From positions 1,573,501 to 1,637,500 of the forward strand of contig NZ_CP066786.1 of NCBI RefSeq assembly GCF_016598595.1: DNA of 64,000 bases. The letters run 5' to 3'. Each line of letters begins with the position of its first letter. Positions within the stretch are counted from its first letter, which is position 1. Source of the DNA: Martelella lutilitoris. GTDB lineage: Bacteria; Pseudomonadota; Alphaproteobacteria; Rhizobiales; Rhizobiaceae. Positions 1 through 64,000 of this stretch are shown here, piece by piece. Under the pieces are notes generated by a model. The model saw nothing but the letters and a program-made list of their open reading frames with translations, was not told where the DNA came from and did not search any database. The translations under genes and the position numbers were made by a program.

Positions 1-264
1 CCCGGCGCCGTCGGCGCTAACGACAAATATCATAAAAATAGATATCATAGAGAATATAATTGGTGAAACTATTAATGTTTTACCTATAATGTCGTATAGG
101 CTTACATAAGAAATTACTCCATTGCCGATTACGGCTAACTCACCCAAAGTGTAGCTTACGCCGAATAGAAAACTCAATCCAATCACCATTGGAGAGTACT
201 TCGCCCACCAATCCGGAGATTTTAAAACAAAACCTTTTGGGTAAATTTGTATTTCTTCTTTCAA
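1..264 (-). CDS. Partial membrane protein at window edge
   Basis: An open frame runs leftward from a TTG codon at 264 to the first base of the window with no stop over 88 codons. A GGAG sequence lies about 10 bases before the TTG. The translation begins (M)KEEIQIYPKGF and holds two hydrophobic stretches, roughly residues 25-45 and 65-85, so it looks like the start of a small inner-membrane protein. It is co-directional with the zinc-ribbon gene at 302-1054, 37 bases away. No family is recognised and the C-terminus is missing. The region is AT-richer than the head genes to its right, as accessory cargo often is. Confidence 0.4.
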   Translation of the reverse strand, partial: MKEEIQIYPKGFVLKSPDWWAKYSPMVIGLSFLFGVSYTLGELAVIGNGVISYVSLYDIIGKTLIVSPIIFSMISIFMIFVVSADGAG

Positions 265-301
265 CCTTTTGGGGCTCCGAATTTGCTTTAAGTGGTCGAT
301 A

Positions 302-1054
302 TTATTTTGTGGGCAGAAATTCATAATCCGAATTCCACCAGAGCCCATCCGCTTTTTTTGGAAATTTCTCTTCGTCTATTTCGCTTACGCCCTCAATCAG
401 GGCGTGATGCCAGATGTTGTTCATTACTGGCACTACCGCTCCTTCTTCACCATTCATGGACGTGATTGATATGAAGCATCCACGCTGAACTTCTTCGTGT
501 GAATCTCGATCAAACTCAAGGTAGTTCTGCATCAACCATTTGGAGTGGTACATTTTCTCGGCTGTCTCATCGGGTCGTAAAAAGAAGCCTGATTTTCCAG
601 TATCGGTTTCGTAACCTAAGACGAACGCACCTGTAACTTCGGATTCTTTTACGGGCCTAATAAAGCCAATGTCTTCGAGGATAAGGTCATCAGAGTCGCT
701 AACACTCACCGTATGGCAAAGTGCGCCTCCATCGACCCATACGGTGCCATTCCCGCCATTAAAAAACACAACAGTGAGGCTGTCCATCGAGACACTCGTG
801 ATATGCGCATAAACACCAAGAGTCATCTGCTCTGAAGCGATATACCTCATCAGGGAAGGGATTCTATCTATTAACAACGTTCCCACTGAAAGTATTGCGA
901 CTGTCAATGCCAGCGCGGCATTCGAAATTTCGAAGTGCCTTCTATAGTTTTGAAAACCTCCGCAATGCTTGCACTTGGTTGCTCCGGCGGGAATGGATTC
1001 GGCGCACTGGACACAGTGTACACTATCTTTTTGATATTCGGCGTCGTCACTCAT
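302..1054 (-). CDS. Zinc-ribbon membrane-anchored hypothetical protein
   Basis: The 250-residue product opens with two CxxC pairs (CVQC and CKHC, about residues 14-32), a zinc-ribbon pattern common at the N-terminus of small membrane proteins. A single hydrophobic helix follows at about residues 45-65 (ALALTVAILSVGTLLI), and then a soluble domain of about 180 residues with no motif I recognise. The likely topology is an N-terminal cytoplasmic ribbon, one membrane pass and an external domain. It lies between an XRE-type regulator gene and another membrane protein gene, all leftward with gaps of 36-37 bases, so the three probably form one operon. Base composition is lower in GC than the core genes. 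Function is unknown; cargo of the integrated element is an inference from position. Confidence 0.7.
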   Translation of the reverse strand: MSDDAEYQKDSVHCVQCAESIPAGATKCKHCGGFQNYRRHFEISNAALALTVAILSVGTLLIDRIPSLMRYIASEQMTLGVYAHITSVSMDSLTVVFFNGGNGTVWVDGGALCHTVSVSDSDDLILEDIGFIRPVKESEVTGAFVLGYETDTGKSGFFLRPDETAEKMYHSKWLMQNYLEFDRDSHEEVQRGCFISITSMNGEEGAVVPVMNNIWHHALIEGVSEIDEEKFPKKADGLWWNSDYEFLPTK

Positions 1055-1090
1055 ACCAACGTACCCGCATTTTCCTGGATGCGCCTTTGA

Positions 1091-1333
1091 TCAACGCTTC
1101 TTAAAGCGAACTCCGGCACCTTCGCCATTTTCTTCGACGAATACTACTCCCGCCTTTTCCAGTGCTGCAACTACAGCAGACCTATTTGCCTCAGTCATTG
1201 ACAACTCACCGTCTTGCGCCTCTGCGCGGCGGACGGTTGCTACTCCGATTTTTGCTGCCTGCGCCAGGTCGTTAGCAGTCCAGCGGAGCAGAGCACGAGC
1301 AGCTCGGATTTGATCACTTGTGATCGGTTTCAT
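1091..1333 (-). CDS. XRE-family helix-turn-helix regulator
   Basis: The ATG at 1333 gives an 80-residue protein starting MKPITSDQIRAARALLRW. It has the compact Cro/C1-type helix-turn-helix seen in many alphaproteobacterial phage and plasmid regulators: helix 'ARALLRWTANDLAQAAKIGVA', then 'TVRRAEAQ'. The C-terminal 'GVVFVEENGEGAGVRFKKR' ending is typical of this short XRE subgroup. The gene is divergent from the gene at 1420, and palindromes with GTGAT/ATCAC arms flank its start codon, so it is the probable repressor of both directions. A longer frame exists upstream but would put coding sequence over the palindromic operator, so the internal ATG is preferred. Confidence 0.85.
   Translation of the reverse strand: MKPITSDQIRAARALLRWTANDLAQAAKIGVATVRRAEAQDGELSMTEANRSAVVAALEKAGVVFVEENGEGAGVRFKKR
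1312..1325. promoter_or_regulatory. Palindrome inside the XRE gene start
   Basis: The sequence GATCACTTGTGATC is a palindrome with perfect 6-base arms and a 2-base centre. It overlaps codons 3-8 of the XRE regulator gene and shares the GTGAT half-site with the palindrome at 1369-1387. A second operator for autoregulation is the natural reading, but no binding evidence exists. Confidence 0.4.
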
Positions 1334-1349
1334 ATCATATGATTTTCTA

Positions 1350-1387
1350 TTGATCGATAAGGTGTCACGTGATAGATAAACTATCAC
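1350..1387 (+). promoter_or_regulatory. Rightward promoter with overlapping operator palindrome
   Basis: A candidate sigma-70 promoter reads TTGATC (1350-1355), a 17-base spacer, then TAGATA (1373-1378). Overlapping the -10 is the palindrome GTGATAGATAAACTATCAC (1369-1387), with perfect 7-base arms around 5 bases. A repressor bound there would block polymerase. The site lies between the divergent XRE gene and the gene at 1420, the layout of a phage-type immunity region. Confidence 0.5.
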
Positions 1388-1419
1388 TTGGTTTGAAAAG
1401 CATCAACGGAGCAACGCGA

Positions 1420-1959
1420 ATGAACGCTCATTTTCGCGAACGGGACAACTATGTCCGCATTACAGAACTCACCCCAGAGCTGAAGCGCAAGATCGAGGAC
1501 GCGGTCGAAAACCTGCTGATGATCCTCGATGCCTATGACGGCGAGGCGGAAGACGAGGACGACGGCAGCGACGAGCCGGTGAACGGATGGCCCAATCAGG
1601 GGCAGTTTTCCAATAACGCCATGTCCTGCGATGACGAGCGGGAAGTCGACAATTCGGAATACGAGCCTTGGCTTGGCTGGACGACGTCAGGACTTCCCGG
1701 CGCATCGTATGACCGCGACCTCGAAATCAATGGCGACGAGAACGAGCCGTTTTGCGGTTGGACCGAAGAACTCGATCAGGATGAGGAATACAGGGTCAAA
1801 GATACCGGACCGCAGGAATGGAGCTACCATTACGGCTTCGACCTTAGCGGTGTCCGTGTAGCGACCGACCTGCTTTCGGAAAAGGTCGGACGCCGGGCAG
1901 CGAATCGCGCCGCGCCGCTGTTGGTCTATCAGGATTTCGTCCGGGGAAATGCGACCTGA
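1420..1959 (+). CDS. Acidic hypothetical protein of rhizobial elements
   Basis: The product from the ATG at 1420 is 179 residues; GGAG 8 bases upstream supports this start over an earlier in-frame GTG at 1369 that lies in the operator. The N-terminal third contains a helical 'ELKRKIEDAVENLLMILDAYDG' stretch followed by an acidic run. After that come recurring short motifs around 'GW' (NGWPNQGQ, LGWTTSG, CGWTEE) and a basic C-terminus. Similar acidic proteins with repeated 'xLGW' motifs are common in rhizobial prophages and genomic islands, where they stay uncharacterised. It is the first gene of the rightward block that leads into the head genes. Confidence 0.7.
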   Translation: MNAHFRERDNYVRITELTPELKRKIEDAVENLLMILDAYDGEAEDEDDGSDEPVNGWPNQGQFSNNAMSCDDEREVDNSEYEPWLGWTTSGLPGASYDRDLEINGDENEPFCGWTEELDQDEEYRVKDTGPQEWSYHYGFDLSGVRVATDLLSEKVGRRAANRAAPLLVYQDFVRGNAT

Positions 1960-2054
1960 GATAACCAGCCTGGAGTTAATGAGATGAAACGGGCCGGGAA
2001 TAATCCAAAATAATACACTGGTATTTTTTGTTCGGATGTGGTTTTAATGCGCTC

Positions 2055-2663
2055 ATGAAACCGAAGCAGACTGCCCCCGAATATATCTATCCCCTCTCCA
2101 CCATGATTGCCGTCGTCGGCGTGAAGCAGATCACGTTCAACAAATGGCGGATCCGCAATGGCCTGTTTCCGCGTACGCAACAGGAAAAGGGATGGAGCTA
2201 TTACTCCGTTGCCGACATCTGCACGGCCACGGCCGTCAAGGGCATGACCGCACAGGGCGCACAGGCCAAGTTTGCGATTGAAGCTGCAATGGCGCTGCTG
2301 CCGCGCTTTGAGGCCATCGACCGGGCAGCACGGGAGCACGGCGAAGACGAGACCCGGCTGGATGATGTTCTGGTGAACACGGTCGCCGTGATCATGAGCG
2401 ACGACGACGCCGAAGAACACGACGACGCCGAGGTCGATATCGAATTCTATTCGCCGACGGTTTCGCTTCAGACGGTTTTGAAGACGGCCGACAACCGGAA
2501 CCGGATCGGCTGGAATGCCGCAAGCTTCCTCGACCTGTTCGAGATCTACAAATCGGTTCTGTTCTCGCTTCAGCTTCTCGACCCCGAAGCCTTTCCGACC
2601 CCCGTTGAACGGGAGCGGATGACCGCCGAAGCCCTGCTCGAAGCGCTTCAAGCCAACCACTAA
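2055..2663 (+). CDS. HTH protein upstream of portal (terminase-small-like position)
   Basis: From the ATG at 2055 the product is 202 residues. Its N-terminal 60 residues look like a MerR/HTH_17-type helix-turn-helix ('VVGVKQITFNKWRIRNGLF' with a wing 'GWSYYSVADI'). A long helical region and an acidic linker (SDDDAEEHDDAEVD) follow. Phages normally have the small terminase subunit just ahead of the large subunit and portal gene. Here the portal gene follows directly after 36 bases, with no large terminase between. It could be a small terminase-like packaging factor or simply a regulator of the head operon; the sequence does not decide. Confidence 0.6.
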   Translation: MKPKQTAPEYIYPLSTMIAVVGVKQITFNKWRIRNGLFPRTQQEKGWSYYSVADICTATAVKGMTAQGAQAKFAIEAAMALLPRFEAIDRAAREHGEDETRLDDVLVNTVAVIMSDDDAEEHDDAEVDIEFYSPTVSLQTVLKTADNRNRIGWNAASFLDLFEIYKSVLFSLQLLDPEAFPTPVERERMTAEALLEALQANH

Positions 2664-2699
2664 GCCGACCGGTCATAACGGGAGCGAATAGATAAGCTG

Positions 2700-4022
2700 A
2701 TGGCATCCTATATTAGAAAACTCTTTCACAAGAGGAACAAAACGGACGCAAAGCATGGCCGTAGCGTGAACGCTGCGGCCTTCTGGCCTGATGATCCCCG
2801 CACAGTGTCCGCAAGCCGGGACATTCGCGCGTCCACGCAGATCGTCGGTCAGCGCGTCGCAGGGCTTTATCTGAACGACCCGGTTGTCCGCTCTGCTGTC
2901 GAGATCATCGTCTCCATGCTGGTCGGTGATGGCGTTCGTCTGAAGCATGCGGATGCAGAGATCGCCAAGGGCTTCAACAGCCGCCGCTTTGACCCTTCCG
3001 AAGAACAGAGCCTGCTTTCCCTTCAACGCGCCGTGGCCCGCTCCTGGGCCGTCTACGGCGAAGCGCTGGCGCTGATGCGCTCCCTTGAGGGCGAGGTTTC
3101 CGTCCAGATGCTGCACCCCGATCAGCTTGAACGGGCAAAGAGCGAAGACCTCGGCAATGGCCGGGTGATCATTGCGGGCGTTGAATTCGATGAATTCGAC
3201 CGCATCGTCGCTTACTGGATCCTGCCGCAGTCGCCGGACGATCCCTTTGGCGTCTATCGCCCGTCGCAGCGCTTCGAGGCTGCCAACGTGCTGCATATCT
3301 TCGAACGTGAGTTTCCCGGCCAGACGCGTGGCATCTCCCCGCTGGTCTCGGTCCTGCCTGTTCTGAACACGGCCAGCATTGCCGTTGATGCCGGGCTTAA
3401 AAAGCTTCAGGTGGCGGCGCTCTTTACCGCCTTTCTGACCACGCCGGACGGCTCGGACGTCTTCAGCGGCGATGTGAAGCCCTCCATGGAGCCGGGCGCA
3501 ACGGTTCGCCTTAATCCCGGCGAAAGCGTTGACATGGCCGAAGGCGGCGAGGCGGGCGACCTGCCTGCTTTCCTCAAGATCCTCTACCGGCAGGTGGCCG
3601 CTGCCATCGGCTGCACCTACGAGGATCTGATCGGCGATCTTGAGGGCGTGAACTATTCGAGCTTCCGTGGCGGTGCCCTGACGGCACGGCGCAAGGCGGA
3701 TGCCCGCCGCACCCTTCTGATCATCGATGGCTTTCTCGTGCCGCTCTATCGCCGTTGGCGAGCCATTGAAGCGCTTCGCGGCAATCTCTCGGTCGAGATC
3801 GAGGATCCCGAATGGATCGAGCCCTCGTGGCCGCAGGTGGACCCGATGAAGGAAGCGCAGGCCGATATCGATCTGGTCGATGCGGGCCTCAAGAGCCGCA
3901 AGGAAGTCATCGAAGGCCGGGGCCGCGACTTCGAAACGGTCGAGGCCGAGATTGCGGCCGACACTTTCACCCCAAAAACAGCCAAGGCCAAAGCGCCGGA
4001 ACAGGAGGCCATCGAAGAATGA
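2700..4022 (+). CDS. Phage portal protein, lambda family
   Basis: The 440-residue product has the features of lambda-type portal proteins, which form the dodecameric DNA-entry ring of the procapsid. The N-terminal part contains 'LNDPVVRSAVEIIVSMLVGDGV', as in the stem and wing lead-in, followed by 'HPDQLERAK' and a 'VLHIFEREFPGQTRGISPL' segment that is a hallmark of the family. The C-terminal 'ATYEDL...NYSSFRGG'-type motif is present as 'CTYEDLIGDLEGVNYSSFRGG'. It is shorter than lambda gpB (533 residues), mainly at both ends, which is common in this family. Its stop overlaps the next gene's start by four bases (ATGA), so the head genes are translationally coupled. Confidence 0.93.
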   Translation: MASYIRKLFHKRNKTDAKHGRSVNAAAFWPDDPRTVSASRDIRASTQIVGQRVAGLYLNDPVVRSAVEIIVSMLVGDGVRLKHADAEIAKGFNSRRFDPSEEQSLLSLQRAVARSWAVYGEALALMRSLEGEVSVQMLHPDQLERAKSEDLGNGRVIIAGVEFDEFDRIVAYWILPQSPDDPFGVYRPSQRFEAANVLHIFEREFPGQTRGISPLVSVLPVLNTASIAVDAGLKKLQVAALFTAFLTTPDGSDVFSGDVKPSMEPGATVRLNPGESVDMAEGGEAGDLPAFLKILYRQVAAAIGCTYEDLIGDLEGVNYSSFRGGALTARRKADARRTLLIIDGFLVPLYRRWRAIEALRGNLSVEIEDPEWIEPSWPQVDPMKEAQADIDLVDAGLKSRKEVIEGRGRDFETVEAEIAADTFTPKTAKAKAPEQEAIEE

Positions 4023-5830
4023 CGCTTCTCATGCGCAGGACGCAAGCGCGCCCGAACTCATACGATCCCGAAACCCGCAGCTTCACCGTGATTGCTGCCA
4101 CCGAAGCGCCGGTTGATCGCGGCGATCATATCGAGGTGCTCGACCTCGATGCCTTCTTTGCCGCAGGCCTGCCCGAAAGCCTGCCGCTTCAGACCGACCA
4201 TTCCCAAAGTGTCCGCGACACGGTCGGCCGCATGAACAACTTCCGGATTGAGACCATCGACGGCAGGCGCGCGCTTGTCGCCGATGCCGTGCTTTCCGGC
4301 CGTGCCGACAATGACGCCCTTGCCGCCAACCTGAAGGATGGTGCGCAGACGGGTTTCTCGGTCGGTTACACCGTTTCCCGCTGGCAGAAGTCGAAGGACG
4401 GCCAGACGGGAAAGCCGATGCGACGCGCCGTTGCCGGGCGGTTCGTTGAGGGTTCGCTTGTCATCAACCCGGCAGACGCAAACGCCTTTGTGAGGATGGA
4501 CACCATGGAAACAGAAACGCAGACCGGCAACGAAAACGCCGGTCTCGATGATGCAACGCTGCGCACGATTGCCCGCTCGGCAGGCATCGCAGACGCCACG
4601 ATTGACACCGTGCTTTCCCGTGGCGGCGACAATGAAGCTCGCATGCGCGGCCTGCTTGAAAGCCTCGGCACTGCACCGCTGGTTCGCAGCGCCGGAAACC
4701 ACAATGAAGACACGCTCGATAACCCGCAGGTGCTTTGCCGTGCGGCCATCGATGCCTTTGACGCCATCAACCGGGGACAGGCACCGACCGGGGCCGCTTC
4801 CGCCGTCTTTGCCGAAGGCGAAGCCGCCTTCGCCCGCCGGATCCTGCGCAATGCCGGGCAGAACATCGCCGGTCTTTCCGATGCGATGGTTCTGCGCAAC
4901 GCTGCCGCCACCGCCGATTATGCGATCATCGCGGGCGGGACGTTCAATCTCTCCATGCGCCGGGAGTATGAAGCGGCACTCTCCCCGATTGCCACGCTCT
5001 TCGGCGAGACGACGGTCGAGACCTTCAACAAGGAAACCTCCGGCCTTGTTGACTGGACGACGCTTGCCATTGGCGACAAGCTGGAAAACGGCCACTACAA
5101 GGCCTCTTACGTTGACGAAAGCGGCGAGACGATCTTTGTCTCGACCATTGGCGGGGTAACGTCCGTTTCCCGCGAGCTTTCGATCAATGCCGGTTCGCGG
5201 CTTGGCGATATGGGGTCCAAGTATGGCCGCAGGCTTGCCGCTGACCTTGCAGACCGGCAGGTCGCATTCCTCGAACAGAGTGACGGGGCAGGCCCGAAGA
5301 TGGCCGACGGTAAGGCCGTGTTCCATGCCAGCCGGGGCAATATTGGTGTCTTCGAAGACCCGGCCGACACTGGCGATGCCCTTCAAGACATCAACCTTCT
5401 TTTGGAGAAGTCCCGGCAGGTTCTGGCCTTCCGCTCCTCCATGTCGCGCCGGAAGGGCAAGGGCGACGTGATCATCGGTGTGTATCCGACCCACTGGCTT
5501 GTCCCGCCGGAATATGAAGCTGACGCCGTGCGTATGGTGTTGGCAACAGCGCCGACCAATATGGCGGAGGTCAACCCGCTGGCGGGAAAGCTGGTGGTTG
5601 TCTCGGAGCCGCGTCTCAGCAACGCAAAGCGTAGCTGGCTGGTAGCTGAGCCTGCCAAGATGGACGGGGCGACCCGTGTGCTTCTGCGCGGCAATGAAGC
5701 GCCCTTCACCGACAGCCGCCAGAACTTCGACACCGATGCCATCGACTTCAAGATCCGGCAGGACTTCGGCCTCGGCTGGCTGGAATGGCGTTCCTGGACC
5801 CGGCTCGATCACACTGAGGCGGTAGGCTGA
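4019..5830 (+). CDS. Prohead protease / major capsid protein fusion
   Basis: The start at 4019 overlaps the portal stop as ATGA and gives 603 residues. Residues 1-160 are an HK97-type (peptidase S78) prohead protease: 'LQTDHSQSVRDTVGRM' supplies His61, 'GFSVGY' supplies Ser114 and 'FVEGSLVINPADANAF' supplies Glu144, matching the order and spacing of the family triad. A linker rich in Glu, Thr and Asn follows, then a capsid domain (about residues 300-603) with the HK97-fold style 'SMRREYEAALSPIATLFGET' and 'GETIFVSTIGGVTSVSREL' segments. In many phages these are two genes; here one chain carries scaffold-processing protease and shell subunit. Neighbours are the portal and connector genes. Self-cleavage at the junction is expected but not shown. 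Confidence 0.9.
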   Translation: MTLLMRRTQARPNSYDPETRSFTVIAATEAPVDRGDHIEVLDLDAFFAAGLPESLPLQTDHSQSVRDTVGRMNNFRIETIDGRRALVADAVLSGRADNDALAANLKDGAQTGFSVGYTVSRWQKSKDGQTGKPMRRAVAGRFVEGSLVINPADANAFVRMDTMETETQTGNENAGLDDATLRTIARSAGIADATIDTVLSRGGDNEARMRGLLESLGTAPLVRSAGNHNEDTLDNPQVLCRAAIDAFDAINRGQAPTGAASAVFAEGEAAFARRILRNAGQNIAGLSDAMVLRNAAATADYAIIAGGTFNLSMRREYEAALSPIATLFGETTVETFNKETSGLVDWTTLAIGDKLENGHYKASYVDESGETIFVSTIGGVTSVSRELSINAGSRLGDMGSKYGRRLAADLADRQVAFLEQSDGAGPKMADGKAVFHASRGNIGVFEDPADTGDALQDINLLLEKSRQVLAFRSSMSRRKGKGDVIIGVYPTHWLVPPEYEADAVRMVLATAPTNMAEVNPLAGKLVVVSEPRLSNAKRSWLVAEPAKMDGATRVLLRGNEAPFTDSRQNFDTDAIDFKIRQDFGLGWLEWRSWTRLDHTEAVG

Positions 5831-6075
5831 TGACAGTGGACGAGCGCACAGAGCTTCAGGCCCAACTCAGCGAAGCAAAGCAGGCGCTGCACAAGCTCGA
5901 AATCGGTCAGAGCGCCGTCACGCTCTCTTATGACGGCGAGAGCATCACCTACACCGCTGCAAACCGCACTTCCCTGCAAGCCTACATCCGCAGGCTTCAG
6001 GCCGAACTCGGGGTTCCCACACAGGCGAACCCGCGCATCTTCAACATTCAGGGACGAAAGGGCTACAGGCCATGA
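5830..6075 (+). CDS. gpW-like head-tail joining protein
   Basis: This 81-residue protein matches the size and layout of lambda gpW, the small connector that plugs the portal after packaging. It has an N-terminal helix 'ELQAQLSEAKQALHKLEIG', a beta hairpin 'AVTLSYDGESITYTAANRTSL' and a second helix 'QAYIRRLQAEL'. The A of its ATG is the last base of the upstream TGA stop. Its own end overlaps the DUF2190 gene by four bases. A connector implies that the element makes, or once made, DNA-filled heads able to accept a tail. Confidence 0.85.
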   Translation: MTVDERTELQAQLSEAKQALHKLEIGQSAVTLSYDGESITYTAANRTSLQAYIRRLQAELGVPTQANPRIFNIQGRKGYRP

Positions 6076-6392
6076 AGAACTTCATCCAGCCCGGCAACAT
6101 TGTCGATCTCACCGCGCCCGCTGGCGGGCTTGCCTCCGGGCAGGCCTATCTCTTCGGATCGCTCTTTGGCGTTGCCACCACAGGCGCCGCAGAAGGCCAG
6201 AGACTGGCCGTATCGCTTGAAGGCGTCTTCGACCTGCCCAAGGCCGCAGGCGACAGTCTCGGCGAAGGTGAGGCCGTCTATTGGGACGGAACGGCCATCT
6301 CGGCCACGAGCGAGGGCAACACGCTTGTCGGCCATGCCGTGGCCGCTGCGCCCGCCGCTGCAACGACCGTTTACGTCCGCGTCAGAAACTGA
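6072..6392 (+). CDS. DUF2190-family capsid cement-like protein
   Basis: The 106-residue product has the DUF2190 pattern: 'MKNFIQPGNIVDLTAPAGGLASGQAYLFGSLFGVA', a central 'GEGEAVYWDG' and a C-terminal beta-strand ending 'TTVYVRVRN'. Members of this family are found beside major capsid genes and are thought to decorate or cement the shell, by analogy with lambda gpD. It starts four bases inside the gpW-like gene, in the tightly packed head operon. It is the last intact structural gene in the element. Confidence 0.88.
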   Translation: MKNFIQPGNIVDLTAPAGGLASGQAYLFGSLFGVATTGAAEGQRLAVSLEGVFDLPKAAGDSLGEGEAVYWDGTAISATSEGNTLVGHAVAAAPAAATTVYVRVRN

Positions 6393-6460
6393 TGCGGGCA
6401 AAGATCGGCGAGGGTGTCTCCGAATCCGCCTTCGCCGAAACGCCAGTCAAGCGCAGGTGA
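6392..6460 (+). pseudogene. 22-codon stump after the last head gene
   Basis: An ATG overlapping the previous stop (TGATG) opens a frame of 22 codons, MRAKIGEGVSESAFAETPVKRR, then TGA. The coupling is like that of the genes before it, so this may be the start of a lost head-tail adaptor or tail gene. It could also be a chance frame. Its end marks the point where structural genes stop. Confidence 0.3.
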
Positions 6461-6498
6461 CTGGTTAGCGGCGTAATCCTTTGTCCGCCGCTGCAAAG

Positions 6499-6532
6499 GC
6501 CTCTCCCCGTGTTCACTCATGGCGGGGAGAGG
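6499..6532. terminator. Strong hairpin between head genes and integration genes
   Basis: The arms GCCTCTCCCC (6499-6508) and GGGGAGAGGC (6523-6532) pair perfectly over 10 bases around a 14-base loop. There is no T-tract, so it may be an mRNA-stabilising or Rho-assisted end of the head operon rather than a classical terminator. Confidence 0.5.
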
Positions 6533-6561
6533 CTGAGACCGAAAAACGAGGAAAGAATAAG

Positions 6562-6816
6562 ATGGCAGGTAGCAGTTTGCGGGAAGTGACGATCCCCCGT
6601 TTTGCGTTACGGGCAGAAGAGGCGGCGGCATCGCTGGCAATCTCGACTTCGCTTTTCAAGGCATGGGTTTCTGATGGACGCATGCCGAGGGGGCGCAAGA
6701 TCGGCGGTGTGATGCTTTGGGACACTGAGAAGGTGAGGGCGGCTTGGAGCCGTCTTTCTGAAGATGGCGAAAGCCAGGACGATGATGAGAATCCCTTTGA
6801 TGGGATGGTGGCCTGA
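6562..6816 (+). CDS. AlpA/excisionase-like HTH protein
   Basis: The ATG at 6562 gives 84 residues with a winged-helix MerR/AlpA-type fold: 'RAEEAAASLAISTSLFKAWVSDGRMPRGRKIGGVMLWDTEKVRAAWSRL'. That 'HTH plus P-G/R-K-I plus W-D' pattern is typical of excisionase and AlpA regulators that direct integrase or switch on phage-like islands. It overlaps the integrase start by one base, supporting a joint recombination module. Excision factor is the likelier role; transcriptional activator is possible. Confidence 0.75.
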   Translation: MAGSSLREVTIPRFALRAEEAAASLAISTSLFKAWVSDGRMPRGRKIGGVMLWDTEKVRAAWSRLSEDGESQDDDENPFDGMVA

Positions 6817-7931
6817 TGAAAACCCGATTGCGCTACTGTGTGTTTGATCCTGATCGGCGCGGAAACCCGCGCTATTACGTGCGCCAAGTTGGTAAGCCAA
6901 AAGTGCGGATCAAGGCGGCGTACAAGGATGATCAGGGGAACATCACACCGGAATTCATGGCTGAGTATTGGGCGGCTCTGGCCGTCCTTAATGGTATGGC
7001 TGAACCGAAAAAGGAAGCGCCTCGCGAAGAAACCTTCGACTGGCTGGTCGATCAGTATTTTCGCTCGCAGCGCTTCCAGCGGCTCAATGAGGCCACCCGG
7101 CGCGACAAGCGCAGTGTGTTGTTGCGGTTCTGTGAAACGGCCGGTGCGCTTCCCTACAAGAAGTTCCGCAAGAAGGACATGGAGGCCAGCCAATTCAAGC
7201 GCCGCGAAACGCCCGGTGCAGCTGACAAGCTCGTGAAGGTGATGCGCGCACTCTATAACTGGGCGATTGACGAAAAGCTTGCCGTGGAAAACCCGGCGGC
7301 GCGTGTGGGCAAGATCAACAATAAGTCGGAAGGCTTCCACACATGGACGCCGGAAGAGGTTGACCGGTTCCGCGCCTTTCATCCGCTAGGCAGTAAGCCG
7401 CGTCTGGCGATGGAAATCATGATCAATGTCGGCGCGCGGATCTCCGACGCATGCCGACTCGGCCGCCAGCACGAAACCATGATCAACGGGCGGCGCTGGC
7501 TGAAGTTCACCGCTGAAAAGAACCGTGATCGCTTTCCGGTGCTGATTGAGGTGCCGATGACCTCTGACCTTATCAAAGCGCTCGAACGTACAGAGACGGG
7601 TGATCTGGCCTATCTGGTGACCAGCTTCGGCAAGCCCTTTGTGAAAGAAGGTCTCGGCAACAAGATGCGCGAATGGTGCAATCAGGCCGGACTGAAGCGT
7701 TGCAGCGCCCATGGGCTTCGCAAGGCTGCCGCCGTGATCATGGCTGAAAGCGAAGTGTCAGCGCCGGAGCTTTGCGCGGCCTTCGGATGGCGCAATCTCA
7801 GCACGGCACAGATCTACATTCGCGAAGCTGAAAAGCGCCGTCTCTCCCGAAATGCCTTCGAGCGTGTCGAACGCTTCAGGAACAGGAATGTCTCACTTTC
7901 AAAAGCGAAAAACGCCGATGAGACATATTGA
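6816..7931 (+). CDS. Tyrosine-family site-specific integrase
   Basis: The 371-residue product is a tyrosine recombinase of normal length. An N-terminal arm-binding segment is followed by a core-binding helical region (about 70-165) and the catalytic domain. Visible active-site residues are Arg208 ('INVGARISDACRLG'), Lys near 235, His299 and Arg302 ('CSAHGLRKAAA'), Trp325 at the second-His position and the nucleophile Tyr334 ('STAQIYIREAEKRR'). The gene ends 39 bases from the 3' end of tRNA-Val. Integrases often sit next to the tRNA they target, so tRNA-Val is the likely attachment site and the element extends leftward. No catalytic residue is missing, so it may be active. Confidence 0.93.
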   Translation: MKTRLRYCVFDPDRRGNPRYYVRQVGKPKVRIKAAYKDDQGNITPEFMAEYWAALAVLNGMAEPKKEAPREETFDWLVDQYFRSQRFQRLNEATRRDKRSVLLRFCETAGALPYKKFRKKDMEASQFKRRETPGAADKLVKVMRALYNWAIDEKLAVENPAARVGKINNKSEGFHTWTPEEVDRFRAFHPLGSKPRLAMEIMINVGARISDACRLGRQHETMINGRRWLKFTAEKNRDRFPVLIEVPMTSDLIKALERTETGDLAYLVTSFGKPFVKEGLGNKMREWCNQAGLKRCSAHGLRKAAAVIMAESEVSAPELCAAFGWRNLSTAQIYIREAEKRRLSRNAFERVERFRNRNVSLSKAKNADETY

Positions 7932-7969
7932 GGAAATTATGATGGGAAAACAGTGCCCTAAAAAGGGGA

Positions 7970-8045
7970 TGGTGGGCGATGAGAGGCTCGAACTCCCGAC
8001 ATCCTCGGTGTAAACGAGGCGCTCTACCAACTGAGCTAATCGCCC
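7970..8045 (-). tRNA. tRNA-Val (anticodon TAC)
   Basis: Read on the minus strand from 8045, the sequence starts GGGCGATTAGCTCAG and folds as a standard cloverleaf with acceptor GGGCGAT/ATCGCCC. The anticodon loop carries TAC, the T-arm has GTTCGAG, and CCA is encoded (7970-7972). Its 3' end faces the integrase gene 39 bases away, making it the probable integration site of the element to the left. Confidence 0.95.
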
Positions 8046-8064
8046 GCCCGTGTTGGTGGTGCGT

Positions 8065-8093
8065 GAAATAGGCGGATAGGACGAAAATCGCAA
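8065..8093 (-). promoter_or_regulatory. Candidate tRNA-Val promoter
   Basis: On the minus strand TTGCGA (8093-8088), a 17-base spacer and TATTTC (8070-8065) lie about 20 bases before the mature tRNA 5' end. Spacing and position suit a sigma-70 promoter. Confidence 0.45.
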
Positions 8094-8324
8094 GAGGGTT
8101 TTTGCCGAACTTGCGTTTTTTTTCAAAAAGCCTGTGAATGACGCAGACGGTCTTGCAGGACGCATGGATCGATCCGCTCGGATTCGTTCTCGGGAGAAGA
8201 GAAAAGTGCTGTCGTCAGAACCGGAGCCAAGGCCGGCGAGTATTTTTCCGGTGGCGATTTTGCCGGTTTTCCGGGCCTTACCGCAAGGCACGCGCAAAAA
8301 AAACAGAAATGCGAGATATGTCGC

Positions 8325-8353
8325 TTGACAGTGGCAGGCGACCCCCTTAAACA
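8325..8353 (+). promoter_or_regulatory. Candidate tRNA-Asp promoter
   Basis: TTGACA (8325-8330), 17 bases, then TAAACA (8348-8353) precede tRNA-Asp with a predicted leader of about 60 bases. The -35 is perfect and the -10 is a partial match. Nothing else in 8094-8418 looks like a gene. Confidence 0.4.
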
Positions 8354-8418
8354 GCCGCTCACGCCAGACAGACAAGCGCTCGCGAAAACAAGCGCTTGCC
8401 CCTGAAACGGCCAAATGC

Positions 8419-8495
8419 GCGGGTGTAGCTCAGCTGGTTAGAGTGCCGGCCTGTCACGCCGGAGGTCGCGGGTTCGAGCCCCGTCACTCGCGCCA
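8419..8495 (+). tRNA. tRNA-Asp (anticodon GTC)
   Basis: The 77-base sequence has acceptor GCGGGTG paired with CACTCGC (one G-T pair), discriminator G and an encoded CCA at 8493-8495. The D-arm has TAGCTCAG, the anticodon loop carries GTC and the T-arm has GGTTCGAGCC. Confidence 0.95.
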
Positions 8496-8907
8496 TTTTC
8501 TCCTTCCCCTTCATGTTTTTCATCTTCTGCTGCGTTGTGGCGCAGGCGGTATAATCTGTCGCACGCGACTGGTCGGTCCTGTTCGCCAGGGTGCGGCGAT
8601 TCCCGCGCGAATAAAGTTCGTCCCGGCTGACCTTGGTTCCGGACTTGCGGACCGTCATGGCGGCAGCCGGCCCTCCCTCCGAGAGCGCAGCAAATTGCCG
8701 CACCTTGTTCGAAAGGCCGCAGGCGACGCAAAAGCGCCGCATTCCCTTATCGAAAGATTGTTGCAGCGCCATGAAATGAAGTCGCAATGGCTTGCGCGAG
8801 CGCGTCGGCTGCGCTAACCACAACCCCGACATCTATCAATTTTCGGTCTCGCGGTTTATCCTGCGGGTGCGCTGACCCGGGCGCCACCAAACGGCAAGGG
8901 TGTTTTT
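8496..8907. other. Intergenic region before nuoA, no gene seen
   Basis: The 412 bases between tRNA-Asp and nuoA contain frames on both strands, but one reads through the tRNA (giving a 'TGLEPATSG' artefact) and none has family features. The region should contain the nuo operon promoter; no convincing -35/-10 pair stands out. AAGGG at 8896-8900 is the likely nuoA ribosome-binding site. Confidence 0.5.
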
Positions 8908-9273
8908 ATGGCTGAAGTCCTCAGTTCCTACGTTCCGATCGTCATCTTTATTGCTATCTGTCTCATCATCGGGCTTGCCCTGATGGTCGCGCCCTTCGCG
9001 CTGGCCTTCAAGGCGCCCGATGCGGAAAAGCTTTCGGCCTATGAATGCGGCTTCAACGCATTCGATGACGCGCGCATGAAGTTCGATATCCGCTTCTATC
9101 TTGTCGCGATCCTGTTCATCATTTTCGACCTCGAAGTGGCCTTCCTGTTTCCATGGGCGGCGTCCTTCGGCGATATCGGCTGGTTCGGCTTCTGGTCGAT
9201 GATGGTCTTCCTCGGCGTGCTGACGATCGGCTTCATCTATGAATGGAAAAAAGGAGCACTCGAATGGGAGTGA
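8908..9273 (+). CDS. nuoA: NADH-quinone oxidoreductase subunit A
   Basis: NuoA is a small inner-membrane subunit of complex I that helps connect the peripheral and membrane arms near the quinone site. The 121-residue product has three hydrophobic helices (about 8-32, 66-88 and 96-116). It also has the conserved loop '[44 protein letters not shown]', here with the loop Cys that is exposed in the de-active state of some complexes I. Length is normal. It is the first gene of a 14-subunit operon, and its last codons overlap nuoB by 10 bases. Confidence 0.97.
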
Positions 9274-9842
9274 GCCAGGACGAAACGCTGGTCGCGCCGG
9301 TTCCCAAGGGCGTGGTCGATCCGATGACGAACAAGCCGGTCGGCGCTGACGACCGCTTTTTCGGCGAAATCAACAACGAACTTGCCGACAAGGGCTTCCT
9401 TGTTACCTCGTCGGCGCAGCTGATCACCTGGGCGCGCACCGGCTCGCTGATGTGGATGCAGTTCGGTCTTGCCTGCTGCGCCGTGGAAATGATGCAGATG
9501 TCGATGCCGCGCTACGACTGCGAGCGTTTCGGCTTCGCGCCGCGCGCCTCGCCGCGCCAGTCGGATGTGATGATCGTTGCCGGCACGCTGACCAACAAGA
9601 TGGCGCCCGCGCTGCGCAAGGTCTACGACCAGATGCCCGAGCCGCGCTATGTCATCTCCATGGGCTCCTGCGCCAATGGCGGCGGCTATTATCATTATTC
9701 CTATTCCGTTGTTCGCGGCTGCGACCGGGTCGTTCCCGTCGATATTTACGTGCCGGGCTGTCCGCCCACGGCCGAGGCGCTGCTTTACGGCGTTCTTCTT
9801 CTGCAGAAGAAGATCCGGCGCACCGGGACGATCGAGCGATAG
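9264..9842 (+). CDS. nuoB: NADH-quinone oxidoreductase subunit B
   Basis: NuoB carries the terminal 4Fe-4S cluster N2 that hands electrons to ubiquinone. The ligands are visible as Cys71-Cys72 ('LACCAVEMM'), Cys136 ('MGSCANGGG') and Cys166 ('[11 protein letters not shown]'). The start chosen is the ATG at 9264, preceded by AAGGAG. An earlier in-frame ATG at 9243 lies well inside nuoA and lacks a ribosome-binding site. The product is 192 residues, normal for alphaproteobacteria. The 10-base overlap with nuoA suggests coupled translation. Confidence 0.97.
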
Positions 9843-9854
9843 CGGCGGGAGAGA

Positions 9855-10454
9855 ATGATGAGTGAAGCTTTGAACGATCTCGGCGCCCATATCCGCGAAG
9901 CCTGCGAGGGCGTGACGGATACCCGCATCGCCCATGGCGAACTGACCGTTTTCACCACGCCGGCGGCGATCGTTGATGTCGCCAAATTCCTGCGCGATGA
10001 CGGCCAGTGCGCTTTCGTCAACATCATCGACGTCTGCGGCGTCGACTGGCCGGGCAGGGCCCAGCGGTTTGACGTCGTCTACCATCTCCTGTCGCCGACC
10101 CAGAACATGCGCATCCGCATCAAGGTGGCGGTGGACGAGGACGAAGTCGTTCCCTCGATCACGTCCATTTTCCCCGGCGCCGACTGGTTCGAGCGCGAGA
10201 CCTGGGACATGTACGGCATTCCCTTCTCCGGCCATCCGGATCTGCGCCGCATCCTGACCGACTACGGTTTCGAGGGCCATCCGCTGCGCAAGGACTTCCC
10301 GACCACCGGTTTCGTCGAGCTGCGTTATGACGAGGAAGCCAAGCGCGTGATCTATGAGCCCGTCGAGCTTCGCCAGGAGTTCCGCAGCTTTGATTTCCTG
10401 AGCCCCTGGGAAGGACCGGAATATGTCCTGCCGGGTGACGAGAAGGCGAGCTGA
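9855..10454 (+). CDS. nuoC: NADH-quinone oxidoreductase subunit C
   Basis: NuoC (30 kDa subunit) is a peripheral-arm scaffold that packs against NuoD and NuoB and has no cofactor. The 199-residue product contains the family signature '[37 protein letters not shown]'. Unlike E. coli, where C and D are fused, the two are separate here. They are further split by the GFA-family gene. Two adjacent ATGs (9855 and 9858) are possible starts. Confidence 0.97.
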
Positions 10455-10464
10455 GGAGGGCGCA

Positions 10465-10899
10465 ATGGCTGAACGTCTTTCCGGCGGCTGTATCTGCGGC
10501 GCGGTTCGTTTTACCGCGACGCCAGCAAGCGACGAGATGGGGGTCTGCCATTGCAGCCTCTGCCGTCGCTGGAGCGGCGGCGCCGGTTTTCTCGGCGTCG
10601 ACTGCGGCACGGCCGTCGAGGTCGAGAACGAGGATATGCTTGGCGTCTACAAGTCATCGGACTATGGCGAGCGCGTTTTCTGCAAGACCTGCGGATCGAC
10701 GCTCTTCTGGCGCATGCAGGATGGCTCCGATATCGTTGTCTCCGCCCAGGCCTTCGATCAGCCCGAACGCTTCCGCTTCACCAGCGAGATTTTCGTCGAC
10801 GAAAAGCCGGACAATTACGACTTCGCCAACGATACCAAGAAGATGACGTCCGCAGAGTTCTTTGCGGCTTATGCTGCACAACAGGATCCATCGGCATGA
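10465..10899 (+). CDS. GFA-family zinc-binding protein inside nuo operon
   Basis: The 144-residue product has the GFA/CENP-V fold signature of zinc-binding cysteines: Cys9 and Cys11 ('GGCICGAV'), Cys28, Cys30 and Cys33 ('[12 protein letters not shown]'), Cys73 and Cys76 ('[10 protein letters not shown]'). The founding member was described as a glutathione-formaldehyde activating enzyme, but most homologues have no proven activity. GAGGAGG precedes the ATG at 10465, and the gene ends in an ATGA overlap with nuoD, so it is translated within the complex I operon. A role in complex I assembly or cluster protection is speculation from position; moonlighting thiol chemistry is equally possible. Confidence 0.88.
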
Positions 10900-12086
10900 C
10901 TGAACATAATGTCCGCAATTTCACGATCAACTTTGGCCCGGAGCATCCGTCCGCGCACGGCGTGCTGCGTCTGGTGCTGGAGCTGGACGGCGAGATCGTC
11001 GAGCGCGTCGACCCGCATATCGGCCTGCTTCACCGCGGAACCGAGAAGCTGATCGAGACCAAGACCTATCTTCAGGCCGTGCCCTATTTCGACCGGCTGG
11101 ACTATGTGGCGCCGATGAACCAGGAGCACGCTTTCGCGCTGGCCGTGGAGAAGCTGCTGGAGGTCGAGATCCCGATTCGCGGGCAGCTCATTCGCGTGCT
11201 GTTCTCCGAAATCGGCCGCGTGCTGAACCACCTTCTGAACTGCACCACCGCCGCCATGGACGTCGGCGCGCTGACGCCGCCGCTCTGGGGCTTCGAAGAG
11301 CGCGAGAAGCTGATGGTGTTCTATGAGCGTGCCTGCGGCGCGCGCATGCATGCGGCCTATTTCCGGCCCGGCGGCGTGCATCAGGACCTGCCGCCGGAAC
11401 TGGTCGAGGATATCGGCAAGTGGTGCGAGCAGTTCCCGGCAAAGCTCAACGATATCGAGGCGCTTCTGGCGGGCAACCGCATCTTCAAGCAGCGCAATGT
11501 CGATATCGGCAATATCACGCTCGAGGATGCCTTTGCCTGGGGCTTCTCCGGCCCGATGGTGCGCGGTTCGGGCGCGGCCTGGGACCTCAGGCGCGCGCAG
11601 CCCTATGAATGCTATTCCGATCTTGATTTCGACGTGGTGATCGGCAAGAACGGCGACTGCTACGACCGCTGGGTGCTGCGCATCAACGAGATGCGCGAAT
11701 CGGTGAAGATCATGAAGCAGTGCGTCGAACGGCTCCTCGGCGATGCCAGGACCGGCCCGTTCAATTCGATGGACGGCAAGGTGGTGCCGCCGAAGCGGGC
11801 GCAGATGAAGCGCTCCATGGAAGCGCTGATCCACCACTTCAAGCTCTATACCGAGGGCTATCACGTGCCGGAAGGCGAGGTTTATGCCGCCGTTGAAGCG
11901 CCGAAGGGCGAGTTCGGCGTCTACCTCGTTTCCGACGGCACCAACAAGCCCTATCGCTGCAAGATTCGCGCTCCGGGCTTTGCCCATCTTTCGGCGATGG
12001 ACTTCATGTCGAAGGGCCATCAGCTTGCCGACGTCACCGCCATCATCGGGACGCTCGACATCGTGTTCGGTGAGGTGGACCGGTGA
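10896..12086 (+). CDS. nuoD: NADH-quinone oxidoreductase subunit D
   Basis: NuoD (49 kDa subunit) forms the quinone-binding pocket with NuoB and descends from NiFe hydrogenase large subunits. The start at 10896 ([25 protein letters not shown]) overlaps the GFA-gene stop as ATGA. The conserved '[17 protein letters not shown]' and '[14 protein letters not shown]' segments and the quinone-site 'YFDRLDY' follow in order. The C-terminal end 'DIVFGEVDR' is the standard ending. Length is 396 residues, normal for rhizobia. Confidence 0.97.
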
Positions 12087-12208
12087 TCGCTGACGCCCTT
12101 GCAATGTCAAGAAACGCTTTTTGCTGTCCCGGACCGGTTGAAGGCCGGTGCCAGAACATGGGATATGCAAGAGCTGTGAACAGAACCTCCGAAGAGGTAT
12201 AAGAGAGC

Positions 12209-13171
12209 ATGTCCGTTCGTCGACTAGCCGATGAGAATGTCCAGCCCGCCGCTTTCGCGTTTTCAGACGAAAATGCCCGTTGGGCCGAAGCCACGATCAA
12301 GAAATATCCCGAAGGCCGCCAGCAGTCCGCCGTGATCCCGCTTCTGATGCGGGCGCAGGAACAGGAAGGCTGGGTGACGCGTGCCGCGATCGAGAAGGTC
12401 GCCGATATGCTCTCCATGCCGTTGATCCGAGTACTCGAGGTCGCGACCTTCTACACCCAGTTCCAACTGAAGCCGGTCGGCACCAGGGCGCATATCCAGG
12501 TCTGCGGCACCACGCCCTGCATGCTGCGCGGCGCCGGCGACCTGATCAATGTCTGCAAGAAGAAGATCGGTCCCGAAGCCCTTGAGCCGAATGCCGAGGG
12601 CACGCTGTCCTGGGAAGAGGTCGAGTGCCAGGGCGCCTGCGCCAACGCGCCGATGGTGATGATCTTCAAGGATGCCTATGAGGACCTGACGCCGGAACGG
12701 CTGGAAGAAATCATCGATGCCTTCGAGGCAGGCCGCGGCGATGAGATCAAGCCCGGCCCCCAGATTGACCGCTGGTTCTCCGCGCCGGAAGGCGGGTTCA
12801 CCTCGCTCACGGACGATGATGATGATGACGCCGGCGCTGACGACGAGACCGACGAGGGCGCCGGTTCGCCGGAAGCGCTCGACGGCGCCGAAGGCGACCG
12901 GCCGCCGGCTGCTGACCGGAAACCGGAAGACCCGGATGATCTGAAGATGATTTCGGGCGTCGGCCCGAAGATCGAGAAGCTTCTGAACGACATCGGCATC
13001 TACACGTTCGAACAGATCGCCGCATGGACGCCGGGCGAATGCGCCTGGGTCAATGCCTCGCTGAAACTCGGCGGCCGCATCGAGCGCGACGAGTGGCAGC
13101 GTCAGGCGGGCGTGCTGGCCAAGGGTGGCATCGAGGAATATGAAAAAGTGTTCGGCAGAACAGCGCGTTAG
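12209..13171 (+). CDS. nuoE: NADH-quinone oxidoreductase subunit E with C-terminal HhH extension
   Basis: NuoE (24 kDa subunit) holds the 2Fe-2S cluster N1a beside the FMN of NuoF. Its ligands are Cys99, Cys104, Cys140 and Cys144 ('[11 protein letters not shown]' and '[12 protein letters not shown]'). After the normal domain (about residues 1-195) comes an acidic low-complexity linker with six consecutive Asp. A helix-hairpin-helix domain of about 75 residues then follows ('[33 protein letters not shown]'). Such extensions occur in several alphaproteobacterial NuoE proteins, so this is a lineage trait and not a local accident. Total length 320 compares with about 170 in E. coli. A 122-base gap separates it from nuoD. 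Confidence 0.96.
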
Positions 13172-13180
13172 GAGTGAAGC

Positions 13181-14479
<1,299 letters not shown>

Positions 14480-14483
14480 ACTG

Positions 14484-14783
14484 ATGAAATTCCAGGATCA
14501 GGTCGACCAAATCGATGCCAGCAAGAGCTGTCTTTCGGGCTCGGTCTTTGATGATGTCGATCTGTCCGGTTCGAAGTTTCACAACGTGAACATGTCGGGC
14601 TGGAAGGTGAGCAACGCCAACTTTTCGGGCATGACGGTCACGGACGCAAACCTTTCCGGCATGACGGTGACGGATGCCAATCTTTCGGGCGTCTCGATCA
14701 GCGAATGCCGTTTGCATGGCATGACGATCGAAGGCATCGATGTTGGCGCGTTGCTCGCGCTGTGGAAAGAACACAAGGCTTGA
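14484..14783 (+). CDS. Pentapeptide-repeat-like small protein inside nuo operon
   Basis: The 99-residue product is built from about nine short units with the A/S-x-L/F/V-S-G rhythm of right-handed beta-helix pentapeptide proteins ('DVDLSGSKFHNVNMSGWKVSNANFSG', with the decapeptide TVTDANLSGM nearly duplicated at 14634-14690). Capping helices flank it at the N-terminus (residues 1-15) and C-terminus (85-99). It begins 4 bases after nuoF and ends 85 bases before nuoG, so it is co-transcribed with complex I. Nothing in the sequence shows an enzyme activity. Pentapeptide proteins usually act by binding other proteins or DNA mimicry; a partner in complex I is only suggested by location. Confidence 0.85.
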   Translation: MKFQDQVDQIDASKSCLSGSVFDDVDLSGSKFHNVNMSGWKVSNANFSGMTVTDANLSGMTVTDANLSGVSISECRLHGMTIEGIDVGALLALWKEHKA

Positions 14784-14868
14784 GGCGAAACCCGGAGCGG
14801 GCGTACGCAATCGAGAACGGAATGCCGGCGGTCTCTTTCGGATCATCGGCGAAGCGGGAAAAACGGAT

Positions 14869-16950
14869 ATGGTAAATCTGATTGTAGACGGCAAGGAAAT
14901 CGAGGTTCCCGACCACTACACGCTGCTGCAGGCGGCTGAGTCGGCGGGCGCCGAAATCCCGCGCTTCTGCTTTCACGAGCGGCTGTCGATCGCCGGCAAT
15001 TGCCGCATGTGCCTCATTCAGGTGAAGGGCGGGCCGCCGAAGCCGGCAGCCTCCTGCGCCATGGGGGTCAAGGATATTCGCGGCGGCCCGGACGGCTCGC
15101 TGCCGGAGATCTATACCAAGACGCCGATGGTGAAGAAGGCGCGCGAAGGGGTGATGGAATTCCTGCTCATCAACCATCCGCTCGACTGCCCGATCTGCGA
15201 CCAGGGCGGCGAATGCGACCTGCAGGACCAGGCCATGGCCTTCGGTATCGACGCCTCGCGCTACCAGGAAGACAAGCGCGCCGTCGAGGACAAGTATATC
15301 GGCCCGCTGGTGAAGACGGTGATGAACCGCTGCATCCACTGCACGCGCTGCGTCCGCTTCACCACGGAAGTGGCCGGTATTTCCGAGCTCGGCCTGATCG
15401 GCCGCGGCGAGGATGCGGAGATCACCACCTATCTGGAACAGGCGATGACGTCGGAACTGCAGGGCAATGTCGTCGACCTCTGCCCGGTCGGCGCGCTGAC
15501 CTCCAAGCCCTTCGCCTTCACCGCCCGTCCGTGGGAGCTGAACAAGACCGAATCGATCGACGTCATGGATGCCGTCGGTTCCGCGATCCGCGTCGATACG
15601 CGCGGTCGCGAAGTGATGCGCATCATGCCGCGCGTCAATGAAGAGGTGAACGAGGAGTGGATCTCCGACAAGACCCGCTTCATCTGGGACGGCCTGCGCA
15701 CCCAGCGCATCGACAAGCCCTATATCCGCGTCAACGGCCGCCTTCAGGCGTCGAACTGGAATGATGCCTTCGCCGCCATCAAGTCGGCGCTCGACGGCGT
15801 GTCCGGCGACCGGATCGGCGCAATTGCCGGCGATTTGGCGACGGTTGAGGAAATGTACGCGCTCAAAGGTCTGATGGCTTCGCTCGGCTCGGCCAATATC
15901 GACTGTCGTCAGGACGGCGCAAAGCTTGATCCGGCAAACGGCCGCGCAAGCTATCTCTTTAACCCGACGATCGAAGGCATTGAAAAGGCTGACGCTCTTC
16001 TGATCATCGGCGCCAATCCGCGGTTTGAGGCCTCGGTGCTGAATGCGCGCATCCGCAAGCGCTTCCGCAAGGCCAATTTCCCGATCGCCGTGATCGGCGA
16101 ACAGGCGGACCTGCGCTATGATTACGAATATCTCGGCGCCGGCCCGCAGACGCTGTCCGACCTCGCCTCCGGTTCGCTCGGCTTCCTCGACGTGCTGAAG
16201 AAGGCCGAACGTCCGATCATCATGGTCGGGCAGGGCGCTCTGACGCGCGACGACGGCGCGGCCGTGCTGGCCAGGGCCGCGCAGCTTGCCGGCGATGTCG
16301 GCGCGGTGAGCGAGGACTGGAACGGCTTTGCCGTGCTGCATACGGCGGCGGCGCGGGTCGGCGGTCTCGACATCGGCTTCGTACCGGGCGAGGGCGGCAA
16401 GACCGCGGCCGAAATGCTGGGCGATACGGACGTCCTCTTCCTGCTCGGCGCCGACGAACTTGATTTCTCCGCCAAGAAGGCCGGCTTCACCGTCTATATC
16501 GGTTCGCACGGCGATGCCGGTGCGATGAATGCCGATGTGGTTCTGCCGGCGGCAACCTACACGGAAAAATCGGGCACCTATGTCAATACCGAGGGCCGCG
16601 TGCAGATGACCAACCGCGCAGGTTTTGCGCCGGGTGACGCGCGCGAGGACTGGGCGGTGCTCCGGGCGCTGTCCGGCATTCTCGGCAAGACGCTGCCTTA
16701 CGACTCGCTGATGGCGTTGCGGGCCGCGCTTTACGGCGAATATCCGCATCTCGCCGCGCTTGACGCGGTCGCTGACGCTGATATCAAGGCCGTCGAAACG
16801 GCGGCGTCGAAGGGTGGGGATCTCGCAGAAGCCGGTTTCGTCTCGCCGATCACCGATTTCTACCTGACCAACCCGATTGCCCGGGCCTCTGCCGTGATGG
16901 CCGAATGCTCGGCGCTGGCGCGCAACAATTTCAAGGCAGCGGCGGAATAA
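14869..16950 (+). CDS. nuoG: NADH-quinone oxidoreductase subunit G
   Basis: NuoG (75 kDa subunit) carries the N1b, N4 and N5 clusters of the electron wire. The ATG at 14869 gives [13 protein letters not shown] and 693 residues, the usual rhizobial length; a longer frame starting in the previous gene is not used by homologues. The 2Fe-2S ligands are Cys34, Cys45, Cys48 and Cys63, and the His-Cys3 N5 ligands are His103, Cys107, Cys110 and Cys116. N4 is formed by 'CIHCTRC' and 'LCPVGAL'. The remaining two thirds is a degenerate molybdopterin-oxidoreductase domain without cofactor. Confidence 0.97.
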
Positions 16951-16960
16951 GGACCGAACA

Positions 16961-18007
16961 ATGGATTCTTTTGTCTCAACCTATCTCTGGCCCGGGCTGA
17001 TCATGGTCGGTCAGTCGCTGCTTTTGCTGGTCCTTCTGCTTGTCGGTATCGCCTTCATCCTGCTGGCCGACCGCAAGATCTGGGCTGCCGTGCAGATGCG
17101 TCGCGGCCCGAATGTGGTGGGTCCCTTCGGCCTGTTCCAGTCCTTTGCCGACCTGTTCAAGTTCGTGCTGAAGGAGCCGATCATTCCGGCGAGCGCCGAC
17201 AAGGTCGTGTTCCTGCTGGCGCCGCTGATCTCGGTGACGCTGGCGCTCGCCACCTGGGCGGTGATGCCGGTTGCGGACGGATGGGTGATCGCCAATATCA
17301 ATATCGGCATCCTCTACATCTTCGCCATTTCCTCGCTTGAGGTCTACGGCGTGATCATGGGCGGCTGGGCGTCGAACTCGAAATACGCCTTCCTCGGCTC
17401 GCTGCGTTCGGCGGCGCAGATGGTGTCCTACGAAGTCTCGATCGGCCTCGTCATCGTCACCGTTCTTTTGACGGTCGGCTCGCTGAACCTTTCGGACATC
17501 GTCTTTGCCCAGCAGACAGGTCTTGGCACCATGCTCGGCCTGCCGAACTCGTTCCTTGACTGGAACTGGCTGGCGCTGTTCCCGATGTTCATCGTCTTCT
17601 TCATCTCCGCCCTTGCCGAAACCAACCGTCCGCCTTTCGATCTTCCCGAAGCCGAATCGGAGCTGGTTGCGGGCTTCATGGTGGAATACGGCTCGACCCC
17701 GTACATGATGTTCATGCTCGGCGAATATGCGGCCATCGTCTTGATGTGCGCGCTGACGACGACGCTGTTCCTCGGCGGCTGGCTGCCGATCATCGATGTC
17801 GCGGTGCTGAACTGGGTGCCCGGCGTCATCTGGTTCCTGATCAAGGTTTGCCTCTGCTTCTTCATGTTCGGCATGGTGAAGGCATTCGTTCCGCGCTACC
17901 GCTACGATCAGCTGATGCGTCTCGGCTGGAAGGTCTTCCTTCCGCTGTCGCTCGCCATGGTCGTCGTCGTCGCCTTCGTTGTTAAACTGACCGGCTGGGT
18001 GGGCTGA
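16961..18007 (+). CDS. nuoH: NADH-quinone oxidoreductase subunit H
   Basis: NuoH is the membrane subunit at the junction with the peripheral arm; it forms part of the quinone channel and the first proton path. The 348-residue product has eight hydrophobic helices. It has the family motifs '[37 protein letters not shown]' and '[26 protein letters not shown]', the latter with the acidic residues of the E-channel. It follows nuoG by 10 bases. Confidence 0.97.
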
Positions 18008-18047
18008 TTGATGGCGCTTCTCGAAGCGCCGGATTGGAGAATTTGAA

Positions 18048-18539
18048 ATGGGTTCTGTTGCTCAGGCTTTCAATGCCGTCTTCCTGAAGGAGTTCGTCGG
18101 AGCGTTCTTTCTGACGATGCGCTACTTCTTCGCCCAGAAGTCGACGGTCAATTATCCCTTTGAAAAGGGACCGGTGAGCCCGCGCTTTCGCGGCGAGCAT
18201 GCGCTGCGCCGTTATCCCAACGGCGAGGAACGCTGCATCGCCTGCAAGCTGTGCGAGGCGATCTGTCCCGCGCAGGCGATCACCATCGAGGCCGGTCCGC
18301 GCCGCAATGACGGCACGCGCCGCACGGTGCGCTACGACATCGATATGGTGAAGTGCATCTATTGCGGCTTCTGCCAGGAGGCATGTCCGGTCGATGCCAT
18401 CGTCGAGGGGCCGAATTTCGAGTTCGCCACCGAGACGCGCGAGGAACTCTATTACGACAAGGAACGCCTGCTCGCCAACGGCGACCGGTGGGAGCGCGAA
18501 ATCGGGCAGAATATCGCGATGGACGCGCCCTATCGCTGA
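18048..18539 (+). CDS. nuoI: NADH-quinone oxidoreductase subunit I
   Basis: NuoI (TYKY) bears clusters N6a and N6b, the last pair before N2. Two ferredoxin motifs are visible: Cys63, Cys66, Cys69 and Cys73 ('[12 protein letters not shown]'), and Cys103, Cys106, Cys109 and Cys113 ('[12 protein letters not shown]'). The N-terminal amphipathic helix with '[30 protein letters not shown]' is also typical. Length of 163 residues is normal. The 138 bases after it, up to nuoJ, hold no gene I can support. Confidence 0.97.
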
Positions 18540-18677
18540 GCGGCGAAGAGCAAGTGGCCGGGCGGCGTGACGCCGACCGGTGAAACGATCTGAGAACGGA
18601 AGGCTTGCCCGCGCGGCCGGTTTTTCAATGAGACGCGTCCGGAGTTTCCGCGACGTACAGGAAGAGAAGGCACCAAG

Positions 18678-19292
18678 ATGGGTCTCCAGGCTCTTTTTTT
18701 CTATATTTTCGCGTTTATCGCCGTGGCCTCGGCGTTCATGGTCATTTCCGCGCGGAACCCGGTCCATTCGGTCCTGTTCCTGATCGTGGTGTTCGTGAAC
18801 GCCGCTGCGCTGTTCATTCTGGCCGGCGCGGAATATCTCGGCCTGTTGCTGCTCGTCGTCTATGTCGGCGCGGTCGCGGTGCTGTTCCTGTTCGTGGTGA
18901 TGATGCTGGACATCGACTTCACCGCGCTCAGGTCCGGCATTCTGCGCTATGCGCCGGTGGGCGCGCTGATCGGCGTCGTGCTTCTGGCCGAGCTGATCAT
19001 CGTTGTCGGCGGGACCTTCATTTCCCCCGAGATCGCCTCCAACACCGCCATGCCGATGCCGCCGCTTTCGGAACGGTCCAGCGTGCAGGCGATCGGCGAT
19101 GTGATCTACACGCACTATGCCTATTTCTTCCAGGTGGCGGGCCTCATCCTGCTGGTGGCCATGATCGGCGCGATCGTGCTCACGCTCAAGCACCGCACGG
19201 ACGTCAAGCGCCAGAACATCGGCAGGCAGGTGGCGCGCACGCCGGAAACGGCGCACGAGGTCGTCAAGGTCAAGCCTGGCCAGGGCCTATAA
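18678..19292 (+). CDS. nuoJ: NADH-quinone oxidoreductase subunit J
   Basis: NuoJ is a five-helix membrane subunit whose third helix contains the pi-bulge implicated in coupling. The 204-residue product has the motifs 'ARNPVHSVLFLIVVFVNAAALFILAGAEYLGLLLLVVYVGAVAVLFLFVVMMLDID', which identify the family. The C-terminus (about residues 165-204) is a charged cytoplasmic tail. It is followed by nuoK after 42 bases. Confidence 0.96.
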   Translation: MGLQALFFYIFAFIAVASAFMVISARNPVHSVLFLIVVFVNAAALFILAGAEYLGLLLLVVYVGAVAVLFLFVVMMLDIDFTALRSGILRYAPVGALIGVVLLAELIIVVGGTFISPEIASNTAMPMPPLSERSSVQAIGDVIYTHYAYFFQVAGLILLVAMIGAIVLTLKHRTDVKRQNIGRQVARTPETAHEVVKVKPGQGL

Positions 19293-19334
19293 TTTAAGAG
19301 AATTCAGCAGGGATACGGACTCAAGGACAGAGCA

Positions 19335-19643
19335 ATGGAAATCGGACTTTCCCACTACCTGACGGTCAGTGCCATACTTTTCACGATCGGCGTCTTCGGC
19401 ATCTTCCTGAACCGGAAGAACGTCATCATCATTCTCATGTCCATCGAGCTGATCCTGCTTTCGGTCAATCTCAACATGGTCGCCTTCTCCGCCTTCCTGA
19501 ACGATCTGGTCGGCCAGGTCTTCGCGCTCTTCATCCTCACGGTGGCGGCGGCGGAAGCGGCGATCGGACTGGCGATCCTCGTTGTGTTCTATCGCAACCG
19601 CGGCTCGATTGCGGTCGAAGACGTCAATATGATGAAGGGCTGA
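19335..19643 (+). CDS. nuoK: NADH-quinone oxidoreductase subunit K
   Basis: NuoK is the MrpC-like three-helix subunit contributing to the central proton channel. The 102-residue product has '[26 protein letters not shown]' with the conserved helix-2 glutamate and '[21 protein letters not shown]' with the helix-3 glutamate. The length and motif order are normal. nuoL begins 8 bases later. Confidence 0.97.
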
Positions 19644-19650
19644 CCTCCAG

Positions 19651-21660
19651 ATGATCTACAAACTCATCATTTTCCTGCCGTTGCTCGGCTTCCTCATCGC
19701 GGGCCTCTTCGGAAACCGGATCGGCGCCAAGGCCACCGAATGGGTGACTATCGCCTTCATGGCGGTGGCGGCGGTCCTGTCCTGGTACGTCTTCATCTCG
19801 GTCGGCTTCCTCAGCCATGCCGAGGACCTGGTGATCCAGGTGCCGGTGATGCAGTGGATCTCTTCCGGCGACATCGACGTCGCCTGGTCGCTCAGGATCG
19901 ATACGCTGACGGCGGTCATGCTGGTCGTGGTCAACACGGTCTCCTGTCTCGTCCACCTCTATTCGGTGGGCTACATGCATGACGATCCGCATCGGCCACG
20001 CTTCTTCGCCTATCTGTCGCTCTTCACCTTCGCCATGCTGTCGCTGGTGACGTCCGACAACCTGTTGCAGATGTTCTTCGGCTGGGAAGGCGTCGGTCTC
20101 GCCTCCTATCTGCTGATCGGCTTCTGGTACAAGAAGCCGTCGGCCTGCGCCGCGGCCATGAAGGCCTTTATCGTCAACCGGGTCGGCGATTTCGGCTTCC
20201 TGCTCGGCATTGCCGGCCTTTTCTTCCTCGCGCACACGATCAATTTCGATCCGATCTTTGCCGCCGCCGAGCGTATCGCCGATGATCACGCGGTCGCGGT
20301 CGCCGCCGGCGAACAGGTTCCGGTGCTGCACTTCCTCGGCATGGACCTCACCCTGATGCATGCGATCACCGCGATCTGCCTGCTGCTGTTCATGGGCGCG
20401 ATGGGCAAGTCGGCGCAGTTCCTGCTGCACACCTGGCTGCCGGACGCCATGGAAGGCCCGACCCCGGTTTCGGCCCTTATCCACGCCGCGACCATGGTGA
20501 CGGCGGGCGTCTTCCTGGTGGCGCGCATGTCGCCTCTGTTCGAACTGTCGCCGTCGGCGCTGACCTTCGTCACGCTGATCGGTTCGATCACCGCGCTCTT
20601 TGCGGCGACCATCGGTCTCGTTCAGAACGACATCAAGCGCGTGATCGCCTATTCGACCTGTTCGCAGCTCGGCTACATGTTTGCAGCACTCGGGGCAGGG
20701 GCCTACGGCGCGGCGGTCTTCCACCTCTTCACCCATGCCTTCTTCAAGGCGCTCCTGTTCCTGTGCGCCGGTTCGGTCATCCATGCCGTTTCCGGCGATC
20801 AGGACATGCGCCGCATGGGCGGCCTCAGGAAGCATATCCCGATCACCTTCTGGGGCATGATCTTCGGCACGCTCGCCATCACCGGCGTCGGCATTCCCGG
20901 CACGGTCATCGGCGCTGCCGGTTACTTCTCCAAGGATGCGATCATCGAGGCGGCCTTTGTTTCGGCAAGCCCGCTGGCGATGTTCTCCTTCTGGTCGCTG
21001 GTGATCGCCGCGGTGCTGACGGCCTTCTACTCCTGGCGCCTGATCTTCATGACCTTCTTCGGCAAGCCGCGCGCGTCCTCCGATGTCATGCATCACGTGC
21101 ATGAATCGCCCTGGGTCATGCTGATCCCGCTCGTCGTCCTGTCGGTCGGCGCCCTGTTTGCCGGCGTGGTCTTCGCCGAGTTCTTCTACGGCCATCACTA
21201 TGCCGAGTTCTGGAAGGGCGCGCTGTTCACCGGGCCGCATAACGAGGTGCTTGAAGAGCACCACCACGTCGCGCTCTGGGTCAAGCTCTCGCCCTTCTTC
21301 GCCATGCTGATCGGTACCGCTGCCGCGATCTACATGTATCTGATCAAGCCCTCGTCGGCGAAAGCGACGGCAAAAGCCTTCCCGCGGATCTACGCATTCC
21401 TGCTCAACAAGTGGTATTTCGATGAACTGTACGACTTCCTGTTTGTCCGTCCCGCCAAGAAGCTCGGGCACTTCCTGTGGCAGAAGGGGGATGTGGGCGT
21501 GATCGACCGGTTCGGACCGAACGGCATCGCGGCGCTGGTCGTCGATGTCACCAACCGCGTGGTCAAGCTGCAGTCCGGTTATGTTTACCACTATGCGTTT
21601 GCAATGCTGATCGGCCTCGCCGCCCTTGTAACGTGGATGATGCTCGGAGGGGCGCTGTAA
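19651..21660 (+). CDS. nuoL: NADH-quinone oxidoreductase subunit L
   Basis: NuoL is the distal antiporter-like proton pump of the membrane arm. The 669-residue product has the proton-translocation family core with '[19 protein letters not shown]' (helix 5 glutamate) and '[27 protein letters not shown]' (helix 7 lysine region and broken helix 8). A long C-terminal lateral helix region ends near residue 669. Its TAA stop shares its last A with the nuoM start (TAATG). Length is as in other rhizobia. Confidence 0.97.
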
Positions 21661-23171
21661 TGAGCGACTGGCCAATTCTCACGACAGTCACCTTCCTGCC
21701 GCTCATCGGCGTGGTGCTGATCCTGTTCACCCGCGACGACAACGAGACGGGTCTGCGCAACATCCGCAATGTCGCGCTTCTGACCACGCTGTTCACCTTC
21801 GTGGTGTCGCTCTTCATCTGGGTCAATTACGACCCGGCGGACCCGAACTTCCAGATGGTCGAATATCACGCGTGGCTGGGGACCGGCATCGCCTACCATC
21901 TCGGCGTTGACGGCATCTCGATGCTGTTCATCCTGCTGACGACGGTGCTGATGCCGCTCTGCATCCTCGCCTCGTGGGAAGCCATCACCTACCGGGTGAA
22001 GGCCTACATGATCGCCTTCCTCATTCTGGAAACGCTGATCATCGGCGTCTTCGTCTCGCTTGACATCGTGATGTTCTACATCTTCTTCGAGGCGGGCCTC
22101 ATCCCGATGTATCTGATCATCGGCATCTGGGGCCATGAGCGGCGCGTCTACGCCTCGCTGAAGTTCTTCCTCTACACCTTCGCCGGCTCGGTCTTCATGC
22201 TGTTGTCGATCATGGCGATGTACTGGGTGACGGGCACGACCAGCGTTCCGGTGCTGCTGGAATATGATTTCCCGGTGAACCTGCAATATTGGCTGTTCCT
22301 CGGCTTCTTCGCGTCCTTTGCGGTGAAGATGCCGATGTGGCCCGTGCACACCTGGCTGCCGGACGCCCACGTGGAGGCGCCGACGGCGGCCTCGGGCGTG
22401 CTGGCGGGCGTGCTGTTGAAACTCGGCGGCTTCGGCGTGTTGCGCTATTCGATGCCGATGTTCCCCGACGCATCCTATTACTTCGCGCCGTTCATCTTCG
22501 CGCTGTCGATCATCGCCATCATCTACGCCTCGCTCGTGGCGCTGATGCAGACCGACATGAAGAAGCTGATCGCCTATTCCTCGGTCGCGCACATGGGCTA
22601 TGTGACCATGGGCATGTTCTCGGCCACCACCGAGGGCGTCGAGGGCTCGATCTTCCTGATGCTCTCGCACGGCATCGTCTCCGGCGCGCTGTTCTTCTGC
22701 GTCGGCATCGTCTATGACCGCATGCACACCCGCGAGATCGCGGCCTTCGGCGGGCTTGTGAACAACATGCCGAAATTCGCGGTCGCCTTCATGGTCTTCA
22801 CCATGGCCAATGTCGGGCTTCCGGGCACGTCGGGCTTCATCGGCGAATTTCTGACGGTTGTCGGCGTCTTCCAGGTCAATACCTGGGTGGCCGTGTTCGC
22901 GGCGACGGGCGTCATCCTTTCGGCGGCCTATGCGCTCTGGCTTTACCGCCGCGTGATTTTCGGCGCACTGGAAAAGGACAGCCTCAAGGCGCTGCTCGAT
23001 CTTTCCACGCGCGAGAAGTTCGTACTCTACCCGCTGATCATCCTGACGATCTTCTTCGGCGTCTATCCGGAACCGATCTTCGCGGCGATCCACGGGCCGG
23101 TAGCCCAGATCGTTCAACATTATGACGCTGTTCTGGAATCCACCAAGAACATCGCGCTGCCGGTATACTGA
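21660..23171 (+). CDS. nuoM: NADH-quinone oxidoreductase subunit M
   Basis: NuoM is the middle antiporter-like subunit. The start at 21660 ([22 protein letters not shown]) overlaps the nuoL stop by one base and gives 503 residues. Key segments are '[20 protein letters not shown]' with the helix-5 glutamate and '[30 protein letters not shown]'. '[16 protein letters not shown]' is the third family segment. Confidence 0.97.
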
Positions 23172-23188
23172 GACAGGATCTTTTGGAC

Positions 23189-24628
23189 ATGACCTCGGAA
23201 CTCCTACTTTCAAGTCTGAAGCTGATCATGCCGGAGCTGATCCTTTCGATCGGCGCCATGGTCCTGTTGATGATCGGCGCATTTGCCGGCCGCAAGAGCG
23301 GCCAGGTGATCGTCGGCCTCTCGGTCTTTCTTCTGATCGCGGCTTTCGTCGCTCTGTTCTGGGCGGGCTCGGGCACGGCCTTCAACGGCTCGCTCACCTT
23401 CAACGCCTTCACCCGCTTCATGCAGGTGCTGGTGCTGATTGGCGCGGCGCTGTCGATGATCCTGTCTGTCGGCCACGAGGAGCCGGAATATCTCGACCGT
23501 TTCGAGTTTCCGGTGCTGATGCTGCTGTCGACCACGGGCATGATGCTGATGGTTTCGGCCAACGACATGCTGGCCTTCTACATGGGGCTCGAGCTGATGT
23601 CGCTGCCGCTCTACGTGATCGCGGCGATCAACCGGGACAGCCTGCGCTCCACGGAAGCGGGCCTGAAATATTTCGTTCTCGGCTCGTTGTCGTCCGGCAT
23701 GCTGCTCTACGGCATATCGCTGATCTATGGCTTTACCGGCAATATCGGTTTTGAGGCGATTGCCACCCAGATCTCGCTCGGCGAGACCGGTCTCGGCTTC
23801 ATCTTCGGCATGGTGTTCGTGCTGGCCGGCATCACCTTCAAGATTTCGGCCGTTCCCTTCCATATGTGGACGCCGGACGTCTATGAGGGCGCGCCGACGC
23901 CGGTGACGGCCTTCTTCGCCTCCGCGCCGAAGGTTGCCGCCATGGCGATCATCATCCGCCTGCTGATCGATGCCTTTGGTCCGGCCATTGACCAGTGGCG
24001 CCAGGTCGTGGTCTTCATCGCCATCGCCTCGATGGTTCTCGGCGCGTTCGCGGCGATTGGCCAGCGCAACATCAAGCGGCTGATGGCCTATTCCTCGATC
24101 ACCCATATGGGCTACGCGCTGGTCGGTCTTGCCGCCGGCACGGAAGTCGGCGTCAGCGGCGTTGCTATCTACATGGCGATCTACCTGTTCATGACGCTCG
24201 GCGCCTTCGCCATCATCATGGCGATGCGTTTGAAGGAAGGCGGCAATGTCGAGAACATCGACGATCTCGCCGGTCTTTCGCAGACCAAGCCGGTCATGGC
24301 CGTGGTGCTGACGGCGCTGATGTTCTCGCTTGCGGGCGTTCCGCCGCTGGCGGGCTTCTTCGGCAAGTATTTCGTGTTCCTGGCCGCGATCAACGCCGAG
24401 CTCTATACGCTGGCGATCATCGGCGTGCTTTCCTCCGTTGTGGCCGCGTTCTACTATCTGCGCATCGTCAAGGTCATGTGGTTCGATGAGCCGACCGTGG
24501 AGTTCTCCCGGGTTGCCGTGGAGCTGCGCTTCGTCTTCGGGCTGAGCGGTCTCTTTGCCATCGGCTATTTGCTGTTCGGCGGTCCGTTGAACACGGCCGC
24601 GCAGTCCGCCGCCGCGGCGCTGTTCTAG
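23189..24628 (+). CDS. nuoN: NADH-quinone oxidoreductase subunit N
   Basis: NuoN is the antiporter-like subunit nearest the peripheral arm. The ATG at 23189 follows AGGA by about 10 bases; a TTG two codons earlier sits too close to it. The product of 479 residues contains '[21 protein letters not shown]', '[27 protein letters not shown]' and '[16 protein letters not shown]'. Its TAG stop is immediately followed by the birA ATG, so birA probably depends on the nuo transcript. Confidence 0.96.
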
Positions 24629-25393
24629 ATGGCGGGGGGAAACCCCGCCGCGGCCTATCGGCATGAGGCGCTTGGTTCAGTCGCCTCGACCAATCTTTCC
24701 GCGATGGAGCGGGCCGAGGCCGGTGACCCCGGCCTTCTCTGGATCACGGCGGACGAGCAGACAGGCGGACGGGCACGACGCGGCCGCAACTGGATTTCTG
24801 AGCGAGGCAATCTTTATGCCTCGCTTCTGCTTGTTGATCCGGCCCCTCTTGCTGCTGTCTCATCGCTTCCGCTGGTCGCGGCCGTCGCCGTCCATGGCGC
24901 GATCAGCAGCATGATGGCCGGTCATGGCAGCGAGGTCGCGATCAAATGGCCGAATGACGTGCTGATCGACCGGAAGAAGGTTTGCGGCATTCTGCTGGAA
25001 GCGCGCAAACTGGCCGACGGCCGTTTCGCGGTTGTCATCGGTATCGGGATCAATGTTGGATTTTCGCCGGAAGGGACCCCATATCCGGTGGCAAGACTGG
25101 CCGATTATGTCGCCGGCGCCGATTCTGACGTTCTGTTTGCCCATCTGTTCGAGATCATGGCGGATGAGCTTTCGATCTGGGATGGCGGGCGTGGCCTCGG
25201 CCGGACCGTTTCCCGCTGGCGCGCTGCCGCTTGCGGCATCAACGAACGGATCACCATCAATCTGGCCCGCGAGCAGGTCTCCGGGCTTTTTGCCGGCATC
25301 GATGACGCCGGCATGCTGAAACTTGAAACGGAAGAGGGCACGCGCACCTTTGCTGCTGGCGATGTCTTCTTCGATAACAATAAGAACGGATAA
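24629..25393 (+). CDS. birA: Biotin--[acetyl-CoA-carboxylase] ligase
   Basis: BirA activates biotin with ATP and attaches it to the carboxyl carrier protein. The 254-residue product is the catalytic and C-terminal domain only: 'DEQTGGRARRGRNWISERGNLYASLLL' is the biotinyl-AMP loop and 'VAIKWPNDVLIDRKKVCGILLEA' carries the catalytic lysine. 'VVIGIGINVGFSP' is also diagnostic. The N-terminal DNA-binding domain of E. coli BirA is absent, as in other rhizobia, so it cannot act as the biotin repressor. It starts directly at the nuoN stop and is followed by rnj after 7 bases. Confidence 0.95.
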   Translation: MAGGNPAAAYRHEALGSVASTNLSAMERAEAGDPGLLWITADEQTGGRARRGRNWISERGNLYASLLLVDPAPLAAVSSLPLVAAVAVHGAISSMMAGHGSEVAIKWPNDVLIDRKKVCGILLEARKLADGRFAVVIGIGINVGFSPEGTPYPVARLADYVAGADSDVLFAHLFEIMADELSIWDGGRGLGRTVSRWRAAACGINERITINLAREQVSGLFAGIDDAGMLKLETEEGTRTFAAGDVFFDNNKNG

Positions 25394-25400
25394 CGCTTAA

Positions 25401-27074
25401 ATGGCGGACAATAAAAACGAACTGGTTTTCCTGCCCCTCGGCGGGCTCGGCGAAATCGGTATGAACCTGGCCCTTTACGGCTACGGTCCCGCGGAAAAAC
25501 GCGAATGGATCATGGTCGATTGCGGCGTGACCTTTCCCGGGCCCGATCTGCCCGGGGTCGATCTCGTGTTGCCCGATATCGAATTCGTGCGCGAACAGCG
25601 CGGCAACCTCAAAGCCATGATCATCACGCATGCGCATGAGGATCACTACGGCGCGATTGCGACGCTGTGGCCGGGACTGAACGTGCCGATCTACGCTTCG
25701 CCTTTCACCGCGGGCCTGCTGGAGGCCAAGCGCGAATATGAAAGCTGGATGCGCGAAATTCCGGTGACCATCTTCAAGGCCGGCGACACCATCAATGTCG
25801 GGCCGTTCACGGTGGAGGGCGTGCCCGTCAACCACTCGATCCCGGAACCGATGGCGCTTTCGATCCGCACGCCGCTCGGGAATATCGTCCATACCGGCGA
25901 CTGGAAGATTGACCATGCGCCGACGCTCGGCCCCAAGACCGACGAAGCCCGGTTCCGTGCCATCGGCGACGATGGCGTTCTGGCGCTGATGTGCGATTCC
26001 ACCAACGCCATGCGCGACGGTGTGTCGCCCTCCGAAGAGGAGATTTCGGCAAGCCTCAGGGCGGTCATCGAAAACGCGGAAGGCCGCGTCGCGCTGACCA
26101 CGTTTTCTTCCAATATCGGCCGCATCCGCTCGATCGCCAAGGCCGCCGACGAGGCGGGTCGCCAGGTGCTGCTGCTTGGCTCCTCGTTGAAGCGCGCGGT
26201 CGCCGTCGCCCGTGATCTCGGCATGATGGAGGGCGTGAAGCCGTTCGTCGACGAGGATGAGTTCGGCTATATCCCGCGCGACAAGGTGGTCGCGATCCTG
26301 ACCGGTTCGCAAGGCGAGCCGCGCGCCGCCCTTGCCAAGCTTTCACGCGACGAGATGCGCAATGTGGCGCTTGCCGCCGGCGATCTCGTGGTGTTTTCCT
26401 CGCGCGCCATTCCCGGCAACGAAAAGGCGATCCAGGATATCAAGAACGGACTGGTGGAGCAGGGCGTTCATATCCTGACCGACAACGAGGCTCTGGTGCA
26501 TGTCTCCGGCCATCCGCGCCGCAACGAGCTGAAACAGATGTATGAATGGATCAGGCCCGAAATTCTCGTGCCTGTTCACGGCGAGGCAGCCCATCTGATC
26601 GCCCAGAAGGAACTCGCCGAACAGAGCGGCATTTCCCAGGTTCCGCGCGTCAGGAATGGCGATGTTCTGCGCCTTGCCCCGGGCCCCGCGGAGGTGATCG
26701 GCAAGGTCGAGGCGGGCCGCGTGTTCAAGGACGGCAAGCTGATCGGAGACTTTGACGAGATGGGCATCGGTGAGCGTCGCAAGCTCTCCTTCGTCGGTCA
26801 TGTCGCGGTCAATGTGGTCTTGAACAGCAAGTTCGATTTCGCCGGTGATCCGGACGTGGTGCCGATCGGCCTTCCGGGCTTCGATGACGAGGACGAGCGG
26901 ATGGAGGACGTGCTGTTCGATGCCGTGCTCGGCGCCGTCGAAAGCATTCCGCGCTCGCGCCGCAAGGATCTCGGCATGGTCAAGGAGGCCATCCGCCGCT
27001 CCGTCCGCGCTGCCGCCAACGAGTGCTGGGGCAAGAAGCCGGTGGTGACGGTGTTTGTGAACAAGATCGGGTGA
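25401..27074 (+). CDS. rnj: Ribonuclease J
   Basis: RNase J is a metallo-beta-lactamase/beta-CASP nuclease with 5'-to-3' exonuclease and endonuclease activity, used by rhizobia in rRNA and mRNA processing. The zinc motif HAHEDH is at residues 77-82, with 'HTGDWKIDH' and 'LMCDSTNA' following. The beta-CASP part shows 'TGSQGEPRAAL' and 'HVSGHPRRNELKQMYEWIRPEILVPVHGE'. Length of 557 residues is typical. The nuo-birA-rnj order is common in Rhizobiaceae. A palindromic repeat 50 bases after the stop may end the transcript. Confidence 0.95.
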   Translation: MADNKNELVFLPLGGLGEIGMNLALYGYGPAEKREWIMVDCGVTFPGPDLPGVDLVLPDIEFVREQRGNLKAMIITHAHEDHYGAIATLWPGLNVPIYASPFTAGLLEAKREYESWMREIPVTIFKAGDTINVGPFTVEGVPVNHSIPEPMALSIRTPLGNIVHTGDWKIDHAPTLGPKTDEARFRAIGDDGVLALMCDSTNAMRDGVSPSEEEISASLRAVIENAEGRVALTTFSSNIGRIRSIAKAADEAGRQVLLLGSSLKRAVAVARDLGMMEGVKPFVDEDEFGYIPRDKVVAILTGSQGEPRAALAKLSRDEMRNVALAAGDLVVFSSRAIPGNEKAIQDIKNGLVEQGVHILTDNEALVHVSGHPRRNELKQMYEWIRPEILVPVHGEAAHLIAQKELAEQSGISQVPRVRNGDVLRLAPGPAEVIGKVEAGRVFKDGKLIGDFDEMGIGERRKLSFVGHVAVNVVLNSKFDFAGDPDVVPIGLPGFDDEDERMEDVLFDAVLGAVESIPRSRRKDLGMVKEAIRRSVRAAANECWGKKPVVTVFVNKIG

Positions 27075-27124
27075 GAGTTTCCGCAGCTGCGTGAATGCTC
27101 GTAGAGCGCTTCTTTCCTCTCTTT

Positions 27125-27201
27125 GCGTCACCCTCGGGCTTGACCCGAGGGTGACGCAATTTCCGTGTCGCCTGGATGCTCGGGTCGAGCCCGAGCATGA
27201 C
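27125..27201. repeat. Palindromic mosaic repeat, copy 1
   Basis: Two palindromes are joined by a CCGTGTCGCCTGGA linker: 27125-27157 (core CCTCGGGCTTGACCCGAGG inside GCGTCA/TGACGC arms) and 27176-27198 (core GCTCGGGTCGAGCCCGAGC). This CTCGGG(T/C)..GACCCGAG family is a well-known intergenic repeat type of Rhizobiales genomes. It probably also acts as a terminator for rnj and the rpiR gene that face it. A second copy in inverse orientation is at 32120-32200. Confidence 0.8.
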
Positions 27202-27266
27202 TCTTCTTCGGGTAGAGGCGCCGTCGTTAGCCACTCCCTCTTGCTTCTTTGGCCGAAATCGCTGCC

Positions 27267-28139
27267 CTAACCCGGCCGCCTGAACAGCCGGCTCTGTTCG
27301 AAAAGACCCTCCAGCTGGCTGATGCGCTGGCGGGTCTTGTCCCAGCTTTTCGCCTGCACCGCCTCGATCAGCGCCTCCACCACAAACAGGGTCACGACGG
27401 ACGAGTCCCAGGCGGACGGCGCCTCGATATGGACACGGAAGGTGTGGCGGGCGAATTTCGTCACCGGCGAGGCCCACTGGTCGGTGAAGAGAAGGATCTC
27501 GACGCCGTTCTCGCTTGCCACGCGCGCCAGCGTCGCCATGTCCTGCTCGTAGCGGCGGATGTCGAAGATCACCAGAACATCGCCTTCCGCCATGTTCAGC
27601 ATGTGCTGCGGCCATGAACCGGAATTGGACGACATCAGCGTCGTCTTCGGCCGGATGACCTGCATGTGGGTATAGAAATAGCTGGCGATTGCCCCGGTGA
27701 TGCGCCCGCCGACGAAATAGACGGCGCGGTCGAGATCCGAGAGCAGGGCCGCCGCTCCGCCGAATGTCTCCTGATCAAGCTGTGACAATGTGCGCCGCAT
27801 ATTGTCCATCGCCGCCTCGCCGAAACGGTTCAGGATATGCGTGTCCGGCACATTGCGCGCCAGCCGGTCGTGTTTGGCGATCGGATTGGAGAGCGTGGCC
27901 TCCAACTCCTGGTGCAGGCGCGCCTGAAACTCGGCATATCCCTTGAAGCCCAGCTTCTGCACCATGCGCGCGACCGTCGGCGTCGACACGTCGGCGTTTT
28001 CGGCAAGCGTGGTGATGCTGCCGAGGCCGGAGACCGGGTAGTTTTCGCTGATCGTGTCGGCGAGGCGTTTTTCCGAGCGCGTGAGTTCGCCGTAGCGCCC
28101 GGCGATGATGTCGGCGACTGTTCGGGACCCGTCGGTCAA
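27267..28139 (-). CDS. MurR/RpiR-family transcriptional regulator
   Basis: The 290-residue product has an N-terminal HTH_6 domain ('LTRSEKRLADTISENYP' ... 'ITTLAENADVSTPTVARMVQKLGFKGYAEFQARLHQEL'). A SIS sugar/effector-binding domain ('AVYFVGGRITGAIASYFYTHM', 'GDVLVIFDIRRYEQDM') follows. I use the TTG at 28139 because GGAGACGA lies just upstream; the alternative ATG at 28184 adds a basic, non-conserved 15 residues. It is divergent from the amidohydrolase-TRAP operon and is the probable regulator of it. Proteins of this family usually repress until a phosphosugar or related ligand binds; the ligand here is unknown. Confidence 0.9.
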   Translation of the reverse strand: MTDGSRTVADIIAGRYGELTRSEKRLADTISENYPVSGLGSITTLAENADVSTPTVARMVQKLGFKGYAEFQARLHQELEATLSNPIAKHDRLARNVPDTHILNRFGEAAMDNMRRTLSQLDQETFGGAAALLSDLDRAVYFVGGRITGAIASYFYTHMQVIRPKTTLMSSNSGSWPQHMLNMAEGDVLVIFDIRRYEQDMATLARVASENGVEILLFTDQWASPVTKFARHTFRVHIEAPSAWDSSVVTLFVVEALIEAVQAKSWDKTRQRISQLEGLFEQSRLFRRPG

Positions 28140-28224
28140 TCTTCGTCTCCTGTTTCCCCGGCATTTAGAAACGGCGCGGCCCATCCGTCAACGGCAAAAA
28201 TGAATAGAAGTTTTCAAAGTGCGA

Positions 28225-28253
28225 TTGACAGCGCACGAAATCTGAAGAACTAT
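28225..28253 (+). promoter_or_regulatory. Candidate promoter of amidohydrolase-TRAP operon
   Basis: TTGACA (28225-28230) is a perfect -35 box, followed 17 bases later by AACTAT (28248-28253); TATTTA just beyond is another possible -10. The 152-base divergent gap with rpiR is AT-rich and should also hold the regulator's operator, but no clean palindrome stands out. Confidence 0.4.
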
Positions 28254-28291
28254 TTACAAAACCGAGAATTGCAGAAAATGCAGGGGAACAG

Positions 28292-29068
28292 ATGTTGGGA
28301 AAGCCGGGGCTGTTGAGCGCCCGAGACGGCGCGCCTGTGATTGTCGAGCGCGCATCGGGTCCAAGCGAGGTCGTGCTGGTCTGCGAGCATGCCGGCCGTG
28401 CCATACCCGATTGCCTTGGCGACATGGGCCTCTCCGCCGAACTTCTGCAAAGCCATATCGCATGGGACCCGGGCGCGCTTGCGGTTTCGAAGCTGTTGAG
28501 CGAAGCGCTCGACGCCGCGCTGGTTCACCAGCGCTTCTCCCGTCTTGTCTACGACTGCAACCGGCCGCCGGAGGCCGCCGACGCCATTCCGGAGATCAGC
28601 GAAATTCACGCTGTTCCCGGCAATCGCGGGCTCGGCCCGGTGGCGAAGGCCGAGCGGGCGGAGGCGCTTTATCTTCCGTTTCACGAGCGCATCGATGATG
28701 TCCTGGACGAGCGCATCGGGCGTCAGACCGTGCTGGTCACGGTCCATTCTTTCACGCCCGTCTTCAAGGGAAAAAGGCGCGACGTCGAAATCGGCATCCT
28801 GCATGATGCCGACAAGAGGCTTGCCGATTGCATGCTCGACCGGGCCAAAGCTGTCGGCGGCTATGATGTGCGCCGCAACGAACCCTATGCGCCGGTTGAC
28901 GGCGTGACCCACACGCTGCGTCGCCACGCGCTGCCGCGCAAGCTGCCGAACGTCATGATCGAGATCCGCAATGACCTGATCGCCGATGCGGCAGGGCAGG
29001 GCGCGGTCGCTGGCTTCGTTGCCGGCCTCCTGAACGAATGCCTTGACGGCAGGCGGGAGGTGGCCTGA
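28292..29068 (+). CDS. N-formylglutamate amidohydrolase-family protein
   Basis: The 258-residue product belongs to the N-formylglutamate amidohydrolase (HutG type) family. Conserved segments include 'LVCEHAGRAIPDCLG', 'DPGALAVSKLLSEALDAALVHQRFSRLVYDCNRP', 'TVLVTVHSFTPVFKG' and 'NVMIEIRNDLI', which carry the probable zinc ligands (His, Glu and His). Family members cut N-acyl or formyl groups from glutamate. Here no histidine-utilisation gene is nearby, and the gene starts an operon with a TRAP transporter and lies beside a glutamine-synthetase-like ligase. Hydrolysis of a gamma-glutamyl amide product is a plausible alternative role. Its stop overlaps dctQ (ATGA-like). Confidence 0.85.
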   Translation: MLGKPGLLSARDGAPVIVERASGPSEVVLVCEHAGRAIPDCLGDMGLSAELLQSHIAWDPGALAVSKLLSEALDAALVHQRFSRLVYDCNRPPEAADAIPEISEIHAVPGNRGLGPVAKAERAEALYLPFHERIDDVLDERIGRQTVLVTVHSFTPVFKGKRRDVEIGILHDADKRLADCMLDRAKAVGGYDVRRNEPYAPVDGVTHTLRRHALPRKLPNVMIEIRNDLIADAAGQGAVAGFVAGLLNECLDGRREVA

Positions 29069-29577
29069 TGCCTGAGGCGATCAAGACCTATGTCCGTTAT
29101 GTCGATGGTTTCAACCGCGTGGTCGGCCGCATCGCCATGTGGCTGATCTTCGTGATGATGGGCATTCTGCTCTGGTCATCGGTGTCCAAGACCTTCTTCA
29201 ACCCGTCGCTGTGGACGCTGGAGATGGCCCAGTTCGTGATGACGGCCTATTACCTCGTCGGCGGCGCCTATTCGCTGCAGCTCGACAGCCATGTGCGCAT
29301 GGATCTGCTTTATGGCCGCTGGACGCCGCGCCAGAGGGCCATTGTCGATGCGCTCACGGTGTTCATGCTGTTCACCTATCTGATCTTCCTGCTGATCGGC
29401 GGCATCTCGTCCACCAGCTACGCGCTGAAATATGGCGAGACCTCCTATTCCAGTTGGTCGCCCTATATGGCGCCGATCAAGATTACCATGGTCTTCGGCA
29501 TTTTCCTGATGTTCCTGCAGACCACCTCGATCTTCTTCAAGGACCTCGCCAAGGCGCTGGGGAGGCCGATCGCATGA
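29068..29577 (+). CDS. TRAP transporter small membrane subunit (DctQ)
   Basis: DctQ-type subunits have four transmembrane helices and couple the periplasmic binding protein to the large permease. The 169-residue product shows four hydrophobic segments (about 22-42, 58-76, 90-115 and 128-152). It also has the family loop 'WTLEMAQFVMTAYYLVGGAYSLQLDSHVRMDLLYGRWTPRQRAIVD'. It overlaps the gene before it by one base and the DctM gene after it by four bases. Confidence 0.9.
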   Translation: MPEAIKTYVRYVDGFNRVVGRIAMWLIFVMMGILLWSSVSKTFFNPSLWTLEMAQFVMTAYYLVGGAYSLQLDSHVRMDLLYGRWTPRQRAIVDALTVFMLFTYLIFLLIGGISSTSYALKYGETSYSSWSPYMAPIKITMVFGIFLMFLQTTSIFFKDLAKALGRPIA

Positions 29578-30902
29578 ACCTCTCCTATGAAATGATCGCG
29601 CTTCTGCTGTTCTTCTCGATGATGCTGACCATGCTGACGGGCCAGCGCGTCTTTGCCGCCATCGGCTTTGTCGGCGTTGTCGCCTCGGCCCTCTTGTGGG
29701 GCACCGGCGGCTACGAGATCGGCTTTTCCGCCGGCATGAAGCTGATGAAGTGGTATCCGATGCTGACGCTGCCGCTCTTTATCTTCATGGGCTACATGCT
29801 GTCGGAATCGGGTATTGCCGAGGATCTCTACAAGGCCTTCCATGTCTGGATGGGCGGTCTGCCGGGCGGGCTTGCCGTCGGCACGATTGCCCTGATGGTG
29901 GTGATTTCGGCCATGAACGGTTTGTCGGTCGCCGGCATGGCGATCGGCGCGACGATCGCACTGCCTGAGCTTCTGCGGCGCGGCTATGACAAGATCATGG
30001 TGTCCGGCGTCATCCAGGCGGGCTCCTCGCTCGGCATTCTGGTGCCGCCGAGCGTGGTTCTCGTGCTATACGGCATGATCGCCCGCCAGCCCGTCGGCAA
30101 GCTCTGGGTCGCGGGCGCGCTGCCGGGGCTGATGCTGGCGGCCATGTTCATCATCTACATCGTTATCCGCTGCCGCCTGAACCCGGCGCTCGGCCCTTCG
30201 CTGCCGAAGGAAGAGCGCGACATGCCGCTTGGCGAGAAGCTGAAGCTCCTGCGCGCCGGCATCATCCCCTTCCTCATCTTCTTCCTGATGATGGGCCTGT
30301 TCCTGATGGGGGTGACCAGCCTGACGGAAAGCGCCGCCATCGGCGCGCTGTCCGCACTCGTTGCCGCGCTCGTCAAGAAGCGGCTCACCTGGAAGCTCCT
30401 GAACCGCACCATGGAACAGACGCTCGGCATTTCCTGCATGTTCATGTGGATCATCCTGGCGGCGCTCTGCTTCGGCGCGGTGTTCGACGGGCTTGGCGCG
30501 GTGCGGGCGCTGGAAACTCTGCTGCTGGAGCGCTGGGATCTCGGCCCCTGGGAAATCCTGATCATGATGCAGATTTCCTACATCATCATGGGCACGTTCC
30601 TCGATGATACGGCGATGCTGGTGATCGTCGCGCCGCTCTACGTGCCGCTTGTCGGCCATCTCGGCTTCGATCTCGTCTGGTATGGCGTGCTCTACACCAT
30701 CACCTGCCAGATCGCCTATATGACGCCGCCGTTTGGCTACAACCTGTTCCTGATGCGGGCCATGGCCCCGCGGGAGATTTCGCTGACCGATATTTACCGC
30801 TCCGTCTGGCCGTTCGTGATGATCATGATCACCGGCCTGGCGATCGTCACGGCATTTCCGCAGATTGCCCTGTGGTTGCCGAACCTCGTCTATGCGCGCT
30901 GA
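29574..30902 (+). CDS. TRAP transporter large permease (DctM)
   Basis: DctM carries the substrate path and is driven by a sodium or proton gradient. The ATG at 29574 overlaps the dctQ stop (ATGA) and gives 442 residues with about 12-13 hydrophobic helices. Diagnostic segments are 'YPMLTLPLFIFMGYMLSESGIAEDLYKAFHVWMGGLPGGLAVGTIALMVVISAMNGLS', 'QAGSSLGILVPPSVVLVLYGMIA' and 'YMTPPFGYNLFLMRAMAP'. A longer in-frame extension into dctQ is rejected. Confidence 0.94.
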   Translation: MNLSYEMIALLLFFSMMLTMLTGQRVFAAIGFVGVVASALLWGTGGYEIGFSAGMKLMKWYPMLTLPLFIFMGYMLSESGIAEDLYKAFHVWMGGLPGGLAVGTIALMVVISAMNGLSVAGMAIGATIALPELLRRGYDKIMVSGVIQAGSSLGILVPPSVVLVLYGMIARQPVGKLWVAGALPGLMLAAMFIIYIVIRCRLNPALGPSLPKEERDMPLGEKLKLLRAGIIPFLIFFLMMGLFLMGVTSLTESAAIGALSALVAALVKKRLTWKLLNRTMEQTLGISCMFMWIILAALCFGAVFDGLGAVRALETLLLERWDLGPWEILIMMQISYIIMGTFLDDTAMLVIVAPLYVPLVGHLGFDLVWYGVLYTITCQIAYMTPPFGYNLFLMRAMAPREISLTDIYRSVWPFVMIMITGLAIVTAFPQIALWLPNLVYAR

Positions 30903-31019
30903 GGAGAGTGGCTGAAGCGCCCTGGAGTGCGTCCGGTCCGTCCGGACGCTTGGAAATGGAGGGCCCGGCATGCGGTCGGGTCGCACAAGAGCTGAGAAGC
31001 AAAACAGAGGGAAGCAGCA

Positions 31020-32066
31020 ATGACCAACAGACGCAGTTTTTTGAAGAATGCGGGCCTTGCGACCGCAGCCGGCGCCACGGCGCTTGCCGCGCCCGCCATC
31101 ACCCGCGCCCAGAGCAAGATCACCTGGCGCCTGCAGACCTATGCGGGGCCTGCGCTTGCCGAACATGTCATCAAGCCGTCGATCGACGCCTTCAACACCG
31201 CCGCCAACGGCGAGATGGAGATCCAGCTCTTTACCGCCGATCAGCTGGTGCCGACGGGCGAACTGTTCCGCGCCATGCAGCGCGGCACGATTGACGCCGT
31301 CCAATCGGACGACGACTCGATGAACTCGCCGCTCGATATCAAGGTGTTCGGCGGTTATTTCCCCTTCGCCTCGAAATTCAGCCTCGACGTGCCGACGCTG
31401 TTTTACGAATACGGTCTCGCCGAGATCTGGGAGAAGGCCTATTCTGAAGTCGGCGTGCAGTGGATTTCCGCCGGCGCCTGGGACCCGTGCAACTTCGCCA
31501 CCGTCAATCCGGTGACGAGCCTGTCGGACCTCGAAGGGCTTCGCATCTTCACCTTCCCGACGGCCGGCAAGTTCCTGTCGCAGTTCGGCGTCGTTCCGGT
31601 GACGCTGCCCTGGGAAGACGTGCAAGTCGCCATGCAGACGGGCGAACTCGACGGTCTCGCATGGTCGGGCATTACCGAGGACTACACCGTCGGCTGGGCC
31701 GATGTGACCAACTACTTCCTGACCAACAATATCTCCGGCGGCTGGTGCGGCTCTTTCTTCGTCAATTCCGACAAATGGGCGGAAGTGCCGGAGCATCTGA
31801 AAGTGCTGTTCCGCATGTGCACGGATAGCTCCCACCTGCATCGCCTGCACTGGTACTGGGGCGGCGAGGCGCGGCTGCGCGCCCATGGCGACAAGCTGAA
31901 GCTGACGACCATTCCGGATGCGGAATGGAAGACGGTGGAAGATGCCGCCGACGCTTTCTGGGACGAGATTGCCGCCGAGACCGAGCGTACGGCGGAAGTG
32001 GTCAAGATCCTGAAGCAGTATCAGGCCGACATGAAGGCCGCCGGCCCGCCCTACCGCGCGGGTTGA
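31020..32066 (+). CDS. TRAP substrate-binding protein (DctP) with Tat signal
   Basis: This 348-residue periplasmic binding protein opens with a twin-arginine signal, Arg4-Arg5 in 'TNRRSFLKNAG', followed by a hydrophobic stretch and an 'APAITRAQ' cleavage region. That indicates export of a folded protein by the Tat system. The mature part has the family order 'WRLQTYAGPALAEHVIKPSIDAFNTAANGEMEIQLFTADQLVP' and the signature arginine region 'LRIFTFPTAGKFLSQFGVVPVTLPWEDVQVAMQTGELDGLAWSG'. This belongs to the DctP subgroup often associated with alpha-keto acid or amide-type ligands, but the ligand is unknown. The gene lies 117 bases after DctM. Confidence 0.92.
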   Translation: MTNRRSFLKNAGLATAAGATALAAPAITRAQSKITWRLQTYAGPALAEHVIKPSIDAFNTAANGEMEIQLFTADQLVPTGELFRAMQRGTIDAVQSDDDSMNSPLDIKVFGGYFPFASKFSLDVPTLFYEYGLAEIWEKAYSEVGVQWISAGAWDPCNFATVNPVTSLSDLEGLRIFTFPTAGKFLSQFGVVPVTLPWEDVQVAMQTGELDGLAWSGITEDYTVGWADVTNYFLTNNISGGWCGSFFVNSDKWAEVPEHLKVLFRMCTDSSHLHRLHWYWGGEARLRAHGDKLKLTTIPDAEWKTVEDAADAFWDEIAAETERTAEVVKILKQYQADMKAAGPPYRAG

Positions 32067-32119
32067 TAGGGGCTGCGACCGGGGCGGGGCTTCTATATTA
32101 GCCCCCGTTCCTCTCACGT

Positions 32120-32200
32120 GTCATGCTCGGGCTTGACCCGAGCATCCAGGCGACACGGGAAACGCTGCCTGGACCCTCGGGTCAAGCCCGAGGGTGACGC
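32120..32200. repeat. Palindromic mosaic repeat, copy 2 (inverted)
   Basis: This copy carries the same parts as 27125-27201 in reverse order and orientation: the ATGCTCGGGC...GAGCAT palindrome, the CCAGGCGACACGG linker, an extra AAACGCTGCCTGGA, then the ACCCTCGGG..CCGAGGGT palindrome. It follows dctP by 53 bases and may end that transcript. The pair brackets the rpiR-TRAP block. Confidence 0.8.
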
Positions 32201-32320
32201 GGAACAAGGGGCGGGAGGCGCGAACAGCGCACCTGTGCCACTCACGCCGCCACACCATTGACACCGATCGTCCGGAGTGTTCCAGCTCTGGACGATTGCA
32301 TGAACCACAGGAAGAGCCTG

Positions 32321-33694
32321 ATGAGCGCAAGCTACACATTCGACGACTTGAAGCGGGATGTTTCCGAGGGGCGGATAGACACCGTGCTGGCCTGCCAGGT
32401 CGACATGCAGGGCCGGCTGATGGGCAAGCGCTTCCACGCCGAATATTTCGTCGAGAGCGGCTTCAGGGAAACCCATTGCTGCAACTATGTCCAGGCGACA
32501 GACATGGAGATGAACACCGTCTCCGGTTATGATTCGACCAGCTGGGCGGCGGGATATGGCGATTATACGATGAAACCGGACCTTGGCACGCTCAGGCGCA
32601 TTCCCTGGCTGGAGGGCACGGCGCTGGTGCTTTGCGATGTCGAGGATCACGCGACCCACAGCGAAGTCGCGCATTCGCCGCGCGCGCTCTTGAAAAAGCA
32701 GATCGGCCGTCTCGAGGCACATGGCTTTCGCGCGATGATGGCGACGGAGCTTGAATTCTTCCTCTTCAACCAGTCCTTCGAAAGCGCGGAGGAGGCCGGC
32801 TATCGCGGGCTGAAGCGCTCCAGCGCCTACAATGAGGACTATCACATCTTCCAGACCACCAAGGAAGAAGATGTGATGCGGGCAATCCGTAACGGCTTGC
32901 AGGGCGCGGGCATTCCGATCGAAAATTCCAAGGGCGAGGCCGATGCGGGCCAGGAAGAGCTCAATGTGCGCTACAGCGACGCGCTGACCATGGCCGACCG
33001 CCACGCCATCATCAAGAACGCCTGCAAGGAGATCGCCTGGCAGAAGGGCAAGGCCGTCACCTTCATGGCCAAGTGGAATTTTGATGCCGCCGGCAACTCC
33101 TCGCATGTGCATCAGTCGCTCTGGAGCGCGGATGACGCGACGCCGCTGTTCTTTGATCCGGACGGTCCATACGGCATGTCGAAGCTGATGGAGCATTATG
33201 TGGCGGGCCTGCTCGCCCATTCGGCCGAGATCACCTATTTTCTGGCACCCTACATCAATTCCTACAAGCGCTTCATGGCCGGCACCTTCGCGCCGACCAA
33301 GGCGATCTGGTCGCGCGACAACCGCACGGCCGGTTTCCGCCTTTGCGGCGAAAAGACCAAGGGCATCCGCATCGAGTGCCGCATCGGAGGCGCCGATCTC
33401 AATCCCTATCTGGCCTTCGCCGCACAGCTTGCCGCGGGCCTCGACGGCATCGAGAAACAGATGACGCTGGAAGAGCCCTATGTGGGCGACGCCTATGGCG
33501 CGGGCAGCGATATCCGCGAGATCCCGAAGACCCTGCGGGCGGCGGCAGAGGCCATGGACGCTTCCGAGTTCCTGCGTTCAGCCTTCGGCGACGGCGTCAT
33601 CAACCATTACCGCCGCGCTGCCGAGTGGGAACAGGAAGAGTATGACCGCCGCGTCACCGACTGGGAGATCGCGCGCGGATTTGAGAGGGCATAA
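32321..33694 (+). CDS. Glutamine synthetase-family gamma-glutamyl ligase
   Basis: The 457-residue product has the glutamine synthetase catalytic fold. 'MATELEFFLFN' supplies metal-binding Glu143/Glu145, 'NSKGEADAGQEELNVRYSDAL' the second acidic cluster, 'NSSHVHQSLW' the His motif and 'SYKRFMAGTFAPTKAIWSRDNRTAGFRL' the glutamate and ATP region. The N-terminal beta-grasp region and sequence are of the PuuA/GlnA4-like kind, which joins glutamate to amines, and not of the ammonia-assimilating GSI. AGGAAGAG precedes the ATG at 32321; an upstream ATG at 32300 and a TTG at 32258 are less likely. With the aldehyde and alcohol dehydrogenases downstream it suggests gamma-glutamylation of an amine or amino alcohol. 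Confidence 0.9.
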   Translation: MSASYTFDDLKRDVSEGRIDTVLACQVDMQGRLMGKRFHAEYFVESGFRETHCCNYVQATDMEMNTVSGYDSTSWAAGYGDYTMKPDLGTLRRIPWLEGTALVLCDVEDHATHSEVAHSPRALLKKQIGRLEAHGFRAMMATELEFFLFNQSFESAEEAGYRGLKRSSAYNEDYHIFQTTKEEDVMRAIRNGLQGAGIPIENSKGEADAGQEELNVRYSDALTMADRHAIIKNACKEIAWQKGKAVTFMAKWNFDAAGNSSHVHQSLWSADDATPLFFDPDGPYGMSKLMEHYVAGLLAHSAEITYFLAPYINSYKRFMAGTFAPTKAIWSRDNRTAGFRLCGEKTKGIRIECRIGGADLNPYLAFAAQLAAGLDGIEKQMTLEEPYVGDAYGAGSDIREIPKTLRAAAEAMDASEFLRSAFGDGVINHYRRAAEWEQEEYDRRVTDWEIARGFERA

Positions 33695-33743
33695 ATAAAC
33701 ACATATAAACACACACTTTACATTCATATTTCTTTGGGTTACT

Positions 33744-33764
33744 TTCTGGTTGGTTCAATCAGAA
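33744..33764. promoter_or_regulatory. Candidate toxin-antitoxin operator
   Basis: A 21-base imperfect palindrome has arms TTCTGNTTG (33744-33752) and CAANCAGAA (33756-33764) around 3 bases. It ends at the AAGGAG ribosome-binding site of the antitoxin gene. Toxin-antitoxin pairs usually repress themselves from such sites. The 49 bases before it are strongly AT-rich (ACACATATAAACACACAC) and would suit a promoter. Confidence 0.5.
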
Positions 33765-33777
33765 AGGAGATGTCGTC

Positions 33778-34164
33778 ATGAGCAAGTACGATCCGTTGGG
33801 TATCTATCTCTCGCATCAATCACGCGAGCTTATTCCTATGAGCTTCTCTGAGATCGAAAAAATCCTTGGCCGCAAGCTTCCTTCTTCCAAGAAGCACCGC
33901 GCGTGGTGGAGCAACAACCCCACAAACAATGTGATGACAGACCAATGGCTTCGGGCGGGCTATGAGACAGAAGCCGTGGATATCGCAGGTGAAAAGCTTG
34001 TCTTTCGCAAGACACGCGACGCAGCCACGGGTGAAAACCGTGCGCCTCGCGTCGGGGAGCATCCGATTTTCGGCTGCATGAAGGGAACGATCACGATAGG
34101 TGAGGGGGTGGATCTGACCGAGCCGACGGAATTTGCGTGGGAAGGTAAACTCTACAATGAGTGA
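33778..34164 (+). CDS. Chimeric antitoxin: DUF7662-like N-terminus, VapB-like tail
   Basis: The 128-residue product has two parts. Residues 1-75 ('YDPLGIYLSHQSRELIPMSFSEIEKILGRKLPSSKKHRAWWSNN') match the pattern of DUF7662-type small domains, found alone or in nuclease-like proteins, with an expected DNA-binding role through the 'WWSNN' loop. Residues 95-128 ('EHPIFGCMKGTITIGEGVDLTEPTEFAWEGKLYNE') have the toxin-wrapping tail of VapB antitoxins, where 'FGCMKGT' and 'DLTEP' normally follow an AbrB domain. It overlaps the PIN toxin gene by eight bases. The AbrB domain has therefore been exchanged for another DNA-binding module. Function is inferred, but the pairing is clear. Confidence 0.8.
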   Translation: MSKYDPLGIYLSHQSRELIPMSFSEIEKILGRKLPSSKKHRAWWSNNPTNNVMTDQWLRAGYETEAVDIAGEKLVFRKTRDAATGENRAPRVGEHPIFGCMKGTITIGEGVDLTEPTEFAWEGKLYNE

Positions 34165-34573
34165 CCGGTTCCTGCTGGATACTTGCACTGTGGTTTGGAT
34201 GGCCCAGGGCGCGTCCGTCGCCAAGGAAGCGCGGGATGCTCTTAATGCTTCTGCCGCAAGCGGTGAGGCGGTATCCGTTTCGGTAATGACCGCTTGGGAA
34301 CTTGGCATGCTCATTGCCTGCGGGCGGCTCAGTACGACAAAATCACCGGAGCGCTGGTATGGAGATTTTCTCCGGACCGCAGAGGTCGGCGAATTGGCAG
34401 CCACGGCTGAAATACTTCTTGCATCCTGTTTTCTGCCGCAGCTCGCCCACAAGGATCCTTTCGACAGAGTCCTGATCGCCACCGCGCGCGAGCATGACCT
34501 GACGATTATCACGCGTGACCGCGCCATCCTTGCATACGGGGCGGCGGGTCATGTCAAAACACTTGCATGCTAG
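34157..34573 (+). CDS. PIN-domain toxin (VapC family)
   Basis: The 138-residue protein has the PIN RNase fold with metal-binding acids at Asp8 ('LLDTCTVVWMA'), Glu48 ('TAWELGML'), Asp100 or Asp103 ('HKDPFDRVLIATAREHDL') and Asp121 ('IITRDRAI'). VapC toxins cleave tRNA or rRNA and stop translation until bound by their antitoxin. The ATG at 34157 overlaps the antitoxin by eight bases, which is the usual coupled layout. The pair separates the glutamine synthetase-like gene from the aldehyde dehydrogenase gene. Confidence 0.92.
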   Translation: MSDRFLLDTCTVVWMAQGASVAKEARDALNASAASGEAVSVSVMTAWELGMLIACGRLSTTKSPERWYGDFLRTAEVGELAATAEILLASCFLPQLAHKDPFDRVLIATAREHDLTIITRDRAILAYGAAGHVKTLAC

Positions 34574-34594
34574 AAAGGTTGAGTTGGAACGGCC

Positions 34595-35980
34595 ATGACG
34601 ATGATCCAATGTATTTCGCCGGTCGACGGATCGGTTTACGCCGAGCGGGAGGCGGTTTCCGCCGCCACCGCAAGCGCCGCTGTTGCAAGGGCGCGCGCTG
34701 CCCAGAAGGGCTGGGCGGAGCGCCCGCTGGAAGAGCGGCTCTCGCTGGTTCAGGCGGGCGTCAAGGCGCTCAATGCCATGAGCGACGAGGTGGTGCAGGA
34801 GCTTGCCTGGATGATGGGCCGCCCGGTGCGCTATGGCGGCGAGTTCGGCGGCGTCAACGAGCGCGCTGACTATATGGCAAGCGTCGCGGCCGAAGGTCTG
34901 GCGCCGATCGCGCTTGAGGACAGCGGCAATTTCCGCCGCTATATCGCCCGCGAGCCGCACGGCGTCGTCTTCGTCATCGCGCCGTGGAACTACCCTTATC
35001 TGACGGCGATCAATACTATCGTACCGGCGCTCATTGCCGGCAATGCGGTGATCATCAAGCATGCGAGCCAGACGCTTCTGGTCGGCGAGCGCATCGTCAC
35101 GGCCTTCGTCTCGGCGGGCATTCCCGAAGACCTGTTCCAGAACATCTTTCTCGATCATGCGACGAGTTCCGAGCTGATTGCCGCAAAGAGCTTCGACTTC
35201 ATCAACTTCACCGGTTCGGTGGAAGGCGGGCGGCAGATCGAACGCGCGGCGGCCGGCACCTTTACGCCGCTCGGGCTGGAGCTTGGCGGCAAGGATCCGG
35301 GCTATGTGATGGAGGATGCCGACCTCGATGCGGCGGTCGCGACGCTGATGGATGCGGCGATGTTCAATGCCGGCCAGTGCTGCTGCGGCATCGAGCGTAT
35401 CTATGTGACGGCAAGCCTCTATGACGCCTTTGTTGAAAAGGCGGCCACCTTTGCCTCGGCCTACAAGCTCGGCAACCCGCTTGACGAGGCCACGACGCTC
35501 GGGCCGATGGCGAACAGGCGCTTTGCCGCCGTGGTGCGCAGGCAGATCGAGGAAGCGATCGCCGCCGGCGCCACGCCGCTGGTCGACCCGAAACTGTTTC
35601 CGCAAGATGACGGCGGCGCCTATCTCGCGCCGCAGGTGCTCGTCAATGTCGACCATTCGATGAGCGTCATGCGCGAGGAGAGCTTCGGCCCGGTTGTCGG
35701 CATCATGAAGGTCGCCTCCGACGAGGAGGCGCTTTCCCTGATGAATGACAGCGAATACGGCCTGACCGCCTCGCTCTGGACGGCCGATCCCGACCGCGCC
35801 GCCGCCCTTGGCGCCCGGATCGAAACCGGCACCGTGTTCATGAACCGCGCCGACTATCTCGATCCGGGCCTCTGCTGGACGGGCTGCAAGAATACCGGCC
35901 GCGGCGGCTCGCTCTCCGTTATCGGCTACCACAACCTGACCCGGCCGAAGTCGTACCATCTGAAGAAAGTCACACAATGA
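34595..35980 (+). CDS. NAD(P)-dependent aldehyde dehydrogenase
   Basis: The 461-residue product is a standard ALDH. It has the cofactor fold segment 'VIAPWNYPYLTAINTIVPALIAGNAVIIKHASQT', the general base Glu in 'LGLELGGKDPGYV' and the nucleophile in 'NAGQCCCGIERIYV' (three consecutive Cys at 262-264, of which one is the catalytic Cys). The C-terminal 'ESFGPVVGIMKV' and 'GCKNTGRGGSLS' are conserved. It overlaps the alcohol dehydrogenase gene by four bases (ATGA), so the two are one functional unit. Together with the upstream ligase it would oxidise a gamma-glutamyl amino aldehyde; a free aldehyde substrate is possible too. Confidence 0.93.
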   Translation: MTMIQCISPVDGSVYAEREAVSAATASAAVARARAAQKGWAERPLEERLSLVQAGVKALNAMSDEVVQELAWMMGRPVRYGGEFGGVNERADYMASVAAEGLAPIALEDSGNFRRYIAREPHGVVFVIAPWNYPYLTAINTIVPALIAGNAVIIKHASQTLLVGERIVTAFVSAGIPEDLFQNIFLDHATSSELIAAKSFDFINFTGSVEGGRQIERAAAGTFTPLGLELGGKDPGYVMEDADLDAAVATLMDAAMFNAGQCCCGIERIYVTASLYDAFVEKAATFASAYKLGNPLDEATTLGPMANRRFAAVVRRQIEEAIAAGATPLVDPKLFPQDDGGAYLAPQVLVNVDHSMSVMREESFGPVVGIMKVASDEEALSLMNDSEYGLTASLWTADPDRAAALGARIETGTVFMNRADYLDPGLCWTGCKNTGRGGSLSVIGYHNLTRPKSYHLKKVTQ

Positions 35981-37122
35981 GCTTCACAGCCAACTGGAGT
36001 TATCCGACCACGATCAAGTTCGGCGCGGGCCGCATCGCCGAGCTTGCCGATGCCTGCAAGAGCCTCGGCATGGCCAATCCGCTGCTGGTGACCGACAAGG
36101 GGCTGGCAAGCCTGCCGATCACGAGGAATGCGCTGAAAATCCTTTCCGAGGGAGGGCTCGATTCGGCATTGTTTTCGGATGTCGATCCGAACCCGAACGA
36201 GAAGAACCTTGCCGCCGGCATCGCCGCCTTCAAGGAGGGCGGCCATGACGGCGTTATCGCCTTTGGCGGCGGCTCCGGGCTCGATCTCGGCAAGCTGGTG
36301 GCGATGATGGCGGGCCAGACTTTGCCGGTCTGGGACTTCGAGGATATCGGCGACTGGTGGACGCGGGCCGACGCCTATGCGATCGCGCCGATCGTCGCCG
36401 TGCCGACCACCGCCGGAACGGGCTCGGAAGTCGGTCGGGCAGGGGTGCTGACCAATTCCGAAACCCATGTGAAGAAGATCATCTTCCACCCGAAGCTTCT
36501 GCCGGGCGTAGTGATCTGCGACCCGGAACTGACGGTGGGCATGCCGAAGATCATCACCGCCGGCACGGGGCTTGATGCCTTTGCCCACTGCCTGGAGGCC
36601 TATTGCTCGCCGCATTATCACCCGATGTCGCACGGCATTGCGCTGGAGGGCATGCGACTGGTGAAGGACAATCTGCCGCGCGTCTATAACGACCCGGAAG
36701 ACCTGGAGGCGCGTGCCGAGATGATGAGCGCAGCCGCCATGGGAGCGGTTGCCTTCCAGAAGGGCCTTGGCGCGATCCACGCGATCTCGCATCCGCTCGG
36801 CGCCGTCTATAACACTCATCACGGCATGACGAACGCCGTCGTCATGCCGCCGGTGCTGCGCTTCAACCGCGACAAGATTGCAGACAGGCTGAGGCTTGCC
36901 GCTGATTATCTCGGAATTTCAGGTGGTTACGACGGGTTTTACAATTTCGTTCTGGAATTTCGCAAAGAACTTGGCGTACCGGAAAACCTCACGGCAATGG
37001 GCATCGCGCCCGACCGGATCGAGGAACTCGCCGTGATGGCGCTCGAGGACCCGAGCACCGGCGGCAACCCGGTCGAGATGACGCTGGAGAACACGAAAGC
37101 GCTTCTGGCCGACTGTTTCTGA
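35977..37122 (+). CDS. Iron-containing alcohol dehydrogenase
   Basis: The 381-residue product is a group III metal-dependent alcohol dehydrogenase. Its metal ligands by alignment to the family are Asp200 and His204 ('TGLDAFAHCLEAY'), His268 and His282 ('HAISHPLGAVYNTHHG'). The cofactor loop 'GGGSGLDLGK' and 'PTTAGTGSEV' are intact. It is coupled to the aldehyde dehydrogenase gene. The enzyme would convert an alcohol group to the aldehyde that the partner oxidises; the natural substrate is unknown. Confidence 0.93.
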   Translation: MSFTANWSYPTTIKFGAGRIAELADACKSLGMANPLLVTDKGLASLPITRNALKILSEGGLDSALFSDVDPNPNEKNLAAGIAAFKEGGHDGVIAFGGGSGLDLGKLVAMMAGQTLPVWDFEDIGDWWTRADAYAIAPIVAVPTTAGTGSEVGRAGVLTNSETHVKKIIFHPKLLPGVVICDPELTVGMPKIITAGTGLDAFAHCLEAYCSPHYHPMSHGIALEGMRLVKDNLPRVYNDPEDLEARAEMMSAAAMGAVAFQKGLGAIHAISHPLGAVYNTHHGMTNAVVMPPVLRFNRDKIADRLRLAADYLGISGGYDGFYNFVLEFRKELGVPENLTAMGIAPDRIEELAVMALEDPSTGGNPVEMTLENTKALLADCF

Positions 37123-37144
37123 ATAGAATTGACGGCGTGTTTCG

Positions 37145-37170
37145 AAGGGCGTCGCCGCCGCGGCGCCCTT
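37145..37170. terminator. Hairpin between convergent genes
   Basis: AAGGGCG (37145-37151) and CGCCCTT (37164-37170) form a stem around a GC-rich 12-base loop, 23 bases after the alcohol dehydrogenase stop and just before the stop of the leftward gene. It has no T-tract, so it is a weak call for a bidirectional terminator. Confidence 0.4.
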
Positions 37171-37175
37171 GTCCG

Positions 37176-37835
37176 TTATGCGGCGGCCATGAGAATGTCG
37201 TCCTTCGCCTTGTCGAGGTCGGTGCGCACCAGGCCGGTCAGAAGGCGGGGCAGGGCTTGCCTGCCGCCCGCGAGTTCCGCAAGGCTTTCGCCATCTGCAG
37301 GCAGGCCGAGGCTTTCGGCGGCCTTTGCCGCGCGGGCGTCGCAGAAGGGATAGTGTTCTTCCCAGGCGCGCTGGACCTCGCGGAAGAAAATATCCGCGCC
37401 GGTCTCGCCGATACCCTTGAAGTCCTTCAGGCGCTTGCGTTCTTCCGAGGGCGAGCGACCGGCATCATCCCTCAGCCTGCGCAGATCGCCGCCGTAGTTT
37501 TTGTCCAGCAGGTCGAGCGTGTCGACCAGGTAACGCGCCGTGCTTTCGTCATAGCGCGCATAACCGTTTTCGTTCAGCACTTTCACCCGCTCTTCCCACG
37601 ACGTTGCGGCCATCTTGTCCGGCGTCGTCCAGCCGGCGTCGAAAAGCGCCTTCGCGGCCTCCTGGGCCTTGTCTGCGCTGATCCGCGCGCTCATCAGCAG
37701 CGCGCAGACGAGCCACTGGAAGAGCGGCGCAGGCGTGTTCTTCCCCAAATCGATGCCAAGCATCTGCGCATAGCTTCGGGGATAGCGGTCCAGAACCGCT
37801 TTCACAATCGCCGTCTCGCTTGCCCTGGCTGTCAT
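37176..37835 (-). CDS. HhH endonuclease III-like protein
   Basis: From the ATG at 37835 (GGAGGGTG upstream) the product is 219 residues. It has the helix-hairpin-helix of the endonuclease III superfamily ('RLKDFKGIGETGADIFFREVQ') and a helical N-terminal domain ('FQWLVCALLMSARISADKAQEAAKALF'). The C-terminal four-cysteine iron-sulfur loop of Nth is absent. A 'YPFCDARAAKAAESLG' segment occupies the place of the catalytic aspartate region. Rhizobial genomes often carry this short form, annotated as an endonuclease of unknown specificity. A DNA-repair role is likely but not proven. Confidence 0.8.
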   Translation of the reverse strand: MTARASETAIVKAVLDRYPRSYAQMLGIDLGKNTPAPLFQWLVCALLMSARISADKAQEAAKALFDAGWTTPDKMAATSWEERVKVLNENGYARYDESTARYLVDTLDLLDKNYGGDLRRLRDDAGRSPSEERKRLKDFKGIGETGADIFFREVQRAWEEHYPFCDARAAKAAESLGLPADGESLAELAGGRQALPRLLTGLVRTDLDKAKDDILMAAA

Positions 37836-37993
37836 GGTACACCCTCCTCGGATCATCAATGGCGCATGCGGGATATTCCCGCGCTTTCCCGGCAAACACT
37901 TTCGGCGGGCGGATGTTCCGGTTGAAGAGTTGCATCCGACCGTCGAAACGGTCTAGGTGTCGTCAAGGCGCATTGTCAGGACGGGAGGAAGCC

Positions 37994-38260
37994 TTGTCGC
38001 TGTTTTCCGCATTCGCGGTCTATTTCGTCATCTGGTGGGTGACGCTGTTTGCGGTCCTGCCTTTCGGCCTGCGCACCCAGGACGAGGAGGGCAATGTGGT
38101 GCCCGGCACCACCGCCAGCGCGCCGCACCGCTTTCGCCCCTGGCGCGTGATCCTCTGGACGTCGCTGGTGGCGGCGCTCGTCTTTGCTGCATGGTATGGC
38201 GTCGTGATCGTTCTGGGCTACGGGCTCGAGGACCTCTCGGCCCTGTTCTGGACGTCATGA
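37994..38260 (+). CDS. DUF1467 two-helix membrane protein
   Basis: A TTG at 37994 preceded by GGGAGGA gives an 88-residue protein starting (M)SLFSAFAVYFVIWWVTLFAVLPFG. This is the DUF1467 pattern: two membrane helices joined by 'LRTQDEEGNVVPGTTASAPHRFRPWRVILWT'. The family is confined to alphaproteobacteria and is usually encoded just before proS, as here. A longer frame starting at 37820 has no ribosome-binding site and covers the promoter region of the divergent gene. Function is unknown. Confidence 0.88.
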   Translation: MSLFSAFAVYFVIWWVTLFAVLPFGLRTQDEEGNVVPGTTASAPHRFRPWRVILWTSLVAALVFAAWYGVVIVLGYGLEDLSALFWTS

Positions 38261-38292
38261 TCCAGCGCTTCCGCCGCTCATGGAACCGCAGA

Positions 38293-38370
38293 ACCGCTCC
38301 ATCTCTTTGTTTTGACGCATTTTCGCGGACGTCAGATGTCCCCATCTGACTGTGAACTGCTCCACAGCAC
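38293..38370. repeat. Rhizobiaceae-type intergenic repeat, diverged
   Basis: The segment around 'CTCTTTGTTTTGACGCATTT' resembles the widespread rhizobial intergenic repeat that reads 'tctttgttttt-acgcatttt' and ends near '-ctggaattgctctag'. Here the second half is altered (an internal GTCAGATG..CATCTGAC palindrome is present). I know the family from memory only and cannot count its copies here. Confidence 0.45.
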
Positions 38371-38376
38371 GATGCG

Positions 38377-38997
38377 CTAGAACCGCATGCGCAGGAATGC
38401 GCTGCCGAGGCCGTAGTCGTAATCGTTCGCGTCGTTGTCGCCGGTCGAGCGGCCGTATTCAAAGCGGGCGCCGAGCTCCAGAGCCGTGGGGAAGAACTTG
38501 ATGCTGGTCTCGAGCCCGCCGTAGAAGGCGCCGCTGTCGATGTCCGAAGGCGCAAACCGGGTATTGTCTTCGATCGTCACATCGCCAAAGACCTGTCGAT
38601 AGCCGGCATAGGGCGAAAGCGTCACGAGGCCGAGATTGCCCCTGGCCGCGACATAGGCGCCGATTGAGCTTAGCTGCGTATCGGTCTTCCCGCCGCCGTC
38701 CCGCGTCTCGATCTCCCGGGTGGCGTCGCCGAGCGCCACGAACCCGGTCATTCCGCCGCAAAGGTTGATCGGTCCCTTGCTGCAGATGCCCAGTCGGCCA
38801 TCCATGCCCCAATAGGTGTCGGCAATGAGATCGTCGACCGCATCCTCGTTCATGTGCAGCATGAAGGCAGCCGGGCCACCGGAAAGATCGAGATAGAAGG
38901 CATCGGAGATGTCGGCGGCATTGGCCGTTCCGGCAAAAGGGGAAAGCCAGGTCAGAAGGGCCGCGGCGGCGAGGGAAGGGACGGAGTTGCGGATCAA
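38377..38997 (-). CDS. Outer-membrane beta-barrel protein
   Basis: A TTG at 38997 gives about 206 residues with a signal peptide ('PSLAAAALLTWLSPFAGTANA') and a mature barrel. The alternating strands include 'GLVTLSPYAGYRQVFGDVTI' and 'SGAFYGGLETSIKFFPTALELGARFEYG', ending in a C-terminal Phe ('FLRMRF') as the BAM complex requires. The frame stays open to an ATG at 39150, but that adds 51 residues ahead of the signal peptide and crosses a terminator hairpin, so the internal start is chosen. The start codon is uncertain. It is convergent with the DUF1467 gene and of unknown cargo. Confidence 0.75.
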   Translation of the reverse strand: MIRNSVPSLAAAALLTWLSPFAGTANAADISDAFYLDLSGGPAAFMLHMNEDAVDDLIADTYWGMDGRLGICSKGPINLCGGMTGFVALGDATREIETRDGGGKTDTQLSSIGAYVAARGNLGLVTLSPYAGYRQVFGDVTIEDNTRFAPSDIDSGAFYGGLETSIKFFPTALELGARFEYGRSTGDNDANDYDYGLGSAFLRMRF

Positions 38998-39130
38998 GGC
39001 CTGAGAACTCTCATTGCGCGAAGTCGTCAGGCCGTTTTCAGGCAATCGGCGCAAAGGGTCAACGCCGGGGGCGCCGGGGCCTTGTTTCGTGGCAAAGAAA
39101 GGATTAACGGCAGCGGCGAGAGCAAGTTTG

Positions 39131-39169
39131 AGAAAAACAAAAAAAAACAAGGCCTCGGGCCTTGTTTTT
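39131..39169 (-). terminator. Strong Rho-independent terminator on minus strand
   Basis: The stem CAAGGCC/GGCCTTG (39148-39154 with 39158-39164, loop TCG) is extended by five A-T pairs. On the minus strand it is followed by about nine T, a G and five T. On the plus strand the tail is only TTTTT. No annotated gene ends here from the right, so it suggests an unannotated short leftward transcript. Confidence 0.8.
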
Positions 39170-39566
39170 CAAGTATCGCGTGATCCGTTCCGTTTCCGGG
39201 GCTGCGAACAAGCGCGCCAGGATCGATCCTCCCAAGACTTGACCGCGAAGAAAAGGCAAGAATTTAAGCTCCCTGCCTGTTTTATGGGCTTAACCTAGCC
39301 CAATGATTGGGCCTTGTCATCCCTTATTTTGCATTTTTGCGACACTGCGAAAGGTTTTTCAGTTTGACAAACACTTTATTGTGTTCTGCAACGTTTCAAG
39401 TGCTTGACATTCGTCAGGATGCTTGGGCGGCCTTCCGCCGGCCGTTTGTTCTCCATCCGTTTCGCGGCTTTAATTTCCTGCAAGAAGCCGCTAAAAGGGC
39501 CGGGAATAAAACCAATATGCAATCGATTCCCGGCACGCCGGGATGGCGACAAGAAAGCAGCCTCCG
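39170..39566. other. Intergenic region upstream of proS
   Basis: About 400 bases contain no supported protein gene. On the plus strand TTGACA occurs at 39364-39369 without a good -10. A hairpin GCCCAATGATTGGGC lies near 39299-39313. The minus-strand terminator at 39131-39169 makes this stretch a candidate small-RNA locus (see findings). Confidence 0.4.
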
Positions 39567-40895
39567 ATGCGTCTTTCCCGTTATTTCCTGCCGATCCTGA
39601 AGGAAAACCCCAAGGAGGCGGAGATCGTCTCGCACCGCTTCATGTTGCGGGCGGGCATGATCCGCCAGCACGGGCAGGGCATCTATTCCTGGCTGCCGCT
39701 CGGCAAGCGCGTCCTCGACAAGGTCAACCGCATCATCCGCGAGGAACAGGACCGTTCCGGCGCTGTCGAGCTTCTGATGCCGACCATGCAATCGGCCGAT
39801 CTCTGGATCGAGAGCGGACGTTACGAGGCCTATGGCAAGGAAATGCTGCGGATCACCGACCGGCAGGACCGCGCCATGCTGTTCGGCCCGACGAACGAGG
39901 AGATGATTACGGAAATCTTCCGCTCCTCGGTCAAGTCCTACAAGCAACTGCCGCTCAATCTCTACCACATCCAGTGGAAATTCCGCGACGAGATCCGTCC
40001 GCGTTTCGGCACGATGCGGTCACGCGAGTTCATGATGAAGGACGCCTATTCCTTCGACCTGACGCGCGAGGGCGCGGAGCATTCCTATCGCAAGATGTTC
40101 GCCGCTTATCTGAGAACCTTCGACCGGCTCGGCCTGCGCGCCATTCCCATGCGCGCCGATACCGGCCCGATCGGGGGCAATCTCAGCCATGAATTCATCA
40201 TTCTGGCCGAGACCGGTGAATCGGAAGTCTTCTGCCACCGCGATTTCGTCAAGTTCGACATTCCGGCCGAAGACCTCGACTTCGACGATATCGAGAAGCT
40301 TCAGGGCATATTCGACCAGTGGACCTCGCTCTATGCGGCGACCGACGAGATGCATGACGCGGATGCCTTCGGCGCGCTGGCGGAAGGCGAGCGGCTTTCC
40401 GCGCGCGGCATCGAGGTCGGTCACATCTTCTATTTCGGCACCAAATATTCCGAGCCGATGAATGCCGTGGTCCAGGGCCCCGACGGCAAGGAACACCCCG
40501 TCCACATGGGCTCCTACGGCATCGGCCCGACGCGCCTTGTTCCCGCCATCATCGAAGCCTCTCATGATGAAAACGGGATCATCTGGCCGGATTCGGTCGC
40601 GCCATTCGATGCGGTGATCATCAACATGAAGGTTTCGGACGATGCCTGCGGCGCGGCGTGCGAGCAGCTCTACGAGGCGCTTTCCAATGCCGGTCTCGAT
40701 GTTCTCTATGACGACACCGACGAGCGTGCGGGGGCGAAGTTCGCGACTGCCGATCTGATCGGGGTTCCGAACCAGATCATCGTCGGGCCGCGCGGCGTGG
40801 CTGCCGGCGAAGTCGAAGTGAAGAACCGCCGGACCGGCGCGCGCGAGGCGATGTCGGCGGACGCCGCCATTGCCATGCTCACCGCCGGGCGCTGA
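39567..40895 (+). CDS. proS: Prolyl-tRNA synthetase
   Basis: ProS charges tRNA-Pro with proline using ATP. The ATG at 39567 gives [32 protein letters not shown] and 442 residues, the short bacterial form without the editing insertion that is standard in alphaproteobacteria. Class II motifs are visible: '[26 protein letters not shown]' (motif 2) and '[24 protein letters not shown]' (motif 3). An ATG at 39543 adds eight non-conserved residues. It is followed by lolC after 13 bases. Confidence 0.96.
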
Positions 40896-40908
40896 GGAGT
40901 ACGTCAAG

Positions 40909-42210
40909 ATGGCTGCGGCCGAACCCGCGAAGGACACTGCGGAGATCCCCGCGAAAGCGAAGCCTTTTTCCGTTTTCGAACGCATGGTCGCGTGGCGCTA
41001 TCTGCGCTCGCGCCGCAAGGAGGCCTTCATTTCGGTGATCGCCGGCTTCTCCTTCCTCGGCATCATGCTGGGCGTTGCCACGCTGATCATCGTCATGGCC
41101 GTGATGAACGGGTTTCGCAGCGAACTCGTCAGCCGCATTCTCGGCATCAACGGCCATATCGTCGTTCTGCCCGCCGGCGAGCCTTTTTCCGATTATGCGG
41201 CGTTGACGAAGCGCCTCGAGGGCGTCGAGGGCGTGCGTCTCGCCTTTCCGCTGGTGGAAGGCCAGGCGCTGGTTTCCGGCGCGCGCGGGGCGGGCAGCGG
41301 CGCTTTGGTCCGCGGTGTCCGTCCGGACGACATGCTGAAGCTAGACACCGTCTCCGACAATATCGTCGAGGGCGACATGGTCGGCTATACCGCGGGCGAG
41401 GGGGTTCTGGTCGGGTCGCGCATGGCCGCCTCTCTCGGGCTGTTTGCCGGCGACAAGATCACCCTCATCTCGCCGGAAGGCGACGTGACCCCCTTCGGCG
41501 TCAATCCACGCGTAAAGGCCTATACGATCTCCGGCATTTTCGAGATCGGCATGTCGGAATACGACGCCTCGATCATCTTCATGCCGCTCGCCGAGGCACA
41601 GTCCTATTTCAATGCCGGCGGTCATGTGCAGAGCATCGAGGTCTTCGTCGATCACCCCGATGATGTCGATCAGGTGATCCCGCGGATCCGAGAGGCCGCC
41701 GGCGAGGACATCGCGATCTCGGACTGGCGGCAGAACAACCGCACCTTCTTCTCCGCGCTGGAGGTGGAACGCAACGTCATGTTCATGATCCTGACGCTGA
41801 TCGTGATCGTCGCCGCGCTCAACATCATTTCCGGATTGATCATGCTGGTGAAGGACAAGGGCCCCGATATCGCGATCCTCAGGACCATGGGCGCGACGTC
41901 CGGCGCGATCATGCGGATCTTCTTCATGACCGGGGCCGCGATCGGCATCGTCGGCACGTTTGCGGGTGTGTTCCTGGGCGTCATCGTCTGTCTCAACATC
42001 GAGTCGATTCGCCAGTTCTTCTCCTGGGTCACCGGGACGGTGCTGTTCGATCCGCAGCTCTACTTCCTGAGCACGCTGCCGGCCGAAATGAGTCTCGGGG
42101 AAACGCTCACGGTGGTGATCATGTCGCTCACGCTTTCCTTCATCGCGACGATCGTTCCGGCCTGGCGCGCCTCGCGGCTCGATCCTGTCCAGGCGCTGCG
42201 CTACGAATAG
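40909..42210 (+). CDS. lolC: Lipoprotein-releasing ABC permease (LolC/LolE)
   Basis: LolC/E forms the membrane part of the LolCDE machine that lifts mature lipoproteins off the inner membrane. The ATG at 40909 gives 433 residues with one N-terminal helix ('FISVIAGFSFLGIMLGVATLIIVMAVMNGF'), a large periplasmic domain (about residues 70-280) and three C-terminal helices of the FtsX type. The ending 'IVPAWRASRLDPVQALRYE' is diagnostic. Only one LolC/E gene is present, as usual in alphaproteobacteria, where it acts as a homodimer. Confidence 0.95.
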   Translation: MAAAEPAKDTAEIPAKAKPFSVFERMVAWRYLRSRRKEAFISVIAGFSFLGIMLGVATLIIVMAVMNGFRSELVSRILGINGHIVVLPAGEPFSDYAALTKRLEGVEGVRLAFPLVEGQALVSGARGAGSGALVRGVRPDDMLKLDTVSDNIVEGDMVGYTAGEGVLVGSRMAASLGLFAGDKITLISPEGDVTPFGVNPRVKAYTISGIFEIGMSEYDASIIFMPLAEAQSYFNAGGHVQSIEVFVDHPDDVDQVIPRIREAAGEDIAISDWRQNNRTFFSALEVERNVMFMILTLIVIVAALNIISGLIMLVKDKGPDIAILRTMGATSGAIMRIFFMTGAAIGIVGTFAGVFLGVIVCLNIESIRQFFSWVTGTVLFDPQLYFLSTLPAEMSLGETLTVVIMSLTLSFIATIVPAWRASRLDPVQALRYE

Positions 42211-42222
42211 CGGGAGAACAAT

Positions 42223-42918
42223 GTGGCCAATCCGTCTCTGGAACTGAAGTCGATCGTGCATGAATACGGGCAGGGCGACAGTGTGCTGACGATATTGAAC
42301 GGTGCGTCGCTGGAGCTCATGCCGGGCGAGATGGTGGCGCTGGTGGCGCCGTCAGGCACCGGCAAGTCGACCCTGCTGCAGATCGCCGGTCTTCTGGAAA
42401 AGCCGACCGCCGGCGAGGTGTTTGTCAACGGCAGGGAGGCCTCCGCGCTTGACGATGACGCCAGAACGGCATTCAGACGCAATGATGTCGGCTTCGTCTA
42501 CCAGTTCCATCACCTGCTGCCGGAATTCACGGCGCGCGAGAACATCATGCTGCCGCAGCTGATTGCGGGGCTTTCCACGCGCGAGGCGTCCGAGCGCGCG
42601 GACCAGATGCTCGACTATCTCAAGATCGGCCATCGCGCCGAGCACCGGCCGGCGGAACTTTCCGGCGGCGAGCAGCAGCGCGTGGCGATCGGCCGGGCGG
42701 TTGCCAATGCGCCGAGCCTTCTGCTTGCCGACGAGCCGACCGGCAATCTCGATCCCGGCACGGCCGGCTATGTGTTCGAGGCGCTCGAGGCGCTCGTCCG
42801 CCAGTCCGGGCTTTCGGCGCTGATTGCGACGCATAATCTCGACATCGCGGAGCGGATGGACCGGCGCCTGACCCTGAAGGACGGGCTCGTCGTCGACCGT
42901 GACCATTCCGCCGCCTGA
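42223..42918 (+). CDS. lolD: Lipoprotein-releasing ABC ATPase (LolD)
   Basis: LolD powers lipoprotein release. The 231-residue product has Walker A 'APSGTGKST', the Q-loop region '[21 protein letters not shown]' (the 'LLPEFTA' motif is typical of LolD), signature '[14 protein letters not shown]' and Walker B '[12 protein letters not shown]'. It starts with GTG at 42223, 12 bases after lolC. Translation is from GTG because the nearby ATG (42221) is out of frame. Confidence 0.95.
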
Positions 42919-43417
42919 TAGCCGTGCCCGCAAAGAAGGCGACGCCCTTCCATCGTCCCTGCCTTTCGTCAAACAGTCCTCCCCCGATCGGGCATGGGCG
43001 ATGACCGCGCGCGCCGTGCGGCGCCCTGGCGGTGTGTTCATCAGAAGCTTTTCCGATTTTGCGGGTTGCTAAATAGGAAAATTATCCTATATTGCCCAAT
43101 ACAACCCAGAGTATTTGTTGAGCCGATAGGATAACGCAATGAACGCATCTAATTTGATCGAAGTAAAGTTTATGCGACCGAAATATGCAAACCATCAAAC
43201 ATGTAACGAATATTAACGAATTTATTTTGATATTGTTTGTCAATTTCTGTCGATTAATATTTACGTGTAATGAATATATATCGCGACATCGAGCATTTTT
43301 ATACATGTAAGAATATTGTCGTGTTCGTATTTACTTCATGGATACTGAAGTTATAATTGTAAATGCGTAGAGTGCTCGCACTGGTTGGTGAAACTTCAAA
43401 ACAGGAGAGGTTTTGGT
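42919..43417. other. AT-rich intergenic region after lolD
   Basis: From about 43070 to 43380 the DNA is far richer in A and T than its surroundings. It contains an inverted repeat ATAGGA...TCCTAT (43073-43078 and 43085-43090) and a third TAGGATA near 43126. Short frames exist, none with a ribosome-binding site or family feature. AGGAGAGG at 43403-43410 serves the next gene. It looks like foreign or regulatory DNA. Confidence 0.5.
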
Positions 43418-43693
43418 ATGACGCAAAGCGGGGTGGACAAGGACAGCCGAAAAGCTGAACGATCCGAAGAGGAACGCACGGCCTGGAACCGCTACATGCG
43501 GAATTTCAGACGCAGTTTCAAGGATAGGGGGCTGACCAGTCTGTCGACGGTCATCACAACGGAACACGCTGAATTCATTGAGCGTTTCGGCCGTGAAAAG
43601 GCGTGCCAGTCAAAGCGCGAGGCGTTGATGATGATCATCGAGGATGTCAAGGACCGTTACGAGAGTGGTTCGGGAGACGAGGCACAGCACTGA
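43418..43693 (+). CDS. Small ribbon-helix-helix-like protein
   Basis: From the ATG at 43418 (AGGAGAGG upstream) the product is 91 residues, highly charged. The C-terminal half 'LSTVITTEHAEFIERFGREKACQSKREALMMIIEDVKDR' has the strand-helix-helix rhythm of ribbon-helix-helix DNA-binding proteins; the N-terminal half is a basic helix ('NRYMRNFRRSFKDRG'). No named family is recognised. The AT-rich repeats upstream could be its own operators. Nothing downstream within 250 bases but tRNA-Leu. Confidence 0.65.
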   Translation: MTQSGVDKDSRKAERSEEERTAWNRYMRNFRRSFKDRGLTSLSTVITTEHAEFIERFGREKACQSKREALMMIIEDVKDRYESGSGDEAQH

Positions 43694-43893
43694 CCGCCCC
43701 GTCCTTCCGCGAAAGCCGGTCGCGCCTTGGATCGCGGCCGGAATGCTTTTGTTTTTTATTTTCTATCAATGGTTGTTCTAGGGTGGTGATGGCTGATGGA
43801 GGGGTCTGCCGTCGGCCTTCGCTTCGGCCGGCCTGATATCTGCAGGTCGGTTCAGGATGGTGGACGGATCGATGCCGAAACATTGCAACGACC

Positions 43894-43922
43894 TTGCATC
43901 TGCCGCGTCGCTCGCCTAAGAG
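43894..43922 (+). promoter_or_regulatory. Candidate tRNA-Leu promoter
   Basis: TTGCAT (43894-43899), a 17-base spacer and TAAGAG (43917-43922) lie 30 bases before the tRNA. The match is moderate but the position suits a stable-RNA promoter. Confidence 0.4.
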
Positions 43923-43951
43923 GAGCGGGCTGGTGACCAGATCCGGTCTTG

Positions 43952-44036
43952 GCGCGTGTGGCGGAATTGGTAGACGCAGCAGGTTTAGGTCCTGCCGCCG
44001 CAAGGTGTGGGGGTTCGAGTCCCTCCACGCGCACCA
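43952..44036 (+). tRNA. tRNA-Leu (anticodon TAG)
   Basis: The 85-base class II tRNA has acceptor GCGCGTG/CACGCGC, the anticodon stem GCAGG/CCTGC with TAG in the loop, a variable arm (GCCGCAAGGTG) and an encoded CCA at 44034-44036. The discriminator is A, as leucine tRNAs require. Confidence 0.95.
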
Positions 44037-44053
44037 CAAGTTGATTGTTCGAG

Positions 44054-44083
44054 TGTAGCGTGACGCGCTGTAGCGTGACGCGC
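44054..44083. repeat. Two perfect 15-bp tandem repeats after tRNA-Leu
   Basis: TGTAGCGTGACGCGC occurs twice in tandem (44054-44068 and 44069-44083), starting 18 bases after the tRNA. They carry GCGTGACGCGC cores with some internal symmetry. Confidence 0.75.
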
Positions 44084-44215
44084 GGTTTTGCAATTTTGAC
44101 AGCTGGTTTTGCAGTAACCAGTTTTTGAAACGCCGATTTTTTGAAGCTTTCACGGAACTTTTGAAGACCTTTCAAAGGGCGTTTGAAGGCCTTTCACGTC
44201 GACTTTGATTCTGTA

Positions 44216-44250
44216 GCGCGCAAAATCGGATGGCGCGGCGCGCAAAATCG
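44216..44250. repeat. Direct repeat GCGCGCAAAATCG
   Basis: The 13-mer occurs at 44216-44228 and 44238-44250. The whole stretch 44037-44458 has no supported gene and contains further near-repeats (AAATGAA..C..CGGA at about 44298 and 44360), suggesting decayed mobile DNA. Confidence 0.6.
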
Positions 44251-44458
44251 AGTGGCAGCAAATTCTGTTTGTGGCGCGCGGCCACCTTTGGCGCAGAAAT
44301 GAACCAGCCTCAACACGGAAATCTCTGCGCCCGCTGTGGCGCGCCGCTGCCGTCCGGACAGAAATGAAACTGCTTCTGGACGGAGACTTTGCGATCACTG
44401 GGAGGCTTCATTGATCGCAAACTGGACGTCCTCAAAATCAGATCGATGTCACGGTCGA

Positions 44459-45670
44459 CTAGTCCGCACCTGGACGAACGAAATCGAGCAGGTCGCCTTG
44501 CACAAACTGATTAGGACGCCAGCCTCTTAAAATTGGTTCTAGCAAGAACATATCGGCCGCGCCCAATCCCAGGCCAGCCGCCGCTGCAGCTCCACCGGTT
44601 ACCGCAGCATCAAGCAATAATCCGGCCCCCGCAAAGATGAAAAAACGAGTAGCCTTGGCTGGAAGATAATCGAACCACTGCCGTGCTAGAATGGCCTTGT
44701 TGTATTCCGAAACAAGGCCAAGCTCTGGGTCAACGCCTTTTAGCCACTCCTTGAATTTGCGAGTTTCATCCAGCAAATCGATAAACTCGCTGAACGAGCG
44801 CTCTCCATGATTGATAACCTCTCTAACGTTTTTGCCCTGCAGCTGACAACCTTGAAATAACTGCATTTCAGAGTCGCTTTGAGCTCTTCGCAGGAGCATC
44901 AGGTCAAACTTCGTTTGCATCAAACGCAGACGAACGGGATCGGCGACAAGTTCAGCCTTATGCTTCGCCGCCAGAACCATTTCCGCGCGGCTACGTACGA
45001 GTTCACTCAACAGCTTTGAGCTGTCGATCACTTCGCCACCCATTCGTGTCCCAAAATCGCGATTCAATTTTGCGAAGTCGTAATTCGATTCGACAGCATA
45101 TCCGTCTCCTGCCTCTTGAAGTTTGAATTTCCACTGCGAAGGAACCCTAAATCCCGGAAAGACTGTCTCCACATAGGTCTTTGCTGCCGAATCTAGATAG
45201 GCAATATCCTTCATGTCTTGTTTAATCATGCCCATTATCGGAATATCTTTCCCTGAAAGCCGAAACTTCTCGACCCTCAGGAGCCGCTCAAACTTCTTTC
45301 CCAGCCGCGACGCTTCATCCTTGGCAAACCCTTGTCGTTCAAAGTTCATCGTGATCAGTTCAGCGACGGAGAATGGATTTTTTCCATCCATTCTCCTCTC
45401 AATAAATAATTGGACTGGCTCGTAATAGTTAACAAAATTCCGGGATGTCTTGCTCATGCTGAATTCAGGTCGAAGGAAAGAGACCTGAATGTATTCTTCA
45501 TCGACAAGTCGGCAAATATTGTCCTCCCCAATCTGTCTGAATAAGGCCACAAGGTTTGCAGTGTTTAACACCAAACTCGATTCCTGATAGAATAGAAGGG
45601 TTTCGGCTAGGAGGCCCGCATCAAGACCCCGTTTTGGCGAATATCCAACTATCAGTGACCGGTCGAACAT
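44459..45670 (-). CDS. Hypothetical 403-residue protein with hydrophobic C-terminus
   Basis: No family is recognised. The product is mixed alpha/beta and charged for its first 330 residues ('SRNFVNYYEPVQLFIERRMDG', 'LRLMQTKFDLMLLRRAQSDSEMQLF'). A Gly/Ala-rich hydrophobic hairpin follows at about residues 340-385 ('FFIFAGAGLLLDAAVTGG', 'AAAAAGLGLGAADMFLL'). It then ends with a short soluble tail. Such a hairpin could insert in a membrane. GC content and codon use are lower than in core genes. It sits alone in the tRNA-Leu region next to a DNA methylase fragment, which points to horizontal origin and possibly defence or conflict, but no motif supports a specific role. Confidence 0.7.
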   Translation of the reverse strand: MFDRSLIVGYSPKRGLDAGLLAETLLFYQESSLVLNTANLVALFRQIGEDNICRLVDEEYIQVSFLRPEFSMSKTSRNFVNYYEPVQLFIERRMDGKNPFSVAELITMNFERQGFAKDEASRLGKKFERLLRVEKFRLSGKDIPIMGMIKQDMKDIAYLDSAAKTYVETVFPGFRVPSQWKFKLQEAGDGYAVESNYDFAKLNRDFGTRMGGEVIDSSKLLSELVRSRAEMVLAAKHKAELVADPVRLRLMQTKFDLMLLRRAQSDSEMQLFQGCQLQGKNVREVINHGERSFSEFIDLLDETRKFKEWLKGVDPELGLVSEYNKAILARQWFDYLPAKATRFFIFAGAGLLLDAAVTGGAAAAAGLGLGAADMFLLEPILRGWRPNQFVQGDLLDFVRPGAD

Positions 45671-45706
45671 GGTCTTTCCTCTTGGGGGCGGGTTGGCGGC
45701 TTTTCC

Positions 45707-46204
45707 CTAAAGTGGTGCGTTTTCGCGCTGTCTTGCAAGTATTATTACCTCCTTCACGCCCTTCCCATTCCCCTCCGATATCGAATAGGTGCAATCGACC
45801 TCCTCGATGTCGAACCGTGAGAAGGTTTCGAAGACGCCTTGAACGGCGTTCAAGGACAGGATGAAGGTGCCTTGAAGGCCGGCTAAGACCTCCGCCATCG
45901 CCTCGAAATCCTCCCGGACGAAGACGCCGGCGCCATAGTCAGCCTCGTTTCCCCAATACGGCGGATCGAGATAGAACAGCATGCCCGGCCGGTCATAGCG
46001 GCGGATGAAGTCCTGCCAGGGCAGGCATTCGATGACGACGCCGGCGAGGCGCTCGTGGATGTCCTCCAGCGTCGATGCGAGCTTGACGAGGTTGAAGCGG
46101 GCGCCGGTGGTCTTGCTGACGCCGAAGTTGCGCCCCGACACCTTGCCGCCGAAGGCGAGGCGCTGGAGATAGAGGAAGCGGGCGGCGCGCTCGAGATCGG
46201 TCAT
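45707..46204 (-). pseudogene. DNA adenine methylase fragment (Dam/D12 class), 5'-truncated
   Basis: The 165-residue frame matches the C-terminal half of phage-type D12-class adenine methylases. It has 'AARFLYLQRLAFGGKVSGRNFGVS' and then the catalytic DPPY motif at residues 80-83 ('FYLDPPYWGNEADYG'), ending near 'EVIILAR'. The N-terminal half with the AdoMet-binding FxGxG motif is missing, and a stop lies six codons upstream of the ATG. Without motif I it cannot bind AdoMet normally. GC content is high, unlike its left neighbour. It is probably a prophage relic. Confidence 0.8.
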
Positions 46205-46433
46205 GGAGGCTCGCGCGCTATCCGCTTTCTTGAACAGACTCTAACAAGGCCAACAGACGATCGTGCGCGGCATGTCGTGCACACCCGATCTTTCGAGAGG
46301 CGAAGAAGCAAAGGTTCGGCAACTCATCCACCAATGCCGCTGACCGCCCATGCAGACGACCGCAACGGCATTGCCATGTCGCAACTACGGAATCATGTGG
46401 TTGCTTTCCGGGTGTCACGGGTGGCGAGCCTAA

Positions 46434-47453
46434 TCATGCGCGCAAGGCCTCTGTCCCCGGTCCGGGGTGGTGGCAGGCGAAGCTGTGTTGTGGCCCCTTG
46501 CCCGGATCGTTGCGGAGAGCCGGGATCTCCTCGGCGCAGATTGCGGTCGCCCGGGGGCAACGTGTGCGGAAAACGCAGCCGGATGGTGGATTGAGGGGAC
46601 TCGGCAAGTCGCCTTCAATGGGAAGCGCTTTCTTGTTGCGCTCGATCTCGGGATCGGGAATCGGCACGGCCGAAAGCAGGGCCTGCGTATAGGGATGTTG
46701 CGGCGCGGCGTAAAGCTCGTCACTCGGCGCCACTTCCATCACGCGCCCGAGATAAAGCACCATGACCCGCGTCGAGATGTGCTTGACCACCGACAGGTCG
46801 TGGGCAATGAACATCAGCGCAAGGCCCAGTTCACGTTGCAATTCCATCAGCAGGTTGATGACCTGGGCCTGGATCGATACGTCAAGCGCCGAGACCGGCT
46901 CGTCGCATATAATCAGCTTCGGACGGACGATCAGAGCGCGCGCGATGCCGATACGCTGGCACTGGCCGCCGGAAAACTCATGCGGATAACGGTTGATCTG
47001 GTTGGGCAGAAGCCCGACGCGGCTCATCATCTCCTGCACCCGTTCGCGGACCTCTTGCTTCGCCATGCCCTTCTGGTGGGTGATGAGCGGTTCCGCGATG
47101 ATATCGCCGACCTTCATGCGCGGGTTGAGGCTTGCCAGGGGATCCTGAAAGATCATCTGGATATCGCTGCGATATTTCAGCATTTCGCGGTCGGACAGGT
47201 CCAGCAGGTTCGTCCGGCCGTTCCACAGCGCCTGGCCCGTTGCCGGCACCATGCGGATGATGGCGCGCGCCAGCGTCGACTTGCCGCAACCGGATTCGCC
47301 GACAATGCCCAATGTCTCGCCCGGACGCAGCTCGAAGCTGACGCCATTGACGGCGTGCAGGGACAGAGGCTTTTGCCAGGGCATGCTGCCCCTGCGGTGA
47401 ATTTCGAAGGTGACGCGGACATCGTCCGCTTTCAGAAGAACATCTGCCGTCAT
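46434..47453 (-). CDS. oppF: Oligopeptide ABC transporter ATPase (OppF type)
   Basis: The 339-residue product is the second ATPase of a peptide importer. It shows Walker A 'GESGCGKSTLAR', the signature 'FSGGQCQRIGIARAL', Walker B 'LIICDEPVSALD' and the C-terminal oligopeptide extension 'GCVFRTRCPRATAICAEEIPALR' with cysteines that can hold an iron-sulfur cluster. It starts within four bases of oppD's end, so the two ATPases are made together. It is the last gene of the leftward opp operon. Confidence 0.92.
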   Translation of the reverse strand: MTADVLLKADDVRVTFEIHRRGSMPWQKPLSLHAVNGVSFELRPGETLGIVGESGCGKSTLARAIIRMVPATGQALWNGRTNLLDLSDREMLKYRSDIQMIFQDPLASLNPRMKVGDIIAEPLITHQKGMAKQEVRERVQEMMSRVGLLPNQINRYPHEFSGGQCQRIGIARALIVRPKLIICDEPVSALDVSIQAQVINLLMELQRELGLALMFIAHDLSVVKHISTRVMVLYLGRVMEVAPSDELYAAPQHPYTQALLSAVPIPDPEIERNKKALPIEGDLPSPLNPPSGCVFRTRCPRATAICAEEIPALRNDPGKGPQHSFACHHPGPGTEALRA

Positions 47454-48451
47454 TGGACATCTCCCTTGGCTTCGATCTCACCGCCGGTCACCTCGGCGAT
47501 CGGCCTGTTGCAGGCGCGCAACCTGCCAGGGGCGAACTCGGTCAGCGGGTCGAGGTGGTCCAGACAGTCCTCTCCGGCAAAATCACAGCGCGGCGCGAAC
47601 GGACAGCCTTGCTGAAGGCGCGCCATGTTGGGCGGATTGCCCGGAATGGAACGCAGCGCATCGTCATTGCGGTCAACGCGCGGTATGGAGCCGATAAGTC
47701 CGCGCGTGTAGGGGTGGGTCGCATTCCTGAACAACGCATCGACCGGCCCCTTTTCCATGACCTGCCCGCCATACATCACCATCGCCCGCTCGGCCGCGCC
47801 GGCAACCACGCCGAGATCATGGGTGATCAGGATCAGCGCCATGCCGAAATCGCGCTGAAGGTCGGAAAGCAGCCGCATGATCTGGGCCTGAACGGTGACG
47901 TCGAGCGCGGTCGTCGGCTCGTCGGCAATCAGCACTTCGGGGCGACAGAGCAGCGCCATGGCAATCATCACGCGCTGACGCATGCCGCCGGAAAATTCGT
48001 GCGGAAAGAGATTGACGCGCGACTTCGCATCGGGAATGCGCACGGCATCCAGCATGCGCACGCTTTCCGCAATCGCGGCGCGTTTCGACATGCCCTTGTG
48101 GAGCTGCAACACTTCCGCCATCTGTTCGGAAACCCGCATATAGGGGTTCAGCGAGGTCATGGGGTCCTGGAAGATGATCGCCATGCGGTTGGCGCGGATG
48201 GGGTTGATGACCTTCGGCGGGGCGTTGAGGATTTCGGTTCCGTCGAACTTTACCGAGCCGGTGGCCTCGCCGTTTGCGGCCAGAAGACCCATCATCGCGA
48301 ACACCGTCTGGCTCTTGCCCGATCCGCTTTCGCCGACGATGGCCAGCGTCTCGCCGGGATCAAGGGTGAAGTCGACGCCGCGAACGGCGAAGACGGGTCC
48401 GGAATTGGTCGTGAACCGGATATCCAGATTGGAAACGTCGAGAAGCGCCAT
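47450..48451 (-). CDS. oppD: Oligopeptide ABC transporter ATPase (OppD type)
   Basis: The ATG at 48451 (AAGGA upstream) gives 333 residues starting MALLDVSNLDIRF. Walker A 'GESGSGKSQ', signature 'FSGGMRQRVMIAMAL' and Walker B 'LIADEPTTALD' are intact. The C-terminal 'GCPFAPRCDFAGEDC' is the oligopeptide-type cysteine motif. An earlier in-frame ATG at 48490 lies inside oppC and is not preferred. Confidence 0.92.
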   Translation of the reverse strand: MALLDVSNLDIRFTTNSGPVFAVRGVDFTLDPGETLAIVGESGSGKSQTVFAMMGLLAANGEATGSVKFDGTEILNAPPKVINPIRANRMAIIFQDPMTSLNPYMRVSEQMAEVLQLHKGMSKRAAIAESVRMLDAVRIPDAKSRVNLFPHEFSGGMRQRVMIAMALLCRPEVLIADEPTTALDVTVQAQIMRLLSDLQRDFGMALILITHDLGVVAGAAERAMVMYGGQVMEKGPVDALFRNATHPYTRGLIGSIPRVDRNDDALRSIPGNPPNMARLQQGCPFAPRCDFAGEDCLDHLDPLTEFAPGRLRACNRPIAEVTGGEIEAKGDVQ

Positions 48452-48452
48452 G

Positions 48453-49379
48453 TCAGCGGTCCTTCGGGTCAAGCGCATCGCGCAGGCCATCGCCCAGGAA
48501 GAAGAACGAAAACAGCGTGACGATGAAGAAAAAGAGCGGGAAGATGAGCTGCCAGAGCGTGCCGTAATTCATCGTCGCGGCACCTTGAGAGATCAGCGCC
48601 CCGAGACTGGTCAGCGGCTCCTGGACGCCGAGCCCGAGGAAGGAGATAAAGCTCTCCGACAGGATCATGCCCGGCACCAGCAATGTCGCATAGACGATGA
48701 CGACGCCCAGAAGATTGGGCACGACATGGCGGCGGATGATGGTGCTCGAGGCGACGCCCGTCGCCCGTGCGGCCTCGACATATTCGCGGCCTTTCAGCGA
48801 CAATGTCTGGCCGCGGACGATGCGACTCATGTCGAGCCAGGACAAAAGCCCGATGCCGACAAAAAGCAGCACGATCGATCGGCCGAACATGACCAGCAGC
48901 AGGATCAGAACGAACATGTAGGGAATCGCAAGCAGGATATCGACGGTGCGCATCATCACGTTGTCGATCCGGCCGCCGAGAAATCCCGACGCCGCGCCGT
49001 AGATCGTGCCGACGATCACCGCGATCGACGCGCCGATGAGGCCGACGGCAAGGGAGATTTGTGTGCCAAGCACCGTTCGGGCAAAAAGATCGCGGCCGAG
49101 ATCGTCCGTGCCGAAATAGTGCCCGTTGGCAAAGGAAGGCGCGCCTTCGCGCACGATGTCGCCCATCACCATGAAGTCGATCTCGTCGATCGACCAGCGG
49201 GCGATGAACGGACCGAAGACGGCAAAGGCGATCACGAAGATCAGCAGACAGAGCCCGATAACGGCCTGCCGGTTCTTGAAGAACCGCACGCGGGCGTCCG
49301 CCCAGGGGGAACGCCCTTTCTCCGCTTCATCGGCCATCGCCTCGGACAGGCTTTGAATCTTCTCTCTTTCAATCAGCAT
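48453..49379 (-). CDS. oppC: Oligopeptide ABC transporter permease (OppC type)
   Basis: The 308-residue product has six membrane helices after a charged N-terminus. It has the OppC/DppC features 'FFKNRQAVIGLCLLIFVIAFAVFGP', 'GTDDLGRDLFARTVLGTQISLAVGLIGASIAVIVGTIYGA' and the coupling EAA loop 'EYVEAARATGVASSTIIRRHVVPNLLGVV'. It lies 3 bases after oppB and ends just before oppD's start. Confidence 0.93.
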   Translation of the reverse strand: MLIEREKIQSLSEAMADEAEKGRSPWADARVRFFKNRQAVIGLCLLIFVIAFAVFGPFIARWSIDEIDFMVMGDIVREGAPSFANGHYFGTDDLGRDLFARTVLGTQISLAVGLIGASIAVIVGTIYGAASGFLGGRIDNVMMRTVDILLAIPYMFVLILLLVMFGRSIVLLFVGIGLLSWLDMSRIVRGQTLSLKGREYVEAARATGVASSTIIRRHVVPNLLGVVIVYATLLVPGMILSESFISFLGLGVQEPLTSLGALISQGAATMNYGTLWQLIFPLFFFIVTLFSFFFLGDGLRDALDPKDR

Positions 49380-49382
49380 GGC

Positions 49383-50309
49383 TCAATACCTGATTTTCGG
49401 GTCGATCCAGGCGTAAAGGATATCGACAAAAAGATTGAAGGCGATGGTCAGCGCGCCGAGCAGAATGGTGATCCCCATCATCACGGCGTAATCGCGGTTA
49501 AGCGCGGATTCGACGAAGAACTTGCCGATGCCGCCGGTCGAGAAATACATGTCGATCACCACCGAACCGGTGATCATGCCGACAAAGGCGGGTCCGAGAT
49601 AGGAAATGACCGGCAGCAGAGACGGTTTCAGCGCATGTTTCATCACCACCCGGCGCATCGGCAGCCCCTTGGCCTTTGCCGTGCGAATGTGGTTGGAATT
49701 CAGCACTTCCAGCATGGATGAACGGGTAATGCGGGCCAACGACGCCATATAGGATGTCGAAAGAGCGATCACCGGCATGACCATATAGGCCGGGTGACCG
49801 AGACCTTCCCAACCGCCGCCCGGCAGCCAGCGCAGCCACAGGGTGAAGATCAGCACAAGGATCGGCGCCATGACGAAATTCGGCAGAACCTGCGCGCCAA
49901 CCGAAATGCCGACGGCCAGGCTGTCCAGCCAGCTATTGTGCCTCACGGCCGCAACAACGCCCAGCGTGACCCCGACAAGCACCGCCACGATCGCCGACAG
50001 CAACCCATAGGTCAGCGTTACGGGAAAGCCCTGCGCGATGATCGAGTTCACCGTCTGGTCCGGATAGACGAATGACGGGCCGAAATCGAACCGGGAAACG
50101 ATGCCCCAGACATAATCGACAAGCTGCTGCCACAGCGGCTGGTCGAGCCCGTATTTGGCGTTGATATTCGCGAGCACCTGCGGCGGCAGGGCGCGCTCGG
50201 AGGAGAACGGTCCGCCCGGGGCGGCGTGCATCAGAAAGAAAGAGAAGACAATCAGCAACAGGATTGTCGGGATCGCCACAAACAGGCGCTTGATGATGTA
50301 ACCGGTCAT
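49383..50309 (-). CDS. oppB: Oligopeptide ABC transporter permease (OppB type)
   Basis: The 308-residue product has the OppB/DppB layout: an N-terminal helix 'YIIKRLFVAIPTILLLIVFSFFLMHAAPGGPF', a periplasmic stretch, five more helices and the EAA loop 'TAKAKGLPMRRVVMKHALKPSLLPVISYLGPAFVGMITG'. It follows oppA by 138 bases in the leftward operon. Confidence 0.93.
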   Translation of the reverse strand: MTGYIIKRLFVAIPTILLLIVFSFFLMHAAPGGPFSSERALPPQVLANINAKYGLDQPLWQQLVDYVWGIVSRFDFGPSFVYPDQTVNSIIAQGFPVTLTYGLLSAIVAVLVGVTLGVVAAVRHNSWLDSLAVGISVGAQVLPNFVMAPILVLIFTLWLRWLPGGGWEGLGHPAYMVMPVIALSTSYMASLARITRSSMLEVLNSNHIRTAKAKGLPMRRVVMKHALKPSLLPVISYLGPAFVGMITGSVVIDMYFSTGGIGKFFVESALNRDYAVMMGITILLGALTIAFNLFVDILYAWIDPKIRY

Positions 50310-50447
50310 GATCGGTCTGGCTCGGCCTTTTGATCCGGTCTACCGCCCGCAAACATCTTGTTATCAAGGCGCGCGCGGATCCGGACGAAACGGAGGATTC
50401 AGCCTCGCGGGCGGCCAGTTCGCCGCCCGCGAAGCCGGTTTCAGACC

Positions 50448-52055
50448 TTAGTCGGCTACGCGATAGAGGTCTTTCGCGTACCAGTTCTGCAGCACGTTTT
50501 CGACGGGCAGACCCTTCAGGTCGGCAGGCACCATGACCGGCTTCGAATAGAAGTAGATCGGCACAAGCGGCATCTCTTCAGCAAGAATCTGTTCCGCCTT
50601 GTCATAGTCGGCTGCTGGATCCTTGGCTGTCAGCGATGCCTTCATCGCGGCATCGTAGTCGGGATCGGAGAACCCGCCATAATTCATGCCGCCGGTGCGG
50701 AAATAGTCGAGATAGGTGGAGGCTTCGTCATAGTCGCCGCACCAGGCGTAGCGGCCGATATCGAAATTGTAGTTCTTGAGATTATCGAGATAGACCTTCC
50801 ACTCGGTGTTGTTGAGCGTGACGTTGACGCCGATGGCCTTCCAGAACTGCTGGGCGGCAATGGCGATCTTCTTGTGGTCGTCAGAGGTATTGTAGGAAAG
50901 TGTCAGCTCCAGCGGGTTGCTCTTGTCGTAGCCGGCTTCCTTGAGCAGCTCGACAGCTTTCGCATTGCGCTCTTCCTGGGACCATTGCGAATAATCGGTC
51001 ACCGGCGGCGTGAAATCGGCGGTGGCGTAATAGGTCCAGCTATAGGCAGGCTTCTGGCCGCCGCGGGTGATATTGTTGACGATGATGTCGCGATTCATCG
51101 CATAGGACAGCGCCTTGCGCACCCGCACATCCTTCAAGGCTTCCGGCCCCTTGTCGGAAACATTGAACAGATAGGCATAGGTGCATGAACGCGGCACGGC
51201 ATGGGTCTGGTCCGGATATTCTTCCTTCAGGCGCGGAAACTGGCCGGACGGCAGCTCGATATAGTCCAGCTCACCGGCCAGATAGCGCGTCAACGCCGCG
51301 TTCTTGTCGTTGATCGCCTGGAAGTGGATGCTGTCGATGACGGTATTGTCACTGTCCCAGTAATTCTCGTTGCGCTCAAGCGTGAGGTCCTGACCGAGCT
51401 TGTCTTCAACGAGCTTGTAGGCGCCATTGCCGACCATGTTTTCCGGCAGGGTCCACTGGTCGCCATATTCCTCGACCACCGCCTTGTTCACGGGGAAGGT
51501 CGAGGTGTGGGTGATCATCTTGGTGAAATAGGGGATCGGGCTTTCAAGCGTGACTTCCAGCGTGTGGTCATCGACGGCTTTGACGCCAAGCTCGGACGGA
51601 TCGGTCTCGCCTGCAACGATAGAGGAGGCGTTCTTCACATTCATCAGTTCTCCATACCATGCGTATGTCGAAGCTGTTGCAGGGTCGACAAGACGCTGCC
51701 AGGCGTAGACGAAGTCCTGTGCAGTCACCGGGTCGCCATTCGACCATTTTGCCTCGGGGCGAAGATGGAAGGTGTAGACGGTCTGGTCTTCCGAAAGGTC
51801 GTGATCAGTCGCCACACCCGGCACCAGGTTTCCGGCATTGTCCTGATTGTAAAGTCCCTCGAACAACTGCCGGGCCACATCCGAGCCTTCCGCGGCGCTG
51901 TTGAGCTGCGGATCCTTGGTCTTGATCGCATCGAGCAGCCAATAATTGAGGTTCTGGTTATCAGCCAGTTTTTCGTCCGGCTGCGGGTTTGCCGCCAGGG
52001 CAGGCGCGGCCATGACAAGAGCGAGGCAGGCGGAAAGCAGAAGTTTCTTTTGCAT
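50448..52055 (-). CDS. oppA: Oligopeptide-binding protein (OppA type)
   Basis: The ATG at 52055, preceded by AGGGAGACAA, gives 535 residues with a Sec signal 'MQKKLLLSACLALVMAAPALA'. The family SBP_bac_5 segments 'GLYNQDNAGNLVPGVATDHDLSEDQTVYTFHLRPEAKWSNGDPVTAQDFVYAWQRLVDP' and 'LDYIELPSGQF' are close to those of E. coli OppA or MppA. The likely ligand is a short peptide. A longer frame to 52319 would precede the signal peptide and is rejected. It is first in the operon. Confidence 0.94.
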   Translation of the reverse strand: MQKKLLLSACLALVMAAPALAANPQPDEKLADNQNLNYWLLDAIKTKDPQLNSAAEGSDVARQLFEGLYNQDNAGNLVPGVATDHDLSEDQTVYTFHLRPEAKWSNGDPVTAQDFVYAWQRLVDPATASTYAWYGELMNVKNASSIVAGETDPSELGVKAVDDHTLEVTLESPIPYFTKMITHTSTFPVNKAVVEEYGDQWTLPENMVGNGAYKLVEDKLGQDLTLERNENYWDSDNTVIDSIHFQAINDKNAALTRYLAGELDYIELPSGQFPRLKEEYPDQTHAVPRSCTYAYLFNVSDKGPEALKDVRVRKALSYAMNRDIIVNNITRGGQKPAYSWTYYATADFTPPVTDYSQWSQEERNAKAVELLKEAGYDKSNPLELTLSYNTSDDHKKIAIAAQQFWKAIGVNVTLNNTEWKVYLDNLKNYNFDIGRYAWCGDYDEASTYLDYFRTGGMNYGGFSDPDYDAAMKASLTAKDPAADYDKAEQILAEEMPLVPIYFYSKPVMVPADLKGLPVENVLQNWYAKDLYRVAD

Positions 52056-52523
52056 GCGGGTTGTCTCCCTGTTTGTGGAACTTACGGAGCAGTGCGTTTG
52101 ATGAGGGACAGTATCTGTTTTGGTTGTAATTTGAACAGGAAATCCACGAAACAATAGGCTGCAACTACCCCGCCACGCAAGAGAGAGAGGTTTGTATAAC
52201 GTTTCATGGTCGCTTGGCGATTGAGGCCTTTGAAAACACTCAAACATAAAGCCGCGCTCGCAAACAATGAACAGAGCTCGATCCTCGCTGACAATCTGTC
52301 CTGCCGAAATATCGGGCATGTGACTTGTCGTAGATCATGTTTCAAGCGATCGATGGTGGAGCTTCAATGACTGAAATGGGGTCGCCTTCCGGACCGGCAG
52401 AAACGGGGCCGTATCCAGTCTGACCGCTTTTCGAATCGATAAGACGAAAGCGGCCGAAGCAACGCGTTCGCCGCCGTCCTTCATCGGTGAGAATGCGATC
52501 AAATCCGTAGATCCCAGCGAATA
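52056..52523. other. Intergenic region before the opp operon, no gene seen
   Basis: The 468 bases hold only short frames without support. The right part (about 52340-52520) is not AT-rich and may be degraded coding sequence from the neighbouring relics. The leftward opp promoter must be here; no clear -35/-10 pair is visible. Confidence 0.4.
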
Positions 52524-52904
52524 TTAGTTCGAATTCGATGCCGGTCCAACTAAGGGCGCGCTGTCGCCATGCGCCGAGGTTTCGGTGTCAGTTCGGGCTT
52601 CTATTGCCTCGGGACCATCGTCGCGACGCAGGCGCGTGTATGCGATGAACGCTCCGGTCAGCGCGATCGCCACCACCGCCTCGATCCATACTCCGTAAAG
52701 ACCCAATCCGAGGATAAAGCCGGCAACGATCGGGCGTGCAATGTCCGTCACCGCACCGCGGGACTGGATCGCACCCATGACATCGCCTCGCCGTGCCTGA
52801 GGAACCTGGACGAAGAGGCCCGCCATGAAGGTCGGGCGCGAGAGCGTGATGCCAGTGCTGATGCAAAGCACGGCAAAGGCGAGCGTCGGAATATTGAATG
52901 CCAA
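52524..52904 (-). pseudogene. MFS transporter C-terminal fragment
   Basis: The frame encodes four hydrophobic helices with MFS-like loops ('FVQVPQARRGDVMGAIQSRGAVTDIARPIVAGFILGLGLYG') and a hydrophilic tail. Its first codon is a TTG with no ribosome-binding site, and an in-frame stop lies just upstream. Only the last third of a normal 12-helix transporter remains. It follows the truncated hydrolase gene in the same direction, so both may have belonged to one lost operon. Confidence 0.75.
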
Positions 52905-52966
52905 GCCCGCAGCACGACAATCAGATTACGTTCGGTGAAGTGCTCGCTGATGGCATCGCAATTGCC

Positions 52967-53945
52967 TCACGGGGCTGCTGTGCCACCAAGAAGAGGCGCT
53001 ACGGCATTGAAAATGCGCATGGCGGGCAGGGAGCACGCTATGCCGTGCGGATTGGAGGGCAGAACCTCGGCCTCGCCGCAATCGCCCGAAGGAATGTCGC
53101 TGTTGGTTTGTATGGCCACGGTCGTGTCGGTTTGTGTATTGTAATAGACGACGGTGGTGTATCCCGGCAGTTCACCGGTATGTCCGACCCAGCCGTCGGT
53201 GCAACGCAGCGCCAAGCCATAGTCTGCAGGCCCCTGGAAAGAGCGCAGCCGCTGTTCCTGCAATTTTGCTTCAAGAAGGCCGTGACCGGTTGCCAGGGCC
53301 CTGCCATAGGTGAGCAGGTCATCGACATCTGAAATGATTTCGCCAGCGGTCCAAAGCGATGCCGGGTTCCAGTTGGTAGCGTCCAGCGGGGCTTCGGGGG
53401 TCGCGTCATAACCTTGCAGCGAGATACCGCGCGCGTATGGTGCGGGGATTGCGGTCTGCCTGCCTGGCCAGATCGTGTTTTCCAGACCGAGCGGTTCGAA
53501 GATCATTGTTCTCAGAGCTGTCTCGACCGGTTGACCGGTGACTTTCTCTATCACCATTCCAAGCAGGATCGTGTTGGTGTTGGAGCAGTCAAATTCAGAA
53601 CCGGGTTCGAACAGCGGAGAGTTCTCGACAGCGTAGGCTACCAGATCCTCGGGTGAGAAAAACATGTTCGGGTCTTCAAGGTACAAGTCCACAAACCGCT
53701 CCGAGGCGGTGTAGCTGGCAACACCGCTCGTCATATTTGCCAGTTGTCGCAACGTGATTTCATCGCCGTTCGGAATGCCCGTGACATAGGCGCCAATCGT
53801 GTCGTCCAGCGAAAGAAGGCCGTCTTCAGCGAGTTGCAGAATAACGGTTCCCGTGAAGGTCTTCGTGACCGAACCGATGCGGGTGTGCATGCCCGGCGCC
53901 ATCTGCGCTCCTGTGCCGGGATCGGCGATGCCAACCCCCTTTACC
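52967..53945 (-). pseudogene. Serine hydrolase (beta-lactamase/DD-peptidase family), N-terminus lost
   Basis: The frame carries most of a class C beta-lactamase-like hydrolase: the catalytic SxxK is 'GSVTKTFTG', the YxN-type region is 'DCSNTNTILLGMVIEKVTGQP' and 'WVGHTGELPGYTT' is the HTG motif of the family. Homology reaches only to 'VKGVGIADPGTGAQM' at about 53945, after which the DNA belongs to an IS91-family remnant. The signal peptide and about 40-60 residues are missing. An internal ATG at 53902 could start translation just before the SxxK, but export would fail. Confidence 0.8.
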
Positions 53946-53950
53946 CATGA

Positions 53951-54346
53951 GCCTTCAGTCGTCTGATCTCGTTCGACAAGGACGGCGTCACCTTCCGCTA
54001 CAAGGATTATCGCCGCGACGGCGCGGACCGGCAGCAGATCATAGCGTTAGCCACGGCCGAGTTCATCCGTCGCTTCCTGATCCATATTCTGCCGAAGGGC
54101 TTCCATCGCATTCGCCATTACGGCTTGCTCGCCGGCGGCTCCCGCAAGACCTGTGTCGCACACGCCCGCGAACTCCTGAACGCTATCCCGCCGTCCGATC
54201 ACGACGCAACTGACGAGCCCACCGTCATACGACCGCAATGTCCTTGCTGCGGCGGGTGCATGATCGTCATCGAGGTGTTTGAACGCTGGCGCCAGCCGCG
54301 CGGGCCACCTGAATCGGCGGCGGCGAACCGGGAGCATGCGTCATGA
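53951..54346 (+). pseudogene. IS91-family transposase C-terminal fragment
   Basis: An open frame without its own start reads RLISFDKDGVTFRYKDYRRDG and later 'EFIRRFLIHILPKGFHRIRHYGLLAGGSRKT', which is the conserved C-terminal part of IS91-type rolling-circle (Y2) transposases. A two-CxxC element 'CPCCGGCM' follows. A stop at 53948 closes the frame upstream, so the catalytic tyrosines and HUH motif are missing. The frame ends at 54346. The fragment abuts the broken serine hydrolase, so it probably arrived by an event that cut that gene. Confidence 0.85.
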
Positions 54347-54740
54347 CCCGGCATGGCATAGCCACAACGCCTGCCCGCGATATTCCGCCCGAGGTAACGC
54401 TCCCGTGCGCCTCCATCACCATGACCGAGGCCGACCAGGCCATTCACCGGCATATGTTTCCCCGACACCGCAGCTCCAAAACACGCCGAAACGGCCGGGT
54501 CGCAACAGGTACAGTGCGTAAAATGTTCATCCACGTCAGCTCCGGGATGGGCTCAAAATCGAAATCCCCATAGTCCTGCCTTCGCCGTCCGCAGGTTCCT
54601 TCCTCGGCGACTTTCGTACGCCTGACGGCACCCGAAACTCTTCACGGAAGCAGGCCGGCCGGTCGTGGAACGACCATTCCTCGCTGGGGAAGTGACCCCT
54701 GACCAATCGATTCTCTACCGTGCCGCTTGCCGCCAGGATT
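54347..54740. mobile_element. Probable non-coding end of the IS91-like remnant
   Basis: No supported gene. Near the right side a perfect hairpin GGTCGT-gga-ACGACC (54661-54675) followed by GGGAAGTGACCCC resembles the short hairpins at IS91-type element ends. The exact end cannot be fixed by eye. The next gene's stop is at 54741. Confidence 0.5.
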
Positions 54741-55664
54741 TTAGTCCTTCAGCGCTTCCAACACTTGTTCGGCCAAAGCCTTCTGCGCGCGCACGCCGCC
54801 GCTTGCAAGATAGAGCAGCCCGCCATCGGCATAGATTACCTGGTCGTTCTGCCAGGCCTTGGTGCGTGCGACGAGTTCGTTGTCGAGAAGCTGCTGCGCT
54901 GCTTCGCCTTCACGGCCGATGGCAGCGTCGCGGTCGAGCACATAGAGCCAGTCCGGATTCTGCTCCATGATATATTCGAACGAAACCGCCTGTCCGTGCG
55001 TGCCGACATCGAGCGTGTCGTCGGCCGGTTCGAAGCCATAGAGGTCATAGACGTCGCCGAAGCGTGAACCGGGGCCGAAGGCGGAAACCTTGCCGCCCGT
55101 TGTCAGCAGCACAAGTGCGGTTCCGGCATCTTCGGTCAGCCCCTGAAGCGTCTCCAGCATGGTCTCCAGGGCCGAGATCTCGGCTTCCGCCTCTTCCTGC
55201 TTGCCGAAGAGTTCACCCAGAAGCCGGGCATTGCCTTCAACGCCTTCGAGGAAAGCATCATTGGCAATCGTCAGGTCGATCGTCGGGGCGATCTTCGACA
55301 GGTCGTCGTATTTTGCCTGCGAGCGGCCGGCAACGATGATGAGATCGGGCTGCAGCGCGTTGACGGCCTCGAAATCCGGCTCGAACAACGAGCCGACCTT
55401 CTCGTAGTCATCGGAGGAAAACTCAGAAAGGGACGACGGCATCGGCGTATCCGGCACGGCTGTCACGCGCACGCCCAGTGCATCGAGCGTATCGAGCGCG
55501 GAGAGGTCGTAGACAATGACGGTCTCGGGGTTCGCTTCAACCTCGGTGCTGCCGCTTGCATGCTCGATCGTCATGGTTTCGGCAAGCGCCGGCACGGCGG
55601 CAACGGTCGGAACGATCACGATGGCGGCGACGAGCGTGGCGCGGTGGATTGCGTCGATTCTCAC
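54741..55664 (-). CDS. Siderophore ABC transporter substrate-binding protein
   Basis: A GTG at 55664, preceded by AAGGAG, gives 307 residues with a Sec signal ('AAIVIVPTVAAVPALAETM'). The mature protein has the FatB/CeuE/YclQ features 'VIVYDLSALDTLDALGV', 'EAVNALQPDLIIVAGRSQAKYDDLSKIAPTIDL' and 'SAFGPGSRFGDVYDLYGF'. It is a helical-backbone (cluster A) binding protein; catecholate or carboxylate siderophores of the petrobactin, anguibactin or vibrioferrin kind are the usual ligands. It is divergent from the permease and ATPase genes. No outer-membrane receptor or siderophore synthesis gene is in the window. Confidence 0.92.
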   Translation of the reverse strand: MRIDAIHRATLVAAIVIVPTVAAVPALAETMTIEHASGSTEVEANPETVIVYDLSALDTLDALGVRVTAVPDTPMPSSLSEFSSDDYEKVGSLFEPDFEAVNALQPDLIIVAGRSQAKYDDLSKIAPTIDLTIANDAFLEGVEGNARLLGELFGKQEEAEAEISALETMLETLQGLTEDAGTALVLLTTGGKVSAFGPGSRFGDVYDLYGFEPADDTLDVGTHGQAVSFEYIMEQNPDWLYVLDRDAAIGREGEAAQQLLDNELVARTKAWQNDQVIYADGGLLYLASGGVRAQKALAEQVLEALKD

Positions 55665-55840
55665 GGGAGACTCCTTATACTTGATTGTGTTGGTCAACAT
55701 ATTCAAAAAGAGATGGCTGGCAAGCATGTCTCTGCCGTGTCGTGCGATGGGCGCACACTTTGGCGTGAACCCGGACGCCTGTGCCATTGACCCCGGGCGA
55801 CGCGCGCCGCATAAGGCCGGGAGCTGAAAAGTAGACTTTC

Positions 55841-56794
55841 ATGATCCGCATTTTTTCCGCAATTGTTCTTGGCCTCGTTTTGTTTCTCGCAAGCCTCCTG
55901 ACGGGTGCGAGCACGCTTGGGCTTTCATCGCTGTTCGGGGCAGGGGACGGCGGACTTGTATTGCTGGCAAGCCGGCTTCCGCGCACATTGGCGCTGCTCC
56001 TTGCCGGCGGCGGACTGGCGATTGCCGGTACGATCATGCAGATGCTGGCGCAGAACCGGTTCGTCGAACCGTCCACGGCCGGCACGGTGGAATCCGCTGC
56101 CCTCGGCATGCTGACGGCGGCCCTGTTCTTTCCCGGAATGCCGGTGATCGGCAAAATGTTGCTGGCGGCCATTTTTGCGATGGCCGGCACAGCGCTGTTC
56201 CTCAGGCTGGTGCGGCAAATTCCGGCGCGCGCGGTATTGATGGTGCCGCTGACCGGCATCATGCTGGGCGGCGTCATTTCCGCGATCGCCAGCTTTATTG
56301 CCTATCGCTATGACCTGCTGCAGTCGCTCGGCGCCTGGACCAACGGTGATTTTTCGATGGTCCTGCGCGGTCGTTATGAACTGCTGTGGATTTCCTTCGG
56401 CCTCGGTGTTGTCGCCTACGTCACCGCGGCGAGGTTTACGCTTGCCGGTCTCGGTGAGGCCGTGGCCATATCGACCGGGCTCAACTACCGCCGTGCCATG
56501 CTGACGGGGCTTTCCATCGTCTCGCTGATTTCGGCATCGGTGGTCGTCACCGTCGGCTCGATCCCCTTTGTCGGTCTGATCGTGCCCAACGTCGTCAGCC
56601 TGGTGATGGGCGACAACCTGCGGCGCACACTGCCGTGGATTGCCTATAGCGGGGCGGTGCTGGTGCTTGCCTGCGATATCGCCGGTCGCCTGATCATTGC
56701 GCCATACGAAATTCCCGTCGGCACGATGATGGGCGTGTTCGGCTCGGCGATCTTCCTCTATCTTCTCCTGCGGCAGGAAGCGCATGCACGCTGA
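55841..56794 (+). CDS. Siderophore ABC transporter permease 1 (FecCD family)
   Basis: The 317-residue product has about nine to ten membrane helices and the FecCD motifs 'RLPRTLALLLAGGGLAIAGTIMQMLAQNRFVEPSTAGTVESAALGML' and 'VGSIPFVGLIVPNVVSLVMGDN'. The 'RLPRT' start of helix 2 and the 'P-F-V-G-L-I-V-P' loop are diagnostic. It overlaps the second permease gene by 11 bases. With the FatB-like protein and the ATPase it forms a full inner-membrane importer. Confidence 0.93.
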   Translation: MIRIFSAIVLGLVLFLASLLTGASTLGLSSLFGAGDGGLVLLASRLPRTLALLLAGGGLAIAGTIMQMLAQNRFVEPSTAGTVESAALGMLTAALFFPGMPVIGKMLLAAIFAMAGTALFLRLVRQIPARAVLMVPLTGIMLGGVISAIASFIAYRYDLLQSLGAWTNGDFSMVLRGRYELLWISFGLGVVAYVTAARFTLAGLGEAVAISTGLNYRRAMLTGLSIVSLISASVVVTVGSIPFVGLIVPNVVSLVMGDNLRRTLPWIAYSGAVLVLACDIAGRLIIAPYEIPVGTMMGVFGSAIFLYLLLRQEAHAR

Positions 56795-57752
56795 TCAAAG
56801 AGGCCGCAAAAGCGCACTGATCATCGCCGGGCTGGCTGCCCTGGCGCTCGTGTCGACCGTTGCCTTCATGACGCTTGGCGCCCGCGGCAACTGGTCCTTC
56901 GTGCTTGGCTTTCGCGGCGTCAAGCTTGCGGCCCTGCTGCTGGTTGCCTATGCGATTGCAGTCTCCACCGTGCTGTTCCAGACCATTGTCGGCAACCGCA
57001 TCCTGACGCCCTCGATCATGGGGTTTGATGTGCTCTATATCCTGCTGCAGACGTTTTTAGTGTTCGCGCTCGGGGCAGGCGGGCTCAATGCCATCGATCA
57101 ACGCGTGATGTTCGTGCTCGAGGCTGCGGTCATGAGCGGCTTTGCATTGCTGCTGTTTCGCTGGCTGTTTTCCGGCGCCGCCCGCAGCATTCATCTTGTC
57201 ATGCTTGTCGGTATCCTGTTCGGGGGTCTCTTTCGCAGCCTTTCCGCCTTCATGCAGCGGTTGATCGACCCGACCGATTTCGTGGTGTTGCAGGACCGGT
57301 TCTTTGCAAGCTTCAACACCGCCAATACCGAGCTGCTCGGCATCTCTGCGGTGATCATCCTCGCCGTCTCGGTTCTCGGCTGGCGGCTTTTGCCGGACCT
57401 TGACGTGATTCTGGTAGGGCGCGAAACGGCGATTGCGCTGGGTGTATCCCACAAGCGCGTGGTGACGCTGACGCTTTTCGTCGTCACCATTCTGGTTTCG
57501 GTCGCAACCGCGCTGGTCGGGCCCGTCACATTCTTCGGCCTTCTGGTGGCAAACCTTGCCTATATGATCATGCCGGACGGGCGGCATCGCGTTGTGCTGC
57601 CGGCAGCGGTGCTGCTTGCCGCGATCACCCTTGTCGGCGGCCAGACCGTTCTGGAGCGGGTCTTTTCCTTCGGGACGGCGCTGTCCATCATCGTCGAATT
57701 TGCCGGCGGCATCTTCTTCATCTTTCTGCTTCTGCGGGGAAATCTCCGATGA
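56784..57752 (+). CDS. Siderophore ABC transporter permease 2 (FecCD family)
   Basis: The 322-residue product is the partner permease. It has 'FRGVKLAALLLVAYAIAVSTVLFQTIVGNRILTPSIMGFDVLYILLQT' and 'VGPVTFFGLLVANLAYMIMPDGRHRVVLPAAVLLAAITLVGGQ', which fit the FatC/CeuC/YclO side of the family. It starts inside the end of permease 1 and its stop overlaps the ATPase start (ATGA). Confidence 0.93.
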   Translation: MHADQRGRKSALIIAGLAALALVSTVAFMTLGARGNWSFVLGFRGVKLAALLLVAYAIAVSTVLFQTIVGNRILTPSIMGFDVLYILLQTFLVFALGAGGLNAIDQRVMFVLEAAVMSGFALLLFRWLFSGAARSIHLVMLVGILFGGLFRSLSAFMQRLIDPTDFVVLQDRFFASFNTANTELLGISAVIILAVSVLGWRLLPDLDVILVGRETAIALGVSHKRVVTLTLFVVTILVSVATALVGPVTFFGLLVANLAYMIMPDGRHRVVLPAAVLLAAITLVGGQTVLERVFSFGTALSIIVEFAGGIFFIFLLLRGNLR

Positions 57753-58507
57753 TCGCAATCAGCAATATCAAAAAAAGCTACGGCTCCACCCGCGTGCTCG
57801 ATGACGTGACGCTGACAATCCCGACAGGCGGCCTTACCAGTATCGTCGGTCCCAACGGCGCCGGTAAATCGACCCTTCTCGCTGTCGTCAGCCGGCTGAT
57901 GAAGGCGGACAGCGGCGCGGTTCGTGTCGGCGGGCTCGATATTGCGGAAACGGCTGACGATGTGCTGGCGCGCAAGCTTTCGATCATGCGCCAGGAAAAC
58001 CACATCGCAGCGCGGCTGACGGTGCGCGATCTCGTCGGGTTCGGGCGCTTTCCCTATTCGCGGGGGCGGTTGACCGCCGAAGATGCAAGCCGGATCGATG
58101 ACGCCCTCGTCTTTGCCGACCTCCAGGGGTTGTCGGACCGGTTTCTCGACCAGTTGTCCGGCGGCCAGCGGCAGCGGGCCTTCTTCGCCATGGTGCTGGC
58201 GCAGGATACCGATTACGTGCTGTTCGACGAACCGCTGAACAATCTCGATGTCAAACATGCCGTGGCGACGATGCGGTTGATCCGGCGCATGGCCCATGAA
58301 TTCGGAAAGACGGTCGTGCTGGTCGTCCACGACCTGAATTTCGCCTCCGCCTATTCGGACCGGATCATCGCCATGCGTGAAGGTCGCATCGCCGCCGAGG
58401 GGTCGCCGGCCGAAATCATCGAGGAGACGATGCTGCAAAAGGTCTTCGATACACCCTTCGTCGTACGCGATTTCAACGGCAAGCGGATTGTGGATTTCTA
58501 CAGCTAA
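57749..58507 (+). CDS. Siderophore ABC transporter ATP-binding protein
   Basis: The 252-residue ATPase has Walker A 'GPNGAGKST', Q-loop region 'SIMRQENHIAARLTVRDLVGFGRFPYSRGR', signature 'LSGGQRQRAFFAMVLAQ' and Walker B 'YVLFDEPLNNLD'. The 'RFPYSRGRLT' segment marks iron-siderophore ATPases of the FatE/YclP kind. Its stop overlaps the stop of the leftward recombinase fragment by four bases. Confidence 0.94.
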   Translation: MIAISNIKKSYGSTRVLDDVTLTIPTGGLTSIVGPNGAGKSTLLAVVSRLMKADSGAVRVGGLDIAETADDVLARKLSIMRQENHIAARLTVRDLVGFGRFPYSRGRLTAEDASRIDDALVFADLQGLSDRFLDQLSGGQRQRAFFAMVLAQDTDYVLFDEPLNNLDVKHAVATMRLIRRMAHEFGKTVVLVVHDLNFASAYSDRIIAMREGRIAAEGSPAEIIEETMLQKVFDTPFVVRDFNGKRIVDFYS

Positions 58508-58965
58508 AATTCATGCCAGTGCGATGGGTTCACCCATTCATCGACCAATCGTGCGTATTGCCGGGTGCCCAAGTGACCGGCAGGATCGACCCGACTGGGG
58601 AAAGCGTAGTCGTCAACAGTTCCACCTCTTCGCTCCAACCAGGCGAGCAAGCTCGCTCTCACGTCCGCTGTGATCTCAAACTGAACCGGTCGGCCGGTTT
58701 TCTGCTGAACCACCATGGCGCGGGTCCGGATCGACGACCCTGAAACCAGCGTACCGATCTTGATCTTGACGAGATCACAGCCTCGAAGCTTGCTGTCTAT
58801 GGCGAGATCAAACAGGGCGCGATCACGCATTCGCCCTTCGCGATCGAGAAAGAAGCGGATCGCCCAGATCTGGCGCTGCTTCAGGGGTTTCTTAACACCG
58901 ACCATTCGTCCGGCGTTCCATGCAGGCCTGCCGCAAGCGGCTGGATCATACTGTGCTATTCCCAT
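58504..58965 (-). pseudogene. Tyrosine recombinase fragment lacking catalytic C-terminus
   Basis: From the ATG at 58965 the frame begins MGIAQYDPAACGRPAWNAGRM and continues with 'RQIWAIRFFLDREGRMRDRALFDLAIDSKLRGCDLVKIKIG', a well-known integrase family of proteobacterial islands. It carries the first catalytic Arg ('SKLRGCDL'). After 'LVDEWV' at about 58532 the homology stops and eight unrelated residues lead to a stop. The HxxR and the Tyr nucleophile are missing, so it is inactive. It marks the right edge of the siderophore block. Confidence 0.85.
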
Positions 58966-59150
58966 GTTGATACTCCTTCGGCCACCATTGTCCGCCAGGA
59001 GAATAGGCGAACATGATAAACCCAACGGGGCCGACAACGGACTGACGGCTGCTGGTTTTCCAAAAGACGATAGCCGGCGCCCGTCAGGGGAGGCCACGTG
59101 TCAGGCGGTTCGTGGCGGACGGAAAATATCTTGAACGAAGCTGAAAGCGA

Positions 59151-60077
59151 CTAGACGAATTCAGGCAGAAGTTTTCTGGCTGCACTGCGAATACGCGCAA
59201 TGTCTGCGGCCGGTACGCCGTCGAAGGGCCACATCATGGCGGCGCCTATCCGCGTCCAGCCGCCGGCGACGGCCATTGCCTTGTCGACTGCATTGCCGAA
59301 ATAGCCCCTTGCCAGCAGAGGTCTGATGACCTCACCCATGAAGGCGGAAATGCGCTTTTCGAGGTCCATTGCCCCCTCCGGGTCGTTGGAGCATTGGCGC
59401 GCCCACGCAACGGCAGCTGCGGGATTGAGGCAGGCCATGTTCGAATAAGAGCCGTGCGCGCCCATCTGTGTGCCGCTGGCATAGAAATGCCCGGGGATGA
59501 ACACCGAAATTCTCTTCAGAACCGGAGCCATAGCGTGATACCAGTTTTCGTCGCCGCCAGCGCATTTGAGGCCAGCTAGCTGCGGCACCTCCAGGGTCAG
59601 CATGGCGAGCGTATCGGGCGAAAGCACCGTTTTGGCGTGCGGCGGATTGTAGAGCACCAGCGCAACGTCCTCAGCGGCGCTGGCACACCCCTTAAGGAAG
59701 CGCAACACCTCTTCCTCACGCATCGGCGTCCAGTCCGGCAGGGTGACCTGGATGGCCAACGGCGCGAGAGCGCGCGCGGCTGCAAGACGCAGAAGGGTGC
59801 CCTGCGGCATCGGGTGTGATGCACCGATTTGAAATGGCAGCCCAACCCGCCGCGCGGAAACCGCAGTGGCGCTCGCCACGGAAACGAACTGATCCTCGGT
59901 TTGGCAGTGGAATTCCGTCGTCGTGCCATTGCAGTAGATGCCGTCGACGCCGGCAGCGGCTAAGGCTTCCACCTGAGCTTCTATCGATTCGAGGCAGGGC
60001 ACTCCGTCTGCGCCGACATCCAGCATGACGGTGGCCCAGACGCCACGGATTTGCTCTGATGCGGTTAGCCCAGCCAT
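59151..60077 (-). CDS. DapA/NanA-superfamily aldolase 1
   Basis: The 308-residue product is a class I aldolase of the dihydrodipicolinate synthase / N-acetylneuraminate lyase superfamily. The Schiff-base lysine is Lys171 ('LAGLKCAGGDENW') and the proton-relay Tyr is Tyr143 ('LVLYNPPHAK'). The substrate-carboxylate motif is 'NGTTTEF' in place of the usual GTTGE, so the substrate differs from those of DapA. It overlaps the second aldolase gene by 13 bases, both leftward. Likely role is retro-aldol cleavage of a keto-deoxy sugar acid or similar compound imported by the TRAP system next door. Confidence 0.88.
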   Translation of the reverse strand: MAGLTASEQIRGVWATVMLDVGADGVPCLESIEAQVEALAAAGVDGIYCNGTTTEFHCQTEDQFVSVASATAVSARRVGLPFQIGASHPMPQGTLLRLAAARALAPLAIQVTLPDWTPMREEEVLRFLKGCASAAEDVALVLYNPPHAKTVLSPDTLAMLTLEVPQLAGLKCAGGDENWYHAMAPVLKRISVFIPGHFYASGTQMGAHGSYSNMACLNPAAAVAWARQCSNDPEGAMDLEKRISAFMGEVIRPLLARGYFGNAVDKAMAVAGGWTRIGAAMMWPFDGVPAADIARIRSAARKLLPEFV

Positions 60078-60973
60078 TTGGCCACCTCCGGCCGCTTCAG
60101 GAATGCAGCGATGCGTGCTTCCGGATCCCGACCGCGCAAGGCCATGGGCGCACGCGACGGGCCGATGTCGATTCCGTGCAGGCGGAAAGCGGCCTTGACC
60201 CCGGGCATGACGCCGACCTCGGCTAGAATCTCAACGAATTGCTGTGAGATTCCCTGGAGTTCACGGGCCCGCGCGATATCGGAACGTTCGATGGCATTCG
60301 CGATCTCGACATAGAGCCCGCCGAGCAGGTTGTAGGTGGTGCCGATGCCGCCGTCGGACCCGAGCGTGGCCGCTGCTGCATAAACCTCGTCGAAGCCGAA
60401 ATAAAAGACAGATTCAGGCCGCGCGCGGCGCAGCGACGCGAACTTGAAAAGATCCATCGAGGAGAATTTCAGACCGGCGACGCCCCTGAGGTCAAGGATG
60501 CGAACAAGGAGATCGAACGGAAGCGGGCGGCCGGTCCGGACCGGGATTTCGTAAACGATGAGGGGCAGCGCAGTCGCCTCAGACAGCGCCTCATAATAGG
60601 CGAAAATCTCGTCATCGGAAAACGGATATGAGTGCGGCGGCAGCGCTGAAAGGGCATGATAGCCCAGCGACTCCGCTCGTCTTGCCAGCGCGATCGAATG
60701 GGCGAGCGAGGGCAGGCCGACATGGGCGATCAAGGTCGCGTCATGGCCTCTGGCATCTTCGGCGACGATGCCGAGTTGGTCGCTCAGGGCAGCGCTTTCC
60801 AGCAGTCCGGACTCACCACTGCTGCCGGCGACATAGAGGCCGTTCAGCCCCTGTGAGAGCACATAGGTATTTAGTGCGCGTTGGCGCTCTGGCGAAAATG
60901 CGCCGTCCTTGTCCATCGCCGTCAAAAGAGCAGCATACATGCCGCCAAGTCTTTTCGTCATTTCGAGGTCCAT
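60065..60973 (-). CDS. DapA/NanA-superfamily aldolase 2
   Basis: From the ATG at 60973 the product is 302 residues, the normal length. Lys169 ('GVAGLKFSSMDL') and Tyr141 ('LIVYEIPVRTG') are the catalytic pair, and 'VAGSSGESGLL' is the carboxylate-binding loop. Its closest general pattern is N-acetylneuraminate lyase-like. A longer frame to a TTG at 61054 would cover the inverted repeat and lacks support. Two paralogous aldolases in one operon suggest that they act on two epimers or successive intermediates. Confidence 0.88.
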   Translation of the reverse strand: MDLEMTKRLGGMYAALLTAMDKDGAFSPERQRALNTYVLSQGLNGLYVAGSSGESGLLESAALSDQLGIVAEDARGHDATLIAHVGLPSLAHSIALARRAESLGYHALSALPPHSYPFSDDEIFAYYEALSEATALPLIVYEIPVRTGRPLPFDLLVRILDLRGVAGLKFSSMDLFKFASLRRARPESVFYFGFDEVYAAAATLGSDGGIGTTYNLLGGLYVEIANAIERSDIARARELQGISQQFVEILAEVGVMPGVKAAFRLHGIDIGPSRAPMALRGRDPEARIAAFLKRPEVAKWLG

Positions 60974-60988
60974 TACGTCTAGAGATCC

Positions 60989-61010
60989 GCCCGATCTTAC
61001 CAAATCGGGC
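60989..61010. promoter_or_regulatory. Inverted repeat upstream of aldolase 2
   Basis: GCCCGAT (60989-60995) and ATCGGGC (61004-61010) flank CTTACCAA, 16 bases upstream of the aldolase start. CTTACCAAA occurs again at 61090-61098, just downstream of the opposite promoter. A regulator site, probably for the adjacent GntR protein, is likely; an mRNA hairpin is the alternative. Confidence 0.5.
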
Positions 61011-61047
61011 TCCAAGCATGACTTCTGTGTGCCAGAGTCATTTTGGT

Positions 61048-61076
61048 TTGACAATAAATATTTTATTTCATACTAA
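61048..61076 (+). promoter_or_regulatory. Promoter of gntR-TRAP operon
   Basis: TTGACA (61048-61053), a 17-base AT-rich spacer and TACTAA (61071-61076) make a near-consensus sigma-70 promoter. Transcription would begin near 61083, just before the CTTACCAAA site at 61090, so a bound repressor would block it. Confidence 0.6.
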
Positions 61077-61143
61077 ATCGAAAAATGGACTTACCAAAAT
61101 GATTTTTCAGTTAGACAGAGATATGGGAGCGGAGGGAAATTTG

Positions 61144-61896
61144 GTGTTTTCAGCGCTTCAGGATGACGATGGAACTCCGCGCCAGGCAGCGCAGGCGATT
61201 GCTGATGCCCTGATCGGCGAGATCATTCGTGGTGAGATCGCCGTCGGTGATCCGCTTCCCACGGAGCGTGACCTCTGCGTCCGTTTCGATGCCTCGCGCC
61301 CGACAGTGCGCGAGGCTTTGGCCATGATGCAGCTGCGCGGCTATCTCAGCGGTGGCGGTGGGCGCCGACCGCGCGCTGCTTCCCCCTCGCTCAGCGATGT
61401 CCTGCGTGGTGCTGGTGGCGTTATTCGCGAAATCCTTGGAGACGCCGAAAGTATCGCCCATCTCGAACAGACCCGCGGTTTTATCGAGATCGGCGCCGTT
61501 CGCGAGGCAACTATCAGAGCAGACAATGCGCAAATCAGAAGGATCCATGCAGCCGTTGAGGCCAATGAGGCCGCGATCGGTACGCCAGCTTTTCCTGGTA
61601 CCGATATCGCCTTCCATCGCGCGCTGGTCTCAGTGGTCGATAACCCCATCATCCTGACGCTGCACGATCTGTTCGTTTCAGAGCTGCTCGCCCGCCGCCC
61701 GCCGGATCCGGATCAGAAAGCTCATGATCGCCTGGTCTTCGGGGAACACCAGGCGATTTTCCAGGCGATGATCGATGCCGATGTCGTTCGCGCCACCGAC
61801 ATCATGGAGCACCACATGCGGCGCTCCTACCGATCGCGGCTTTTTTCCCGGCGCTTAGCCGCCGGCGAAGGATCGACCGAACGAACCGAGTCATAA
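61144..61896 (+). CDS. GntR-family (FCD) transcriptional regulator
   Basis: A GTG at 61144 follows GGAGGG by seven bases and gives 250 residues; ATGs at 61099 and 61123 are in frame but have weaker ribosome-binding sites. The N-terminal winged helix is 'AIADALIGEIIRGEIAVGDPLPTERDLCVRFDASRPTVREALAMMQLRGYL'. The FCD ligand domain (about residues 85-235) contains metal-binding positions in 'DIAFHRALVSV', 'GEHQAIFQAM' and 'MEHHMRRSY'. It lies between the aldolase genes and the TRAP genes and probably senses a sugar acid that all of them handle. Confidence 0.9.
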   Translation: MFSALQDDDGTPRQAAQAIADALIGEIIRGEIAVGDPLPTERDLCVRFDASRPTVREALAMMQLRGYLSGGGGRRPRAASPSLSDVLRGAGGVIREILGDAESIAHLEQTRGFIEIGAVREATIRADNAQIRRIHAAVEANEAAIGTPAFPGTDIAFHRALVSVVDNPIILTLHDLFVSELLARRPPDPDQKAHDRLVFGEHQAIFQAMIDADVVRATDIMEHHMRRSYRSRLFSRRLAAGEGSTERTES

Positions 61897-61917
61897 AAAT
61901 ACCAAAAGGAGGAAAAC

Positions 61918-62877
61918 ATGAAATTCAATAGATTGCTCGCCGCTGCCGCGGTCATGGCCGTGATGGTGGGCACCGCCGAAGCGCGCGAACTGTCGATGGG
62001 ATCCCAAGACAACGAGAACTCCAACCTGTACAAGGGCATGGTGGCGTTCCAGGAAAAACTGGCAGAGGTTTCGGGTGGTGAATTGACCGTGAAGCTGTTT
62101 CCGGCGTCCCAGCTTGGTGACTTCAAGGCGATGGTCGCCATGCTTCAGGCCGGCGAACTCGACCTGGCCACAACCGGCTATCCGGACATGTCCTATGTTA
62201 TTCCTGAACTCAAGCTTATCGGCGCGCCATATGTCGTGAGCGATTTCCCGGAACTCGAAAGGATCGTCAATGGCCCTTGGGGTCAGAAGATGGAAGCCAA
62301 GTTCGAGGACGAAGGCGTAAAAGTCGTCGATCTTTGGTACTACGGCACGCGTCAGACAACCGCCAACCGGCCAATCAACGCCATGGATGACCTCAAGGGC
62401 CTGAGGATGCGCACACCGAACGTGCCGTTCCTCATCGCCTATGCCAAGGCTGTCGGCGCAACACCGGCGCCGGTGGCCTTCGCGGAGGTCTATCTCGCCC
62501 TGCAGACCAATCAGGTCGATGCCGAAGAGAACCCGCTGCCCACGATCGAGGCGATGAAGTTCTACGAGGTGCAGAGCGCCATCGCGATTACCAACCACTT
62601 TATTGCATCCCAGGCGATTCAGGTGTCCCTCGACACATGGGACAGCCTCAACGAGCAGGAACAGGGCTGGGTCGTCGAGGCTGCCAAGGCCGGCGGCGAG
62701 GTCAACGACGAACTGACCTTTTCCTCCGAGGCAAGTCTTATGTCCAAGTTCAAGGATCTCGGACTGACCATCACCGAGCCCGACCTGACTCCGTTCCGTG
62801 CCGCCATGCAGCCCTATTATGATGAACTCGAAGTTGAGTTCGGCAAGGGTGCTATCGCAGAAGTGCGTGGCGAATAG
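61918..62877 (+). CDS. TRAP substrate-binding protein (DctP family)
   Basis: The 319-residue product starts with a Sec signal (MKFNRLLAAAAVMAVMVGTAEA) behind a strong AAGGAGG. The mature part has the DctP order: 'NLYKGMVAFQEKLAEVSGGELTVKLFPASQLGDFKAMVAMLQAGELDLATTG', 'MDDLKGLRMRTPNVPFLIAYAKAVGATPAPVAFAEVYLALQTNQVDAEENPLPTI'. The Arg in 'LRMRTP' is the carboxylate-binding residue of the family, so the ligand is an organic or sugar acid. Confidence 0.94.
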   Translation: MKFNRLLAAAAVMAVMVGTAEARELSMGSQDNENSNLYKGMVAFQEKLAEVSGGELTVKLFPASQLGDFKAMVAMLQAGELDLATTGYPDMSYVIPELKLIGAPYVVSDFPELERIVNGPWGQKMEAKFEDEGVKVVDLWYYGTRQTTANRPINAMDDLKGLRMRTPNVPFLIAYAKAVGATPAPVAFAEVYLALQTNQVDAEENPLPTIEAMKFYEVQSAIAITNHFIASQAIQVSLDTWDSLNEQEQGWVVEAAKAGGEVNDELTFSSEASLMSKFKDLGLTITEPDLTPFRAAMQPYYDELEVEFGKGAIAEVRGE

Positions 62878-62935
62878 GATTTGGCGCGGTCGGCGCGAGC
62901 CGGCCGCGCCGTTATTCCAGTGCGGAGGAGCAAAC

Positions 62936-63412
62936 ATGAAGCCGCGGAGCATCTACAGCCCGGAAGGCATCGCCGCGACCTTGATCTTTTGCGGTCTTAT
63001 CGTCGTGCTTTTGATACAGATCCTTGGGCGAACGCCATTATTCACCGGGCCTATCTGGACCGAGGAACTGGCACGGTGGCTTTGGGTCTGGATGGCCTTT
63101 ATCGGCATCGCCGAGGCAGAGCGCACCAATAGCCAGCTCCGCATGGACCTGTTCGGCTCGATGCTCGGTACGCGCGGGCGCAAGATCCTGTTCACGCTCA
63201 TCGATCTAGCCTATCTCGGCGTCGTGCTGAACCTCGTCCGGATCGGCTATTTCACCGTGCTTAGAACCTGGCGCAATGAGAGCGTGACGCTGTCATTGCC
63301 CGATGGTGCATTGTATCTCGCCGCCCTCATCGGTCTTGTCCTCGTCGCCTGGCGCGTGACCTTCCGCCTGATCGGGCTTTTCCGTCGAGACGAAGAAGGG
63401 CTGGCATCATGA
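62936..63412 (+). CDS. TRAP transporter small membrane subunit (DctQ)
   Basis: The ATG at 62936 (GGAGGAG upstream) gives 158 residues with four membrane helices. The family segment 'WTEELARWLWVWMAFIGIAEAERTNSQLRMDLFGSMLG' lies between helices 1 and 3. It overlaps the DctM gene by four bases. Confidence 0.9.
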   Translation: MKPRSIYSPEGIAATLIFCGLIVVLLIQILGRTPLFTGPIWTEELARWLWVWMAFIGIAEAERTNSQLRMDLFGSMLGTRGRKILFTLIDLAYLGVVLNLVRIGYFTVLRTWRNESVTLSLPDGALYLAALIGLVLVAWRVTFRLIGLFRRDEEGLAS

Positions 63413-64000
63413 TCCTTGCGATGGTTGGTGGCGCCTGGCTTCTCCTCGTACTCGTCGGCGTGCCGATCGGGGTCGCCATGATCCTGGTCTCGATGGGCTA
63501 TTTCTACGTGTCCGGCATGGGGTTGAGCTTTGCCGTATTGCGCATGGTGGACGGACTGAACAGCTTTCCGCTACTTGCCGTTCCGCTTTTTCTGCTCGCC
63601 GCCGCGATCCTCAATTCGGCGGGGATATCGTCAAAGCTATTCGGTTTCGCACGGGCGCTTGTCGGCCACATCACCGGCGGGCTCGGCCACGTCAACATTT
63701 TGGCATCGCTGTTCTTTTCAGGAATGTCCGGGTCGGCCATGGCCGATGCGGGCGGGCTTGGGAAGATGGAAATCGAGGCGATGCGCGACGCAGGCTATGA
63801 CGACGATTTCGCCGGCGCCGTCACGGCCGCTTCATCGATGATTGGTCCGCTGGTGCCGCCTTCGATCACCATGGTGCTCTATGGTGTTGCCGCAAACACC
63901 TCGATCGGCGCGCTCTTCCTGGGCGGCGTCGTTCCCGGACTTTTGTGCGCCTTCTCGCTGATGGTGATGGTCTATTTCATTGCGCGGAAACGGAACTATC
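63409..64000 (+). CDS. TRAP transporter large permease (DctM), 3' end outside window
   Basis: An ATG at 63409 overlaps the DctQ stop (ATGA) and opens a frame that runs to the end of the window without a stop (197 codons). The translation begins MILAMVGGAWLLLVLVGVPIG and has DctM hallmarks 'FPLLAVPLFLLAAAILNSAGISSKLFGFARALVGHITGGLGHVNILASLFFSGMSGSA' and 'AASSMIGPLVPPSITMVLYGVAANTSIG'. It completes the second TRAP system. About 230 residues lie beyond the edge. Confidence 0.93.
   Translation, partial: MILAMVGGAWLLLVLVGVPIGVAMILVSMGYFYVSGMGLSFAVLRMVDGLNSFPLLAVPLFLLAAAILNSAGISSKLFGFARALVGHITGGLGHVNILASLFFSGMSGSAMADAGGLGKMEIEAMRDAGYDDDFAGAVTAASSMIGPLVPPSITMVLYGVAANTSIGALFLGGVVPGLLCAFSLMVMVYFIARKRNY

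What the first reader, a model, noticed from the sequence alone, without database searches (positions are those of the whole stretch)
1..7931. Compact capsid-only element: satellite-like, no visible terminase large subunit or tail genes
Between the leftward accessory genes and tRNA-Val there is an intact integrase, an AlpA-like factor, an immunity-type divergent operator and a short, tightly coupled head block: portal, protease-capsid fusion, gpW and DUF2190. The portal gene follows an HTH gene directly, where phages have terminase, and no tail gene follows DUF2190. Capsid-forming phage-inducible islands (cf-PICIs) are known to carry their own capsid genes and take tails from helpers; those described keep terminase genes. 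If the missing terminase is not further left, this would be a smaller design that makes heads and relies on a helper for packaging and tails, or a derived encapsulating system. All head genes are intact with conserved catalytic residues and overlapping junctions, which argues against random decay.
Basis: partly seen in the sequence, partly recalled or inferred. Interest (0 to 1): 0.85.

Follow-up and report, generated by a model that had tools for sequence, protein, structure and literature searches.

The report
Capsid-making, tail-borrowing phage satellite
A 12-kilobase mobile element in a Martelella bacterium carries genes to build and fill its own virus head but none for a tail, and its head-to-tail adaptor looks like a splice of its own part with a part from local tailed phages, which suggests how such satellites plug into borrowed tails.

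Summary
The head block is real and intact, but the window cuts the element. Read leftward in the same genome, it is a 12.28-kb element between 19-bp repeats at tRNA-Val: replication initiator, TerS, TerL (gpA type), regulator/cargo island, portal, protease-capsid fusion, gpW, cement, AlpA-like protein, integrase; no tail gene. So "no terminase" is wrong; "capsid without tail" holds.

Head genes are under purifying selection (27 nonsynonymous, 274 synonymous changes against Martelella sp. AD-3). Three Martelella have the empty site. A fourth has the same integrase and att site with a canonical HK97-type cf-PICI head module instead. The same head block, with gpW after the capsid gene, occurs in 17 other families of the order.

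It works like a cf-PICI with a different head/packaging module. Most informative is gpW: its tail-facing body is 61-69% identical to gpW of tailed Martelella prophages, whose TerL and portal are only 24-27% identical to the satellite's, while its portal-docking C-arm is like that of its nearest satellites. I infer that the satellite kept the arm that grips its own portal and shares the body that fits local phage necks. Particles and tail use are untested.

The parts
1..348 (-). cargo gene, N-terminal part of a 293-aa protein without family match, membrane-like by eye; it runs off the window's left end (L007:17467-18348). Further left, outside the window but inside the element: TerL L007:15664-17442, TerS L007:15147-15674, replication initiator L007:13977-15008, attL L007:13690-13708 (L007 position minus 18000 = window position)
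   Evidence: no Pfam, PHROG, NCBIfam or PADLOC match; parts left of the window:
302..1054 (-). cargo gene, 250 aa, zinc-ribbon-like N-terminus (by eye)
   Evidence: weak phrog_8032 and phrog_8436 matches only
1091..1387 (-). Xre-like regulator, possible satellite repressor
   Evidence: TIGR03070 below cut-off, PADLOC Control_protein 5.6e-8; tblastn relatives in 12 of 40 loci
1369..1959 (+). acidic protein, 196 aa (start probably 1420), divergent partner of the Xre-like gene
   Evidence: homologs beside the Xre-like gene in relatives
2028..2663 (+). HTH-like protein (by eye), 211 aa (start probably 2055), in front of portal
   Evidence: no family match; 77% in AD-3, 89% in G408
2700..4022 (+). 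portal, lambda family
   Evidence: PF05136 5.5e-65; dN/dS 0.02 against AD-3
4019..5830 (+). prohead protease/major capsid fusion, 603 aa
   Evidence: PF25209, phrog_4523, NF045541; dN/dS 0.02
5830..6075 (+). gpW head-tail adaptor, mosaic: body (about 1-62) of Martelella-phage type, C-arm (about 63-81) of satellite type
   Evidence: PF02831 1.3e-16
6072..6392 (+). cement/decoration protein
   Evidence: PF09956 6e-29
6481..6816 (+). AlpA-like activator/excisionase (start probably 6562)
   Evidence: phrog_25900 3.6e-7; position before int
6816..7931 (+). tyrosine integrase
   Evidence: PF00589 4.1e-18
7966..7984 (.). attR, 19-bp repeat overlapping the 3' end of tRNA-Val
7970..8045 (-). tRNA-Val(TAC), integration target (host gene, kept whole)

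Best explanation
A 12.28-kb integrative phage satellite of the capsid-forming kind. Integrase and the AlpA-like protein move it in and out of tRNA-Val; the O-like protein starts its replication; the divergent Xre-like gene keeps it quiet until a helper phage arrives. Its own TerS and TerL (gpA) pack its DNA into its own small head (portal, protease-capsid fusion, cement), closed by its own gpW ring. It has no FII stopper, tail terminator, tube, tape measure or tip, so a helper siphophage must supply them and lysis. The gpW body, which in lambda bears the hairpin barrel that sits in the FII ring, is of the kind found in lambda-type Martelella prophages, while the C-arm, which in lambda docks on the portal, is of the kind found in the nearest satellites. 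I infer that gpW recombined so that one end fits the satellite portal and the other the local helper neck. Shown: gene content, borders, empty sites, selection, spread of the head block, the gpW mosaic. Inferred: induction, head formation, tail capture, direction of the gpW exchange, the helper's identity.
For: Complete element between 19-bp repeats, with TerS/TerL and no tail family in any called gene. Empty tRNA-Val with colinear flanks in 3 of 4 Martelella examined that lack an element there; the fourth has no left-flank match. AD-3 carries a sister at the same site (12.06 kb); six head and packaging genes show 27 nonsynonymous and 274 synonymous changes, pN/pS 0.033. G400 has the same att, integrase (99%) and replication gene (76%) with a cf-PICI-type head module: PF04860, PF04586, PF05065, HNH, connector, TerS, TerL. 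29 of 40 examined MCP loci have gpW after the MCP, in 17 families; in 24 of these 29 an integrase lies 1.9-3.3 kb after the MCP start, leaving no room for a tail cluster between; 5 of 40 have gpW before portal, as in tailed phages. 25 of 35 tRNA ends in the 40 loci (24 loci) have a distant repeat of 14 bp or more, against 17 of 360 random fragments. MCP tree: satellite and phage labels need 2 changes, 0 of 500 shuffles as low. gpW mosaic; lambda neck structure PMC10721106 section 7.
Against: No excision, particle or transfer data. The window's own genome has no PF10145 tape measure and no PF02831 gpW but the satellite's, so no fitting helper was found there; of its two PF04860 portals one is in a tailed prophage (L193) with a PF03354/PF20441 terminase and a PF05521 neck. 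No HNH gene and no PF05065 capsid, both given for cf-PICIs. One origin of the satellite MCPs is not shown (p-AU 0.156). 5 of the 29 loci lack an integrase after the head block (L102, L106, L107, L127, L131), and L131 has a tape measure. The gpW argument rests on 81 residues. On the arm alone only the five nearest satellites stand clearly out; a phage (RcKemmy) ranks 7th of 55. In the second case (L113/L117) no close donor phage was found.
Confidence: 0.84

Rival explanations
1. A decaying prophage that lost its tail genes by chance, with head genes not yet damaged.
For: Genes are phage genes; lone defective prophages are common (general knowledge); one metagenomic relative (L048) has its portal split by inserted genes.
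Against: pN/pS 0.033 on the head and packaging genes; gpW-after-MCP order in 29 of 40 loci across 17 families, 24 with an integrase 1.9-3.3 kb after the MCP start; of 20 such loci with att repeats 18 span 10.7-12.5 kb; replacement of one whole head module by another on the same backbone.
Confidence: 0.06
2. A PICI whose capsid genes disturb or remodel helper heads rather than form its own. PMC10111431 says that capsid genes of Gram-negative PICIs are common and not required for transfer (passages).
For: MCP-bearing relatives without portal or terminase exist here too (L122, L125: att-bounded).
Against: This element has a full and separate packaging and head set (TerS, TerL, portal, protease, MCP, gpW, cement) under purifying selection, far from the phage versions (TerL 26-27%, portal 24-26%).
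Confidence: 0.06
3. One reading: a head-only element without terminase.
For: Only if the window is read alone.
Against: TerS and TerL lie inside the att repeats.
Confidence: 0.01
4. A domesticated particle system (gene-transfer-agent-like or encapsulating) kept for the host.
For: Intact head genes under selection.
Against: Integrase, AlpA-like gene, att repeats, empty sites in sister species, different tRNA targets in relatives, and its own terminase point to a mobile parasite.
Confidence: 0.03

Closest known systems
Capsid-forming PICIs (cf-PICIs; Alqurainy et al. 2023, not held, known here through passages of citing papers)
   Same: Integrase, AlpA, divergent regulator, replication gene, TerS/TerL, portal, protease, MCP and connector, no tails; 12.3 kb here, average 14 kb in PMC10803314; a sister element on the same backbone (G400, L081) has the PF05065/PF04860/HNH module.
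   Different: Head and packaging are gpA TerL, PF05136 portal, PF25209 protease-capsid fusion, gpW and DUF2190; no HNH found; host is a Rhizobiaceae genus (family by recall), while PMC10803314 names other main hosts for cf-PICIs (passages).
Streptomyces satellites MulchRoom/MiniFlayer (PMC10690885, passages)
   Same: Own capsid and packaging genes; MulchRoom particles have a tail like the helper's.
   Different: They parasitise virulent phages; homology to the present element was not tested here.
Gram-negative PICIs with a lone capsid gene, e.g. Klebsiella and E. coli circular records of 10.5-10.8 kb
   Same: Integrase, an AlpA or HTH regulator, protease-capsid fusion, DUF1441 (a small-terminase type by recall).
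   Different: No portal, TerL, gpW or cement annotated.
Rhodobacter phage RcKemmy, coliphage mEp043, Paracoccus phage Psul1 (tailed phages with a similar head module)
   Same: Terminase, portal and protease-capsid genes in the same order; DUF2190 in mEp043; MCP parts 28-30% identical.
   Different: A small gene (gpW-like in RcKemmy, connector in Psul1, unnamed in mEp043) lies between TerL and portal, and tail genes follow.
Lambda gpW (1HYW, 8K38)
   Same: Lambda residues 4-58 align with 10-64 of the satellite protein.
   Different: C-arm not aligned; of another kind.

Membership tests
cf-PICI | own MCP, head protease, portal and head-tail connector (PMC10690885, passages) | tested here: met
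cf-PICI | own small and large terminase | tested here: met
cf-PICI | HNH endonuclease with the packaging genes (PMC10690885, passages) | tested here: not met
   no HNH family in any called gene of the element; present in the sister L081
cf-PICI | HK97-type MCP of PF05065, the family used for published cf-PICIs in PMC13230959 (section 10) | tested here: not met
   PF25209 instead; PF05065 is in the sister L081
cf-PICI | integrase, AlpA, divergent regulator, replication gene, att sites | tested here: met
   the AlpA and regulator matches are weak
cf-PICI | no tail genes | tested here: met
   no tail family in any called gene between the att repeats
cf-PICI | helper-induced, forms heads, takes helper tails | not testable with these tools
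   needs induction, electron microscopy and transfer assays
complete tailed phage | tail tube, tape measure and tip genes | tested here: not met
   none within the att repeats
   TerL at C1:1571164-1572942
gpW family | PF02831 score over the curated cut-off | tested here: met
   60.6 bits against 22.5

The most novel reading that the evidence does not exclude
The order holds a large, so far unnamed family of capsid-forming satellites with a gpA/fusion-capsid head, in which the last head protein (gpW) is an exchangeable adaptor. A satellite-specific C-arm grips the satellite portal, and the tail-facing body is replaced by recombination with resident phages, so that the adaptor's sequence records which phage family lends its tail. 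Whole head modules are also exchanged on a constant integration/replication backbone.
Probability: 0.55. Interest if true: 0.82.

Novelty: new variant of a known kind. Interest (0 to 1): 0.72.

Why it matters
cf-PICIs are known to take tails from helpers, but how a foreign head is matched to a foreign tail is, as far as I know, open. Here one 81-residue protein carries a sequence break close to the boundary between the portal-docking arm and the neck-facing body known from the lambda structure. That gives a testable rule for tail compatibility, points to a likely helper phage type, and suggests reading adaptor sequences to predict satellite-helper pairs. The same head block marks related elements in 17 further families of the sampled order, and the TerL-portal gap carries restriction-modification genes in some relatives.

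Tried and rejected
Rejected: missing terminase; prophage decay. A single origin of the satellite MCPs is neither rejected nor shown. Defence function of the window's own two cargo genes: no PADLOC match. A within-genome gpW test for other satellites failed, because PF02831 and phrog_75 do not see most satellite gpW proteins (matches in 3 and 6 of 30 genomes). My first regular-expression test for the protease motif was too narrow and was replaced by an alignment column count. The named genome scan by MCP found one distant locus only. In the first MCP tree satellite labels were given to all loci not in the phage set, L130, L131 and L137 among them without proof; satellites then needed 4 changes. 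In one search those three and L122, L125 were left out of the group (35 against 10 phages; 8 rows not counted). The 35 still include loci without an integrase found (L102, L106, L107, L127) and the Paracoccus locus L158, which was not tested for att sites. Gene calls in relatives come from a simple caller of my own, which missed some integrases later found by tblastn. Tail families were not scanned for in every relative; the only wide tail check was the PF10145 tape-measure cluster. The 40 loci were the 32 best places after the window's own and G086, plus 8 picked from lower ranks, of 80 such places, so the counts are of a sample chosen by MCP similarity. Only 20 of the 40 were extended leftward for att repeats. 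A class-wide sample gave a match in 16 of 385 genomes; of its places only that of G117 was read (as L126), and G450 and G736 were included in the gpW searches. L190 was left out of the gpW residue counts as a near copy of L189.
Full report
What the window shows. The window, however, begins inside the element. It is G000:C1:1573501-1637500, and the genome could be read leftward.

The whole element. A 19-bp repeat overlapping the tRNA-Val 3' end (window 7966-7984) recurs exactly at C1:1569190, giving an element of 12,276 bp. From left to right it holds an O-like replication initiator, TerS (phrog_57), TerL of the gpA type (PF05876/PF20454), a cargo island on the other strand with an Xre-like regulator, an acidic protein and an HTH-like protein, then the head block and integrase. 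No called gene matches a tail family.

Genus. G406 C2 is identical over the 8,000 bp compared to, and as long as, plasmid NZ_CP014276.1 of Martelella sp. AD-3. G406 is in the window's genus, so the window is from a Martelella.

Mobility and selection. All 13 genomes of the genus matched the tRNA region; I read the site in eight, the window's own included. AD-3 (G406) has a sister element at the same site, 12.06 kb, with TerS, TerL, portal, MCP, gpW, cement and integrase 95-100% identical but a different cargo island. G398, G399 and G401 have the same flanks with an empty tRNA-Val; G408 has no left-flank match there but carries another relative elsewhere, beside a different tRNA-Val, with MCP 89% identical and another integrase. 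In G405 the site lies at contig ends, and none of the element's genes was found in the stretches read. Between the window's element and AD-3 six head and packaging genes differ by 274 synonymous and 27 nonsynonymous changes (pN/pS 0.033). They are not decaying.

Head-module exchange. In G400 the same att site holds a 15.9-kb element with integrase 99% and replication gene 76% identical, but with PF04860 portal, PF04586 protease, PF05065 capsid, HNH, gp6-type connector, Terminase_4 TerS and TerL instead. That matches the gene set given for cf-PICIs in PMC10690885 (passages). Its portal (77%), protease (71-72%), MCP (72-73%) and TerL (84-85%) resemble those in tape-measure-bearing regions of G406 (L194) and of G400 itself (L195); HNH (68%), TerS (58%) and two small proteins (54-59%) less so. 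So one backbone carries either of two unrelated head modules. This is the best single argument that the window's element is a satellite of the cf-PICI kind and not a stump of a phage.

A wider family. MCP relatives (E up to 1e-10) occur in 67 of 397 genomes sampled from the order and 16 of 385 sampled from the class, the window's own included in both. I read 40 of the 80 places other than the window's own and G086. In 29 of 40, gpW or its equivalent lies after the MCP, as here, in 17 families; 27 of these 29 have TerL in the stretch, and 24 have an integrase 1.9-3.3 kb after the MCP start. L102, L106, L107 and L127 showed no integrase; L131 has it upstream and carries a tape measure. In 5 of 40 gpW lies before portal, where the tailed phages RcKemmy, S1 and Psul1 have their small connector gene; one of the five was shown to have sheath and tape-measure genes (L135). 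The remaining 6 have no gpW found or lie outside both patterns. In 24 of 40 loci the MCP lies between a tRNA 3' end and a repeat of it of 14 bp or more; 17 of 360 random fragments of the same loci reach 14 bp. Of the 24, 20 have gpW after the MCP; 18 of those 20 span 10.7-12.5 kb, the others 15.3 and 17.1 kb. The relative in G086 has its integrase next to tRNA-Met. On the MCP tree 35 satellite-labelled rows and 10 phages need two changes of label (0 of 500 shuffles as low); a single satellite origin is neither rejected (p-AU 0.156) nor shown.

The gpW mosaic. Twelve lambda-type prophage loci of eight Martelella genomes (L174, L175, L177, L183-L191) have gpW 61-69% identical to the satellite's over 58-69 residues, whereas their TerL (found in 11) is 26-27% and portal 24-26% identical, and MCP and cement gave no match. 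Conversely, the satellites nearest in MCP outside Martelella (L047, L048; 71% and 67%) have gpW only 34-38% identical. By region, for 11 of these phages (L190 left out) and then L047/L048/L085: hairpin 11-13 of 14 against 5, 4 and 1; distal C-arm 3-4 of 15 against 10, 12 and 6. Among 55 gpW proteins ranked by alignment score to the satellite's, the 11 phages take ranks 3-13 for the body and 34-50 for the arm; L047, L085 and L048 take ranks 21, 33 and 39 for the body, and with the two Martelella sisters the top five for the arm. Beyond these five the arm does not separate satellites from phages (RcKemmy ranks 7th). The body matches all 11 phages at DNA level (78-84% over 68-91 bp); L047 and L048 give no DNA match. 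The further gpW phages looked at (phi2LM21, RcMaeve, nine IMG/VR loci) lack this arm too. In lambda the C-arm binds the portal by strand addition and the hairpin barrel rests in the FII ring (PMC10721106, section 7). A second case: L113 and L117 score as PF02831 gpW while L104, 71-77% identical in MCP, does not, yet the three share the arm (10 of 17 residues between L113 and L104); no close donor phage was found. The direction of exchange is inferred.

Likely helper. L174 of AD-3 has lambda-family MCP (PF03864), FII (PF05354), tail terminator, tail tube (PF06199), tape measure, and the minor tail families PF05939 and PF05100. AD-3 has two such prophages. In the window's strain no PF10145 tape measure and no other gpW was found; its prophage L193 shares tail-tip genes (protein L 99% identical) but has a TerL of the PF03354/PF20441 type and a PF05521 neck. 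In that strain the satellite may be waiting for an incoming phage.

Literature. Searches for cf-PICI, capsid-forming PICI, SatelliteFinder, satellites with Alphaproteobacteria or Rhizobiales terms, Martelella prophages, and satellite adaptors (listings) showed no title or abstract start reporting this family or a mosaic satellite adaptor. The library lacks most subscription papers, including the founding cf-PICI paper. PMC10803314 names the main cf-PICI hosts without Rhizobiales (passages). PMC13230959 uses PF05065 for published cf-PICIs (section 10). PMC11080155 on prophages of the order has one passing use of 'satellite' and no PICI (find).

Judgement. It fails two tested cf-PICI features (HNH, PF05065), so I file it as a variant, not a member in the strict sense.

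Noticed in passing
L081 1631-17548 (G400): Canonical cf-PICI head module (PF05065, HNH etc.) on the same integrase, AlpA, replication and att backbone as the window's element.
   Followed up: yes
L115, L121, L131: Three elements of this family or near it carry a tape-measure gene (PF10145 in L115 and L131, same cluster in L121), in L115 next to a tail-protein match (phrog_166), with no full tail seen. PMC10448857 (passages) mentions tape-measure genes in putative E. coli satellites.
   Followed up: partly
L122, L125 (tRNA-Gly): Att-bounded 9-10 kb elements with MCP and integrase but no portal or terminase found; L122 has a subtilase inside and a glycosyltransferase at its left repeat.
   Followed up: partly
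L106 4825-14376: A 3183-aa open frame begins with a cement-protein domain and ends with a peptidase M23 domain.
   Followed up: no
L102, L107, L158: Restriction-modification genes (type I in L102, type II in L107, a cytosine methyltransferase in Paracoccus L158) lie in the TerL-portal gap of relatives.
   Followed up: partly
L193 (G000:C1:1291001-1311000): Tailed prophage in the window's genome whose tail-tip protein L is 99% identical to that of AD-3's gpW-type prophage, with a different head type.
   Followed up: partly
L192 (G000:C1:2714001-2734000): Compact cluster of portal, protease, capsid and tail-like genes that resembles a gene-transfer-agent cluster (by gene order and recall).
   Followed up: no
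L091 (NZ_OW485609.1), L092 (NZ_CP142848.1), L093 (NZ_CP148328.1): Records of 10.5-10.8 kb labelled as plasmids that carry a protease-capsid fusion; two have an integrase, one has ParA.
   Followed up: partly
L202-L210 (IMG/VR): Nine viral contigs encode gpW 83-97% identical to that of L113 over its whole length; several contigs are 12-14 kb long, the size of the satellites.
   Followed up: no
L048 3102-4260: Transposase-like genes (by eye) interrupt the portal gene of a metagenomic relative.
   Followed up: no
L007:12553-13149: Pieces of an IS481-type transposase just left of attL.
   Followed up: no
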